From NCBI GenBank assembly GCA_024398965.1, contig JAKSIF010000022.1, positions 1-43,302 on the forward strand: a DNA stretch of 43,302 bases, in the 5' to 3' direction. A program made the position numbers and the translations under genes. This DNA comes from Fibrobacter sp. (GTDB lineage: Bacteria > Fibrobacterota > Fibrobacteria > Fibrobacterales > Fibrobacteraceae). The notes under the pieces are model-generated. The model saw nothing but the letters and a program-made list of their open reading frames with translations, was not told the origin of the DNA and did no database searches. Shown piece after piece: positions 1 to 43,302 of this stretch (within the stretch, counting starts at the first letter, position 1; every line of letters begins with the position of its first letter).

Positions 1-32
1 TTCAAGGCAACTGCGAGAGGATTGTAGTTCAT
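1..32 (-). CDS. 5' end of a leftward gene (partial)
   Basis: A leftward ATG at 32-30 opens a frame reading MNYNPLAVAL that runs off the window edge. A Shine-Dalgarno-like CAGGAAAC lies 6-8 nt upstream of it on the minus strand. Only ten codons are visible, so the product cannot be named. The start is supported only by the ribosome binding site and the open frame. Confidence 0.45.
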   Translation of the reverse strand, partial: MNYNPLAVAL

Positions 33-218
33 TTTTCGTTTCCTGTTGAAAAATTAGTTTAACCGGGGGCAATTTAGTTTTTTTTGCCCCTGCTCGCAAG
101 GTAGGAGGGGACTTCCGTGAACTCAAAAACAGCCAAAAAACGGCAAAAAAAATGTTCTGCTTTTTCACAAACCGTAATACAATATTTGTTTGTAAGAAAA
201 ATGTGGTTTTTAGGGGGG

Positions 219-779
219 CTACGCCACGATTTCGTTTAGGTCGTAGAACATTAGACGAGTATAAGGATTGTCGTCCCTGCCTGATCCTAGCATGCAAAAT
301 CCGTTTTTCTCGTAAAAAGGAACCGCGTTTATGTAGGCGTCCACGGTTAAAAATCTGCAACCGGATTTATTGTCTGACGTGAAGTAAGTCTTTACAAAAT
401 CCAGGAGAAATGTGCCGACGTTTTCACCTTTATATGCGTTGGATACACCAAGACGGCATAGCTTTATTGCTGGATAGCTTCTTAATCGTTTTGGTTGAGG
501 GAATCCCTGTTGTTTTCGAAAACGGTTGAATTCGGTCTTGCTTTCAAAATCACCTAGGGCAACCTTGTCGTTGGCCATACTGAAAAATCCGATGACATCA
601 GTGGGCGTATCCTTGTCAACAAGGACGTAGCTTACTGCCAGTAGTGATTTTCTGTAAAGGGAGGATTCCTTTAGGACAAATTCGTTGATGTCGGCATCGC
701 CGCAGTCAAAGGACTTGACAATGCTGTTTTCATTTAGTCTGCGTATTTCAAACTTTTGGAAATCTAATGATTTTGACAA
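219..779 (-). CDS. GNAT N-acetyltransferase, possible toxin of a type II toxin-antitoxin pair
   Basis: A 186-residue protein with GNAT features: the acetyl-CoA-binding region around 'KLCRLGVSNAYKGENVGTFL' and a C-terminal 'AVPFYEKNGF' strand-helix, as in Acetyltransf_1-type enzymes. The N-terminal 'FDCGDADINEFV' stretch resembles the N-terminus of tRNA-acetylating GNAT toxins (TacT/AtaT-like). The start is a TTG with a strong GGGAGG seven nt upstream on the minus strand. It overlaps the end of a small upstream reading frame (764-957) by 16 nt, the arrangement of an antitoxin-toxin operon. The GNAT family assignment is firm; the toxin role is inferred from gene order and N-terminal resemblance, and an ordinary small-molecule acetyltransferase remains possible. 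Confidence 0.8.
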   Translation of the reverse strand: MSKSLDFQKFEIRRLNENSIVKSFDCGDADINEFVLKESSLYRKSLLAVSYVLVDKDTPTDVIGFFSMANDKVALGDFESKTEFNRFRKQQGFPQPKRLRSYPAIKLCRLGVSNAYKGENVGTFLLDFVKTYFTSDNKSGCRFLTVDAYINAVPFYEKNGFCMLGSGRDDNPYTRLMFYDLNEIVA

Positions 780-957
780 AGTTCGGCCTCCCTTCGCTGC
801 GATTCTTCTCCACGCTTGAGCATTTCCATGCCTATCTTGAAAACCTTTTGCAGACGTTCGCGTTCTGCAGGATTTTTTTGTTTGCTTTCATGAGCGCTTC
901 AAAGCGCCGGGCGTCTTCACCAAAAAGAATGGGTGTTTCTCTAATCGGTCGTGCCAT
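764..957 (-). pseudogene. Small antitoxin-like gene with a frameshift in an A7 run
   Basis: A leftward ATG at 957 follows a strong SD (TAAGGAGAGG) and opens MARPIRETPILFGEDARRF, a sequence type I associate with small partner proteins encoded beside GNAT genes. In frame, the protein ends after 41 residues. If one A is added to the run of seven A's at codons 27-28, or the ribosome slips -1, the frame continues as NPAERERLQKVFKIGMEML and ends after 64 residues with a stop at 764, overlapping the start of the GNAT gene. The continued frame is charged and helix-rich and looks like real coding sequence. Either the gene is broken, or the run allows slippage, or the base call is wrong. Confidence 0.55.
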
Positions 958-1136
958 AGCCCTCTCCTTAATAGGAATGTTTCATATAATAAAACTTTGG
1001 GGCTAGGCTAAACAGGCCAGAACCCGGCAACGCACCAAAGGGTGGTGCTCGTAATATACAAAATCAAAGAAACGTTTGTCAACAAGTACGGTGAGACAAA
1101 TTCAGATTGCGTTTTAGTTTTTAGATTTTTTGTTAT

Positions 1137-1156
1137 ATTCCCTTTGAAAAGGGAAT
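1137..1156 (+). promoter_or_regulatory. Palindrome just upstream of the FISUMP lipoprotein RBS
   Basis: Nine-base arms ATTCCCTTT and AAAGGGAAT are separated by GA. The palindrome ends six nt before the AGGAG ribosome binding site of the gene starting at 1172, and a TATATT -10-like box overlaps its left arm. It could be an operator or a 5' leader hairpin; the sequence does not decide which. Confidence 0.5.
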
Positions 1157-1171
1157 AAAATAGGAGAACAT

Positions 1172-2206
1172 ATGAATATATTCAAGAATCTTGCCGTGAT
1201 GTCCATCGCCGCGATCATGCTTATTGCCTGCGGTGGCGATAATGGCTCCAGCGCCAGTGGCGACGAAATTGACTGTTCTTCCTCCAGCGAAGCCAGGAGC
1301 AGCTCCAGCTCTGCAAAGAGCAGCAGCTCTTCCAGCGTCATCCTGAGCTCATCGAGCGAAGGATCCAGTAGCTCGGCTAAGAGCAGCTCCTCTGTTGCTT
1401 CTAGCTCTAGCGCAAAGTCCTCTTCTAGCACAGCAAAGAGCAGTTCTTCTGTTGCTTCTAGTTCCAGTGCTAAGTCTTCCTCCAGTTCTGTGAAGATTTC
1501 TAGCAGCAGCTCGTACGTGCCGTTTGATCATGCAAAATTCTTGTCAAAAGCAAAGTATGAAGATGGAGTGTACAAATCTTTTGTTGACGAACGCACTGGC
1601 CGCAGCTATTACTACATCACCATTACCGGTAAGGACACCAGTCATAAAGTAAATACTGTGACCGTCATGGCTGAAAATTTGAACATCGGAGAAATGGTTC
1701 GTGGTAGAAAGAATCAGGAAGATGATTCAAAAATTGAACGATATTGCTATGATAATGACACCACCTATTGCGATAAGTACGGTGGCCTTTACCAGTGGGC
1801 TGAAATGATGGCCTTGCCTAGCCGTTGCAATACGGAAAGCTGTGCCGATTTAATCAAGGAAAATCACCAAGGAATTTGCCCCGATGGCTGGCGTTTGCTG
1901 ACCTACAACGACATGTACACCATCGTACATGCTGATGGAAATAATCATGGTGTCGAGGGCGTTCGTTCTGTTCCGTTCGGTGGCTATAACACTACCGGGT
2001 ACTCCCTAGTAGGCGCCGGGTATCTGTGGGATAAAAGATTTGTAAATGTAAATACAATTACATATTGGTATTATCCCGAAGAGGGTATTCCCACTAGGGG
2101 AAGAGTGTCTTCTACGAGTGATACAGGCACTGGTTTCGAGCTAAGTGCTGTTGATAAGACTAATGGTCTCTCTGTCCGTTGCGTAAAGCTAGAAACCGAA
2201 GAATAA
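1172..2206 (+). CDS. FISUMP-domain lipoprotein with Ser-rich linker
   Basis: A 344-residue exported lipoprotein. The N-terminal hydrophobic segment ends in a lipobox (LIAC, about residue 20), so it is probably lipid-anchored. Residues about 30-117 are a low-complexity Ser-rich linker with scattered Ala, Lys and Val. Residues about 140-342 form a Fibrobacter major paralogous (FISUMP, TIGR02145-type) domain, marked by 'VMAENLNIG', 'YGGLYQWAEMM', 'CPDGWRLLT' and the terminal 'SVRCVK'. The start ATG follows TAGGAG by six nt. FISUMP proteins are abundant in Fibrobacter; surface display is likely, but molecular function is not established. The linker presumably spaces the domain away from the membrane. 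Confidence 0.93.
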   Translation: MNIFKNLAVMSIAAIMLIACGGDNGSSASGDEIDCSSSSEARSSSSSAKSSSSSSVILSSSSEGSSSSAKSSSSVASSSSAKSSSSTAKSSSSVASSSSAKSSSSSVKISSSSSYVPFDHAKFLSKAKYEDGVYKSFVDERTGRSYYYITITGKDTSHKVNTVTVMAENLNIGEMVRGRKNQEDDSKIERYCYDNDTTYCDKYGGLYQWAEMMALPSRCNTESCADLIKENHQGICPDGWRLLTYNDMYTIVHADGNNHGVEGVRSVPFGGYNTTGYSLVGAGYLWDKRFVNVNTITYWYYPEEGIPTRGRVSSTSDTGTGFELSAVDKTNGLSVRCVKLETEE

Positions 2207-2242
2207 CTCCAATCTCCTAATACATCCCCAAAAAAGATTCTA

Positions 2243-2266
2243 GGGAACCCTCCATAGAGGGCTCCC
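2243..2266 (+). terminator. Hairpin downstream of the FISUMP gene
   Basis: GGGAaCCCTC and GAGGGcTCCC pair around a CATA loop with one mismatch, 36 nt after the stop codon of the FISUMP lipoprotein. No T-run follows, so it is a stabilising 3' hairpin or a weak terminator rather than a clear intrinsic terminator. Confidence 0.4.
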
Positions 2267-2390
2267 ATTCCCAAGTTTAAATGACAACCTGAAAATTCAG
2301 TCTAGCGTTTCAAAAAAACTTGCTTTTTTATCTTGTACCCCCTTGCCTAAAAATTTTAAATACCTAGCTTTATGCCTGTCCAGTCGACGA

Positions 2391-2444
2391 CCCCGGGAAA
2401 ACCTCCTGACAGCCGCCCCCTAAGGCAAATCAGGCAACTCGGGG
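2391..2444 (+). ncRNA. Candidate structured leader of the RimK/GCS2 operon
   Basis: A GC-rich stretch ending 36 nt before the first gene of the operon can fold into nested stems: CCCCG (2391-2395) with CGGGG (2440-2444); inside it CCTGA (2405-2409) with TCAGG (2430-2434); inside that GCC (2412-2414) with GGC (2424-2426), leaving a C-rich apical loop. That loop (GCCCC) could instead pair with GGGGC at 2441-2445. It matches no riboswitch class I recognise (cobalamin, fluoride, glycine, guanidine and cyclic-di-GMP were considered). A cis-acting leader is an inference from folding only. Confidence 0.35.
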
Positions 2445-2480
2445 CAATGGCGCCCTGCTAGAGCCTCCAAACAGAAGGCA

Positions 2481-3179
2481 ATGATGGACATCAAAATTTT
2501 GCCGCAACCCGACGATGTCACCTGCGGCCCCACGAGCTTGCATGCCGTGTACGAGTATCTTGGTTACAAGATTCCCCTTAAAAAGCTAATTTCTGAAATT
2601 GAGTTCCTGGAAGAAGGTGGTACTCTCGGGGTGTTCCTGGGAATTGACGCGCTGAAGCGGGGTTTCAAGGCGACCATCCATTCTTACAATCTCAAGATTT
2701 TCGACCCTACCTGGAGTGAGCTGAAAATGCCTGAACTTCGGGGAAAGCTAACGCAGTTGCGCCGTACAAAGACTGCTCCGAAACTGCGCAAGGCCATTGA
2801 GGCGTACATCCGGTTTATCGACTTGGGCGGAACCGTCGCCATGACAGATTTGCGGGCGGCCATGTTCGAGAAATATTTCAAGAAAGGTGTTCCCGTTCTT
2901 TGCGGACTTTCGGCCACTTACCTTTACCAGTGCAAGCGAGAATACACCGACGAAAACGACCAATCCGTCTTTGACGATATTCACGGGGAGCCCTGCGGTC
3001 ATTTTGTGGTGGCGTACGGTTTAGATGAAAACAAGCAGTTCCTGGTAGCGGATCCGGACTGTTCCAATCCCCTTCATAAAAGTCCCTATTACAAGGTGGA
3101 CAAATTCAGATTCTTACATAGCATTCTGCTTGGGGTCATGACCTACGACGGCAACGTGCTGGTTGTTGAAAAGGTTTAA
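2481..3179 (+). CDS. C39-like cysteine peptidase of the ATP-grasp operon
   Basis: A 232-residue papain-fold peptidase of the C39-like group. The N-terminal 'QPDDVTCGPTS' gives the oxyanion Gln9 and nucleophile Cys15; 'CGHFVVAYG' gives His174; 'VADPD' gives Asp191, completing the catalytic set. There is no signal peptide or transporter domain, so it should act in the cytoplasm rather than as part of a bacteriocin exporter. The start is one of two adjacent ATGs (2481 or 2484) behind AGAAGG. The next gene follows after 2 nt, so the two are almost certainly translated together. It may trim or hydrolyse a peptide made by the neighbouring ligases; the substrate is unknown. Confidence 0.85.
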   Translation: MMDIKILPQPDDVTCGPTSLHAVYEYLGYKIPLKKLISEIEFLEEGGTLGVFLGIDALKRGFKATIHSYNLKIFDPTWSELKMPELRGKLTQLRRTKTAPKLRKAIEAYIRFIDLGGTVAMTDLRAAMFEKYFKKGVPVLCGLSATYLYQCKREYTDENDQSVFDDIHGEPCGHFVVAYGLDENKQFLVADPDCSNPLHKSPYYKVDKFRFLHSILLGVMTYDGNVLVVEKV

Positions 3180-3181
3180 TC

Positions 3182-4684
3182 ATGAAAAAAATTATAGTCG
3201 TAAACAATCCTAAGAACTGGAAATTGAATGTTCCAGGCGTTGATGTGGTGTCCGCACAGGACTACCTGATTTCCCAGAAGTACATGGCCGACAAGAACAC
3301 CCGCGTGTTCAACCTTTGCCGCGATTACAGCTACCAGAGCAAGGGCTACTACGTTTCCTTGCTGGCGGAAGCCCGCGGCCACAAGGTTATTCCTGGCGTA
3401 AAGAACATGCGTGACTTCAAGACCACCGCGGTCATCAAGCATATCTCCGATGAAATCGATAACTTGATTCAGAAGAGTCTGCACAAGCTGACCGGCACGG
3501 AATTCGTGCTGAGCATTTACTTCGGCCAGAATGTAAGCCCACAATATCTGGAACTTTCCCAGGAACTTTACAAGCTGTTCCAGGCTCCGTTGCTTCGTGC
3601 CAAGTTCGTGTTTAAGCAGAAGTGGTTTATTCAGAGCATTCGCCCCATTTGTGTAGATGAAATTCCCGAAGCCCACATGGAAATGGTGAACAAGTTTGCC
3701 CAGGAATACTTTACCAAGAACCGCTACGCCAGCGCCCCCGATGAAGACTACCTGTATGATTTGGCCATCCTTACGAACCCCGATGAAAAGGAGCCGCCCA
3801 GTAACAAGGAGGCGATTCAGAATTTTATCAAGGCCGCAGAGGAAACAGGTTTCCGTGTTGAAATGATCACCAAGAAGGATTACGCCCGCGTCGGTGAATT
3901 TGATGCTTTGTTTATTCGCGAAACCACAAACGTCAATCATTATACTTACAGTTTTGCCCGTCGCGCCCAGTCCCTTGGAATTGCTGTAATTGATGATCCT
4001 GATAGCATATTACGTTGTTCTAATAAGGTGTATTTGCAGGAGCTGATGCAGGCTGCAAAAATCCATTCGCCAAAGACCATTATCGCACATTCTGAAAACC
4101 GCCACACGCTTGCCAAGGAAATCGGATTCCCTATGGTTATCAAGTCTCCGGATTCCAGTTTTTCTATGGGTGTGAAAAAGGCCTGCAATAAGGAAGAACT
4201 GGACAAGATTCTGGACCAGATGTTTGAACATAGTGACCTGCTCATTGCCCAGGAATTTACTCCCACGGATTTTGACTGGAGAATCGGCGTTCTGGATGGC
4301 AAGCCTCTTTACGCCTGCAAGTATTACATGGCAAAAGACCACTGGCAGATTTACAACTGGGAAAGTAAGGACAAGGATGAAATCTGCGGAATGTTTGATT
4401 GCCTGCCCATCGAAAGTGTGCCCCATGGAATTGTGAAAACGGCCTTGAAAATTTGCAGCATGATTGGTAACGGCTTGTACGGCGTGGATCTTAAAGAATG
4501 GAAGGGGGAGCCCATCGTAGTCGAAGTCAATGACAACCCCAGCATTGACGCAGGGATAGAAGATCAGGTGGGCAAGAAGAAAATTTACACCGCTGTCATG
4601 CGCTCTCTGCGTCACCGCATCGAAGACCGCCTGAATGCAGCACAACAAAAAATCCTTCAACACGAAAGAGAGTTTTACCTGTAG
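3182..4684 (+). CDS. RimK-type ATP-grasp ligase with N-terminal RLAN domain
   Basis: A 500-residue ligase. Residues about 1-150 match the RLAN (RimK-like ATP-grasp N-terminal) type, including 'FNLCRDYSYQSKGYYVSLLAEARG'-like sequence. Residues about 210-300 are a RimK pre-ATP-grasp region with 'FIRETTNVNHYTYSFARRA'. The ATP-grasp domain follows: 'FPMVIKSPDSSFSMGV' near 316-331 (nucleotide-binding Lys and Gly-rich loop) and 'VEVNDNPSID' near 446-455 (metal ligands). RimK enzymes add amino acids, often glutamate, to a peptide or protein carboxylate via an acyl phosphate. It sits between a cysteine peptidase and a GCS2-type ligase, which suggests synthesis of a short peptide or modified amine rather than modification of ribosomal protein S6. 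Confidence 0.9.
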   Translation: MKKIIVVNNPKNWKLNVPGVDVVSAQDYLISQKYMADKNTRVFNLCRDYSYQSKGYYVSLLAEARGHKVIPGVKNMRDFKTTAVIKHISDEIDNLIQKSLHKLTGTEFVLSIYFGQNVSPQYLELSQELYKLFQAPLLRAKFVFKQKWFIQSIRPICVDEIPEAHMEMVNKFAQEYFTKNRYASAPDEDYLYDLAILTNPDEKEPPSNKEAIQNFIKAAEETGFRVEMITKKDYARVGEFDALFIRETTNVNHYTYSFARRAQSLGIAVIDDPDSILRCSNKVYLQELMQAAKIHSPKTIIAHSENRHTLAKEIGFPMVIKSPDSSFSMGVKKACNKEELDKILDQMFEHSDLLIAQEFTPTDFDWRIGVLDGKPLYACKYYMAKDHWQIYNWESKDKDEICGMFDCLPIESVPHGIVKTALKICSMIGNGLYGVDLKEWKGEPIVVEVNDNPSIDAGIEDQVGKKKIYTAVMRSLRHRIEDRLNAAQQKILQHEREFYL

Positions 4685-4704
4685 GAATAAGGGTGCACTG
4701 AATA

Positions 4705-4786
4705 CGTCATCCTGAATGGAGCGCAGCGAAATGAAGGATCCAGTGAAATGCCTTATGGATTCTTCGGCATTGCGCTCAGAATGACG
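4705..4786. repeat. Palindromic intergenic repeat, 82 bp
   Basis: The left half begins CGTCATCCTGAATGGAGCGC and ends in GAAGGATCC; the right half is its approximate inverse (GGATTCTTCGG ... GCGCTCAGAATGACG). The whole unit can fold into one long hairpin. It lies between the RimK and GCS2 genes. A shorter relative occurs at 6059-6099 in the same operon. The type (GTCATCCTGA ... GAAGGATC) is a dispersed intergenic repeat; the stem could stabilise or separate parts of the message. Confidence 0.7.
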
Positions 4787-4800
4787 AGTGGAGAATAATT

Positions 4801-6051
4801 ATGAACGCATACAAACTTTGGCAAAAATACGGCATCGAGATGGAATACATGATCGTTGACCGTGATACTTTGGATGTTCTCCCTCGTGCTGATGTGCCCC
4901 TGGGACAGGACAAGAACGGTGAACAGCTTTCCGACGTGGAACATGGTCCCATCGGACTTTCCAACGAATTGGTAAGCCATGTGCTGGAACTGAAATGCGC
5001 CAATCCCGTGGATTCCTTGAAGAACTTGGGCAAGACTTTTCATAAGGAAATTCTTGTTGCTAACGAAAAACTGAAATCCATTAACGCAATGCTTTTGCCA
5101 AGTGCGGCCCACCCCTTTATGGATCCTGCGACCATGCAGTTGTGGCCCTACGATTGCAATGAAATTTACGAGACGTATGACCGCATTTTCAACTGCAAGG
5201 GCCATGGCTGGGCTAACTTGCAGAGTACCCACATTAATTTGAGTTTTAACGGTGACGAAGAATTCGGAAAACTCCATGCCGCCATCCGTGCGCTGCTGCC
5301 CTTGATTCCTGCAATCGCTGCGTCTAGCCCGTTTTTGGATGGAAAGTACTGCGGTTACCTGGATGGACGTATTGAAACTTATCGCCACAATCAGGATCGG
5401 GTTCCTAGCATTGCGGGGCTTGTAATTCCTGAGGCCGCATTCACTTATGACGAATACAACCAGCAGATTTTCGAGAAGGTGAAGGCCGACATCGCCCCCT
5501 ACGACACGGAACATTTGCTGAATCATTTCTTCTTGAATAGCCGTGGTGCCATCGCCCGCTTTGACCGTGGAGCCATTGAAATTCGTCTGGTGGATATTCA
5601 GGAATGCCCTGATGCGGATATCGCCATCGCCGAATGGGAAGTGGCAGCCTTGAAGGGGATGGTGGAAGGTGCTTTTAGCGGAGCATCTCTTGATGCAATT
5701 TCAAAGAAGGTTCGTGCTTTGGATACTGCCGCCCTCGCAAAGATCTTGCTGGACACCACCCGCTTTGCAGAAAAGACCATTATCCGCGACAAGGCTTTCT
5801 TGAATGTGTGGGGCATTGACGCAAGTGAAATCACCGCTGGCGAAATCGTGCAGCATATTTTCCAGGTGGTCAAGGGAAAAATCTCAGGACACTCCCAGGA
5901 ATTGCTCCGCAAAATGTTCAAGCGCGGGACCCTCGCAAGCGCCTTGGTAAAGAACGTTGGCGCAGACCCAGGCCGCGACGATTTCGTATGCGAATACGGA
6001 CGCCTTGCCCGCTGCCTTGCCGAGAATGAACTGTATGACGCTGAAGAATAA
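4801..6051 (+). CDS. GCS2-family glutamate-cysteine-ligase-like carboxylate-amine ligase
   Basis: A 416-residue member of the GCS2 family (glutamate-cysteine ligase type 2, YbdK-like). Marks are 'GIEMEYMIVD' at residues 11-20, with the glutamate/metal-binding acids E13 and E15; 'STHINLSF' near 140; 'SSPFLDG' and 'RIETYRHNQDRVP' near 178-203; and 'RGAIEIRLVDIQECPDADIAI' near 258-278. The family forms amide bonds between a glutamate gamma-carboxyl and an amine. It starts at ATG behind GTGGAGA. Its neighbours make a role in a dedicated small-peptide pathway more likely than glutathione synthesis, since no gshB is present nearby. The amine partner is unknown. Confidence 0.88.
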   Translation: MNAYKLWQKYGIEMEYMIVDRDTLDVLPRADVPLGQDKNGEQLSDVEHGPIGLSNELVSHVLELKCANPVDSLKNLGKTFHKEILVANEKLKSINAMLLPSAAHPFMDPATMQLWPYDCNEIYETYDRIFNCKGHGWANLQSTHINLSFNGDEEFGKLHAAIRALLPLIPAIAASSPFLDGKYCGYLDGRIETYRHNQDRVPSIAGLVIPEAAFTYDEYNQQIFEKVKADIAPYDTEHLLNHFFLNSRGAIARFDRGAIEIRLVDIQECPDADIAIAEWEVAALKGMVEGAFSGASLDAISKKVRALDTAALAKILLDTTRFAEKTIIRDKAFLNVWGIDASEITAGEIVQHIFQVVKGKISGHSQELLRKMFKRGTLASALVKNVGADPGRDDFVCEYGRLARCLAENELYDAEE

Positions 6052-6058
6052 ACCCTGT

Positions 6059-6099
6059 GTCATCCTGAGCGAAGCGCGGAGCGCGAAGTCGAAGGATCT
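6059..6099. repeat. Dispersed GTCATCCTGAGC/GAAGGATC repeat
   Basis: A 41-bp copy of the repeat family seen at 4705-4786, with an internal GCGC-GGA-GCGC mini-hairpin. It fills the gap between the GCS2 and amidohydrolase genes. Its last bases (GAAGGATC) lie eight nt before the ATG at 6105, so the repeat itself provides the Shine-Dalgarno sequence of the next gene. Confidence 0.7.
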
Positions 6100-6104
6100 A
6101 ATGC

Positions 6105-6728
6105 ATGTCTCAAAATGATTTCAAATTGATGATCACCTGCGAGCACGCCAGCAACGAATTGCCTGCCCGGGTGAAGGACTTGCGAATCTCCCAAGAAGAT
6201 CTCGATTCTCACCGAGGTTACGACATCGGCGCCTTCGCTGTGTACGAAGAACTTGTGTCAAAGTTCAAACCGGATTTCTACAGCTCTGGGCGCTACTCCC
6301 GACTTTTTGTGGACTTGAATCGTAGCTTGCGGAATAACAAGTTCGCGAGCCCCGCGGGAATCGCCTATCACGAATCCTACTGGGGTGAAGTGGAAAAATT
6401 CGTGGCGCAGAACTTACCCGAAAAGGAGAGTGCTTCGCCTGCAATCGTGCACTTGGCCATCCACAGTTTTACTCCGGAGTTAAACGGCATCGTCCGAAAT
6501 GCGGATATTGGTATTCTTTACGACCCTAGCCGCTCGGCAGAAAAAGCTTACGCTGATGTTATCGTGGACGAGATTCTCCGCGATTACCCGCAGTACAAGG
6601 TACGTCGCAACTATCCTTACCTGGGTAAAACCGATGGCCTGTGTACTGCCCTCCGCAAGAAATTCGACCCCCACAAAACAGGCTGTTATGTGGGCTTTGA
6701 AATAGAAATCAACCAGAAATTGCTGTAG
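6105..6728 (+). CDS. N-formylglutamate amidohydrolase-family hydrolase
   Basis: A 207-residue protein of the FGase family (PF05013-type, zinc amidohydrolase). Family motifs in order: 'CEHASNELP' at 12-20, 'SHRGYDIGA' near 35-43, 'SRLFVDLNRSL' near 66-76, 'VHLAIHSFTP' near 115-124, 'DIGILYDPSR' near 136-145, and a C-terminal 'YVGFEIEINQ'. There are no histidine-utilisation genes nearby, so degradation of N-formylglutamate from histidine is unlikely. In this operon it more plausibly cleaves an amide on the product of the RimK and GCS2 ligases. It starts at ATG with AAGGA eight nt upstream, inside the repeat 6059-6099. An overlapping ATG at 6101 stops after five codons. Confidence 0.88.
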   Translation: MSQNDFKLMITCEHASNELPARVKDLRISQEDLDSHRGYDIGAFAVYEELVSKFKPDFYSSGRYSRLFVDLNRSLRNNKFASPAGIAYHESYWGEVEKFVAQNLPEKESASPAIVHLAIHSFTPELNGIVRNADIGILYDPSRSAEKAYADVIVDEILRDYPQYKVRRNYPYLGKTDGLCTALRKKFDPHKTGCYVGFEIEINQKLL

Positions 6729-6737
6729 ATTATTATC

Positions 6738-6786
6738 TTTCTTGAGAGAATATTAGGAGTGTTATGAAAAAATTATTCTCAAGAAA
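6738..6786 (+). promoter_or_regulatory. Hairpin enclosing the RBS and start codon of the 6764 lipoprotein
   Basis: TTTCTTGA (6738-6745) pairs with TCAAGAAA (6779-6786), and after a two-base bulge GAATA (6748-6752) pairs with TATTC (6774-6778). The 21-nt loop contains AGGAG (6755-6759) and the ATG (6764). Thirteen pairs around a start site are more than expected by chance. It could hold back translation or be a DNA operator; neither is proven. Confidence 0.45.
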
Positions 6787-7879
6787 CATTCTGAACGTGA
6801 CGAAATTCGCCGCAGTTTCCTTTGCGATGCTCGCGGCTCTGCTTATTGCCTGCGGCGACGATAATGGCTCCAGCGCTACGGATGAGGGGACGGGCAGTTC
6901 CAGCACTAATGAAGATCCAATCCTTTCGTCATCATCGAATCTTGAGCCTGTAGCGTATTCCTCCTGCAGCTTCGTCCAGTTGCGTGAAGATACAGAGGAT
7001 TCCTCTCGCCTGACCATTTATCGATTCCTGTATCCCCGCGCAGACATGTCCTTAGATACGGGCTATTTCAATGGTCACGAATGCAGCGTCGAAATGGACG
7101 GAAAGTTTAGTTGTATGCAAAGGTCCTGTGTTCCCGTTGAAGGTGGTCAAATTGATATCCCGCAAAGTTATGGCATTCTTGCTGTTGACGCAAAAAATAG
7201 AGATGGTGGATATAGTGAGTATTTCTACACCAGCACAGATATAACGCGACTGGTGGATATAAACTTTGGCGATAGCGCGCTTACTACATTCATTCCGTTT
7301 GCTGACATTCCCGAGTTTGATAGGGATGGCATCTTGGAACAACTCTCTGCTTTACCTGCCGAGCCATGTTCAACTTTATTTCGTTTTGAAGGAAATTATC
7401 TATTGCAGGCGGATGGATTGCCTGAAGGAATTGTACTTTATCGCGATGGTCAGGGAATTAAGGGGCGTGGAGATTCTCGGGAATACTATTCGGCTTTATT
7501 CCCGAAGGATGAATTGGCCACCGTAAAGGCGCGCATTTATGAGGTTGGTCAAGGTGAAAAGTCTTCTTACAACAAACTCATGGAAGGATGTTACAGTGAA
7601 CTGAAATATGCTCCAGATAGAGGACTTGATATCTCCAACCAAACGATTAAAGCAGAGATTAATGATTTTGGCTGCGGCGTTGTGTCGACATCCTATAAAA
7701 CGGCTATGTTGGCTGGACTTTGTGAAGGCTGGAAAATCCCCGAAGACGCAAAGGTGTTTTCCTATCGCCTAATCAACATTTCTGACAAGGTCCCTGAAAA
7801 TCCTGTCCAGTGGAAATTGACCTATATGGATCAGTATGGCCGAGGTGGCTCCTTGGATATTGTCACCCAATTTGAATAG
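6764..7879 (+). CDS. Lipoprotein of unknown function
   Basis: A 371-residue exported protein. A basic N-terminus (MKKLFSRN) and hydrophobic stretch end in the lipobox LIAC near residue 29, followed by GDDNGSSATDEGTGSSS, a short version of the Ser-rich linker in the 1172 gene. The rest (about 60-371) has no domain I recognise and is not a FISUMP domain. It contains about ten Cys residues, suggesting disulfides outside the cytoplasm. ATG follows TAGGAG by five nt. It is separated from the amidohydrolase gene by 35 nt without a terminator, so read-through is possible, but the lipoprotein character suggests an unrelated surface role. Confidence 0.85.
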   Translation: MKKLFSRNILNVTKFAAVSFAMLAALLIACGDDNGSSATDEGTGSSSTNEDPILSSSSNLEPVAYSSCSFVQLREDTEDSSRLTIYRFLYPRADMSLDTGYFNGHECSVEMDGKFSCMQRSCVPVEGGQIDIPQSYGILAVDAKNRDGGYSEYFYTSTDITRLVDINFGDSALTTFIPFADIPEFDRDGILEQLSALPAEPCSTLFRFEGNYLLQADGLPEGIVLYRDGQGIKGRGDSREYYSALFPKDELATVKARIYEVGQGEKSSYNKLMEGCYSELKYAPDRGLDISNQTIKAEINDFGCGVVSTSYKTAMLAGLCEGWKIPEDAKVFSYRLINISDKVPENPVQWKLTYMDQYGRGGSLDIVTQFE

Positions 7880-7913
7880 GCAAAAATCTCAAATTTTAAT
7901 TTAGCAGTTTTAT

Positions 7914-8654
7914 TTAACGTACTCCTTTTAGTTGAAGTGTTGGTTGTTTGTTCTCTATAACGACATTTGATGAGCTCTTAATGGGATGGGTGCCATTGAC
8001 GAAATAGGACTCTTTTTTCTGCAACTTTTTAGTATTCTCTTTTTTTATTGAATTTATTTTAGCTGAATAGTTGCAATCTGAAGGCATCTTAGGAAATGGA
8101 GCAAAACGAAGACTGCCGTCATCTTGATATTGACAAGAAATTGAATATTTTCCCGTGCATAAACCAGATTTGATATGGCAAAATGCATTATAATTCGCCC
8201 CTTTATACAATATTAGGAAATTGCTGGACGCTCGCAAATCTTTCCGATAAATGGAATCGAATGAAATCGAGTCGTTATTAAATAGTATGAACTCTTTTAT
8301 ATCGATTGTATCGATGGTGTCCCATGTGTTAAGATGCTTTGCCCACAATGAGTCTTCTGCCGGATTTGATTCATCGAAAAAATGAATAGAGTAACCTGTG
8401 ACAGAAATATGTTTTTCTTCCCAATCAATAATGTTGCCGATAGAATCTGTTATAGGAAATGTATCGTCAAAACCGTTATCGGTGCAGCTTATTGACAATA
8501 CAACATCTTGATTGATTTCTGTAGAGCGTATTTGGACAAGCGAGTCTTGTCCAAATGCGTAGGATGTTCCACAGTTCATCGATGTGTATGAACTCCATGT
8601 TTTCGCTTGTAAAAGAGAAATTGAAAAAATAAGAATCAATAGTATTGGTTTCAT
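7914..8654 (-). CDS. Small secreted protein of unknown function
   Basis: A 246-residue leftward gene. 'MKPILLILIFSISLLQAKTW' is a good signal peptide with probable cleavage after QA. The mature part has six Cys residues and a Lys/Ser-rich C-terminal tail, with no recognised domain. Its DNA is clearly more AT-rich than the neighbouring genes, which hints at recent acquisition or weak codon selection. It converges on the lipoprotein at 6764-7879 with only 34 nt between stops and no clear terminator. A periplasmic or surface location is likely. Confidence 0.75.
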   Translation of the reverse strand: MKPILLILIFSISLLQAKTWSSYTSMNCGTSYAFGQDSLVQIRSTEINQDVVLSISCTDNGFDDTFPITDSIGNIIDWEEKHISVTGYSIHFFDESNPAEDSLWAKHLNTWDTIDTIDIKEFILFNNDSISFDSIYRKDLRASSNFLILYKGANYNAFCHIKSGLCTGKYSISCQYQDDGSLRFAPFPKMPSDCNYSAKINSIKKENTKKLQKKESYFVNGTHPIKSSSNVVIENKQPTLQLKGVR

Positions 8655-8800
8655 TTTTTTTTGAAAGAGCTATAACGAGATGTTGCAAAAACGGCGTTTC
8701 CGACTGAAGTAAATATACAAATTGAGGATTCCCATTTTTACAATTATTTTACATAAAATCATGCAACATTTCCTCGTTCAAAACGTGTTATAGTATGTAG

Positions 8801-8838
8801 GGCGAAACCGCCTTGCGCTATTGCGGGGGCGTTCCCGC
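8801..8838. repeat. Two small GC hairpins upstream of the Rpn-type nuclease
   Basis: GGCG-AAAC-CGCC at 8801-8812 and GCGGG-GGCGTT-CCCGC at 8823-8838 stand in an otherwise AT-rich intergenic region. The second closely resembles the hairpin at 32202-32218 (GCGGGGG..T.TCCCGC..GGGA), so it is probably a dispersed repeat. Confidence 0.45.
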
Positions 8839-8850
8839 CGGGATAAAACT

Positions 8851-9804
8851 ATGGCAACTTTTGAGGAAAAAGTCGAAAAGCAAGTTGAAATTTTAAAGCA
8901 GCATACGTTCCTGGATCCGACCCGGGACAGGGTCTTCAAGGAAATCTTTTCGAAGGATGCGACTCTAATCCATTTCTTGAACGCAATCTTGCACCTGCCC
9001 GAGGAACGCAAAATCGTGAGTATCGAACGCAAGAAGCCTGCGTCGACGTTGACTTCCGCAATCGATGTGGAGGAGGTCCGCTTTGACGTACACGCGAAGC
9101 TCAACAATGAAGAATACGTGGATCTGGAGATGCAGCGGGCGACTCACGAGGATTTTGTGGACCGTGTGGAGCTTTATGCAAGTCAGCTCTCCATCGAATC
9201 CAAGATTCACTTTGACAGCCAGCGCACCGAGACCGAGAAGGAGGATCACCCCTACCTGATGCCCACCACCTACAGCATCTGGATCTGCAATTTCCCGGTC
9301 CGCTTTTGCGAATGCTACCGTGAGGAACTGGGACTCTTCCGTTTTTCCAGCCTGGGCAACCCTGACGCCTTGCCTGTATATGATAAAAAAAGGTATATTA
9401 TCGTGGATTTGAGCAAGGTGGATGCGAAGGTCTTGAACCTGAACACCGCCGAGACGGAATGGCTGGAACTCTTCACCAGGATGGCTTCTGCGAAGGATGC
9501 CCCCAAGACGAAGGATCCCGTCATTGCGGATGTCTACCGCCGGATGATGGTGAACGCCCTCGAGAAGAATTTTATCAAGGAGATTGCAGCAGGTATGGTC
9601 ACAGAGGCTGAAATCAAGACACGAATCGGAACCGCCCGCCGCGAAGGCCGTGAAGAAGGCCGCGACGAAGCGAGACTGGGTGACGCCGAAGCGCTCCTTC
9701 GTTACGGAGATTCCGTAGAAAAAGTTTCCCTGGTTCTCAAGTTGCCTCTTGAAAAGGTACAGGAACTGGCAAGTAAGATTGCCTCCGGGAATGCGAAACG
9801 CTAA
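8851..9804 (+). CDS. Rpn-family recombination-promoting nuclease / PD-(D/E)XK putative transposase
   Basis: A 317-residue protein of the PDDEXK_2 / Rpn type. The N-terminal 'FLDPTRDRVFKEIFSKDATLIHFLNAIL' region is characteristic. The nuclease core shows 'VRFDVHAKLNNEEYVDLEMQRA' near 80-102, giving the D...ExQ catalytic pattern typical of this family. The C-terminus 'RREGREEGRDEARLGDAEALL' is the usual charged helix followed by a short HTH-like tail. Rpn proteins are DNA endonucleases that can raise recombination; they are found in many copies and are not classical transposases. I chose ATG 8851 rather than an upstream in-frame TTG at 8821, because that lies inside a GC hairpin. A terminator follows at 9828. 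Confidence 0.9.
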   Translation: MATFEEKVEKQVEILKQHTFLDPTRDRVFKEIFSKDATLIHFLNAILHLPEERKIVSIERKKPASTLTSAIDVEEVRFDVHAKLNNEEYVDLEMQRATHEDFVDRVELYASQLSIESKIHFDSQRTETEKEDHPYLMPTTYSIWICNFPVRFCECYREELGLFRFSSLGNPDALPVYDKKRYIIVDLSKVDAKVLNLNTAETEWLELFTRMASAKDAPKTKDPVIADVYRRMMVNALEKNFIKEIAAGMVTEAEIKTRIGTARREGREEGRDEARLGDAEALLRYGDSVEKVSLVLKLPLEKVQELASKIASGNAKR

Positions 9805-9827
9805 TTCTGTTCTTGAACATTGACGAT

Positions 9828-9855
9828 AAGGCTCCGATGGTTTATCGGGGCTTTT
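9828..9855 (+). terminator. Intrinsic terminator after the Rpn-type nuclease
   Basis: GCTCCGAT and ATCGGGGC pair around GGTTT and are followed by TTTT. It lies 24 nt past the stop at 9804 and separates the nuclease gene from ilvE. Confidence 0.7.
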
Positions 9856-9993
9856 ATCGTGAATTGTTTGTAATGAACTCCAAAAAGCATCGTTTTTTCA
9901 ATAATTTTTGTTCGTTTTCTCAAGACTTTTATAAATTTCAAGCAGAAATTTTTTAACTCTGGCGCCTTGTGACGCCTTATAAAAGGTCGCAAT

Positions 9994-11028
9994 ATGCAGA
10001 TTGATTTGAATAACGTGGATTGGAAGACTCTCCCCTTCGGTTACTCCGACACCGATTACAACGTTCGTTGCTACTACCGCAATGGTCAGTGGGGCAAGAT
10101 TGAAGTCTCCTCCGACAAGAACATCAGCATTCACATGGCCGCTACCTGCCTCCACTACGGTCAGGAAGGTTTCGAAGGCCTGAAGGCTTACACCGGCAAG
10201 GATGGCAAGGTCCGTCTGTTCCGCGTGGATGAAAACGCAAAGCGCATGCAGAGCACTGCAAACCGCGTCCTCATGGCTGTTCCGCCTATCGAACTTTTCC
10301 GCGAAATGGCTCACCTGGTAACCAAGCTGAACGCTCGCTTCGTTCCGCCCTATGGCCATGGCGCAACCCTTTACATCCGCCCGCTCCTCATCGGTACTGG
10401 CGCAGAAGTTGGCGTGAAGCCTTCTGACGAATACCTGTTCATGATGTTCGTCTGCCCGGTTGGCCCCTACTTCAAGGACGGCTTCAAGCCCGTTGACATG
10501 ATGATCAGCCGTAACTACGACCGTGCCGCTCCTCAGGGTACCGGTACTGTGAAGGTTGGCGGTAACTACGCTGCATCCCTCCAGTCTCTTGCCGAAGCCA
10601 AGAAGCTGGGCTACTCCAGCACCATCTATCTGGATGCCAAGGAAAAGAAGTACATCGACGAATGCGGTCCGGCAAACTTCTTCGGTATCAAGGGCAAGTC
10701 CTACATTACCCCGAAGTCCGAATCCATCTTGCCGTCTATCACCAACAAGAGCTTGCAGCAGCTGGCTGAATACCTTGGCTACACTGTTGAAAAGCGTCCG
10801 GTGGCTTTCGAAGAACTGGCTGAATTCTCTGAAACTGCAGAATGCGGTACCGCAGCTGTGATCACCCCGATCAAGAAGATCGTGGACCCTGTTGCCGGCA
10901 AGGAATTCACCTACGGCGATGGCAAGAATCCGGGCCCTGTCTGCACCGAACTCTTCACCAAGTACACCGCTATCCAGTTCGGCGAAGCTGAAGACCCGTT
11001 CGGCTGGACTGAAGTGGTCGACCTGTAA
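9994..11028 (+). CDS. ilvE: Branched-chain amino acid aminotransferase
   Basis: A 344-residue class IV PLP aminotransferase, catalysing the last reversible step of valine, leucine and isoleucine synthesis with glutamate as amino donor. Marks: 'HYGQEGFEGLKAY' near 54-66, 'LYIRPLLIGTG' near 126-136, the PLP lysine K187 in 'GTVKVGGNYAASL', and 'ECGPANFFGIK' near 224. Length and motifs fit the long (about 340-residue) IlvE subgroup. Codon use is strongly biased, as in highly expressed genes. It stands alone with its own upstream region and a terminator at 11094. Confidence 0.95.
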   Translation: MQIDLNNVDWKTLPFGYSDTDYNVRCYYRNGQWGKIEVSSDKNISIHMAATCLHYGQEGFEGLKAYTGKDGKVRLFRVDENAKRMQSTANRVLMAVPPIELFREMAHLVTKLNARFVPPYGHGATLYIRPLLIGTGAEVGVKPSDEYLFMMFVCPVGPYFKDGFKPVDMMISRNYDRAAPQGTGTVKVGGNYAASLQSLAEAKKLGYSSTIYLDAKEKKYIDECGPANFFGIKGKSYITPKSESILPSITNKSLQQLAEYLGYTVEKRPVAFEELAEFSETAECGTAAVITPIKKIVDPVAGKEFTYGDGKNPGPVCTELFTKYTAIQFGEAEDPFGWTEVVDL

Positions 11029-11093
11029 TAGGCTCGAGGCTCCAGGCACGAGGTTCCGGGCTTCTGGCCCAAGGAATTCTCAAAAATTTAAAA

Positions 11094-11124
11094 GGCTCGC
11101 GATGAATGTCGCGGGTCTTTTTTT
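11094..11124. terminator. Terminator between ilvE and the TM2 gene, probably bidirectional
   Basis: GGCTCGCGA and TCGCGGGTC pair around TGAATG and are followed by seven T's on the plus strand. On the minus strand the same stem is followed by TTTTAAATTTTT, so it can also end the leftward TM2 transcript. Confidence 0.85.
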
Positions 11125-11163
11125 GCATATTGAATGCGCAGGATCTGTTTTGTATAAACGATC

Positions 11164-11622
11164 CTAGAAGACTTTCAAGAACCTTAGAAGCTGAGTAAGA
11201 AAGATGGAAAAAACAGCGATGTTGACTGCCGCCATGACAAGGCCTACTTTCTTGCACCAGGGGCAGGGTGCGAGCTTCATTCCGTTTTGGGTTGTGTAGG
11301 TTCCGTTGCCGATTTTGTATAGATCGATTAGGTTCCAAATGACGGAGATGAATGCGGTAATGCCGATGATGGTGCAAACCAGTTTGATGATGCCGTTACG
11401 ATTGTTGCCGCAGAAGAAATCGTGAACGCCTAAGGTTCCCATGATGATGGAAAGTATGGCAACGAGGCTTGCTTTATCCTGGGGTGTTGCCGTGGTTCCG
11501 TCCAACGTCTTTACCATGGATTCGGTAAGAATTTGCTTAGGCTCTTTTGGCTTGCAGGATTTTTTCCGCGGAGTTTCTACGGGAAAACTCATCTCAAGAT
11601 TGTTGTCGTCTTTTTCCATCAT
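11164..11622 (-). CDS. TM2-domain membrane protein
   Basis: A 152-residue protein. Residues about 1-45 are a hydrophilic Lys-rich cytoplasmic N-terminus. 'ASLVAILSIIMGTLGVHDFFCGNNRNG' near 51-77 followed by 'TAFISVIWNLIDLYKI' is a TM2 domain (two membrane segments joined by the GxHxFY-like turn, here GVHDFF). A third hydrophobic segment lies near the C-terminus, after a CPWC pair. It starts 19 nt downstream of the recD2 stop, so it is co-transcribed with recD2. Function of TM2 proteins in bacteria is generally unknown. The second ATG (11619) is an equally possible start. Confidence 0.85.
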   Translation of the reverse strand: MMEKDDNNLEMSFPVETPRKKSCKPKEPKQILTESMVKTLDGTTATPQDKASLVAILSIIMGTLGVHDFFCGNNRNGIIKLVCTIIGITAFISVIWNLIDLYKIGNGTYTTQNGMKLAPCPWCKKVGLVMAAVNIAVFSIFLTQLLRFLKVF

Positions 11623-11640
11623 GAGATAAAGTGTAGAATT

Positions 11641-13794
11641 TTAGGAAAGCCTTTCGGTAAGCCGTGTGTAGCGGCGGGTGCTGCGGACGTTGCGAACGGC
11701 CTGGTGGAAGGCTCCAGGGGCTGAAAGAATCCACACGTGTCCCTTGGCGCGGGTAATTGCAGTGTAGATCAGGTTTCTTTGGAGCATTACGTAGTGGCTG
11801 GAGTCAAGAACTACAACTACTGCGGGGTATTCGCTGCCCTGGCTTTTGTGGATGGTGCAGGCGTAGGCGAGGGTCAGTTCCTCCATTTCATCGTCTTCGT
11901 AATCAACAACCTTGTCATCATAGAAAACGGTGATTTTCTTGTTGATGGCATCAACTTTCCAGATGATACCCACGTCGCCGTTGAAGACGTTCTTTTCGTA
12001 GTTGTTCTTGATCTGCATAACGCGATCTCCCTGGCTCCATTCAACACCCATCATCTTGTGACGGGGAACGCCGGGGTTTAAAAGCCCCTGCAGGAACGGG
12101 TTCAACTCAAAGATGCCAAGAGGGCCTTTTCGCATGGGAACAAGAACTTGCATTTGTTCCTTGAGATTGATGTCCAGTTTGCTTTTGATGCCTGTGGCAA
12201 TGAGTTGCTGCAGGTATTTTTTGCATTCCTCGTCGGTCTCGAAGGGCATGAAATGAAAGTTGGGACCGTCCAGCGGGGCGGGGGTAATGCCCTGGTTTAT
12301 CTTGGCTGCCTTATCGGCGATGTCGTTGTCGCCAGCTTGACGGAAAATGTGCTGCAGGCGGATGCTTGGAATGCTTGGCGTTCGGAGTAGGTCGTTCAAC
12401 ACGTTGCCTGGGCCCACGCTTGGCAACTGGTCTGCATCCCCTACGAAAATAATACGGGTCCTGCAGCTGACCGCTTCCAGCAAAGAAGCGCAAAGCCAGG
12501 TGTCCACCATACTGAATTCGTCTACCACCAGGAGGGAACAGTCCAGCTTGTTCTGGTCGTTTTTGGAAAATTTCTTGGATACAGGATCCACTTCCAGTAA
12601 GCGATGGATTGTGCTCGCCTTTTCGCCGCAGCAGTCTCCCATGCGCTTGGCGGCGCGGCCTGTAGGGGCGGCAAGCAGGATGCTTTCCCCAAGCTTTCGT
12701 GCCAGGTGGAGAATGCCCTTCAGGATGGTTGTCTTACCGGTTCCGGGGCCGCCTGTAATGATAAAGACCCTGTGGCTCAACGCCTGGATGATTGCTTCTC
12801 GCTGGATGGGGTGGAAGGCGAACTTCTGTTCCTGTTCCCAGTCGCGGAGCTCGCGGTTGACAAAGTCAGCGCTGACGGATTCGGTGACAAAGTCCTCCAT
12901 CTGGGACTTGACGCAGTCGGCAATCTTTTGCTCGGCGTTAAATAGTGGGGGGAAGAAACAGTCGTCATTGACGCGGCGGATTCTTCCGACGTTGCAGGTC
13001 TTTTCAAAAATATCCAGCAGGCGATTGATGGAGTCTTCGTCCTCCATCTCGATTCGCATGTTCTTGATGGTGCGGGAAAGAAGCGCTTCTCGCGGCAGGT
13101 AGGTGTGGCCGTCGGTGAGTGAAGCTTCTTGCAGAGTGTAAAGCAGCGCTTCCTCCAGACGCATGGGGCTGTCCTTTGGAATGCCTACCTTCATGGCGAT
13201 TTCGTCTGCCTTCAGAAAACCGATGCCGTAGACTTCTTCGCAGAGAATGTAGGGATTCTCCCGAAGTTTCTCTATTGTTCCCTGGCCGAACTTCATCCAG
13301 ATTTTTTTTGCGACACTTCCGACAATTCCATGGCTGTAGAGGAACATCATGGTGTCGCGGCTATGTCGGGTCTCCTGCCATCGGGCAAGAAATATTTCCA
13401 CCTTGGATTTGGGAAGCCCCTTGATTTTTACGCTGCGGAAACGTTCTGGATCGTTGTCCAAAATATCAAAGGTTTCTTCGCCGAAAATGTCAAAAATATT
13501 CTGGGCTGTCTTGGGACCAACGCCGGGGCAGATTCCGCTTCCCAGGTAGGTGACGATGTCCATGTCGTCGGCGGAGGAAACCATTTCGAAATGGTCGCAT
13601 TTAAACTGCTTGCCGTACTTGGGATGACTGCCCCAGTCTCCGGTGAACTTGATTTTTTCGCCTACGTTCAGCTCTGGCAAGGTTCCGGTGACCACCACCA
13701 CTTTCTTGGACTCATCGTCCACCAGCCGCAAGACGGTAAAGCCATTTTGCGGGCTGTGAAATGTAATGGATTTTACGGTCCCCTGGATATGCAT
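11641..13794 (-). CDS. recD2: RecD2-type SF1B DNA helicase
   Basis: A 717-residue 5'-3' DNA helicase of the RecD2 (RecD-like, RecBC-independent) family. The N-terminal region about 1-75 is an OB-like fold; helix-hairpin-helix repeats follow ('GSGICPGVGPKTAQNIF' near 85, 'VYGIGFLKADEIA' near 188). Walker A is 'GGPGTGKTT' at 348-356, Walker B 'VVDEFSM' at 423-429, and the late SF1 motif 'YACTIHKSQGSEYPAVV' lies near the C-terminus. No recB or recC is nearby, which fits RecD2. It works in replication fork and repair processes. ATG 13794 begins the conserved MxIQGTVxxITF start. Confidence 0.95.
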   Translation of the reverse strand: MHIQGTVKSITFHSPQNGFTVLRLVDDESKKVVVVTGTLPELNVGEKIKFTGDWGSHPKYGKQFKCDHFEMVSSADDMDIVTYLGSGICPGVGPKTAQNIFDIFGEETFDILDNDPERFRSVKIKGLPKSKVEIFLARWQETRHSRDTMMFLYSHGIVGSVAKKIWMKFGQGTIEKLRENPYILCEEVYGIGFLKADEIAMKVGIPKDSPMRLEEALLYTLQEASLTDGHTYLPREALLSRTIKNMRIEMEDEDSINRLLDIFEKTCNVGRIRRVNDDCFFPPLFNAEQKIADCVKSQMEDFVTESVSADFVNRELRDWEQEQKFAFHPIQREAIIQALSHRVFIITGGPGTGKTTILKGILHLARKLGESILLAAPTGRAAKRMGDCCGEKASTIHRLLEVDPVSKKFSKNDQNKLDCSLLVVDEFSMVDTWLCASLLEAVSCRTRIIFVGDADQLPSVGPGNVLNDLLRTPSIPSIRLQHIFRQAGDNDIADKAAKINQGITPAPLDGPNFHFMPFETDEECKKYLQQLIATGIKSKLDINLKEQMQVLVPMRKGPLGIFELNPFLQGLLNPGVPRHKMMGVEWSQGDRVMQIKNNYEKNVFNGDVGIIWKVDAINKKITVFYDDKVVDYEDDEMEELTLAYACTIHKSQGSEYPAVVVVLDSSHYVMLQRNLIYTAITRAKGHVWILSAPGAFHQAVRNVRSTRRYTRLTERLS

Positions 13795-13800
13795 AGTTTA

Positions 13801-13917
13801 TAGGATAAAGGTTAAAGGATAAAGGTTATAGGTTAAAGGATAATGATTTTCCTTTACGCTTTAACCTTTCTGCTTTAGGCTAAATGATCCTTTCCGCTTT
13901 ATCCTTTAATCTTTCCG
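13801..13917. repeat. CCTTTAW heptamer tract forming a large inverted repeat
   Basis: The whole gap between cstA and recD2 is made of degenerate seven-base units. The left part repeats AGGATAA and AGGTTAA on the plus strand; the right part repeats the inverse (CCTTTAA, CCTTTAT, CCTTTCCGC). The two halves can pair. Tracts of the same unit occur at 18694-18721 and 35281-35307. No gene or clear terminator is present apart from this structure. Confidence 0.65.
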
Positions 13918-15453
13918 CTATTTCGGCTGGTAGTTATTCTTGACGTCTTGAGAATCGTTCCACTTGTCCGGATCGAAATTGTCCATCTTGGAGAGCTTCT
14001 TGCCGCGCTTTACAAGCCAAACGCCCAAGGCGATTGCGATGAATATTGCCAGGGCCCTAGCGGTATTGTAGTCCAGACCGAAGCCTACGGGAGCGCCCTT
14101 CAGGTTGGTGGGGCTTACCCATAGAATGTAATCTGCGGTAATGAAGGTCATGAACATGCAGGGCAGAAGGGCGATCCAGAAATTCTTGCTCTTGCTGCGG
14201 AGATAGACTGCTGTAACGCAGAGGCTGCATACGGCCATGAGCTGGTTGCTCCAGCTGAAGTAATTCCACAGGATGTTGAAGCCTTCCTTGTCCAGGTTGC
14301 TCCAGAAGATGATGGCAAGGCAGATGGCGAACATGGGTACGGTCAGAAGCAGGCGGTTCTTGGTAGAAGCCTGGTCGATGCCGAACAGTTCTGCGATGGT
14401 CAGACGAAGGCTTCTGAGGCTTGTGTCGCCGCTAGTGATAGCAAGGACGATAACGCCAATGACCACCAGAACAGAAATGGGAGCGAAGGGCAGAACGTCG
14501 GAAACCAGGGTGCTCAAAACCTTGACGCCGCTGGCGCCGGTAATCAGTTCCGGGAACTTGTGGTAGATGTACATGCCGCCTGCAGCCCAGATCATGCCGA
14601 TAAGGCCTTCCAGAATCATCATGCCGTAGAAAGTCTGACGGCCGGTCTTTTCGGTAAATTCAGTGCGGGCCACCAGAGGGCTCTGGGTGCTGTGGAAACC
14701 GCTAATGATACCGCAGGCGATTGTCACGAACAGCATGGGGAGAATGGGCTGGTGAGCAGGATGCTGGGTGAAGTTGCTGCCAAAGTCGCTAAAGTTGATG
14801 TTGTCCAGAACGTTCAGGTTCGGGGCAATGCCAATAAGAATTGCGACGGATGCGAGAATCAAAAGACCGCCAAAGATGGGGTAGATGCGGCCGATGATCT
14901 TGTCGATAGGGAAGAAGGTGCTAAGGAAATAGTAAATGAAAATGCAAGCCACGGCTACCCAGAACAGAGTGGGAGAAACGGCGTTGCCGACAAGAATCGG
15001 GGTGTTGATCAGCTGGGCGGGAGTGTTGGTGAAAACGGCGCCAACCAGGATCAATGCCACGGAAATCAATGTCATGACAATCTTGGACGGTCCCTTGCCC
15101 AAAAATTTGCGAGAAAGTGCGGGCACGTTGTAACCATTGTTACGCATGCTTACCATGCCGCTGAAGTAATCGTGAACGGCGCCGCCTAAGACGTTTCCCA
15201 GCGGCAGAAGAATGAAGACAATGGCTCCGAACTTGATGCCAAGAATCACGCCAATGACAGGACCGATACCGGCGATGTTCAAAAGCTGGATCAGCATGTT
15301 CTTCCAGTGGGGGAGAACCAGACGGTCTACGCCATCGGGATTTTCAAGTGCAGGCGGTTTGCGGTCGTCGGGACCGAATACCTTTTCAACGAATTTTCCG
15401 TAAGTGAAGTAGCCTCCAATAAGGATGGCAACGCCAATAAGGAATGTAATCAT
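13918..15453 (-). CDS. cstA: CstA-family carbon starvation protein, pyruvate or peptide transporter
   Basis: A 511-residue polytopic inner-membrane protein with about 13 hydrophobic segments. The CstA hallmark 'NIAGIGPVIGVILGIKFG' is near residues 59-76, and 'GAVHDYFSGMVSMRNNG' near 91-107. 'GFHSTQSPLVARTEF' near 255 and 'TSGDTSLRSLRLTIAE' near 345 are also family-typical. Members import pyruvate or peptides. Length suits the shorter CstA group rather than the about 700-residue E. coli form. It stands between heptamer tract DNA and an unrelated OMP gene, so it may be transcribed alone. Confidence 0.92.
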   Translation of the reverse strand: MITFLIGVAILIGGYFTYGKFVEKVFGPDDRKPPALENPDGVDRLVLPHWKNMLIQLLNIAGIGPVIGVILGIKFGAIVFILLPLGNVLGGAVHDYFSGMVSMRNNGYNVPALSRKFLGKGPSKIVMTLISVALILVGAVFTNTPAQLINTPILVGNAVSPTLFWVAVACIFIYYFLSTFFPIDKIIGRIYPIFGGLLILASVAILIGIAPNLNVLDNINFSDFGSNFTQHPAHQPILPMLFVTIACGIISGFHSTQSPLVARTEFTEKTGRQTFYGMMILEGLIGMIWAAGGMYIYHKFPELITGASGVKVLSTLVSDVLPFAPISVLVVIGVIVLAITSGDTSLRSLRLTIAELFGIDQASTKNRLLLTVPMFAICLAIIFWSNLDKEGFNILWNYFSWSNQLMAVCSLCVTAVYLRSKSKNFWIALLPCMFMTFITADYILWVSPTNLKGAPVGFGLDYNTARALAIFIAIALGVWLVKRGKKLSKMDNFDPDKWNDSQDVKNNYQPK

Positions 15454-15515
15454 CTTTATGCCTTCTTTTATGATTGAAAAATGAAATATGAAAAGGGAAA
15501 AATAATTTTATAGTC

Positions 15516-15530
15516 GCGGCGTAGCCGCCT
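15516..15530. terminator. Small GC hairpin between the outer-membrane gene and cstA
   Basis: GCGGC-GTA-GCCGC followed by CTTTTG on the plus strand. On the minus strand, the direction of the flanking genes, it is followed by ACTATAAAATTATTTTT, a poor T-run. It may end the 15558-16781 transcript, but weakly. Confidence 0.3.
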
Positions 15531-15557
15531 TTTGCATCATTTTTAAACTTTCATCAT

Positions 15558-16781
15558 TCATTCTTCATTATTTGTTTCGTCATCAGAAAAATCGCTGTAT
15601 GCGTCATCTGCTTGATTACGGGTAGAGTTGTTTTCGGATTCAGAGGTTTCGTCGTTGCTTGAATCAGCCACTTCTTCCTGAACCTCTTCCTTGGTTTCCA
15701 CCTTGTCGTTCTTTGCTCCGCGAACGTATCCCTTTTCCTGTGCGATTTCATCGGGAGTCTTGTCGGTGCCAATCTGCTGCTTGAAGTACAGAACGTTGGT
15801 GGTAAAGCTGGACTTGCCGGCGTAATCAAAGCCGAGAACCGGGTGGAAGCTGGAGCCGATCTGGAAGGCTACGGCGAGGCTAAAGCGGAATCCGTTGTTG
15901 CCCTTGACTGTAATGTCGGGGTTGATTGTCTGGCCATAGTAGGCGCCGGGGCCACCGGTAAGCTTATCCTTTGCCATGCAGGTAATGCTTCCGCTGGATT
16001 CCAATTCGGCGGACTGATAGCCAAGAGACATCATCACTTCCACAAAGCTGACAGGCTTGTAGCCGATGACCAGGGAAAAATTGAGGGTGGAAATATCCAG
16101 GTCCATCTGACCTTCGTAATCTTCGGGCTGGTAGCCGATGCTGCTGGAGTTGTAGCCGAACACCAAGCTCACATTCAGACCCTGGGCTGCAGGCGGCAAC
16201 ATGTACTGGAACAGATGGCCGAAGCTGTACTGCAAACCGAAACCGAGTTCGCTAAAGCCCTTCAGCTCGCTAATAGCGGGAAGCCACATGCCTCGCAGTA
16301 CGACTCGGGCATGGAACATGCTTCCTGCCAGCTGCAGGTAGGGGTACGTGAAAACGCCAAGTCCGTTCAAGGTCTCGTTACCGTAGACGCGTCCGTCGTA
16401 GGGCTGGGTCATGTCATGATGGTCGCCGAAGATGGTGGGATTTTCCATCTTGACTACAGGATTGAACGGATCGCCTGTTTGAAGGCTTTCGTTGAAAGTC
16501 TTGTCGTCATCGCCAATGGGAATAAGGGAGATGGGAAGGCCTGCTTCAAAAACGGGGCTCTTAGGAACTTCTGCACTGACGTACCAGTTGCTGTTCAGAA
16601 CGTTGCCCAGGTTGGCGATGATTGGCTTCACGTAGCCGGGGCGATTGCCGAGACCGGGAATCTTGCTGTCGAATGCAGCCATGGATTCGAATGTAGATGC
16701 CCACCCGTTTTCATCCATGGCGAAGGCTGCTGTGGATGCGCAGAGTGCTATAACTGAAGTCCATTTTACAAAGTTTTTCAT
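15558..16781 (-). CDS. Predicted outer-membrane beta-barrel protein, DUF6588-like
   Basis: A 407-residue exported protein. 'MKNFVKWTSVIALCASTAAFA' is a clear signal peptide (cleavage after AFA, about residue 21). The centre alternates hydrophobic and polar residues with many Gly and aromatic residues ('LGFGLQYSFGHLF', 'LVFGYNSSSIGY', 'FSLAVAFQIG'), as in outer-membrane barrels. The last about 65 residues are a highly acidic, Ser/Asn/Glu-rich tail that looks disordered. It resembles DUF6588-type proteins, but I am not certain of the family. It is followed 43 nt upstream on the same strand by another barrel-like gene; the terminator at 16798 separates their messages. Confidence 0.75.
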   Translation of the reverse strand: MKNFVKWTSVIALCASTAAFAMDENGWASTFESMAAFDSKIPGLGNRPGYVKPIIANLGNVLNSNWYVSAEVPKSPVFEAGLPISLIPIGDDDKTFNESLQTGDPFNPVVKMENPTIFGDHHDMTQPYDGRVYGNETLNGLGVFTYPYLQLAGSMFHARVVLRGMWLPAISELKGFSELGFGLQYSFGHLFQYMLPPAAQGLNVSLVFGYNSSSIGYQPEDYEGQMDLDISTLNFSLVIGYKPVSFVEVMMSLGYQSAELESSGSITCMAKDKLTGGPGAYYGQTINPDITVKGNNGFRFSLAVAFQIGSSFHPVLGFDYAGKSSFTTNVLYFKQQIGTDKTPDEIAQEKGYVRGAKNDKVETKEEVQEEVADSSNDETSESENNSTRNQADDAYSDFSDDETNNEE

Positions 16782-16797
16782 AGGTTCCTAGATTAGG

Positions 16798-16820
16798 AAA
16801 AGCGGGCTTTTCCCCGCTTT
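16798..16820 (-). terminator. Terminator after the 16825 outer-membrane gene
   Basis: On the minus strand AAAGCGGGG and CCCGCTTTT pair around AAAAG and run into TTTTCC. It starts five nt after the stop codon and ends before the next leftward gene, so it separates the two outer-membrane genes. Confidence 0.7.
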
Positions 16821-16824
16821 CTTG

Positions 16825-17511
16825 TTAGAACTGATATTGTACTGCCACCGATGCGAAAACAAAAGACTGCCACAAATAGGGGTCAAGATCGCAATTGTCT
16901 GTCTGGGAGGTATAGACGTTGCGATACCAGTTTTCGTAAATCTTGATGGATGGCACCATGGCGATATTCTTGGTTATGTAGTAATGAAGATTTGCAATGA
17001 ATGCGACTGCAGAACCATACAATTCCGCAGTGGAGGTTTCGTCTTCAAAGACCGCTGCGTCCTGGGTCTTTACATTGGTAAAGGAAAAACCTCCACCCAG
17101 GCCAATCTGGAAGAAGTCTGGCCAGAAGAGATTGTAGGTGAATTCAAAGCCGAGTCTCCAAATACGGTTGGATGCTTCATGGGTTGCATCGGGATAACCG
17201 CCAAGGGTCTCGTCCGTCTTCCAGTATTGGAAATTCAACGCCAGGGTGAAATCCCTGATGTTGGCACCGACGGTAAAATCGGACATGGCGATAAATTCCA
17301 TTGCAGGTGGATGGATAATCACCTTGCGGTCCAGGGAGTCTTTCGCCTTGATGATGCTGTTGTTCAAGTCGCCCTTGGTCACCATGGCGCCGATGCCGGC
17401 TTCCACAAAATAGGATTTGGGCCAATAGCCTTCGTTATAGCCTTCGGCCAGGGCTTGCGTGCAGAACAGAGCCAACAACAGTAGGCAAATCTTTGAAACA
17501 AGTTTCCTCAT
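16825..17511 (-). CDS. Small outer-membrane beta-barrel protein
   Basis: A 228-residue exported protein. 'MRKLVSKICLLLLALFCTQALA' is a signal peptide cleaved after ALA. The mature part opens 'YFVEAGIGAMVTKGDL', has alternating barrel strands ('FTLALNFQYW', 'WRLGFEFTYNLFW', 'FQIGLGGGFSF', 'AFIANLHYYI') and ends in VQYQF, the terminal phenylalanine typical of proteins inserted by the BAM complex. No enzyme motif is visible. It sits between nadA and another barrel protein. An OmpW/OprF-like porin or structural role is possible but not shown. Confidence 0.75.
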   Translation of the reverse strand: MRKLVSKICLLLLALFCTQALAEGYNEGYWPKSYFVEAGIGAMVTKGDLNNSIIKAKDSLDRKVIIHPPAMEFIAMSDFTVGANIRDFTLALNFQYWKTDETLGGYPDATHEASNRIWRLGFEFTYNLFWPDFFQIGLGGGFSFTNVKTQDAAVFEDETSTAELYGSAVAFIANLHYYITKNIAMVPSIKIYENWYRNVYTSQTDNCDLDPYLWQSFVFASVAVQYQF

Positions 17512-17581
17512 GAATAACCTTTAGGTAAGGGCTTCCTCGCGCAAGCGTGAAGTCTGTTGCGAAGAAGCTCCGGTATTTCGT

Positions 17582-18598
17582 CTACTTGGCGGCGTAATAG
17601 AACATGGCGTCGATGCACTTCTTGGCGGCGACGCGGGTGGCTTCGTCCAGTTCCACATGCTGGGCCTTTTCCGGATGGCGCAGGGTTTCCAGGATGTTTT
17701 CCAGGGAGTTACTCTTCATGTACTTGCACATGCTGCAGCTGCCGATGAAAGTCTTGTTCGGGAATTCGTACTGCATGCGGGCATTGAGACCGCATTCGGT
17801 GAGGAGCAGGAACGGGGTGCCTTCGGGCTGGTCCTTGATGTAGGTGACCATCTGGCCGGTGCTGCCCACGTAATCGCTGAGGAGAGCGACACCCGGGTGG
17901 CATTCGGGGTGGCTTACCACCTTCAGACCCGGATTCTGGCTGCGGAAGAAGTTGATCAGTTCGGAATCGTAGGTTTCGTGCACGTAGCAGCAACCGCTGT
18001 GGAGAACGATTTCCTTCTTGATGTTACGCTTCTTCATTTCGTCGATGAGGTTCTGGCCCATGAGTCCATCGGGAACGAACACGATCTTGTCGTTTTCGAG
18101 AGAGCTTACGATCTTCATCACGTTGGAGCTGGTAACGCAAACGTCGCAGTTTGCCTTTACGTCGGCGGTGGTGTTGATGTAGCAGACGAAGGTGTGGTCC
18201 GGATACTTTTCGCGGAGTGCACGGACTTCGGCGCCGGTAATGGAGTCGGCGAGACTACAACCGGTCAGCGGACCCGGAATCAGAACGTCCTTGGTGGGGT
18301 TCAAGATCTTTGCGGTTTCGCCCATGAAACGGACTGCGGAGAACACGATGGTCTTTGCTTCCACCTTGGTGGCGTCCTGACTCAGCTTGAAGGAGTCGCC
18401 ATCGTAGTCGGCAACGCCCAGGATGATTTCTGGGGCAACGTAACTGTGGGCGAGAATGACGGCGTCGCGTTCCTTCTTCAGTTCGTTGATTTCGTTGATG
18501 ATGGGAAGCATCTGTTCCACTTTTTCCATGGAATAGGTGCAAAGGACAGCGCCAGGCTGGATACTCTTAAGACGGTTGTAAAGTTCTTCTGCGGTCAT
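17582..18598 (-). CDS. nadA: Quinolinate synthase
   Basis: A 338-residue NadA, which condenses iminoaspartate with dihydroxyacetone phosphate to quinolinate in de novo NAD synthesis. It uses a 4Fe-4S cluster held by three cysteines. Likely ligands are C114 ('LTGCSLAD'), C203 or C204 ('HSGCCYVHE') and C291 ('CSMCKYM'). Other family motifs: 'LAHSYVAPEI' near 49-58, 'VCYINTTADVKA' near 138, and 'SHPECHPGV' near 229. nadB and nadC are not in this window. The start ATG is the first in frame after an intergenic region, but the SD is weak. A TATCTTTG box lies about 70 nt upstream. Confidence 0.95.
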   Translation of the reverse strand: MTAEELYNRLKSIQPGAVLCTYSMEKVEQMLPIINEINELKKERDAVILAHSYVAPEIILGVADYDGDSFKLSQDATKVEAKTIVFSAVRFMGETAKILNPTKDVLIPGPLTGCSLADSITGAEVRALREKYPDHTFVCYINTTADVKANCDVCVTSSNVMKIVSSLENDKIVFVPDGLMGQNLIDEMKKRNIKKEIVLHSGCCYVHETYDSELINFFRSQNPGLKVVSHPECHPGVALLSDYVGSTGQMVTYIKDQPEGTPFLLLTECGLNARMQYEFPNKTFIGSCSMCKYMKSNSLENILETLRHPEKAQHVELDEATRVAAKKCIDAMFYYAAK

Positions 18599-18668
18599 GT
18601 GTAAACTCGAGGTTCGAGGTTCGAGACTCCTGTTCGAAGGTAATGTCGAACAAAGGACGCTCTTGACC

Positions 18669-18676
18669 CAAAGATA
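18669..18676 (-). promoter_or_regulatory. TATCTTTG box upstream of nadA
   Basis: On the minus strand, TATCTTTG lies 71 nt before the nadA ATG. It matches the TAnnTTTG -7 element of Bacteroidetes promoters and equals the boxes upstream of the TIGR02147 gene. No good TTTG -33 partner is visible at the expected distance, so confidence is low. Confidence 0.3.
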
Positions 18677-18693
18677 GAAAAAATGGTTGGTCC

Positions 18694-18721
18694 CCTTTAA
18701 CCTTTATCCTTTATCCTTTCC
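18694..18721. repeat. CCTTTAW heptamer tract
   Basis: Four consecutive near-identical seven-base units (CCTTTAA, CCTTTAT, CCTTTAT, CCTTTCC) between nadA and the sigma-54-type promoter of the next gene. They are the same units as at 13801-13917 and 35281-35307. Confidence 0.6.
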
Positions 18722-18736
18722 GCTTAAACCTCTCCT

Positions 18737-18752
18737 TGGCACATATTTTGCT
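18737..18752 (+). promoter_or_regulatory. Sigma-54-type promoter of the second FISUMP gene
   Basis: TGGCACA-TATT-TTGCT matches the -24/-12 consensus TGGCACG-N4-TTGCW at all but one position, with exact GG/GC spacing. Transcription would start near 18763, leaving about 60 nt before the FISUMP start at 18822. A second and better example precedes spoVG. Known biology: such promoters need RpoN and an enhancer-binding activator. Confidence 0.6.
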
Positions 18753-18780
18753 TTACATGGCGTGAAAAACAAGGAAATAA

Positions 18781-18804
18781 ATGAAAAATTTTCATTTTGT
18801 GTAA
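18781..18804 (+). CDS. Seven-codon leader reading frame
   Basis: ATG at 18781 stands seven nt after a very good SD (AAGGA) and reads MKNFHFV before a TAA at 18802. It is out of frame with the FISUMP gene, which starts 17 nt later with a weak RBS. It could be a coupled leader peptide, or the remains of a lost signal-peptide start. It is too short to support as a protein in its own right. Confidence 0.25.
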   Translation: MKNFHFV

Positions 18805-18821
18805 AAAATATGGGTTGAAGT

Positions 18822-19544
18822 ATGCTTTTTGCCGGTGCCGACATGACAAAAAATGTAAAAGACGAAGAGTACGCAGCATTCTTGATGGAAAATGGGGCCA
18901 AGTTTGGTTATGGCACCTTGGTCGATGATCGAGATGGTGAAATATACAGCACCGTAAAAATCGGCAATCAGGTTTGGATGGCGGAAAATCTTCGTTATGT
19001 AACGGTGAAGGGAAACGCAGACGATGATGTGGGTAGCTTTGCCTATGGCGAGGTTGCCAAGAATATTGGGAAATTTGGCAGACTTTACACTTGGGCTGCC
19101 GCAATGGATCTTGATTCCCGCTATAACGATGCCGAACTGGATGGTGAAATCCAGGCGAAAATTGCGTCCGGGACATACCAGGGCATCGCACCGGAAGGCT
19201 GGCATATCCCGACCGAAGACGAATGGCACGAGCTTTGTGAATACCTTCGCAGCATGCAGGCGGGTATTCCGGGGACTATGCTGAAGGCGGCGAACTACTG
19301 GGAAGATTGTCTGGGCTCTGTCGATGGCTATGATAGCGTTGGTTTTGCCTCGCTGCCTTCTGGCGGCAGGTACAGCATGGGCTATTTTTACGACTTGAAC
19401 AGAGCTGCCTACTACTGGACGTCAACCAGCGTATCCCATGAATATGCCAGGTACCGAAGCATCAGTTTCCGTGGCGGAAAAATCGGCGCGGATTACACCT
19501 ACAAGAGTGACGCGTACGCAATTCGTTGTGTAAAGGACCGCTAG
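18822..19544 (+). CDS. FISUMP-domain protein without an obvious signal peptide
   Basis: A 240-residue protein that is almost entirely one FISUMP (TIGR02145-type) domain: 'YSTVKIGNQVWMAENLRY' near 42-59, 'GRLYTWAAAMDL' near 87-98, 'APEGWHIPTEDEWHEL' near 124-139, 'GFASLPSGGRY' near 173-183, and the final 'YAIRCVKDR'. Unlike the 1172 gene it has no Ser linker and no full signal peptide; 'MLFAGADM' looks like the end of one. The frame is closed upstream by a TGA at 18816. The SD at the chosen ATG is weak, while a much better SD serves a seven-codon leader 41 nt upstream. It may be N-terminally truncated or start at a non-standard site. Confidence 0.85.
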   Translation: MLFAGADMTKNVKDEEYAAFLMENGAKFGYGTLVDDRDGEIYSTVKIGNQVWMAENLRYVTVKGNADDDVGSFAYGEVAKNIGKFGRLYTWAAAMDLDSRYNDAELDGEIQAKIASGTYQGIAPEGWHIPTEDEWHELCEYLRSMQAGIPGTMLKAANYWEDCLGSVDGYDSVGFASLPSGGRYSMGYFYDLNRAAYYWTSTSVSHEYARYRSISFRGGKIGADYTYKSDAYAIRCVKDR

Positions 19545-19584
19545 TTTGGCAAAACTTGTTGAATTGCGGGTTGCCCTTTAATTT

Positions 19585-22185
19585 TTAGACTTCTCCGATT
19601 CGCATCATCTTGATGAGAGGCATGCCGGCTTCACGGCACTCCTTCATGTCGATATCGAAATCGATACTCCAGTCGTTGAAATCTTCTTCGTCCTGCAGCA
19701 TTTGCTGGATGTGCATGATGTCACCGTCATAGGTGATAATGCTATGGTGGATGGATCTGCCTTCCACATCCAGGCGGAACTTGTGATGCTCGGCCACATA
19801 GGCTGCCATGATTTCCATCAGGCGGTTCTCGGTCCAGGGCTTTCCTTCGCCGTCCACAAGCATCTGGCCTTCTGCAAGGTCGTCTGCCAGCATGTCCAAA
19901 ACGTCGCCGAAGGCTTGTTTCTGCAATGCGCCCATAAGCTGGAAGATACGCTGGCGGACCATGTTCACAAAACGCTTCTTGTCGTAGGTAATGTCGGCGG
20001 CAACCTTGTCTGCACCGAAGGCGGTTTCCATTTCGGTGGCGCCGGCTTCTTCCATACGTTTCTGGTAGTCTTCGGGGTGGGCCATCTTTTCCCATTCTTC
20101 CAGCAGGCTACTGTCTGTACGACGGATCATGTCGCCAAGGTATTCTTCCATGTCCCGCAGTTCCTCGTTCTTGTAGCTGTCGGGCACGGTCTGGGCCAGA
20201 ACCTTGTATACGCCGTTCAGATGACGCAACAAGATGGCTTCCATGCGCTGGAGGCCGTACTGCTTGATGTATCCGCTGAAGGTACTGAAGTTCTCGAACA
20301 TCTCGCGAACGATGGACTTTGGCTCCACATTTACATCCACCCAGGGGTGAGTTTCTGCAAAGCTGTTGTAAGTATCGTAGATGAAATCTCGGAGGGGCTT
20401 GGGATATTCCACCTTTTCCAGCTCTTCCATACGCTGGTTGAATTCCATGCCTTGCGCCTTCAGTTCGTCCATACGGGCGTTCTTCGCCTTGTTCTGCTGG
20501 ATTCGCAGGATGGAGTCCGGATTTTCAACGATGCTTTCGCACAAAGTAATGACGTCGAGGGCGTACTCGGGGCTTTCCTTGTCTAGCTTGGGCAACGTGT
20601 CCAGCAGATAAAGTGAAAGGGGCTGGTTCATGGAGAAATCGTCCTGCAGGTCCATGTTCACACGAAGCTTGCTATAGCCTGGCGCTACCTGCGGGGCGAA
20701 CTCGATGATATGCCCTTCTACCAGGCCGCGGAACAGCTGGAAGGCGCGTTTTTCCAGCTTACGCTTGCTGGCTGCGCTTTCGTGACAATCCTTGATAAGG
20801 TTCCGCATGGCGCGGCAACCATCCGTAGGGCGGCTGAGAATGTTCAGGAGCATCCCGTGACTCACCTGGAAGCTGGAAGTCAGCGGCTCAGGCTGTGCCT
20901 GAATCAAACGTTCGTAGGTTCCCTTGTCAAAGGGAACGTAACCATGCTCAGGCGGCTTTTTCTTCTGGAATTTCTTTCCAGTCTGTTTCGTCTTGGCTTC
21001 AAGTTTCAAGTTCTCGATAACGTGCTCGGGAGCTTGGGCCACAACGTAACCGATGTCGTCAAAACCCTTACGTCCGGCCCGGCCTGCAATCTGGTGGAAA
21101 TCGCGGGCCGTAAGAATTGCGGTCTTGTCGCCGCTATATTTACAGAGCTGGGTGAACAAAACCGATCTAATGGGAACGTTCACGCCTACGCCCAAGGTGT
21201 CTGTACCGCAGATGACCTTAAGCAATCCTTTCTGGGCCAGCTTTTCGCAAAGGATTCTGTATTTCGGAAGCAAACCTGCGTGGTGCAGGCCGATGCCTTG
21301 CTTGAGCCAGCGCTTCACTTCGGGGCCGTAGGGACTGCTGAATCGTATTTCCTTGATGGCTTCGTTGATGGCCTGTTTTTCTTCCTTGTTGCACAGGTCC
21401 AGGCTCATGAAATTCTGGGCGTTGGTGGCTGCTGCGGCCTGGGTAAAATGGACCACGTAAACGGGCCCCTTGCCCTCGTTAATCAAACGCTGTACTGTAT
21501 TTGAAATTTCGGTTTCGGAGTAGGTAAAATCCAGGGGCACCGGGCGTTGTGTAGAGCGTACGGTAACAGATTCCTTGCCCGTGTGCTTGGTCATTTCCTT
21601 TTCAAAGAATTCCGTGGCGCCTACGGTTGCGCTCATGAGCAGGAATCGTGTGTTGGGCATGGTCAAAAGAGGTACCTGCCAGGCTACTCCGCGTTCCTTG
21701 TCGGAGTAGTAGTGGAACTCGTCCATCACTACGTCGGAAATGGTCGTTTGCTCCCCTTCGCAAAGGGCCATGTTCGCGAGGATTTCTGCGGTGCAGCAGA
21801 TGATGGGTGCGTCTCGATTGACGGTTGCGTCGCCTGTAGAAAGTCCTACATTTTCAGGACCAAATTCCTTGCAAAGGGCCATCCACTTTTCGTTGACCAG
21901 GGCCTTGATGGGGCAGGTGTAAATGCTGCGTCGGCCGTGGGCCAGACTGTCAAAATGCAGTGCCAGCGCCACCATGGATTTTCCGGAACCCGTGGGTGTA
22001 TTTAGAATGACGTTCTTTCCGTCCAAAAGTTCCAATATGGCTTCTTCCTGGGCGGGGTATAGGGTTGTTCCCTTGGCTTCTGCCCAGGCTAGGAAAGATT
22101 CCAGTAGCTCTTCGGAGGAGGGAACCTGTCCGTTGTCAGTTTTTTGTAAGTAGTCTTTTAGGCAGATAGGGGCGTTTTCAGTCAT
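19585..22185 (-). CDS. Ski2-like DExH-box helicase with C-terminal DUF3516-type region
   Basis: An 866-residue superfamily 2 helicase. Walker A 'TPTGSGKS' is at 63-70, the DExH box 'MDEFHYY' at 154-160, the SAT motif 'LLMSATVG' near 187-194, and motifs V-VI appear as '[12 protein letters not shown]' and '[10 protein letters not shown]' near 340-390, all typical of Ski2/Mtr4-related RNA helicases. The long C-terminal half (about 430-866) resembles the DUF3516 region of bacterial members. It is probably an RNA helicase in RNA decay or ribosome processing; the substrate is unknown. It is convergent with the FISUMP gene and divergent from wzc. Confidence 0.9.
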
Positions 22186-22203
22186 ATTTAAAAGATAGCT
22201 TTC

Positions 22204-22232
22204 TTTGACGGTGCTTCTGTTTTTTAAATTTG
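22204..22232 (+). promoter_or_regulatory. Candidate TTTG / TAnnTTTG promoter of the exopolysaccharide operon
   Basis: TTTG at 22204-22207 and TAAATTTG at 22225-22232 are 17 nt apart and precede wzc by about 40 nt. This matches the -33/-7 layout of Bacteroidetes promoters better than an E. coli -35/-10 pair at this site. Confidence 0.35.
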
Positions 22233-22271
22233 CAAATGGAATAATTTCATTGTTTGAAGTTGAAGGATTAT

Positions 22272-24374
22272 ATGGCTTCTAAGAAAACGGAAGAAACAGA
22301 TCTTGGCGAATTGATGAAAAATCTGGTGAAGCATTGGTTTATTATGCTTCCCTGCTTGATTATCGCCGCAGCTGTTGGTGTTTTTGTTGCGATGTGGATT
22401 CGCCCTGTTTACCAGGTGGATGCACTTTTGCAGATTGAATCCAAGAATAATAAGGGCACCATGGGAATGATGGCTGGACTTGGCTCCTTGTTTGCCACCA
22501 GCAGCCCGGCAGAAACGGAAATTGAACTGATCAAGAGCCGCCAGGTCATGGGCTCTGCAGTGGAAAAACTCCACCTGATGTACGATGCAGAACCTTTGAA
22601 CTTTATGGACCGCCTTCTCCACAAGGAAGGCCGTTTGGAACTGACTCAGTTTGAAGTCCCCTGGGACAATCTTCCCAAGGAAGAAGTGAAAGATCAGGTA
22701 TGGACGGTTGTTGCCAAGGATTCCGTAGGAAACTTCTCGTTGTATGACCACAACGAAAAGCTAGTCCTGGAAGGAAATGCTGGTGAAACCTATCGTTTCC
22801 CCTATGCTGGCGACACTGCTGTTATTGGCATTTTTAGAATGGAAGCAAGGGAAGGCCAGTCCTTCGCTGTAAGCAAGAAACTCCGTCTCGACGCTATCAA
22901 TCAGTTCCGCTCTGCGTTCAATGTCAAGGAAAAGGGCAAAAAGACCGGCGTTCTTGAATTCTCCTATCAGGATATCTATCCTGATCGTGCCGTAGAGGTC
23001 TTGAACGAGGTGGCATCCTCCTACCTGCGCCAGAACGTGGAAGAACGTAATGCAGAAGCCCAGAAGACTTTGGATTTCCTTGAAAAGCAGTTGCCCGATG
23101 TGAAGTCTCGCATGGATTCCGCCCTCATGAACCTGAATGCCTATCGTAACCAGGTGGGCTCCGTCGACATCAATGCGGAAACCCAGTTGGTACTCCAGCG
23201 TAGAATGAAGCTGCAGCAGGATATTCTTTCCCTCCAGCAGCGTAAGCAGGATGCAATCCGCTTGTTCCATTCCGAACATCCCACGGTAAAAACTCTCGAA
23301 GACCAGGAGTCCGCTCTTAGAAGGGAACTTGCCGGAACTTCCAGCGAGGTGAAGAAACTTCCGGCAACCCAGCAGGAAGTGCTCCGTCTTTCCAACGAAG
23401 TTGAATTGAGCAAGAGCATCTATACAACCATGCTGAATAACATTCAGCAACTTCGTCTTGTATCTGCTGGTGAAGTGGGTACCGTCCGAGTTATCGACTT
23501 CGCCGAAGAAGTGACCAAGCCCGAAAAACCGAAAAAGAGAATCATCCTGTGCCTGGCCCTGTTCATTGGTTTCTTGATTGGAGCCGCCATCACCTCTCTG
23601 TTGACTAAGTTTAGCAGCGGCGTAAAGAGTGCATCCTTTATTGAAAAGGAAACCGGCTTTACCGTGTATGCCAAGGTGCCCAAGGGTAATCCTCAGGGAA
23701 CCAAGGGCACTAGACCGCTGGCCGTGGTGGAACCTGGCGATGTGGCTGTGGAAGCATTGCGAGCCTTGCGTTCGTCTCTGGAATTCTCCATGATGGATGA
23801 AGGCGCGTCTGTCATCGGTGTCAGCGGCCTTATCCCTGGCGTAGGTAAGAGCTTTATCTCTGTAAACCTGGCCGCCTTGTTTGCCGGTCTTGGAAAGAAG
23901 GTCCTGCTTATTGACGCCGACTTACGTAAGGGCCGACTCCATAAGGAATTTGGAATCAAGCGCGGAGAAGGCTTCTCCCAGGTTCTTCTCCGTAAGGTTG
24001 AACCGAGCGCGGTTACCTATCCGACCGAAGTTGAAAACTTGTTCGTGATGCCCTGTGGAAATGTGCCTGCCAATCCGGCTGAACTTCTCGGATCCAAGCA
24101 CTATGGCGAACTGATTGAACAGTTCAAGACGGAATACGACCTGATCATCGTGGATACTCCGCCTATCATGCTTGTTACTGATGCGGCCCTGGCTTGCCGT
24201 GTTGCCGGACAGATTGTCATGGTCATTGAATACAACAAGCACTCCATCGAAGCAATCCAGGATGGCATGGGCCAAATCCTTAAGGGTAACGGTAATGCTC
24301 ATGCGTCTATTGTCATTAACAAGTACGAACATAGCCGTTCCGAAGGCTATGGCTACAAGTATGGCAAATATTAG
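22272..24374 (+). CDS. wzc: Wzc-like polysaccharide co-polymerase / BY-kinase
   Basis: A 700-residue inner-membrane tyrosine autokinase that controls chain length and export of an exopolysaccharide. Two membrane segments (about 22-42 and 422-443) flank a large periplasmic Wzz/GNVR domain with coiled coils ('[16 protein letters not shown]'). The cytoplasmic BY-kinase has Walker A 'GVGKS' at 522-526, Walker A' '[10 protein letters not shown]' near 545-554 and Walker B 'LIIVDTPP' near 620. The tail 'YGYKYGKY' is the tyrosine cluster that is phosphorylated. I chose ATG 22272 (SD GAAGGA seven nt upstream) over an in-frame TTG at 22254. The phosphatase and export genes follow. Confidence 0.93.
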
Positions 24375-24441
24375 TCGATAATAGCCGTGTTTTAGAACGT
24401 TTTTTTGTAAACTTTATAACGCATTTTTTACATTTCGTATT

Positions 24442-24888
24442 ATGAAGAATATTCTCGTTGTTTGTACCGGAAATATCTGCCGCAGTCCCACAGGGGAGTA
24501 CCTCCTGAAGAAGGAACTGGGCCCGGATTTTAACGTGATGAGCGCCGGACTTGGGGCTCTCGTTGACCATCCTGCTCATGAAACCAGTCAAAAGATCGCC
24601 CTGGAACACGGGGTGGATATGAGTGCACACCACGCTCGTCAGATCAACCTGGATATTGTGAAGTGGGCAGACCTTGTCCTCGCTATGGAAAATGGTCAGA
24701 AGATGGATATTCTTGCCCGCTATCCCTTTATGGAAGGCAAGGTTTTCCGTTACGGTGAAGCCATGAAGGTGGATGTACCCGACCCGTACCGTCGTCCGGA
24801 AAGTGCCTTTGTGCTGGCTTGGAACTATATCTCCAAGCTGACTCCGTATTGGGTTGAAAAGATTAAACAAAGCGAAGGAAAGGTCTAA
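24442..24888 (+). CDS. wzb: Low-molecular-weight protein-tyrosine phosphatase, Wzb-like
   Basis: A 148-residue LMW-PTP. The P-loop 'VCTGNICRS' gives catalytic C8 and R14; the general acid is D114 in 'VPDPYRRP'. Enzymes of this type dephosphorylate the tyrosine cluster of the BY-kinase encoded just upstream, and the cycle controls polymer length. The gap from wzc is 67 nt, with no terminator, and the next gene (wza) starts 20 nt after this stop, so the genes form one operon. Confidence 0.93.
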   Translation: MKNILVVCTGNICRSPTGEYLLKKELGPDFNVMSAGLGALVDHPAHETSQKIALEHGVDMSAHHARQINLDIVKWADLVLAMENGQKMDILARYPFMEGKVFRYGEAMKVDVPDPYRRPESAFVLAWNYISKLTPYWVEKIKQSEGKV

Positions 24889-24908
24889 GGATAGACCTGA
24901 GGTAAACT

Positions 24909-26045
24909 ATGAAAAAATTGAGTGTAGGTTTACTTGGCTCCATGCTCCTGCTTGCAGGTTGCTCCCTGGGTCCCCACATGCAAATGGCCGTTCCTGGTGA
25001 CGAAGCCGAATACAATGGTGTAAAGGTTCGCCTCCATGCCATTGAAGAAGGCGACTTTGGTACAGGTTCCGCTGCCGCTGCAGAAACTGCTGCTACGGAA
25101 GTAGGCGATCTTAAGGAACTGATGGTCGATTCCATGCCGGAGCTGGAATATCGCATTGGACCTCTGGACATGGTTCAGGTTGTGGTTTGGGAACATCCCG
25201 AACTGACCTCGCCTATGGGTCAGTACCAGCCTGCCGGTCAGAAGGTTACCACCGATGGTAAGCTGTTCTACCCCTATGCTGGTGAACTGCAGGCCGCTGG
25301 CCTTACCGCTCAGGAACTTCGTGCTGAAATTACCAAGCGTCTTTCTGACAAGATCTTGAACGATCCTCAGGTTGATGTCCGCGTTACCGGTTACAACAGC
25401 CGTCGCGCATTCGTGTCTGGCCGAGTCTCCAAGCCGGGCTTTGTCGCCTTTGACGAAAACCCCATCACCATTCCCGATGCAATCGCCGCTGTAGGCGGTT
25501 TCGCTAACGATGCAGATCTTTCTGCCATCCAGCTTCGTCGTGGTGAAAAGGTTTACAACATCAATTATACCGATGCATTCAAGAGCAATCTTCAGCTCGA
25601 AAAGATCGTTATTCTCCCCAATGACCAGCTCTATATTCCTTCCTTGGTCCAGACCCAGAAGGAAAACAAGGTCTACGTCATGGGTGAAGTCGGCCGCGTA
25701 GGTGTGGTTGATATTCATGATGGCAACTTGAGCCTTGCTGAAGCCTTGTCCACCGCTGGTGGCCTGCAGGCTCTTAACGCCACCTCCCGCGGTATTTACG
25801 TTATCCGTAATACCTCTGAAAAGCAGATTGACGTTTACCAGTTGAATGCAAAGAACGCAATGGCCCTTGCCATGGCAGACCGTTTCAATCTTAACCCGCA
25901 CGACATCGTTTATGTTGATGCTTCCGACCTTGCAACTTGGAACCGCCTGATTGGTCTTCTGTGGCCCACTCAGCAGGCTGTCTACTACGATGTGCTGACG
26001 GTCCGTACTGTCCAGCAGATCAGCAATGGTACCTGGGGTAAGTAA
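24909..26045 (+). CDS. wza: Wza-like polysaccharide export lipoprotein
   Basis: A 378-residue outer-membrane lipoprotein of the Poly_export family. The signal peptide ends in the lipobox LLAGC (C18). An about 55-residue linker follows, then the Poly_export domain starting 'YRIGPLDMVQVVVWEHPELT' near 82, and two or more SLBB segments ('AFVSGRVSKPGFV', 'VYVMGEVGRVGVV'). The C-terminal helix 'ATWNRLIGLLWPTQQAVYY' would cross the outer membrane, as in Wza. It forms the exit channel for polymer driven by Wzc. The next gene follows after 12 nt. Confidence 0.93.
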   Translation: MKKLSVGLLGSMLLLAGCSLGPHMQMAVPGDEAEYNGVKVRLHAIEEGDFGTGSAAAAETAATEVGDLKELMVDSMPELEYRIGPLDMVQVVVWEHPELTSPMGQYQPAGQKVTTDGKLFYPYAGELQAAGLTAQELRAEITKRLSDKILNDPQVDVRVTGYNSRRAFVSGRVSKPGFVAFDENPITIPDAIAAVGGFANDADLSAIQLRRGEKVYNINYTDAFKSNLQLEKIVILPNDQLYIPSLVQTQKENKVYVMGEVGRVGVVDIHDGNLSLAEALSTAGGLQALNATSRGIYVIRNTSEKQIDVYQLNAKNAMALAMADRFNLNPHDIVYVDASDLATWNRLIGLLWPTQQAVYYDVLTVRTVQQISNGTWGK

Positions 26046-26057
26046 TAGAGGCTTTGT

Positions 26058-27434
26058 ATGATTAACTTGATTCTTTGTGGTGGTAACGGCACTCGTCTTT
26101 GGCCTGTAAGCCGTTCCCTCATGCCCAAGCAGTTCGCTCCGTTGTTTGACGGACAGTCCCTGTTCCGTAAGACTGTGGTGACCAATTCCGCAGTTTGCGA
26201 AGCACAGTTCATCGTTTCCAATGCCGACCAGTTCTTCCTTGCAAAGGACCAGCTGGAAGCTGAAGGCAAGCACAACTGCAAGTTCCTGCTGGAACCGGTG
26301 GGTCGCAATACCGCGCCTGCCATTGCCCTGGCCTGCCTGACCCTGGATCCCGAGGAAATCGTCCTGGTTTCCCCGTCCGACCATGTAATCCGCAAGAAGG
26401 ACGAATACAAGAACGTTCTTCTTCGCGCCCAGGAACTTGCCAAGGAAGGCAACCTGGTGACCTTCGGTATCACTCCCACCAGTCCCGAAACTGGCTACGG
26501 CTACATCGAGGCCGAAGGCGAAAACGTCAAGCGCTTTGTGGAAAAGCCGGACCGCGCTACCGCCGAAAAGTATTTGCTGGCTGGTAACTTCTACTGGAAC
26601 TCCGGCATCTTCTGCTTCAAGGCTAAGACCTTCCTTTCTGAACTGCAGAAGCATTCTCCCGACATTCTGGAAGCCGCCAAGATGGCTCTCGCAAATACCG
26701 CTATCGAAGCCGGTGAACCGATTCGCGTGGGCATGGACGACATGAAGGCCATCCCTTCCAACTCCATCGACTACGCCGTCATGGAAAAGTCCAACATCGT
26801 GAAGGTTGTGCCCAGCGATATCGGCTGGAGCGACCTTGGCTCCTTCGACAGCCTGTATGGCGAATACCCTCACGACGAAAACGGCAACAACGTGAACCCC
26901 CGTCACATTGCCGTAGGTTCCAAGAACTCCCTGGTCATGGGCTCCCAGCGTGCTATCGCTACCATCGATCTGGACAAGATGCTCATCGTGGATACCCCCG
27001 ACGCTCTCCTCGTGGCTCCTCTCAGCAGCAGCCAGAAGGTGAAGCAGGTGGTGGAAGAACTGAAGGTCCGCGGCTCCGACCTCATCAGCGTTCCGCAGAC
27101 TGTGAACCGCCCCTGGGGTACTTACTCTGTGCTGGAATCCACCGAACGCTACAAGATGAAGCGCATCGTGGTGAAGCCGGGCAAGCGCCTCTCCCTGCAG
27201 AAGCACCTGCATCGTTCCGAGCACTGGGTGGTCGTAAGCGGTACAGCAACCGTTACCGTCGGCGACAAGGTGTTCTACGTTCGCCCCAATGAATCCACCT
27301 ACATCCCCGTGGGCGAAGTCCATCGCCTGCAGAACGAAGGCCGCCTGCCTCTCGTCATCGTGGAAATCCAGGTGGGTGAATACACCGGCGAAGACGACAT
27401 CATCCGCATGGAAGACGACTTCCACCGTAACTAA
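26058..27434 (+). CDS. manC: Mannose-1-phosphate guanylyltransferase / mannose-6-phosphate isomerase
   Basis: A 458-residue bifunctional enzyme making GDP-mannose for polysaccharide synthesis. The nucleotidyltransferase domain has the signature 'LCGGNGTRLWPVSRSLMPKQF' split over residues 6-26 and the metal/sugar site 'FVEKPD' near 159-164. The C-terminal cupin isomerase domain (about 350-450) begins 'RPWGTYSVL' and contains 'HLHRSEHWVVVSGTA'. Length and order match the ManC/CpsB/XanB type. It is the last gene before a strong terminator. Its place in the operon suggests that the exported polymer contains mannose or a GDP-mannose-derived sugar such as fucose. Confidence 0.95.
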   Translation: MINLILCGGNGTRLWPVSRSLMPKQFAPLFDGQSLFRKTVVTNSAVCEAQFIVSNADQFFLAKDQLEAEGKHNCKFLLEPVGRNTAPAIALACLTLDPEEIVLVSPSDHVIRKKDEYKNVLLRAQELAKEGNLVTFGITPTSPETGYGYIEAEGENVKRFVEKPDRATAEKYLLAGNFYWNSGIFCFKAKTFLSELQKHSPDILEAAKMALANTAIEAGEPIRVGMDDMKAIPSNSIDYAVMEKSNIVKVVPSDIGWSDLGSFDSLYGEYPHDENGNNVNPRHIAVGSKNSLVMGSQRAIATIDLDKMLIVDTPDALLVAPLSSSQKVKQVVEELKVRGSDLISVPQTVNRPWGTYSVLESTERYKMKRIVVKPGKRLSLQKHLHRSEHWVVVSGTATVTVGDKVFYVRPNESTYIPVGEVHRLQNEGRLPLVIVEIQVGEYTGEDDIIRMEDDFHRN

Positions 27435-27451
27435 GAGTCAGTGAAATTAAG

Positions 27452-27483
27452 AAAGGGTCTCGGCATCGCCGAGACCCTTTTTT
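27452..27483. terminator. Strong bidirectional terminator after manC and pheS
   Basis: AAAGGGTCTCGGC and GCCGAGACCCTTT form a perfect 13-bp stem with a three-base ATC loop, ending in six T's on the plus strand and with A's on the other side. It lies between convergent manC and pheS and can serve both. Confidence 0.92.
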
Positions 27484-27507
27484 CATAATTCATAATTCGC
27501 GCTAGCG

Positions 27508-28530
27508 CTAGAACTGGTCCAGGAAGCGCTGGTCGTTGCCGGTAAGCAAGCCAATTTCCGGAATGGCGTGGCGCAGCATGGCGATACGGTCGAGACCGAA
27601 GCCGAATGCAAAGCCGGTGTACTTTTCGCCATCGATACCGCAGTTCTTGAACACGTTGGGGTCCACGGAGCCGCAGCCACCGATTTCCATCCAGCCGGTG
27701 CCCTTGCAACGACGGCAACCTTCGCCGCCGCAGAATACGCAGCTCACATCCATTTCAGCGGAAGGTTCCGTGAAGGGGAAGAAGCTGGGGCGGAAACGGG
27801 TCTTGACGCCTTCACCAAAGAGCTTGTTCATGAATACCTGGAGAACGCCCTTCAGGTCGGCAAAGGAAATGTTTTCGTCCACCACCAGGCCTTCGCACTG
27901 CTGGAACATGGGAGCGTGGGTGGCATCGTTGTCGACGCGGAACACGTGGCCCGGAGCAATCATGCGGAAAGGCGGCTTGTGGGTTTCCATGTAATGAATC
28001 TGGGTACCGCTGGTGTGGGTGCGGAGCATCACCTTGTCGTCCACGTAGAAGGTATCCTGCATGTCGCGGGACGGGTGGTCGGGAGGAGTGTTCAATGCTT
28101 CGAAGTTGTACCAGTCGGTTTCGATGTCGCGACCGAAGTCCACTTCAAAGCCCATCTGGCTGAAGAAGTCGATGATCTCTTCGCGGACGTCGTACAGCGG
28201 GTGGGTAGAACCTGCAGGAATGCCTGCGCCAGGGAGGCTCACGTCTACGCTACCGCTGGAAAGTTTCTTCTGGAGGGCCGCTTCGTTGGCGGTGGCGATG
28301 GCCTTTTCGATTTCTTCGGAGACGGCCACCTTAAGTTCGTTGACGAGCTTGCCGAAAGCCGGCTTTTCTTCGGGAGGAAGAGTACCCATCTGCTTCATCA
28401 GGTCGGTAACGAGACCTTTCTTGCCCAGGTACTTCACGCGGAGGTTGTTGACGGCTTCTTGATTGGTAAGGTCAGTTTGCGCAAGTTCTGCGTCAAATGC
28501 CTGTTTCACGTTATTAATAGCTTCACTCAT
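27508..28530 (-). CDS. pheS: Phenylalanyl-tRNA synthetase alpha subunit
   Basis: A 340-residue PheS, the catalytic subunit of the alpha2-beta2 enzyme that charges tRNA-Phe. The N-terminal coiled coil (about 1-85) binds tRNA. Class II motifs follow: 'HPLYDVREEIIDFFSQMGF' near 111-129, 'LLRTHTS'-type motif 2 ('VMLRTHTSGTQI') near 169-180, and motif 3 'GFGLDRIAMLRH' near 309-320. 'CVFCGGEGCRRCKGTGW' near 264-280 is the usual Cys-rich insert. pheT is not adjacent, so the two subunits are encoded apart or pheT lies elsewhere. Confidence 0.95.
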   Translation of the reverse strand: MSEAINNVKQAFDAELAQTDLTNQEAVNNLRVKYLGKKGLVTDLMKQMGTLPPEEKPAFGKLVNELKVAVSEEIEKAIATANEAALQKKLSSGSVDVSLPGAGIPAGSTHPLYDVREEIIDFFSQMGFEVDFGRDIETDWYNFEALNTPPDHPSRDMQDTFYVDDKVMLRTHTSGTQIHYMETHKPPFRMIAPGHVFRVDNDATHAPMFQQCEGLVVDENISFADLKGVLQVFMNKLFGEGVKTRFRPSFFPFTEPSAEMDVSCVFCGGEGCRRCKGTGWMEIGGCGSVDPNVFKNCGIDGEKYTGFAFGFGLDRIAMLRHAIPEIGLLTGNDQRFLDQF

Positions 28531-28607
28531 AGTGCGGCAAAATGTAGAAATTGATAATGGATGATTGATGATTGATAATGAAAACTTCTGCGCGTACGGA
28601 GTATTTT

Positions 28608-29834
28608 TTAATTGACTCCTGGAATGTGCATGATAACGGGCCTGTTCTTCCCGTTCTCGGTCTTATGGATGGTGAGCTTGCCGGTGGAGTCATAGCTGAA
28701 CTGGTCGCCAACTCGCTCGCCGTTGACGTAGGTGAGGGAATCTCGCAGAACTCCGTTGCGATACCAGTTTTTCCAGATGCCATCCCGCTTTCCATCTTTC
28801 CAGAAACCTTCGGAGGCGGCTGATGTGTAACTTACGCTATCCGCAGTTGAATCCGGATAAAAGCTGCGGCTGACTTTTATATCTCCGTGTTCCCAGTTTT
28901 CTTCGTACCGTAGAGCTTTACCTTCGCGCATAAACCATAAGGTGCCATCTAGGACGAATTCGCCCCCTTCGTTCATTACGAAGGTAGATTCGGCACAAAC
29001 AACAGCGCCGCATACGCCGAAGTCCGTTCGCGCTGTATCCCGCATAACAGTTTCTGCGATTTTGTTTCCTTCGACATCGAACCACTGCCATACGGAATCC
29101 CGCAGTCCGTTCCTCCAGAATTCCCGCTTTAGCACGATGCCTTCGCCGGAGTACATTTCTCGTACGCCATTCAGAATGTTGCCTGCCCACATTTCGCGTA
29201 CTCGCACCTTCTTGCCGCTGTCGTAATACTCCAGACGCTCGCCACTCTTTTTACCTTGTCTGCAATAGAACTGGAGCTCAAGAACGCCGCTAAAGTTGTA
29301 CTTTTTATAGAAGCCAGAGTCGATGGTGCTGAAACAGGAATTTTCCTCGGCGATGGTTCCGTTCTCGTTCCACTTTTTCCAGACGCCAATGGAGTCTCCG
29401 TTGTCGCTGTAGTGTTCCTCGAATGCCTTTTCGCCGTTGAAGTGCCAACCGGTCCAGTCGCCAACGGGATGGTCGTTTTCGTAATAACGGATAGCTTCGG
29501 TTTTCTTGTTGAAGTGCCCTCCGAAGTAGCTGGTCCACTTACCGTGGCGCAACCCTTTCTTGTACTTGCCTTCCATGACAAGATCACCAAAGCCTGTCCA
29601 GCGTTTGAAATCGCCATGGGGGACGCTGTCCTTGTAGGGAATTTCCAATTCCTTGATTCCGTCGGAATACCACTCGTTTCGCTTTAAGATTTCACCATCG
29701 GGATAAATCCAGATAGACGTTTTTTTCGCACCATTGGCGTGGTATGCCACAACCTGTTCCTCTGCGTGCTCAATAGTGCATCCAGAAAGAACAAGGAAAA
29801 TGCAGAAAATCGGTGCAAAAAAAAGTTGAATCAT
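28608..29834 (-). CDS. Lipoprotein with MORN-type (YwqK-like) repeats
   Basis: A 408-residue lipoprotein. 'MIQLFFAPIFCIFLVLSGC' is a lipoprotein signal peptide with lipobox LSGC (C19), so I start at ATG 29834 rather than the longer frame to 29888, which would overlap the divergent gene. The mature protein is a string of MORN_2-type repeats of the form 'hpxGxWxxWhxNGxh' ('GKWTSYF', 'GDWTGWHFNGEK', 'GVWKKWNENGTI', 'RDSVWQWFD', 'GIWKNWYRNGVL'). YwqK-like proteins are often annotated as antitoxins, but no toxin lies nearby. A periplasmic or surface structural role is likelier. It precedes pheS by 77 nt. Confidence 0.85.
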   Translation of the reverse strand: MIQLFFAPIFCIFLVLSGCTIEHAEEQVVAYHANGAKKTSIWIYPDGEILKRNEWYSDGIKELEIPYKDSVPHGDFKRWTGFGDLVMEGKYKKGLRHGKWTSYFGGHFNKKTEAIRYYENDHPVGDWTGWHFNGEKAFEEHYSDNGDSIGVWKKWNENGTIAEENSCFSTIDSGFYKKYNFSGVLELQFYCRQGKKSGERLEYYDSGKKVRVREMWAGNILNGVREMYSGEGIVLKREFWRNGLRDSVWQWFDVEGNKIAETVMRDTARTDFGVCGAVVCAESTFVMNEGGEFVLDGTLWFMREGKALRYEENWEHGDIKVSRSFYPDSTADSVSYTSAASEGFWKDGKRDGIWKNWYRNGVLRDSLTYVNGERVGDQFSYDSTGKLTIHKTENGKNRPVIMHIPGVN

Positions 29835-29868
29835 ATTTTCCAAAGTAGAAAAAAGGTAATTTCTAGGT

Positions 29869-30669
29869 GTGGCTGAAATAAAAAACAAACCTATTGCAGA
29901 TACGCTAAATGCAAGAGTACGTACCCCATGGGTATGGCTTGTTCTTGTGGTTACCGTTGGGTTGACTGCGTTGTTTTATTTCTCCCAGAAACCGGAGCTT
30001 GTGGTGTATCCGCGGTTCATTAAGAGCCTTGCTGAATACCAGCTTCAGGAATCCTACGTGATGCGGACCATGGATCGCATTCGAAGTGGAACCGGTGGCG
30101 ATACCTTGCTGGTTCAGACCCAGACCATGAGTCTTCGAGAATCTGCGGTTTCCTTCTCTCGCGAAATGGACGAGATGAGCTCCCATGGAATCAAGACGCC
30201 AAGCTACAATATGGTCAACCGGTTTGAAAAGGAAGTCTTGGGCAAGGTAGCCGGAATGCGCCGCTACGCCACAGGGCGCTGTGCTTGGATGGTTCGCCTA
30301 AATCAAATCAATGATGAAATTCAGAATCATCCTGCGGCGGTCTACGCCAGGTTGCATAGAACACTGGATTCCGCTAAGGCTGGATATCCGGTTGGAGTAA
30401 ACTTCGGTGATTCCCTGTACACGGAGGTGCCCGATTCGCTCAAGACTTCAATCATTGCTTTGCTGCAGGATAACGAAGAACTCGCCTTTGCATGGAGTCG
30501 TTTTAATAACGAGATGGCGGTCATGTATAGTGAGGATCTGATGCAATTTTTCCATCAGGCGAACCAGAATGAAATCGCCCTGAAGTCAAAGATTCCCATG
30601 GCCTTCTATTTTCTGTCCCTGGTTCTAATGCTTTCTACTTTTTTCTTTATTTTCCGTTCTCGCCAGTAG
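29869..30669 (+). CDS. Two-span membrane protein of unknown function
   Basis: A 266-residue protein starting at GTG 29869 (MAEIKNK), with TAGG just upstream. One membrane segment near 18-39 ('WVWLVLVVTVGLTALFYF') and one near 241-262 ('MAFYFLSLVLMLSTFFFIF') flank a 200-residue helical domain outside the cytoplasm. The overall plan resembles sensor or chemoreceptor input modules, but there is no HAMP or signalling domain. The next gene follows after 7 nt. I do not recognise the family. Confidence 0.75.
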   Translation: MAEIKNKPIADTLNARVRTPWVWLVLVVTVGLTALFYFSQKPELVVYPRFIKSLAEYQLQESYVMRTMDRIRSGTGGDTLLVQTQTMSLRESAVSFSREMDEMSSHGIKTPSYNMVNRFEKEVLGKVAGMRRYATGRCAWMVRLNQINDEIQNHPAAVYARLHRTLDSAKAGYPVGVNFGDSLYTEVPDSLKTSIIALLQDNEELAFAWSRFNNEMAVMYSEDLMQFFHQANQNEIALKSKIPMAFYFLSLVLMLSTFFFIFRSRQ

Positions 30670-30676
30670 GTCTAAC

Positions 30677-31195
30677 TTGTCTTTTTTCACGTCTCGTAAA
30701 CCGGCTTTATTCAACTTTGCGGTCCTGCTGCTTTTCCTGGCTTCATGGCTGTTCTCCTATATGTTCCCGGCTCTAAAGGGAATGTTGTACGAAGACCACC
30801 TGTTTTATGGAACCGTAACCCATGCTTCGATTCCCAGCATTTTTGGTGGGAGCGATATTCCGTTCATGGATAAGACCATGTTCCAGATTAACGGGGATGA
30901 TCAGGCTACTTTTATTCTGTACGCTTCCCAGGAAATGATGGATGACATGTCCGAATGGTTCAGCTTTGCAGCCATGGATGCGGGAACAATTCCGCTGGAA
31001 ATTTCCGCGGCGAGGATTGACGACCATCGTTTCGTTGTACATTCAATAGCCTCTTCCGACGGGGAACTGGATTTTGATGATCTGGTGATGGATTACCAGG
31101 TGTACTACGCCTTCATTGGCGCCTGCATTGTGGGTGCTATGGCGGTCGCTGCGTTGGTCCTGTTTGTCCTGTGGATCGTAAAGAAGCGGGAATAG
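30677..31195 (+). CDS. Small two-span membrane protein
   Basis: A 172-residue protein starting at TTG 30677, seven nt after an AGG-type RBS. Membrane segments near 11-31 and 141-165 flank an acidic domain outside the cytoplasm that includes 'INGDDQATFILYASQEMMDDM'. It ends in the positive tail VKKRE, which sets the C-terminus inside. It shares the two-span plan of its upstream neighbour, so the two may form a complex. No family recognised. Confidence 0.7.
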   Translation: MSFFTSRKPALFNFAVLLLFLASWLFSYMFPALKGMLYEDHLFYGTVTHASIPSIFGGSDIPFMDKTMFQINGDDQATFILYASQEMMDDMSEWFSFAAMDAGTIPLEISAARIDDHRFVVHSIASSDGELDFDDLVMDYQVYYAFIGACIVGAMAVAALVLFVLWIVKKRE

Positions 31196-31200
31196 TCACT

Positions 31201-31896
31201 TTGAAGGGCTTGCTTGTATTTGTTCTCGCCCTTGCCTGCATAGCCTCCCTTGCGGTTGCAGCGCAGCCTTGTGACACCTTGCTGGTACGCCAAAAACCTG
31301 CCGGAATTTGGTGGCCGTCCAAAGATACGAATCGAAGAATTGCCCCGGTAGCTGTATGGTTCCATGGCGGAATGACCAGCGGAAATTGTCAAAAAGGATT
31401 GGTTGCCGGGGGCGATTTTTCTTCTATGGTTCCAGGCTACATCGTAATAAGCGCGTCTGCCTGTCGACAGGATCACTGGGTGGAGCCAACCACCATGGCC
31501 ATGGTGGACGAGGCTCTTGACTCCGTTGCGCAAAGGCGAGGGCAGGAAATTTCCGAAGTGTCGCTGGTGGGCATATCCGATGGCTCCTTGGGCGTAATTG
31601 CGTATTCCAAGCTAGGAAAACGCAAGATCGTTTCTCGGGTATTGATGAGTTCCTATGGCGGGTTGCTGGGGGCTGCGTCGGACTTGGCCAGGGATCCTGC
31701 GTTTAAAACCGGTCGTTGGCGTTTTATTCAGGGAGGCGCGGACAGGCTGTATCCATCGCAGGAAACGGTTCCCTGGATAGAAGGTTTTTGTCGAAACTTG
31801 GGTGTGGAATGTGACTTGAAGTTTGATCCTCAAGGTGAACATGACTGGGGTTATTGGCAAAATAAGCGAAAAAATTGGATTTTAGAGTTTTTTTAG
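31201..31896 (+). CDS. Exported alpha/beta hydrolase
   Basis: A 231-residue hydrolase with a signal peptide 'MKGLLVFVLALACIASLAVAA' when started at TTG 31201. A GTG at 31171 would add ten residues and overlap the gene before, and is an alternative. The fold's key residues are visible: an oxyanion region 'VWFHGGMTSG' near 53-62, nucleophile Ser in 'GISDGS' near 120, acid Asp in 'GGADRLYP', and His in 'GEHDWGYW' near 217. This is a serine esterase/peptidase arrangement acting in the periplasm. It forms an operon with the two small membrane proteins upstream. The substrate cannot be told. Confidence 0.75.
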   Translation: MKGLLVFVLALACIASLAVAAQPCDTLLVRQKPAGIWWPSKDTNRRIAPVAVWFHGGMTSGNCQKGLVAGGDFSSMVPGYIVISASACRQDHWVEPTTMAMVDEALDSVAQRRGQEISEVSLVGISDGSLGVIAYSKLGKRKIVSRVLMSSYGGLLGAASDLARDPAFKTGRWRFIQGGADRLYPSQETVPWIEGFCRNLGVECDLKFDPQGEHDWGYWQNKRKNWILEFF

Positions 31897-31905
31897 CTAG
31901 AACCC

Positions 31906-31936
31906 TTGACAAAATGGCATAATTTTTCAAAATTTG
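31906..31936 (+). promoter_or_regulatory. Candidate promoter of tRNA-Leu
   Basis: TTGACA at 31906-31911 and AAAATTTG at 31929-31936 precede the tRNA by 13 nt. The TTG-N20-AAnnTTTG layout resembles the Bacteroidetes -33/-7 type; a normal -10 hexamer is absent at the usual distance from TTGACA. Confidence 0.4.
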
Positions 31937-31949
31937 GCTTCACGAACAT

Positions 31950-32033
31950 GCGGATGTGGCGGAACTGGTAGACGCGCTAGATTCAGGTTCTAGTAATCGC
32001 AAGGTTGTGGAGGTTCAAGTCCTCTCATCCGCA
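31950..32033 (+). tRNA. tRNA-Leu(CAG)
   Basis: An 84-nt class II tRNA. The acceptor arms are GCGGATG and CATCCGC with discriminator A; the anticodon arm is CTAGA-TTCAGGT-TCTAG with anticodon CAG (reads CUG leucine codons). A long variable arm (TAATCGCAAGGTTGT) and a T-arm GAGG-TTCAAGT-CCTC are present. The CCA end is not encoded. An intrinsic terminator follows directly. Confidence 0.96.
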
Positions 32034-32036
32034 CTG

Positions 32037-32067
32037 AAAAAGACTCATCGAAAGATGAGTCTTTTTT
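32037..32067 (+). terminator. Terminator of tRNA-Leu
   Basis: AAAAAGACTCATC and GATGAGTCTTTTT form a 13-bp stem with a GAAA tetraloop and end in a T-run. It starts three nt after the tRNA. Confidence 0.95.
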
Positions 32068-32094
32068 GTTGCAGAGGGCGAGGAAGCATCCCCG
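32063..32094. repeat. Copy 1 of a 32-bp repeat downstream of tRNA-Leu
   Basis: TTTTTGTTGC-GA-GGCG-GG-AG-ATCCC-GC pattern, repeated at 32187-32218 with a few changes. Copy 1 begins in the terminator T-run. Confidence 0.5.
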
Positions 32095-32116
32095 CATCCA
32101 CATAGTGGACCATTCT

Positions 32117-32142
32117 CACTAAGGCAACAAAGTTGCCAAGTG
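32117..32142. repeat. Hairpin between the two 32-bp repeats
   Basis: CACT-aa-GGCAAC-aaa-GTTGCC-a-AGTG: ten pairs with a small internal loop, in intergenic DNA between tRNA-Leu and the acetyltransferase. No T-run follows; the role is unknown. Confidence 0.5.
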
Positions 32143-32186
32143 TTCATTAGTCTGGACTCCCACCCCACACGTGAGGCTACATTTCG

Positions 32187-32218
32187 TTTTTGTTGCCGAA
32201 GGCGGGGGAGTATCCCGC
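32187..32218. repeat. Copy 2 of a 32-bp repeat, with GCGGG hairpin
   Basis: Second copy of the 32063-32094 sequence. Here the end forms GCGGG-(7)-CCCGC (32202-32218), matching the hairpin at 8823-8838 upstream of the Rpn-type nuclease. Confidence 0.5.
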
Positions 32219-32262
32219 TCGGGACGCGTCCTTCACGTAAAGTTGAGAATCTTTTCTACTTT

Positions 32263-32853
32263 ATGCATATGTCCTGCGGATTTGAGGAACAGTTTGTACA
32301 GGCTTTTGAGACCGCGACCCTGAAAGGGGAGCGGGTTGCGCTTGTTGGCCTTAGGGAGTCTGACGTTGAGGCGGTTTATGCGTTGGTGCAGGAATCCCGC
32401 GATCACTTGACGCCACATCTTCCTTGGGTAAAGGATACCTCGATTGCAGACATCAGGAAAAAAGCTCGCGGCTGGATTCTTGCTGAGCAGCTTTCTCAGG
32501 GCGGCTGCTGGTGTATTCTTGAAAAAAACGAAAATGGTTTGCCAGTCGGCTTTATTATGCTGGATGTGAACTTGAGTAATCGCTCGGCGGCCATTAGCTA
32601 CTGGCTTGGAAAAAAGTTTACGGGGAAGGGCTATGCCACCCAGGCCCTCCAGCTGCTTTCTGATTTTGCATTAAAAACGTTGCGCTTGAATCGACTGGAA
32701 GTTTTTGCCTCGGTTCATAACGAAAAAAGTGCGGCGGTGGCCCTGCGAGCCGGTTTTAAGGAAGAAGGCGTTTGTCGGGATTACGAAATGGTGGGCGAAA
32801 CTTTTGTGGATCACCGTCGTTTTTCGCTTCTAAAACGCGATCTTACTGCATGA
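32263..32853 (+). CDS. RimJ/RimL-type GNAT N-acetyltransferase
   Basis: A 196-residue acetyltransferase of the RimJ/RimL group. Family marks are 'VALVGLRESDVEAVYALVQESRDHL' near 24-48, 'SYWLGKKFTGKGYATQAL' near 111-128 (acetyl-CoA pyrophosphate loop), 'LNRLEVFASVHNEKSAAVALRAGF' near 140-165. Such enzymes acetylate protein N-termini, amines or antibiotics; the substrate is not predictable here. ATG 32263 or 32269 are possible starts, both without a strong SD; a longer frame from 32140 runs through repeat DNA and is unlikely. A terminator follows at 32858. Confidence 0.88.
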   Translation: MHMSCGFEEQFVQAFETATLKGERVALVGLRESDVEAVYALVQESRDHLTPHLPWVKDTSIADIRKKARGWILAEQLSQGGCWCILEKNENGLPVGFIMLDVNLSNRSAAISYWLGKKFTGKGYATQALQLLSDFALKTLRLNRLEVFASVHNEKSAAVALRAGFKEEGVCRDYEMVGETFVDHRRFSLLKRDLTA

Positions 32854-32857
32854 ATTG

Positions 32858-32886
32858 GCGAAATTCGCTTAATTTCGCTGTTTTTT
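32858..32886 (+). terminator. Terminator after the RimJ/RimL-type gene
   Basis: GCGAAATT and AATTTCGC pair perfectly around CGCTT and are followed by TGTTTTTT. It isolates the TIGR02147 operon from upstream transcription. Confidence 0.85.
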
Positions 32887-32898
32887 CTGGTTGCAGAA

Positions 32899-32916
32899 TG
32901 TTTACTTGAGTAAACA
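32899..32916. promoter_or_regulatory. Upstream operator-like palindrome of the TIGR02147 gene
   Basis: TGTTTAC-TTGA-GTAAACA, seven-base perfect arms. Shares the core GTTTA...TAAAC with the palindrome at 32936-32954, 37-38 bp further on centre to centre. Probably a protein-binding site. Confidence 0.65.
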
Positions 32917-32932
32917 CTAATCCTAAGTTATC

Positions 32933-32965
32933 TTTGTGTTTATTGCGTAAACACTTCTATCTTTG
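32933..32965 (+). promoter_or_regulatory. Candidate TTTG-N21-TATCTTTG promoter of the TIGR02147 operon
   Basis: TTTG at 32933-32936 and TATCTTTG at 32958-32965 match the Bacteroidetes -33/-7 pattern with 21-nt spacing. The ATG at 32971 is only five nt further and has no SD, so the message may be leaderless or nearly so. The palindrome at 32936-32954 lies between the two boxes. Confidence 0.5.
32936..32954. promoter_or_regulatory. Operator-like palindrome inside the TIGR02147 promoter
   Basis: GTGTTTA-TTGCG-TAAACAC, seven-base perfect arms, lying between the proposed -33 and -7 boxes. A bound repressor would block polymerase; the regulator encoded just downstream is the natural candidate. Confidence 0.65.
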
Positions 32966-32970
32966 TAGAT

Positions 32971-33819
32971 ATGGAAAACGGTGATGTTCAAAAACTCGTA
33001 GAACCCGATGTGTTGCAATACACGAATTATCGCGTGTATCTTCGGGATTATTACGAATATAAGAAGTCGGTGAACCCCGCCTTCAGTTTGCGCTATTTTG
33101 CTGAAAAATGCGGGCTTTCTAGTCATGCCCACATTAAGCTTACTATCGATGGTAAGCGTAATATTACGAAGATTACGGTAACAAAGCTTATTCACGGTCT
33201 TGGTCTTACTAACCAGCGAGCTACTTATTTTGAATGCCTGGTATTCTTTAACCAGGCCGAAACAGACGAAGACAAGAAAGTCTATTACGCCCAGTTGGTC
33301 AAGGCTAGCCCCCGTTCCAAGCTTCATAAGATGGATCAAGCTCAGCTTCGTATATTCAAGGAATGGCATCATTCAGCCATTCTCGAAATGGTTGGCCTCA
33401 AGAATTTCCGTCCCATTCCCGAACAGGTCTCAAAGCGCCTTCGTGGCATGGTGACACCGTCCCAGGTTACAGAATCCTTGAATCTTTTGCTGGAATTGGG
33501 TCTTTTGGTGAAAACCGCCAACGGTTACCGCCAGAGCAATCCCCTCATTACAACCGACGACGAAGTGCAAGACATGATGGTTAAGCTTTATCATTTCCAG
33601 ATGCTGAAGCTTTCTGCAACGATGTTGTCCGATCTTCCGGGGGAAGAAAGGGACATTTCTGCGCTTACCTTTGGAATTAAGCGCTCAGATTTCCCTAATT
33701 TGAAAAAACACTTACAACTAATGCGAAAAGAACTACTAGATTTCTCTGCAAAAGCAGGAGAAGCTGAAGAAGTTGTTCAGGTCAACTTACAGCTGTTCCC
33801 TCTGACCCGAGGAGTGTGA
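32971..33819 (+). CDS. TIGR02147-family DNA-binding regulator
   Basis: A 282-residue protein of the TIGR02147 family, a paralogous group known mainly from Fibrobacter and Bdellovibrio-type genomes. The N-terminal part reads 'YTNYRVYLRDYYEYKKSVNPAFSLRYFAEKCGLSS', the typical opening, and residues about 36-75 look like a helix-turn-helix. The C-terminal half is mostly helical with no catalytic motif. Two matching palindromes lie in the promoter, suggesting autoregulation. Its stop overlaps the ATG of the next gene (TGATG), so the lipoprotein is translated in step with it. No SD precedes the ATG at 32971. Confidence 0.88.
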   Translation: MENGDVQKLVEPDVLQYTNYRVYLRDYYEYKKSVNPAFSLRYFAEKCGLSSHAHIKLTIDGKRNITKITVTKLIHGLGLTNQRATYFECLVFFNQAETDEDKKVYYAQLVKASPRSKLHKMDQAQLRIFKEWHHSAILEMVGLKNFRPIPEQVSKRLRGMVTPSQVTESLNLLLELGLLVKTANGYRQSNPLITTDDEVQDMMVKLYHFQMLKLSATMLSDLPGEERDISALTFGIKRSDFPNLKKHLQLMRKELLDFSAKAGEAEEVVQVNLQLFPLTRGV

Positions 33820-35195
33820 TGAGATTCTTTTTGTCCATAGTCAGTTTTGCATGCCTAGCATCTGTTGGGTTGTTGTCGGTTGCTTGCTCCGACGACAAGA
33901 ACACTGCTGGTATTGAAATTGGCAATCCGTCTATTGCGGACAAGGATACCATTCCGGATACTCCTATTGTGGTTCCTCCTGTGGAAGATGTCCCTGTTGC
34001 GCTTCCGTTGACGGCTGAATTTACTGTTGATTACTCTGATGTTGAATCTGTAAAGGTTGCTAAGGTTCTTTCTAAGTCTGCTGCAAAGGATGAACCGCTG
34101 CTGCTGGATTCCTTTGCTCTGCAACTTCATAGTGTGCGTACCTACGCTAGCTACTATATCTGGTTCCCGGATTACAATGCTGTAGAGGGTATGCAGGTTT
34201 GGCCTTACAATCCAGTTGCGGATGAGTCTGTCCTTGATTCTCTGGAAGATCATTCCATCACTGTTTCCTTTACAAAGGAATCCTTTGTCGATAGCGCCTT
34301 CAAGAATATCGACTTGCTGGACGGTGGTTATCTCAAGGAAATCGGAGTGTCCTTCAAGCCTTATGTGGCAGACGATATTTATGGCCGTGTGCTGATTGAT
34401 GGAGAATACGTTCCCTTTGAGTACAATCTCTCCAACTTCCAATCCATGCAGCTGCGTTACCACTATTCCCAGATTGACACTGGCGATGGAAAGGCAAACC
34501 TTTCTGTTGTGTTCAGGGCAAAGATCTTCGCTGCTGGAGTCGACTTCTCCAAGGCCGAAATTTCTCCGGATGGTGTCATCTATATCGACATGAAGAATAA
34601 CGTGGAATTGTGGAAGAAGTTGAACGAACGTTTTGTTCCGAGCTTCCAGCCGCTGCGCTACAACTTCATTAATGAGGCTGGTGAAGATAGTACCGCCTAT
34701 GTCAAGGACATATGGAAGGGTATTGCGGCAGATGTAGGTGAAAACACCTTGATTAACGGAAACTTTGCTTCTCCCTTTACTACCGACTGGATTCTTGTGA
34801 CTCAGTTTGGCGGCAAGGCTGACACCTCCGTGGTTGTGGAGAAAAAGTCCGGCGAAAGCATCATGAACGTGAATGTAACCGCTGGTGGTGACAGCTCCTT
34901 CAGTGTTCAGCTCCTGCAAGAAAATGTGGCCCTGATTGCTGGCGTACGCTATAAGTGCATCTTTACCATCTGGTCTGATGTGGAAGGCGAAATCACGGCA
35001 CGCATCGGTTCTTACTCCACGTTTAAGACCATCGGCTTCTCGGAGCATGTCCCAGTTAGAAAGAGCGGCCAGTCTGTGGAAATCGAGTTCACGCCCGAAG
35101 TCAGCGATCCGTTTGCCCGTTTCGAACTGAACCTGGGTAAGCAGAAACGCAAGTTCTGGATCAAGGAAGTGAAGGTCTTGAGACTCACGAAGTAG
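33819..35195 (+). CDS. Lipoprotein with C-terminal carbohydrate-binding-like domain
   Basis: A 458-residue lipoprotein. The signal peptide ends in the lipobox SVAC (about residue 23), followed by 'GIEIGNPSIADKD' and a Pro/Val-rich linker. Residues about 65-300 have no named domain. Residues about 310-455 ('ENTLINGNFASPFTTDW', 'VRYKCIFTIWSDVEGEI', 'FELNLGKQKRKFWIKEVKV') look like a CBM4/9-type beta-sandwich. The ATG at 33819 overlaps the stop of the TIGR02147 gene and has a GGAG RBS. A surface polysaccharide-binding role under control of the linked regulator is plausible. The terminator is at 35251. Confidence 0.85.
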   Translation: MRFFLSIVSFACLASVGLLSVACSDDKNTAGIEIGNPSIADKDTIPDTPIVVPPVEDVPVALPLTAEFTVDYSDVESVKVAKVLSKSAAKDEPLLLDSFALQLHSVRTYASYYIWFPDYNAVEGMQVWPYNPVADESVLDSLEDHSITVSFTKESFVDSAFKNIDLLDGGYLKEIGVSFKPYVADDIYGRVLIDGEYVPFEYNLSNFQSMQLRYHYSQIDTGDGKANLSVVFRAKIFAAGVDFSKAEISPDGVIYIDMKNNVELWKKLNERFVPSFQPLRYNFINEAGEDSTAYVKDIWKGIAADVGENTLINGNFASPFTTDWILVTQFGGKADTSVVVEKKSGESIMNVNVTAGGDSSFSVQLLQENVALIAGVRYKCIFTIWSDVEGEITARIGSYSTFKTIGFSEHVPVRKSGQSVEIEFTPEVSDPFARFELNLGKQKRKFWIKEVKVLRLTK

Positions 35196-35250
35196 TTTCA
35201 TCTCAAAAAGCTCGTAGGGTGCCTTCCCAAGAAAATTGAACATTATATTG

Positions 35251-35274
35251 TCCCGCAAAATAGCGGGATTTTTT
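35251..35274 (+). terminator. Terminator after the carbohydrate-binding lipoprotein
   Basis: TCCCGC and GCGGGA pair around AAAATA and are followed by six T's. It is 56 nt past the stop codon at 35195. Confidence 0.88.
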
Positions 35275-35280
35275 ATTTCG

Positions 35281-35307
35281 CCTTTATCCTTTATCCTTTA
35301 ACCTTTC
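35281..35307. repeat. CCTTTAW heptamer tract upstream of glgE
   Basis: CCTTTAT, CCTTTAT, CCTTTAA and CCTTTCT in a row, 15 nt before the glgE ATG. It is the third copy of this tract type in the window. glgE has no clear SD, so this tract may hold part of its promoter or leader. Confidence 0.6.
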
Positions 35308-35322
35308 TACTTTTATAGTACT

Positions 35323-37107
35323 ATGGCTATTATTCCTACTCTCAAAGACAATCTCGTTATCGAGAATATCCGCCCGAACATCGAGGGCGGCCGTTTCATG
35401 ATCAAGCGCGAACCGGGCGACACCGTCACCGTGCAGGCAGACATCTTCCGTCACAGCCACGAGAAGTACGATGCCGCCATCTTCTTCCGCCATGTGCCCG
35501 CAGAGGCTCCTGCCAAGAAGACTACTAAGACTGCCAAGTCCACAAAGGCTGCAGCCGTCAAGTGGGAACAGGCTCCCATGCATTTCGTGGATAACGACCT
35601 TTGGGAAGGCTCCTTTACCGTCAATAACATCGGTTACTACGAATACAAGATTTGTGCCTGGACCAAGGAACCTAAGGATGTTCCTACCGAAAGTCCGGTG
35701 ATGAAGCTCCGTGTGGACCCCGCCTACGCCCGTACCGGTACCTGGTACGAAATGTGGCCCAAGTCCCAGGGCACCGACCCCACCAAGAGCGCTACCTGGA
35801 AGGACTGCGAAAAGCAGCTGGACTACATCGCCGACCTTGGCTTCGATACCGTTTACCTGGTGCCTATTCATCCCATTGGCGTTACCAACCGTAAGGGCGC
35901 CAACAACGCCCTCCACGCCAAGACCGACAAGAAGGGTAAGCCCCTGGAACCGGGATGCCCCTACGCCGTTGGTAACAAGTTCGGTGGTCACTACGCTACC
36001 GACCCTGAACTGGGCTCCATGAAGGACTTTGAACACTTTGCAAAGGCCGCCCGCGGTAAGGGCCTGCGCCTTGCTCTGGACATCGCCCTCAACTGCTCTC
36101 CGGACCATCCTTACGTAAAGGAACATCCGGAATGGTTCTACCACGAACCCGATGGCTCCATTAAGTTTGCTGAAAACCCGCCCAAGAAGTACGAAGACAT
36201 TTACCCCTTCGACTACTACAACAAGAACTACAAGGAACTGTGGCAGGAAATCGAAAACATCATCCTGTTCTGGGCCGATAAGGGCGTGGAAATCTTCCGT
36301 ATCGACAATCCCCACACCAAGCCGTTCCCCTTCTGGGAATGGCTCATCGCCGACGTGAAGGAAAAGCGTCCGGAACTGGTGTTCCTGGCAGAAGCCTTCA
36401 CCCGCCCCAAGATGATGCATCGTCTGGCAAAGTCCGGCTTCGACATGAGCTACACCTACTTCGCATGGCGTAGCGCCAAGTGGGAATTCGAACAGTACCT
36501 GAAGGAACTGACTCAGTCCGACGCCAAGGAATACATGCGCGGTATTTTCTTCCCCACCACACCGGATATCTTCCCCAAGTATCTGGCCTACAAGGGTGCA
36601 AATGCCTTCAAGCAGCGTTACTTCCTGGCTGGTACCCTTTCTAGCCTTACCGGTATGTACAACGGTTACGAACTCTGCGAAAATATTCCGTCTCCCATCA
36701 AGGAAGAACTGCAGGATTCCGAAAAGTACCAGTACAAGGTTCACAACTGGGCTGGCCCCGGCATCCAGGACTTCGTTCGCCGCGTGAACACCGCCCGCCT
36801 GGAACATCCGGCTCTCCAGGAATACGACAACCTGGACTTCCACTACTGCGCCAACGACCAGCTCATGGTTTACTCCAAGAAGACTGGCGATGACGTTCTC
36901 CTGTTCGTCTGCAACATGGACATGGACAACGCCCAGGAAGGCATGGTGGAACTGGACATGGCAAAGCTTGGCCTCGACAACGACAGCTTCTTCTTCCTGA
37001 AGGACCTGATCACCGACGAATCCTTCGTCTGGCGCGGCAACAAGAACTTTGTCCGTCTGGATCCGAACAAGGCTCCTGGTCATCTGCTGGTTCTTAAGCG
37101 TATCTAA
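35323..37107 (+). CDS. glgE: GlgE-type alpha-1,4-glucan:maltose-1-phosphate maltosyltransferase
   Basis: A 594-residue GH13 enzyme that extends alpha-1,4-glucan with maltose from maltose-1-phosphate. The N-terminal beta-sandwich contains a Lys/Ala/Thr-rich insert near 63-82. The (beta/alpha)8 domain shows 'FDTVYLVPIHPIG' near 178, 'ENPPKKYEDIYPFDY' near 285, nucleophile D328 in 'FRIDNPHTKPF' and acid/base E357 in 'FLAEAFTRPKMM', all specific to GlgE rather than amylases. It is somewhat shorter than mycobacterial GlgE. No treS, pep2 or glgB is nearby. Codon use suggests high expression. The last codons lie inside a palindromic repeat that starts at 37093. Confidence 0.93.
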   Translation: MAIIPTLKDNLVIENIRPNIEGGRFMIKREPGDTVTVQADIFRHSHEKYDAAIFFRHVPAEAPAKKTTKTAKSTKAAAVKWEQAPMHFVDNDLWEGSFTVNNIGYYEYKICAWTKEPKDVPTESPVMKLRVDPAYARTGTWYEMWPKSQGTDPTKSATWKDCEKQLDYIADLGFDTVYLVPIHPIGVTNRKGANNALHAKTDKKGKPLEPGCPYAVGNKFGGHYATDPELGSMKDFEHFAKAARGKGLRLALDIALNCSPDHPYVKEHPEWFYHEPDGSIKFAENPPKKYEDIYPFDYYNKNYKELWQEIENIILFWADKGVEIFRIDNPHTKPFPFWEWLIADVKEKRPELVFLAEAFTRPKMMHRLAKSGFDMSYTYFAWRSAKWEFEQYLKELTQSDAKEYMRGIFFPTTPDIFPKYLAYKGANAFKQRYFLAGTLSSLTGMYNGYELCENIPSPIKEELQDSEKYQYKVHNWAGPGIQDFVRRVNTARLEHPALQEYDNLDFHYCANDQLMVYSKKTGDDVLLFVCNMDMDNAQEGMVELDMAKLGLDNDSFFFLKDLITDESFVWRGNKNFVRLDPNKAPGHLLVLKRI

Positions 37108-37224
37108 TCTACGCTATACTTCGTTGCTCAAGCTCTCACGTATGTCTTATACGCTACGAGCTTTCGCGCCTTGTCTAGCTTGATTATCTACGCTTAAGAA
37201 AATGCTGCGCATCTAATCTGCGCT
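37093..37224. repeat. Nested palindromic repeat at the 3' end of glgE
   Basis: Outer arms CTTAAGCGTA (37093-37102) and TACGCTTAAG (37189-37198) match perfectly. Inside is AAGCTC-tca-CGTAT-gtctt-ATACG-ctac-GAGCTT (37130-37163). A hairpin GCGTA-TCTAATC-TACGC (37098-37114) recurs as GCGCA-TCTAATC-TGCGC (37207-37223), with paired changes that keep the stem. The glgE stop codon lies in the first hairpin loop. Confidence 0.7.
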
Positions 37225-37250
37225 TAAGAAGAATTCGTAGGAATTAATAA

Positions 37251-37286
37251 AAAGAACGTCGCGACATTCGGCCCGCGGCGTTCTTT
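37251..37286 (+). terminator. Hairpin before the DUF1653-GNAT gene
   Basis: AAAGAACGTCGCG and CGCGGCGTTCTTT pair with one G-T, followed by ATTCTTATTTTT. It is probably the terminator of glgE. The next ATG is only 17 nt further. Confidence 0.75.
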
Positions 37287-37303
37287 ATTCTTATTTTTAA
37301 AAC

Positions 37304-38047
37304 ATGACTCGTGAACTTGTTATCAATGGTATTTATCGTCATTTCAAGAATCTCTACTACTGCGTAGAGTCTGTGGCCAAGCATTCCGAAACGGAAGAAG
37401 ACTATGTGGTCTATCGCAAGATGTATGGCGATAAGGGACGCTGGATTCGCGAGAAGCAAATGTTCCTGAGTGAAGTAGACCGAGAAAAATATCCCGAGAT
37501 TTCGCAACGGTATCGCTTTGAATATTTGAGACTGCAGTCCGAAAGAATATTCCTGCGCCCGTGGGAAGACGGTGACGCGTCCCGCCTATTTGAACTGGCT
37601 TCAGATCCTGACATCGGTCGCCGTGCCGGCTGGAAACCTCACGAATCGGCGGAAGAAAGCTTAAGCATTATCCAGAATGTCTTTAGAAACGATAGCACCT
37701 GGGCCATTGTGCTTAAGGAATCCGGCGATGTCATTGGCGCCATGGGCTATGGCCCTTCCTGCGATTGCGGGCTGCCTGCTGTTGGAGACGAACCGACTGT
37801 TGGATACTGGGTGGGAAAGCCTTACTGGAATCAGGGCTACTGCACCGAGGCCTTGGAGTTGATGCTTGATTATATGCGTGAACGGGGCCGATATGGAAGC
37901 GTTGTCAGCGGACATTTTGTAGACAATCCTGCATCTGGCCGTGTCATGGAAAAATGCGGTTTTATAGCCACTGGCGAGGAATGTCTCTGCCCGGAACTGT
38001 ATGGAGGCGAAGATCGCCCTCTACGAGTGTTACGACTGAAATTTTAA
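37304..38047 (+). CDS. DUF1653-GNAT fusion protein
   Basis: A 247-residue two-domain protein. Residues about 7-64 are a DUF1653 domain ('GIYRHFKNLYYCVESVAKHSETEEDYVVY', 'GRWIREKQMFL'). Residues about 80-247 are a RimJ/RimL-type GNAT domain ('RIFLRPWEDGDASRLFELASDPDIGRRAGW', 'VGYWVGKPYWNQGYCTEAL', 'NPASGRVMEKCGF'). DUF1653 is usually a free-standing small domain of unknown function. The fusion suggests it presents or recognises the acetyltransferase's substrate. No clear SD precedes the ATG, which lies close behind a terminator. Confidence 0.88.
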   Translation: MTRELVINGIYRHFKNLYYCVESVAKHSETEEDYVVYRKMYGDKGRWIREKQMFLSEVDREKYPEISQRYRFEYLRLQSERIFLRPWEDGDASRLFELASDPDIGRRAGWKPHESAEESLSIIQNVFRNDSTWAIVLKESGDVIGAMGYGPSCDCGLPAVGDEPTVGYWVGKPYWNQGYCTEALELMLDYMRERGRYGSVVSGHFVDNPASGRVMEKCGFIATGEECLCPELYGGEDRPLRVLRLKF

Positions 38048-38130
38048 ATAAAAATCCTGAAAAGCATTCGCACGGGAAAAAAGCAGTTTATATTATAGAT
38101 GACGAAAGAAAAATTTCACTGTTCACTACC

Positions 38131-38886
38131 ATGATCGACATCTACTCTCTCTCCAAGAATCCTCTAGTTTTCCAGAAACCCCGTACCATTACGTCGGCTT
38201 ACATTGACGTATCCGGAAAAATGGGCGTGGCTCAGACGGTGCTCATGGTTCAGGATAATTTTACTGAGAACTTCGGTAAGATCAAGCAGGATAATTTCTT
38301 TGTGAAGGAGAAGGGTGGCTACTGGGTTATTACCAAGGCCAAGTTCAAGTTTTTCCAGCGCCCGTTCTGGGGCGATAAGGTGGTGACAACGTCCTACCCG
38401 GCGAATAACGGTCTGATTCGTACTTACGAAAATACAGCGGTTACTACGGTTGAAGGTGAACCTATTGTCCTTGCGGTTCAGGAGGCCTGCTGCTTGGATT
38501 TGAACCGTCACCGTCCCATGAAACTGTCCGCTGTGGATTTCCCTACAGAAGGCTTTCCGGAACAGGTTCTGGACGACAAGTTCACGAAGTTTGAGCCTAC
38601 TGTCGAAGAATATAAGGAAATTTACCAGCAGCGTGTTTTGCCTCAGCATCTGGACATGTCCCACCACATGAACAACATCAAGTATGTGGAACTAGCCATG
38701 AACGTTTTTCCTTCTGTGGACTGGGAACTTTGCATTCCCTCAGAAATGGAAGTTCATTTTCTGGGTGAATCCCTCGAAGGCATGCTGTTGAAAATTTTCC
38801 GTGCAGACCATAAAGGCGCTACCTATATGAAAATCGAAGACGAGACGGGGCGCCTGGTCTTCGAAATGAAAATCAAGATGAAATAG
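38131..38886 (+). CDS. Acyl-[acyl-carrier-protein] thioesterase
   Basis: A 251-residue FatA/FatB-type hot-dog thioesterase (Acyl-ACP_TE, PF01643 type), releasing fatty acids from ACP. The first half-domain contains 'FWGDKVVTTSYPANNGLIRTYEN'; the second begins 'QQRVLPQHLDMSHHMNNIKYVELAM', the family's conserved catalytic segment with Asp, His and Asn. The start is uncertain: ATG 38131 lacks a good SD, but the upstream in-frame sequence overlaps the GNAT gene and is not conserved-looking. It is convergent with the CBM9-like gene; its terminator is embedded in that gene (38912). Confidence 0.88.
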   Translation: MIDIYSLSKNPLVFQKPRTITSAYIDVSGKMGVAQTVLMVQDNFTENFGKIKQDNFFVKEKGGYWVITKAKFKFFQRPFWGDKVVTTSYPANNGLIRTYENTAVTTVEGEPIVLAVQEACCLDLNRHRPMKLSAVDFPTEGFPEQVLDDKFTKFEPTVEEYKEIYQQRVLPQHLDMSHHMNNIKYVELAMNVFPSVDWELCIPSEMEVHFLGESLEGMLLKIFRADHKGATYMKIEDETGRLVFEMKIKMK

Positions 38887-38891
38887 GATCT

Positions 38892-39440
38892 TTAGAATTC
38901 TTGGAAAAATTCCGGACGGTGAAAGTCCGGTTTTTCTGTGTCGATAGGGAAGGCACTCAGGTAGTGAGGCGTCTTCGCCTTGTCTCCGCATTTGTAAAGG
39001 TTACCTCGCAAAGCTACGCCTTCAAAGGATGTCAGGCCGAAAATGCTGGCTGGAATTTGCACTGTCATACCCCAGCAAATGAGATTGCCGGCGACGCTGG
39101 CCACTTGCTTGGTTCGTATTATTTTGTTGATAATGTCCTGGGCGAGTATCTGACGGTTGTTACGGTCGGGACCATGGGCGGCCAGCAAGAAACCGCGACT
39201 TGTTGTCTCGAAGTTAAAGTATTCTTCGGGTTTTGCCGGATTCTGCAGGAATATTTCTACGCAGGAGTCTTCCCAGCTACGACCGTTGTCTTCCTTGACT
39301 TCCGCTCGAAAACAATTTTCTGATTCTTCTACAGAAAAATTTACCACGAAGTAGTCCTTTTGAATTTCGGTTTCTGCAAGGACTGCGGGCAGTTGAATTC
39401 CCTGATTGGGAGTCCAGTTCATGTTTGCTTCTAGGATCAT
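38892..39440 (-). CDS. CBM9-like carbohydrate-binding protein
   Basis: A 182-residue protein that is essentially one CBM9-type domain (PF16011-like): 'FRAEVKEDNGRSWEDSCVEIFL' near 44-65, 'YFNFETTSRG' near 74-83, 'ALRGNLYKCGDKAKTPHYLSAF' near 143-164. No signal peptide is visible, so it may be cytoplasmic or the start may be wrong; the second ATG (39422) is an alternative. Such stand-alone domains are common in Bacteroidetes and Fibrobacter, with unclear roles. It is convergent with the thioesterase gene, five nt apart. Confidence 0.82.
   Translation of the reverse strand: MILEANMNWTPNQGIQLPAVLAETEIQKDYFVVNFSVEESENCFRAEVKEDNGRSWEDSCVEIFLQNPAKPEEYFNFETTSRGFLLAAHGPDRNNRQILAQDIINKIIRTKQVASVAGNLICWGMTVQIPASIFGLTSFEGVALRGNLYKCGDKAKTPHYLSAFPIDTEKPDFHRPEFFQEF
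38912..38935 (+). terminator. Thioesterase terminator embedded in the convergent CBM9-like gene
   Basis: CCGGAC and GTCCGG pair around GGTGAAA and are followed by five T's on the plus strand, 25 nt past the thioesterase stop. On the other strand it encodes the C-terminal KPDFHRP of the CBM9-like protein. Confidence 0.75.
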
Positions 39441-39505
39441 GTTGCCAATTTAGTTTTTAAAACAAAACCTGGTTTTGGATTGTGTTTTTCAGGGTGATTA
39501 AAACG

Positions 39506-39550
39506 CTGATTAATCAGTGGTTAAAAAGGAGTTTGATCACTTATTGATCA
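39506..39550. promoter_or_regulatory. Candidate enhancer sites for spoVG
   Basis: A perfect 12-bp palindrome CTGATTAATCAG (39506-39517) and two TGATCA hexamers (39534-39539, 39545-39550) 11 bp apart centre to centre lie about 55-115 bp upstream of the sigma-54-type promoter. This is where an enhancer-binding activator would bind. Confidence 0.45.
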
Positions 39551-39604
39551 GACCTATTTTCAGACAAATCCGTATTTTGAAGAAAAATTGGGACTTTTGA
39601 ATTG

Positions 39605-39620
39605 TGGCACGGCTTTTGCA
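39605..39620 (+). promoter_or_regulatory. Sigma-54 promoter of spoVG
   Basis: TGGCACG-GCTT-TTGCA matches the -24/-12 consensus TGGCACG-N4-TTGCW at every position. Transcription would start near 39631, about 60 nt before the spoVG GTG at 39692. Confidence 0.75.
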
Positions 39621-39691
39621 TTTATGGGTTGTCTTTACAAAGGTGCAATGGTGCACTGGGATAAAGATTACATATAAACTAGGAGGCCATC

Positions 39692-40012
39692 GTGGCTGAA
39701 AAAGAAAATAAGAATAATTCTACGACTCCGGCATTTGATTGCCTGGCGGTCACCAGCGTTAATGTTTATCCCTTTAAGGAAGGCTCTTGCTTTGGCCATA
39801 TTAAAGGCTTGGCATCTGTGGTTCTTAACGACCAGATGCTAATCCGAGGCCTGCGTGTTATGGATGGCGAGAACGGTCTCTTTGTGGGCTATCCCAACGA
39901 TCCTTTCTATAAGGGCGAAGACTTCAAGACTATTTGCAATCCGGTTACTCGCCAGCTTCGAGATCATATCGAAAATTGTGTCCTTGAAAAGTACCAGGCT
40001 TCTGTAGCCTAA
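39692..40012 (+). CDS. spoVG: SpoVG family nucleic-acid-binding regulator
   Basis: A 106-residue SpoVG. After a 15-residue polar extension the family body is clear: 'VTSVNVYPFKEGSCFGHIKGLASVVLNDQMLIRGLRVMDG' across about residues 20-59, then 'GLFVGYPNDPF' and 'ICNPVTRQLRDHIE'. SpoVG proteins bind DNA/RNA and influence many genes; Fibrobacter does not sporulate. The start is GTG with a perfect GGAGG RBS. A sigma-54 promoter lies upstream, which is unusual for this gene. yifB follows after 12 nt. Confidence 0.93.
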   Translation: MAEKENKNNSTTPAFDCLAVTSVNVYPFKEGSCFGHIKGLASVVLNDQMLIRGLRVMDGENGLFVGYPNDPFYKGEDFKTICNPVTRQLRDHIENCVLEKYQASVA

Positions 40013-40024
40013 GGCAGGTAATCC

Positions 40025-41575
40025 TTGTTTCGCAGAATCCGTTCTTATTGCCTGTTTGGGATAAAGGCTGTCCCTGTGAGTGTCGAGGTTGATGCATCCC
40101 AGGGGCTGCCGGGTTTCACTTTGGTAGGGTTGCCCGACAATGCGGTAAGGGAGTCGAGGGAGCGTGTGGTTTCCGCTATACGTTCCATCGACAAGGTGGT
40201 GACGGGTTTCCGTACAACGGTAAACCTGTCACCCGCGGATTTGCGTAAGGAAGGAAGTGCCCTTGATTTGCCTTTGGCTGTGGGCCTGCTTGTTGCAACC
40301 GGTGAAATTGAAGTCCCTGATTTGGAAAAGTTTGTGTTTGTGGGTGAACTTTCTCTTGACGGTTTGCTGAAGCCTGTTCGAGGAGTTCTTTCGGTTGCGA
40401 TGGCTTTGATGGAATCGGACCGAGACAGTGTTATGGTAATTCCCAGGGCTAATGAACGAGAGGTCAACCTTGTTGACGGAATCCGCTACATTTGCGCCGA
40501 TAGTCTGGGAGAGTGCGTAGAAAAAATTGAAGCGGGAGCGGCGACGTCTTGTCGTAAGGCTTCCGGATTAAAGTCGAATTTACACCAGATGCAGGATGCT
40601 CTTGCTTTGAATGATGTACCGGATTTTAAGAATGTGGTGGGAATGGAAGGGGTGAAAAGGGCTTTGGAAGTTGCCGCCGCAGGGGCGCATAATTTCTTGC
40701 TGGTTGGTTCCCCAGGTGCGGGAAAAACCTTATGTGCCAAGTGCCTGCCGGGAATTCTTCCTGAGATGACTGAACTGGAAATTTTGGAAACGACGCGGAT
40801 TCATTCCTGCGCAAGGGCCCTGGGTGAATTTGGTGATTTTAATCCGGTGGTTAACCGCCCCATACGTATGCCCCACCATTCGGCATCCATGGTTTCCTTG
40901 GTGGGTGGCGGTACACGCCTAAGGCCAGGAGAGGCGAGTCTAGCCCATAATGGTTTGTTGTTTCTAGATGAGTTGCCCGAGTTCAACAGGACTGTTCTTG
41001 AAGCTTTGCGTGAGCCAATGGAAGAAGGCTGTATTTCTGTTTCCCGTGCCAGTGGCTCCGTTGTATGGCCCGCCCGATTCATGATGGGGGCGGCGATGAA
41101 TCCATGCCCCTGTGGCTATTCTATGGATTCCAAGCGCGTTTGTACTTGCCTACCCGAGGCACGAAAGCGCTACCAGGAAAAGATCTCCGGCCCTCTTCTG
41201 GATAGAATCGATATTCAGGTGAGCGTGCCCCCGGTAGACCCGTCGCAGTTCGCCAAGCCTACAGTGGCTCCGGAAAGTTCCGCCGATATTCGCCGTAGGG
41301 TCTGCGCTGCCCGAAATCTTCAGCGAGAGCGTTTCCGCAATACCCGGTTCAAGACCAATGCTGAAATGTCCTCTGAATTCGCAAAGGAATGTTGCAGGAT
41401 GTCTTCCGGAACAGAACGATTCTCCATCTCCGCAGCCGATAAGATGGGGTTGAGCGCTCGAGGCTACTATCGCCTGCTCAAGGTCGGGCGAACCATTGCG
41501 GACCTTAGGAATGCGCCTTCTGTAGAAATAAACGACCTGGCCGAAGCGCTTCGCTACCGGTCCTTCAGATCGTAA
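40025..41575 (+). CDS. comM: YifB/ComM family Mg-chelatase-like AAA+ ATPase
   Basis: A 516-residue protein of the YifB/ComM family. The N-terminal ChlI-like domain has 'GLPGFTLVGLPDNAVRESRERV' near 27-48. Walker A 'GSPGAGKT' is near 227-234 and Walker B 'LLFLDELPEF' near 313-322. The Cys cluster 'NPCPCGY...CTC' near 358-374 and the C-terminal 'RGYYRLLKVGRTIADL' also fit. ComM is a branch-migration helicase that helps integrate DNA during natural transformation. The start is TTG 40025 with an AAGGCAGG RBS. It is probably co-transcribed with spoVG. Confidence 0.93.
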   Translation: MFRRIRSYCLFGIKAVPVSVEVDASQGLPGFTLVGLPDNAVRESRERVVSAIRSIDKVVTGFRTTVNLSPADLRKEGSALDLPLAVGLLVATGEIEVPDLEKFVFVGELSLDGLLKPVRGVLSVAMALMESDRDSVMVIPRANEREVNLVDGIRYICADSLGECVEKIEAGAATSCRKASGLKSNLHQMQDALALNDVPDFKNVVGMEGVKRALEVAAAGAHNFLLVGSPGAGKTLCAKCLPGILPEMTELEILETTRIHSCARALGEFGDFNPVVNRPIRMPHHSASMVSLVGGGTRLRPGEASLAHNGLLFLDELPEFNRTVLEALREPMEEGCISVSRASGSVVWPARFMMGAAMNPCPCGYSMDSKRVCTCLPEARKRYQEKISGPLLDRIDIQVSVPPVDPSQFAKPTVAPESSADIRRRVCAARNLQRERFRNTRFKTNAEMSSEFAKECCRMSSGTERFSISAADKMGLSARGYYRLLKVGRTIADLRNAPSVEINDLAEALRYRSFRS

Positions 41576-41587
41576 AAATGCAGAATC

Positions 41588-41953
41588 CTATCTGCAGATC
41601 TTGATGGATGATTCCGCCCCGGCGCAGTCGGGAATTGCCAAAGGCTTACGTACACTGACTTCCACGGCGTCGGCCTTGGGATAGTGAGACAAAATATATT
41701 TGGCTGTTTCTACTACCAGGGTTTCTTCTAGCTGGAAACAAGAAAGGCGGATAAAACCCTTCAGGTCTTCCGCCAATTGAGCATAGTCTATGGAGTGGGC
41801 CAAATCCTCGTTACGGGCGGCCAAGGTAAAATCCAACCACAGGTTAACGTTCAGTACAATAGGCTGTTCGTTTTCACGTTCAAAGGGGAGCGTACCAATA
41901 ATACAATTGAACGTGAGATCCCGGATTGAAATTTTACCGGAGCTGATTACCAT
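41588..41953 (-). CDS. folB: Dihydroneopterin aldolase
   Basis: A 121-residue FolB, which cleaves 7,8-dihydroneopterin to 6-hydroxymethyldihydropterin in folate synthesis. Typical segments: 'ISIRDLTFNCIIGTLPFERENEQPIVLN' at 9-36, 'SIDYAQLAEDL' near 63, 'LEETLVVETAKYIL' near 80, and the catalytic-lysine stretch 'VSVRKPLAIP' near 102-111. I use ATG 41953, which overlaps the stop codon of the upstream gene by seven bases (ATGGTAA); translation is probably coupled. The other folate genes are not nearby. Confidence 0.9.
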   Translation of the reverse strand: MVISSGKISIRDLTFNCIIGTLPFERENEQPIVLNVNLWLDFTLAARNEDLAHSIDYAQLAEDLKGFIRLSCFQLEETLVVETAKYILSHYPKADAVEVSVRKPLAIPDCAGAESSIKICR

Positions 41954-42948
41954 ACGAAGAGGACCACGGCACCAGCGATAGATGCACCGGCAACGCCGAA
42001 CCAAATGTTACGGGCGGAGGTGTAGGAATCCTGGGTCTTCTTGTTTTCCTTCATGCGCTGCTGGAGGTTGTACAGGGTCCAACCGTCGTGGTTACCATTT
42101 TCGATAACAACATCCTCGCACTTCTTTTCGCCACCGCATGCGCTCAACAGGCTGGTGCTGAGGGTTTCAAGTTCGTCGTAGTTGTCCTTGGCTTCGTTTG
42201 CCTTGGAGTGCTGCATCACGCCGATAACAATGCTTGTTGCGGCGAGAGCTGCAAGACCAACTGCGCTCCAGAAACGGACTTCGTCTGCGATACCGAAACG
42301 GTCGCCTACGTCGCCAGCGGCGTCGTTAGCTGCGTAGTCGCGGCTGTCTGCGGAGGTGTTGTCCACGGGAGCGTTGGTTCTGTATGCGGAGAGGTCTTCG
42401 TCGTCTTCGCAATCTTCGTCATCTTCGTCGCAGTATTCGTCCTTGCTTGCTGCTGCAGCTTCGGCAACCGGTTCTTCTTCCGGTGCGTCGCCCTTCAGGG
42501 TAACGGGAGTGCCGTCAACGAAGGCGATTGCAGTGGTAAGGCCCGGGGCAAAAACGGACTTGCCGTCAAAGTAAACCTTTTCTTCATCTTCATCGGCGCT
42601 CATGCCGCGACGCTTGTAAACCTTTGCGGTAACCAGCTTGGAGTAGTCAACGCCATCTGCAGTAAGAGCGGTCATGGAGCTCAGGTCGCCTGCGCTACCC
42701 TGGTAGAGCTGATAAGCAGGGTCGGTATCGCCAAAAGGATCGACGAACTTCTGGCGAAGAACCAGACGGCCATCCTGGAGGGATTCGACTTCGTCTGCAG
42801 GAATGGTCTTGAGTTCACCACCGAATTCTGCAGAAATATAATCGTCGGACTTTGCTGCATCCTTGGCTTCAAAGTCGCTAATGTCGTAGGCTCCGGCGAA
42901 TGCGGAGACTACAGAAAGGCAAATTGCCAAAATAAGAGAACGTTTCAT
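41947..42948 (-). CDS. Exported acidic membrane protein of unknown function
   Basis: A 333-residue protein. 'MKRSLILAICLSVVSAFAGA' is a signal peptide cleaved after AGA; ATG 42948 has a GGAG RBS eight nt upstream. Residues about 165-195 form a very acidic, Ala-rich and Asp/Glu-rich stretch (KDEYCDEDDEDCEDDEDL). Two hydrophobic segments follow ('VGLAALAATSIVIGVM' near 228-243 and 'IWFGVAGASIAGAVVLFVW' at the end). The protein is probably anchored with its N-terminal domain outside the cytoplasm. I do not recognise the family. folB overlaps its 3' end, although the two functions look unrelated. Confidence 0.75.
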   Translation of the reverse strand: MKRSLILAICLSVVSAFAGAYDISDFEAKDAAKSDDYISAEFGGELKTIPADEVESLQDGRLVLRQKFVDPFGDTDPAYQLYQGSAGDLSSMTALTADGVDYSKLVTAKVYKRRGMSADEDEEKVYFDGKSVFAPGLTTAIAFVDGTPVTLKGDAPEEEPVAEAAAASKDEYCDEDDEDCEDDEDLSAYRTNAPVDNTSADSRDYAANDAAGDVGDRFGIADEVRFWSAVGLAALAATSIVIGVMQHSKANEAKDNYDELETLSTSLLSACGGEKKCEDVVIENGNHDGWTLYNLQQRMKENKKTQDSYTSARNIWFGVAGASIAGAVVLFVW

Positions 42949-43283
42949 CTTGTGCTCCATAAGACTATTTACGCGAAATATATAAAAAAATGACGATAAT
43001 ACCACCCCAAAAGGTGCGTTTTACCCCCTAAAATGGGCATGTCTTTACTTGCGTTACACACGTGTAACTCTTTGATTGTCAATGAGTTGGGTGTTTCTTG
43101 CTTGTGGGAAGACTCTGCGTGGGGTGTGGGGACGCCTTTTGGGCTGCAGGAGGATCGGCTTTATTGCTGGTTTGAACGTCGTTTGTGGGGGCGTCTAGAG
43201 GTGGCGGTTGGGGCTGCTCTTTGGCTGGTCGCTTTGCTATATTATAGCCCGTAAATTTTAACTCTAACCAGAAGGTGCTAATC
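42949..43283. other. Intergenic region with a palindrome and AT-rich promoter-like DNA
   Basis: A gap between a leftward and a rightward gene, so it should hold two promoters. Visible items are a perfect-arm palindrome at 43053-43068 and an AT-rich TATATTAT near 43238-43245, about 40 nt before the last ATG, which would suit a -10 of the rightward gene. An open frame at 43033-43254 (73 codons, Trp-rich, no RBS) does not look like a real gene. Confidence 0.5.
43053..43068. promoter_or_regulatory. Operator-like palindrome GTTACAC-AC-GTGTAAC
   Basis: Seven-base perfect arms with a two-base spacer, between divergent genes. It is a possible binding site for a dimeric regulator; no linked regulator gene is visible. 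Confidence 0.5.
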
Positions 43284-43302
43284 ATGGCAAAGCTTTCTAT
43301 TG
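43284..43302 (+). CDS. 5' end of a rightward gene (partial)
   Basis: ATG at 43284 follows AGAAGG at a good distance and reads MAKLSI before the window ends. Phosphoglycerate kinases often begin with a similar sequence, but six residues are not enough to name the gene. Confidence 0.55.

Follow-up and report, generated by a model that had tools for sequence, protein, structure and literature searches.

Gene content of the locus

Four open reading frames (ORFs), encoding C39-like, RLAN-RimK, GCS2 and FGase proteins, lie on the plus strand at positions 2481-6728 of the window (the whole 43,302-nucleotide stretch of Fibrobacter DNA analyzed here). The first ATG lies 90 bp downstream of the start originally given for the locus (2391). 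Pfam assignments were judged against each family's curated cut-off (in bits).

2481-3179, plus strand: C39-like (papain-fold) cysteine peptidase/transpeptidase, 232 aa; PF13529/PF03412; Q9, C15, H174, D191
3182-4684, plus strand: RLAN-RimK ATP-grasp ligase, 500 aa; PF14401 (E 1.8e-47) and PF08443
4685-4800, no strand: RLAN-RimK/GCS2 gap of 116 bp with a repeat-like stretch, CATCCTGAATGGAGCGCAG
4801-6051, plus strand: GCS2-family carboxylate-amine ligase, 416 aa; PF04107 (E 5e-20)
6052-6104, no strand: GCS2/FGase gap of 53 bp with another copy of the CATCCTGAATGGAGCGCAG type, CATCCTGAGCGAAGCGCGG
6105-6728, plus strand: FGase-family (N-formylglutamate amidohydrolase-like) hydrolase, 207 aa; PF05013 (E 3e-17)

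Promoter and terminator scans at the locus gave signals near chance level. Long antisense ORFs overlap the operon genes, all of which run in one direction, and were discounted as genes. Elsewhere in the window, a GNAT is encoded at 219-779 on the opposite (minus) strand, separated from the operon by another gene.

Domain composition and conservation of active-site residues

The C39 protein matched Peptidase_C39_2 with 35.5 bits (cut-off 24) and, unlike the peptidase C39 of ABC transporters, is a stand-alone protein of 232 aa with no fusion to an ABC transporter. Residues Q9, C15, H174 and D191 were invariant in 31 homologues and form the predicted catalytic set as read from the family; judged by the absence of a signal peptide, the enzyme is predicted to be cytosolic. 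In VIA-align comparisons, its predicted model (pLDDT 92) tied between the Alr0975-glutathione acyl-enzyme (2bu3, Z 15.2) and C39 peptidase domains (Z 15.1). Foldseek alone ranked the pseudomurein endoisopeptidase PeiR and C39 peptidases at the top, with AziU2-U3 among the weak fold matches. No match to PF05023 (Phytochelatin) was found in the window protein and only one weak match (E 0.019) among the 31 homologues, two of which matched BtrH_N weakly.

The second protein scored 161 bits for RLAN (cut-off 25; residues 25-170) and 41 bits for RimK (cut-off 21), with a LysX/ArgX/RimK-type ATP-grasp region at residues 192-482. This domain order, together with the conserved residues, assigns it to the RLAN-RimK family (PF14401 followed by PF08443), and ATP-dependent amide-bond formation is predicted. 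Its closest solved folds were ArgX, LysX and RimK (Z 24.5-26.7), headed by ArgX and LysX, whereas glutathione synthetase (1gsa) reached Z 21.5 against 26.7 for the best LysX/RimK-like match. Residues 1-188 fell outside the PDB alignments among the matches listed, which makes this comparison a weak test of the RLAN part.

GCS2 scored 72 bits against PF04107 (cut-off 21) and is the sole GCS2 match in the whole genome. It fell below the NCBIfam curated cut-offs of the named subfamilies TIGR02050 (YbdK family; 47 vs 176 bits) and TIGR02048 (cyanobacterial/plant glutamate-cysteine ligase; 34 vs 249 bits). Similarity to the solved YbdK was weak (E 0.005-0.03), so glutamate as the GCS2 substrate is suggested by family membership only. 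FGase scored 64 bits against PF05013 (cut-off 28.9), with a profile match to PDB 2odf (E 4.6e-23).

The possibility of degenerate active sites in relatives, raised earlier as an argument against a joint pathway, was checked and did not hold. Within the 24-34 homologues aligned per protein, K282, K321, D436, E448 and N450 of the ATP-grasp domain, G11/E13/E15, N55-E56, H104, H144, R253 and E260 of GCS2, and E13/H14, H36, R66 and H120 of FGase were all invariant, and these are predicted from the respective families to be catalytic.

Conservation of gene order and co-occurrence

The order C39>RLAN>GCS2>FGase was found in Fibrobacterota, Bacteroidota, Ignavibacteriae, Spirochaetota and Gammaproteobacteria, with genes that overlap or nearly touch (median intergenic gaps of +2, -4 and -4 bp); the RLAN/GCS2 junction therefore has a median gap of -4 in relatives, compared with 116 bp here. 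The full order was present at 23 loci in Fibrobacterota (a count that includes some genomes twice), at 23 of 44 non-Fibrobacter loci in a genome scan (11 more lacked only an adjacent FGase), and at 12 of 29 loci in an evenly drawn sample of the Bacteroidota phylum (7 more lacked only the adjacent FGase). In this last sample, FGase was thus absent nearby at 7 of 19 C39>RLAN>GCS2 loci, and since it is not an invariable neighbor it may be accessory. Isolated species carrying the four-gene unit include Fibrobacter intestinalis, Marinilabilia salmonicolor and Roseivirga spongicola.

Co-occurrence was assessed in 24 high-quality Fibrobacterota genomes (completeness >=90%, contamination <=5%). C39 and GCS2 were present in 17/17 genomes with RLAN and 0/7 without it, and FGase in 17/17 and 1/7, respectively. 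Across all 41 Fibrobacterota genomes, co-occurrence with RLAN gave p values of 3e-8 (C39), 3e-9 (GCS2) and 1e-5 (FGase); within the genus it was weaker but in the same direction (0.002, 0.001 and 0.03). A second Fibrobacter clade (B) has a split operon. In six Fibrobacter genomes the C39-FGase pair is separate from the RLAN-GCS2 pair, and in two genomes (G008 and G017) the set is spread over three places. Loss of C39 and FGase from clade B was ruled out, as genome-wide searches found both genes relocated and all four kept. RLAN and GCS2 form the most constant pair, adjacent even where C39 and FGase lie elsewhere. Divergence of the operon proteins was correlated (r 0.69-0.77, mirror-tree, 28 non-redundant sets), a measure in which co-evolution and shared ancestry are not separated. 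No fifth gene beside the operon was conserved across lineages when ORFs of at least about 70 aa were clustered; neighbors recurred within single lineages only.

Because the same order recurs in several phyla, the arrangement is far beyond chance. The sequence-only reading had proposed a joint pathway of the four genes and a check of whether the families occur together in other genomes; they usually do, and recurrence across phyla and co-occurrence in Fibrobacterota strongly support the proposal. That the four genes run one joint pathway is well supported, and the recurring order makes this almost certainly a small-peptide pathway.

GNAT and GCS2 modules at RLAN loci

A different partner was observed in Pseudomonadota. 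GNAT-C39 genes were scored by a dedicated profile, antisense ORFs masking many of them in gene calling, and a match lay within 16 kb of 50 of 51 RLAN loci, compared with GCS2 at 0/51. In the Bacteroidota sample, 21 RLAN loci had GCS2 and the other 8 carried a GNAT-type N-terminal extension on RLAN, GNAT being fused to RLAN itself in some Bacteroidota; both never occurred together. No single RLAN locus in the unbiased phylum samples combined GNAT with GCS2 (with or without FGase), GNAT is absent from the window operon, and the GNAT-C39 profile was also silent at those loci in the phylum samples that carry GCS2. This exclusion partly tracks phylum. One reading is that GNAT and GCS2 (with FGase) may supply alternative amine caps, acetyl and gamma-glutamyl, respectively.

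Comparison with known systems

RLAN/GNAT-papain ligase (amidoligase) modules were probably predicted by Iyer et al. in 2009; the earlier description of the pathway as undescribed is thus too strong and only partly right. RLAN is already a named Pfam domain, and papain-like, C39-related DUF3335 fused with GNAT is discussed as a possible peptide-ligase module in PMC10318531, which cites Iyer et al. The Pseudomonadota RLAN-RimK and GNAT-C39 (DUF3335) modules are predicted amidoligase systems (PMC10318531, PMC4431377). They share the RLAN-RimK family and a C39-like papain-fold partner with the Fibrobacter operon, but their C39 is fused to GNAT and they have no GCS2 or FGase, whereas in Fibrobacter C39 stands alone and GCS2 and FGase take the place of GNAT. 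Our literature search returned no paper on RLAN together with GCS2, nor on ATP-grasp with GCS2 and N-formylglutamate amidohydrolase, and no description of a product was found.

Individual enzymes recall other routes. The glutathione/phytochelatin route also employs a gamma-glutamyl ligase, an ATP-grasp ligase and a papain-fold acyl-transferring enzyme, but the Fibrobacter ATP-grasp resembles LysX/RimK and carries an RLAN domain, C39 lies outside Pfam Phytochelatin, and FGase is extra. RimK, LysX and ArgX share the ATP-grasp fold and conserved motifs but lack the RLAN domain, and the Fibrobacter ligase partners GCS2, FGase and C39, with no LysW. In butirosin synthesis, BtrJ, BtrH and BtrG carry out glutamyl protection, papain-like acyl transfer and deprotection, a similar logic of glutamyl cap, papain-fold transfer and later removal; here, however, genes for an acyl carrier protein or for aminoglycosides were not seen and the hydrolase family differs. 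FGase shares PF05013 and conserved residues with the N-formylglutamate deformylase HutG, but the genes it is linked with encode ligases and are not hut genes. PF00221 (HutH), PF04262 (GshA) and PF10079 (BshC) are all unmatched in the genome, which supports the earlier judgment that neither histidine degradation nor standard glutathione synthesis is involved.

Proposed pathway and alternatives

We tentatively propose, as a possibility somewhat short of probable, that the four genes encode a single cytosolic pathway, complete in itself, for building, rearranging and dismantling a small gamma-glutamyl peptide or amide; its chemistry and product are read from the enzyme families. GCS2 would use ATP to join the gamma-carboxylate of glutamate to the amine of a compound X, giving a capped gamma-Glu-X. 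RLAN-RimK would then activate a carboxylate of this product with ATP and add another amino acid, with the RLAN domain perhaps holding the acceptor; LysX and RimK add acidic residues, and glutathione synthetase likewise acts after glutamate-cysteine ligase. C39 might bind the peptide through C15 as an acyl-thioester before passing it to an amine or water, in the way that phytochelatin synthase and the related cyanobacterial enzyme Alr0975 act on glutathione. FGase could cleave a glutamyl-type amide, either to take off the cap or to recover glutamate for reuse. In systems with GNAT the cap would come from acetylation, and hence neither GCS2 nor FGase would be required there. The make-extend-trim logic suggested earlier for a glutamyl peptide fits these families, while the product and the order of steps are conjectural.

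Protein tagging is an unlikely alternative, in which RLAN-RimK would extend a protein with amino acids, much like RimK acting on ribosomal protein S6, GCS2 would place a gamma-linked cap, and C39 and FGase would trim or remove the tag. The RimK/LysX-like ATP-grasp domain, the peptidase fold of C39 (endoisopeptidase and peptidase domains being closest in Foldseek) and an RLAN domain that could bind a protein all fit, but the operon has no conserved neighbor that encodes a protein substrate or a carrier protein, nor any further conserved gene next to it, and the GCS2 and FGase families are known to act on small molecules. Synthesis of a low-molecular-weight thiol appears more doubtful still. Here GCS2 would form gamma-Glu-Cys or a relative, RLAN-RimK a glutathione-like tripeptide, and C39 and FGase would serve turnover, in keeping with the resemblance of the ligase pair to glutamate-cysteine ligase and glutathione synthetase, the tie of the C39 model with glutathione-bound Alr0975, and a sole GCS2 in a genus without PF04262 and BshC. 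Against this, the glutathione synthetase fold is farther from the LysX/RimK-like ATP-grasp, and g5, a Fibrobacterota genus farther removed, has BshC plus the operon genes in 5/6 genomes, so the idea of a simple replacement is not supported. Glutathione or bacillithiol as the obvious product was rejected, with PF04262 absent from 41/41 Fibrobacterota genomes and BshC absent from the genus but found next to the operon genes in g5.

A carrier-protein pathway of the type used in LysW-dependent lysine/arginine synthesis, with RLAN-RimK loading an amino acid on a carrier and the other enzymes modifying and releasing it, would agree with ArgX and LysX as top fold matches and with AziU2-U3 among the weak C39 fold matches. 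We consider it very improbable, as a search of 41 Fibrobacterota genomes gave no LysW above its curated cut-off and the clustering of neighboring ORFs of at least about 70 aa revealed no conserved small gene. Least probable is a salvage role for the ligases within a set that scavenges or degrades gamma-glutamyl or N-acyl-glutamyl peptides: two of the four enzymes are hydrolases by family, but both ATP-dependent ligases form the most constant pair and none of the neighbors conserved across lineages is a transporter gene.

Sampling found RLAN in 31 of 247 genomes of the Bacteroidota phylum and in 56 of 299 from Pseudomonadota, and most Fibrobacter have it as well, yet a product or substrate of RLAN systems was not found in the literature open to search. 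A broader and rather doubtful extension of the gamma-glutamyl peptide proposal is that gamma-glutamylation (GCS2 and FGase) substitutes for acetylation (GNAT) in an RLAN-RimK/C39 assembly line, in which case the product of this widespread pathway would be a gamma-glutamyl peptide serving as a new metabolite or cofactor. The cap swap offers a testable handle on chemistry common to all RLAN systems, and because the unit is small, closed and found in isolated species, its expression in another host combined with metabolomics could directly reveal a new metabolite.

Organization of the operon in the window

The window comes from a Fibrobacter-like genome of 3.59 Mb (99.9% complete) and carries the operon as four successive plus-strand ORFs, each with a Pfam score over the cut-off.

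2481-3179, plus strand, C39 (cytosolic papain-fold cysteine enzyme)
3182-4684, plus strand, RLAN-RimK (ATP-grasp ligase)
4801-6051, plus strand, GCS2 (carboxylate-amine ligase)
6105-6728, plus strand, FGase (amidohydrolase)

C39 and RLAN-RimK are spaced by 2 bp, and the RLAN-RimK/GCS2 (116 bp) and GCS2/FGase (53 bp) junctions both exceed the spacing usual for this operon. Each of these two gaps (4685-4800 and 6052-6104) carries a repeat-like copy of the CATCCTGAGCGAAGCG...AAGGATC type, giving two copies in the window versus 0.16 expected by chance. Because the strict pattern is nearly missing from the other Fibrobacter loci fetched, the repeats may be recent insertions in the lineage of the window. 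The operon is flanked by lipoprotein-like genes with low-complexity serine linkers (1172-2206, in which Pfam identified a Fib_succ_major domain, and 6764-7879), and a PF12784 PD-(D/E)XK nuclease family transposase lies ~2 kb downstream (8821-9804). A GNAT acetyltransferase (219-779, minus strand) and, just upstream of it, a 41-aa ORF (832-957, minus strand; MARPIRETPILFGEDARRFEALMKANKK...) look like a putative GNAT toxin with a small antitoxin, with no relation to the operon.

Conservation and co-occurrence of the four genes

One strand carried C39, RLAN, GCS2 and FGase in that order at 23 Fibrobacterota loci (some genomes being counted twice, as they were fetched in two ways), at 23 of the 44 loci outside Fibrobacter in a genome scan, whose fractions are biased since it retains closest relatives only, and at 12 of the 29 RLAN loci of an evenly drawn Bacteroidota sample; neighbourhood played no part in the selection of the phylum samples. 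The order was complete except for an adjacent FGase at a further 8, 11 and 7 loci, respectively. Scan taxa with the full order include Ignavibacteriae, Marinilabiliaceae, Cyclobacteriaceae, Roseivirga and Flavobacteriales, as well as a member of the Leptospiraceae, one of the Legionellales and one further gammaproteobacterium. Median gaps were +2 bp (C39/RLAN), -4 bp (RLAN/GCS2) and -4 bp (GCS2/FGase). The four-gene operon turns up sporadically in MAGs of Leptospiraceae, Legionellales and Gammaproteobacteria (loci L098, L103 and L104) with an RLAN ~50% identical to that of Fibrobacter, which hints that the unit has been transferred horizontally as a whole.

RLAN was present in 25 of 41 Fibrobacterota genomes, which contained C39 in 23 cases, GCS2 in 25 and FGase in 22, versus 1, 2 and 3 of the 16 genomes lacking RLAN. 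Among the 24 good genomes (≥90% complete, ≤5% contaminated), C39 and GCS2 tracked RLAN perfectly and FGase occurred in one extra. All of these co-occurrence tests overstate significance, since they take genomes as independent; inside the genus, p values were 0.002 (C39), 0.001 (GCS2) and 0.03 (FGase). The FGase of the more distant genus g5 may belong to another subfamily, given its placement elsewhere in the genome and its higher PF05013 score.

In a second Fibrobacter clade (e.g., loci L029, L033 and L034) only RLAN and GCS2 adjoin, and genome-wide searches recovered C39 and FGase elsewhere. In the fetched regions these formed an adjoining pair in six genomes (G001, G004, G006, G012, G013 and G018) and were separate from each other in two (G008 and G017); one or two of the four genes were missing from G007, G014 and G020, genomes just 74-85% complete. 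That all four genes persisted once the operon had come apart is a better argument for a common function than their linkage by itself.

Alignments of 24-34 homologues per protein from several phyla identified invariant residues in C39 (Q9, C15, H174, D191), the ATP-grasp half (K282, K321, D436, E448, N450; also aligned to RimK and LysX), GCS2 (G11/E13/E15, N55-E56, H104, H144, R253, E260) and FGase (E13/H14, H36, R66, H120), which family membership would lead one to expect to be catalytic. Active-site degeneration, named in the sequence-only reading as an argument against a joint pathway, thus showed no sign in these homologues. Overall, the four enzymes almost certainly serve a common pathway.

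GNAT and GCS2 as apparent partners of RLAN-RimK

RLAN occurred in 56 of 299 sampled Pseudomonadota genomes. A match to the profile of GNAT-C39, an acetyltransferase-papain fusion, lay within 16 kb of RLAN at 50 of 51 fetched loci, and neither GCS2 nor FGase was found at any of the 51. The match was co-directional and adjacent at 29 of those 50, many others being divergent neighbours, and all five proteins tested by Pfam contained Acetyltransf_1 and PF11814 (DUF3335). The divergently transcribed pairs, seen at ~20 loci (L219, L223, L227 and others) in place of an operon, suggest a shared control region.

GCS2 was present at 21 of the 29 Bacteroidota-sample loci, and at the remaining eight the GNAT-C39 profile matched extra N-terminal sequence on RLAN-RimK, identified as GNAT in both proteins tested by Pfam. 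GNAT-RLAN-RimK fusions with no adjacent C39 or GCS2 occur in some Bacteroidota, for example at L210:7436-9400 and L216:7053-8999. None of the 29 combined a GNAT-profile match with GCS2; at L107, outside the samples, a stand-alone GNAT gene follows RLAN without GCS2. As no sampled RLAN locus had both GNAT and GCS2, GNAT and GCS2(+FGase) look like alternative partners of RLAN-RimK. Partner types were strongly clustered on a FastTree tree, where the five labels changed 14 times compared with 63.5 after shuffling; several long branches make the details of the tree unsure.

Possible chemistry of the pathway

ArgX, LysX and RimK join acidic amino acids onto a carboxylate, and they were the nearest folds to the ATP-grasp half (Z 24.5-26.7), followed by D-Ala-D-Ala ligases (~22-23) and glutathione synthetase (21.5). 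The predicted C39 model (pLDDT 92) had PeiR endoisopeptidase as its top Foldseek match. In fold comparison it tied between the phytochelatin-synthase-like Alr0975 acyl-enzyme with glutathione (Z 15.2) and C39 peptidase domains (Z 15.1). By sequence, C39 belongs to C39_2/C39; DUF3335 (21 of 31 homologues) and Guanylate_cyc_2 (20 of 31) are linked more weakly, and there are traces of BtrH_N and Phytochelatin.

The preferred, if tentative, reading is a small-molecule scheme: GCS2 would cap a substrate with gamma-Glu, RLAN-RimK would extend the product at its carboxylate, C39 would form an acyl-thioester for transfer or hydrolysis, and FGase would take off the cap or recycle glutamate. Tagging of a protein is an unlikely alternative, synthesis of a thiol cofactor is more doubtful still, and a carrier-protein route is very improbable. 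We infer that GNAT and GCS2(+FGase) both provide an amine cap. This capping reading agrees with the suggestion, made for a different ATP-grasp family, that a GNAT partner adds an acyl cap onto the product (PMC4431377). Successive ligations are often catalysed by linked peptide ligases (PMC4431377), and DUF3335, which is near PF09778, is frequently fused to GNATs that may be peptide ligases (PMC10318531).

Relation to known RLAN systems

Our literature search found no paper describing a product of the RLAN operon. Its domain families are already known; RLAN/GNAT-papain modules were reportedly predicted by Iyer et al. in 2009, and the Pfam note on RLAN is said to mention such neighbourhoods. The four-gene operon is a variant within known, biochemically uncharacterised RLAN systems. 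If Iyer et al. list exactly C39/RLAN/GCS2/FGase, the operon was already predicted, and what this analysis adds would be statistics across phyla, the operon found split in a second Fibrobacter clade and the exchange between GNAT and GCS2(+FGase) modules.
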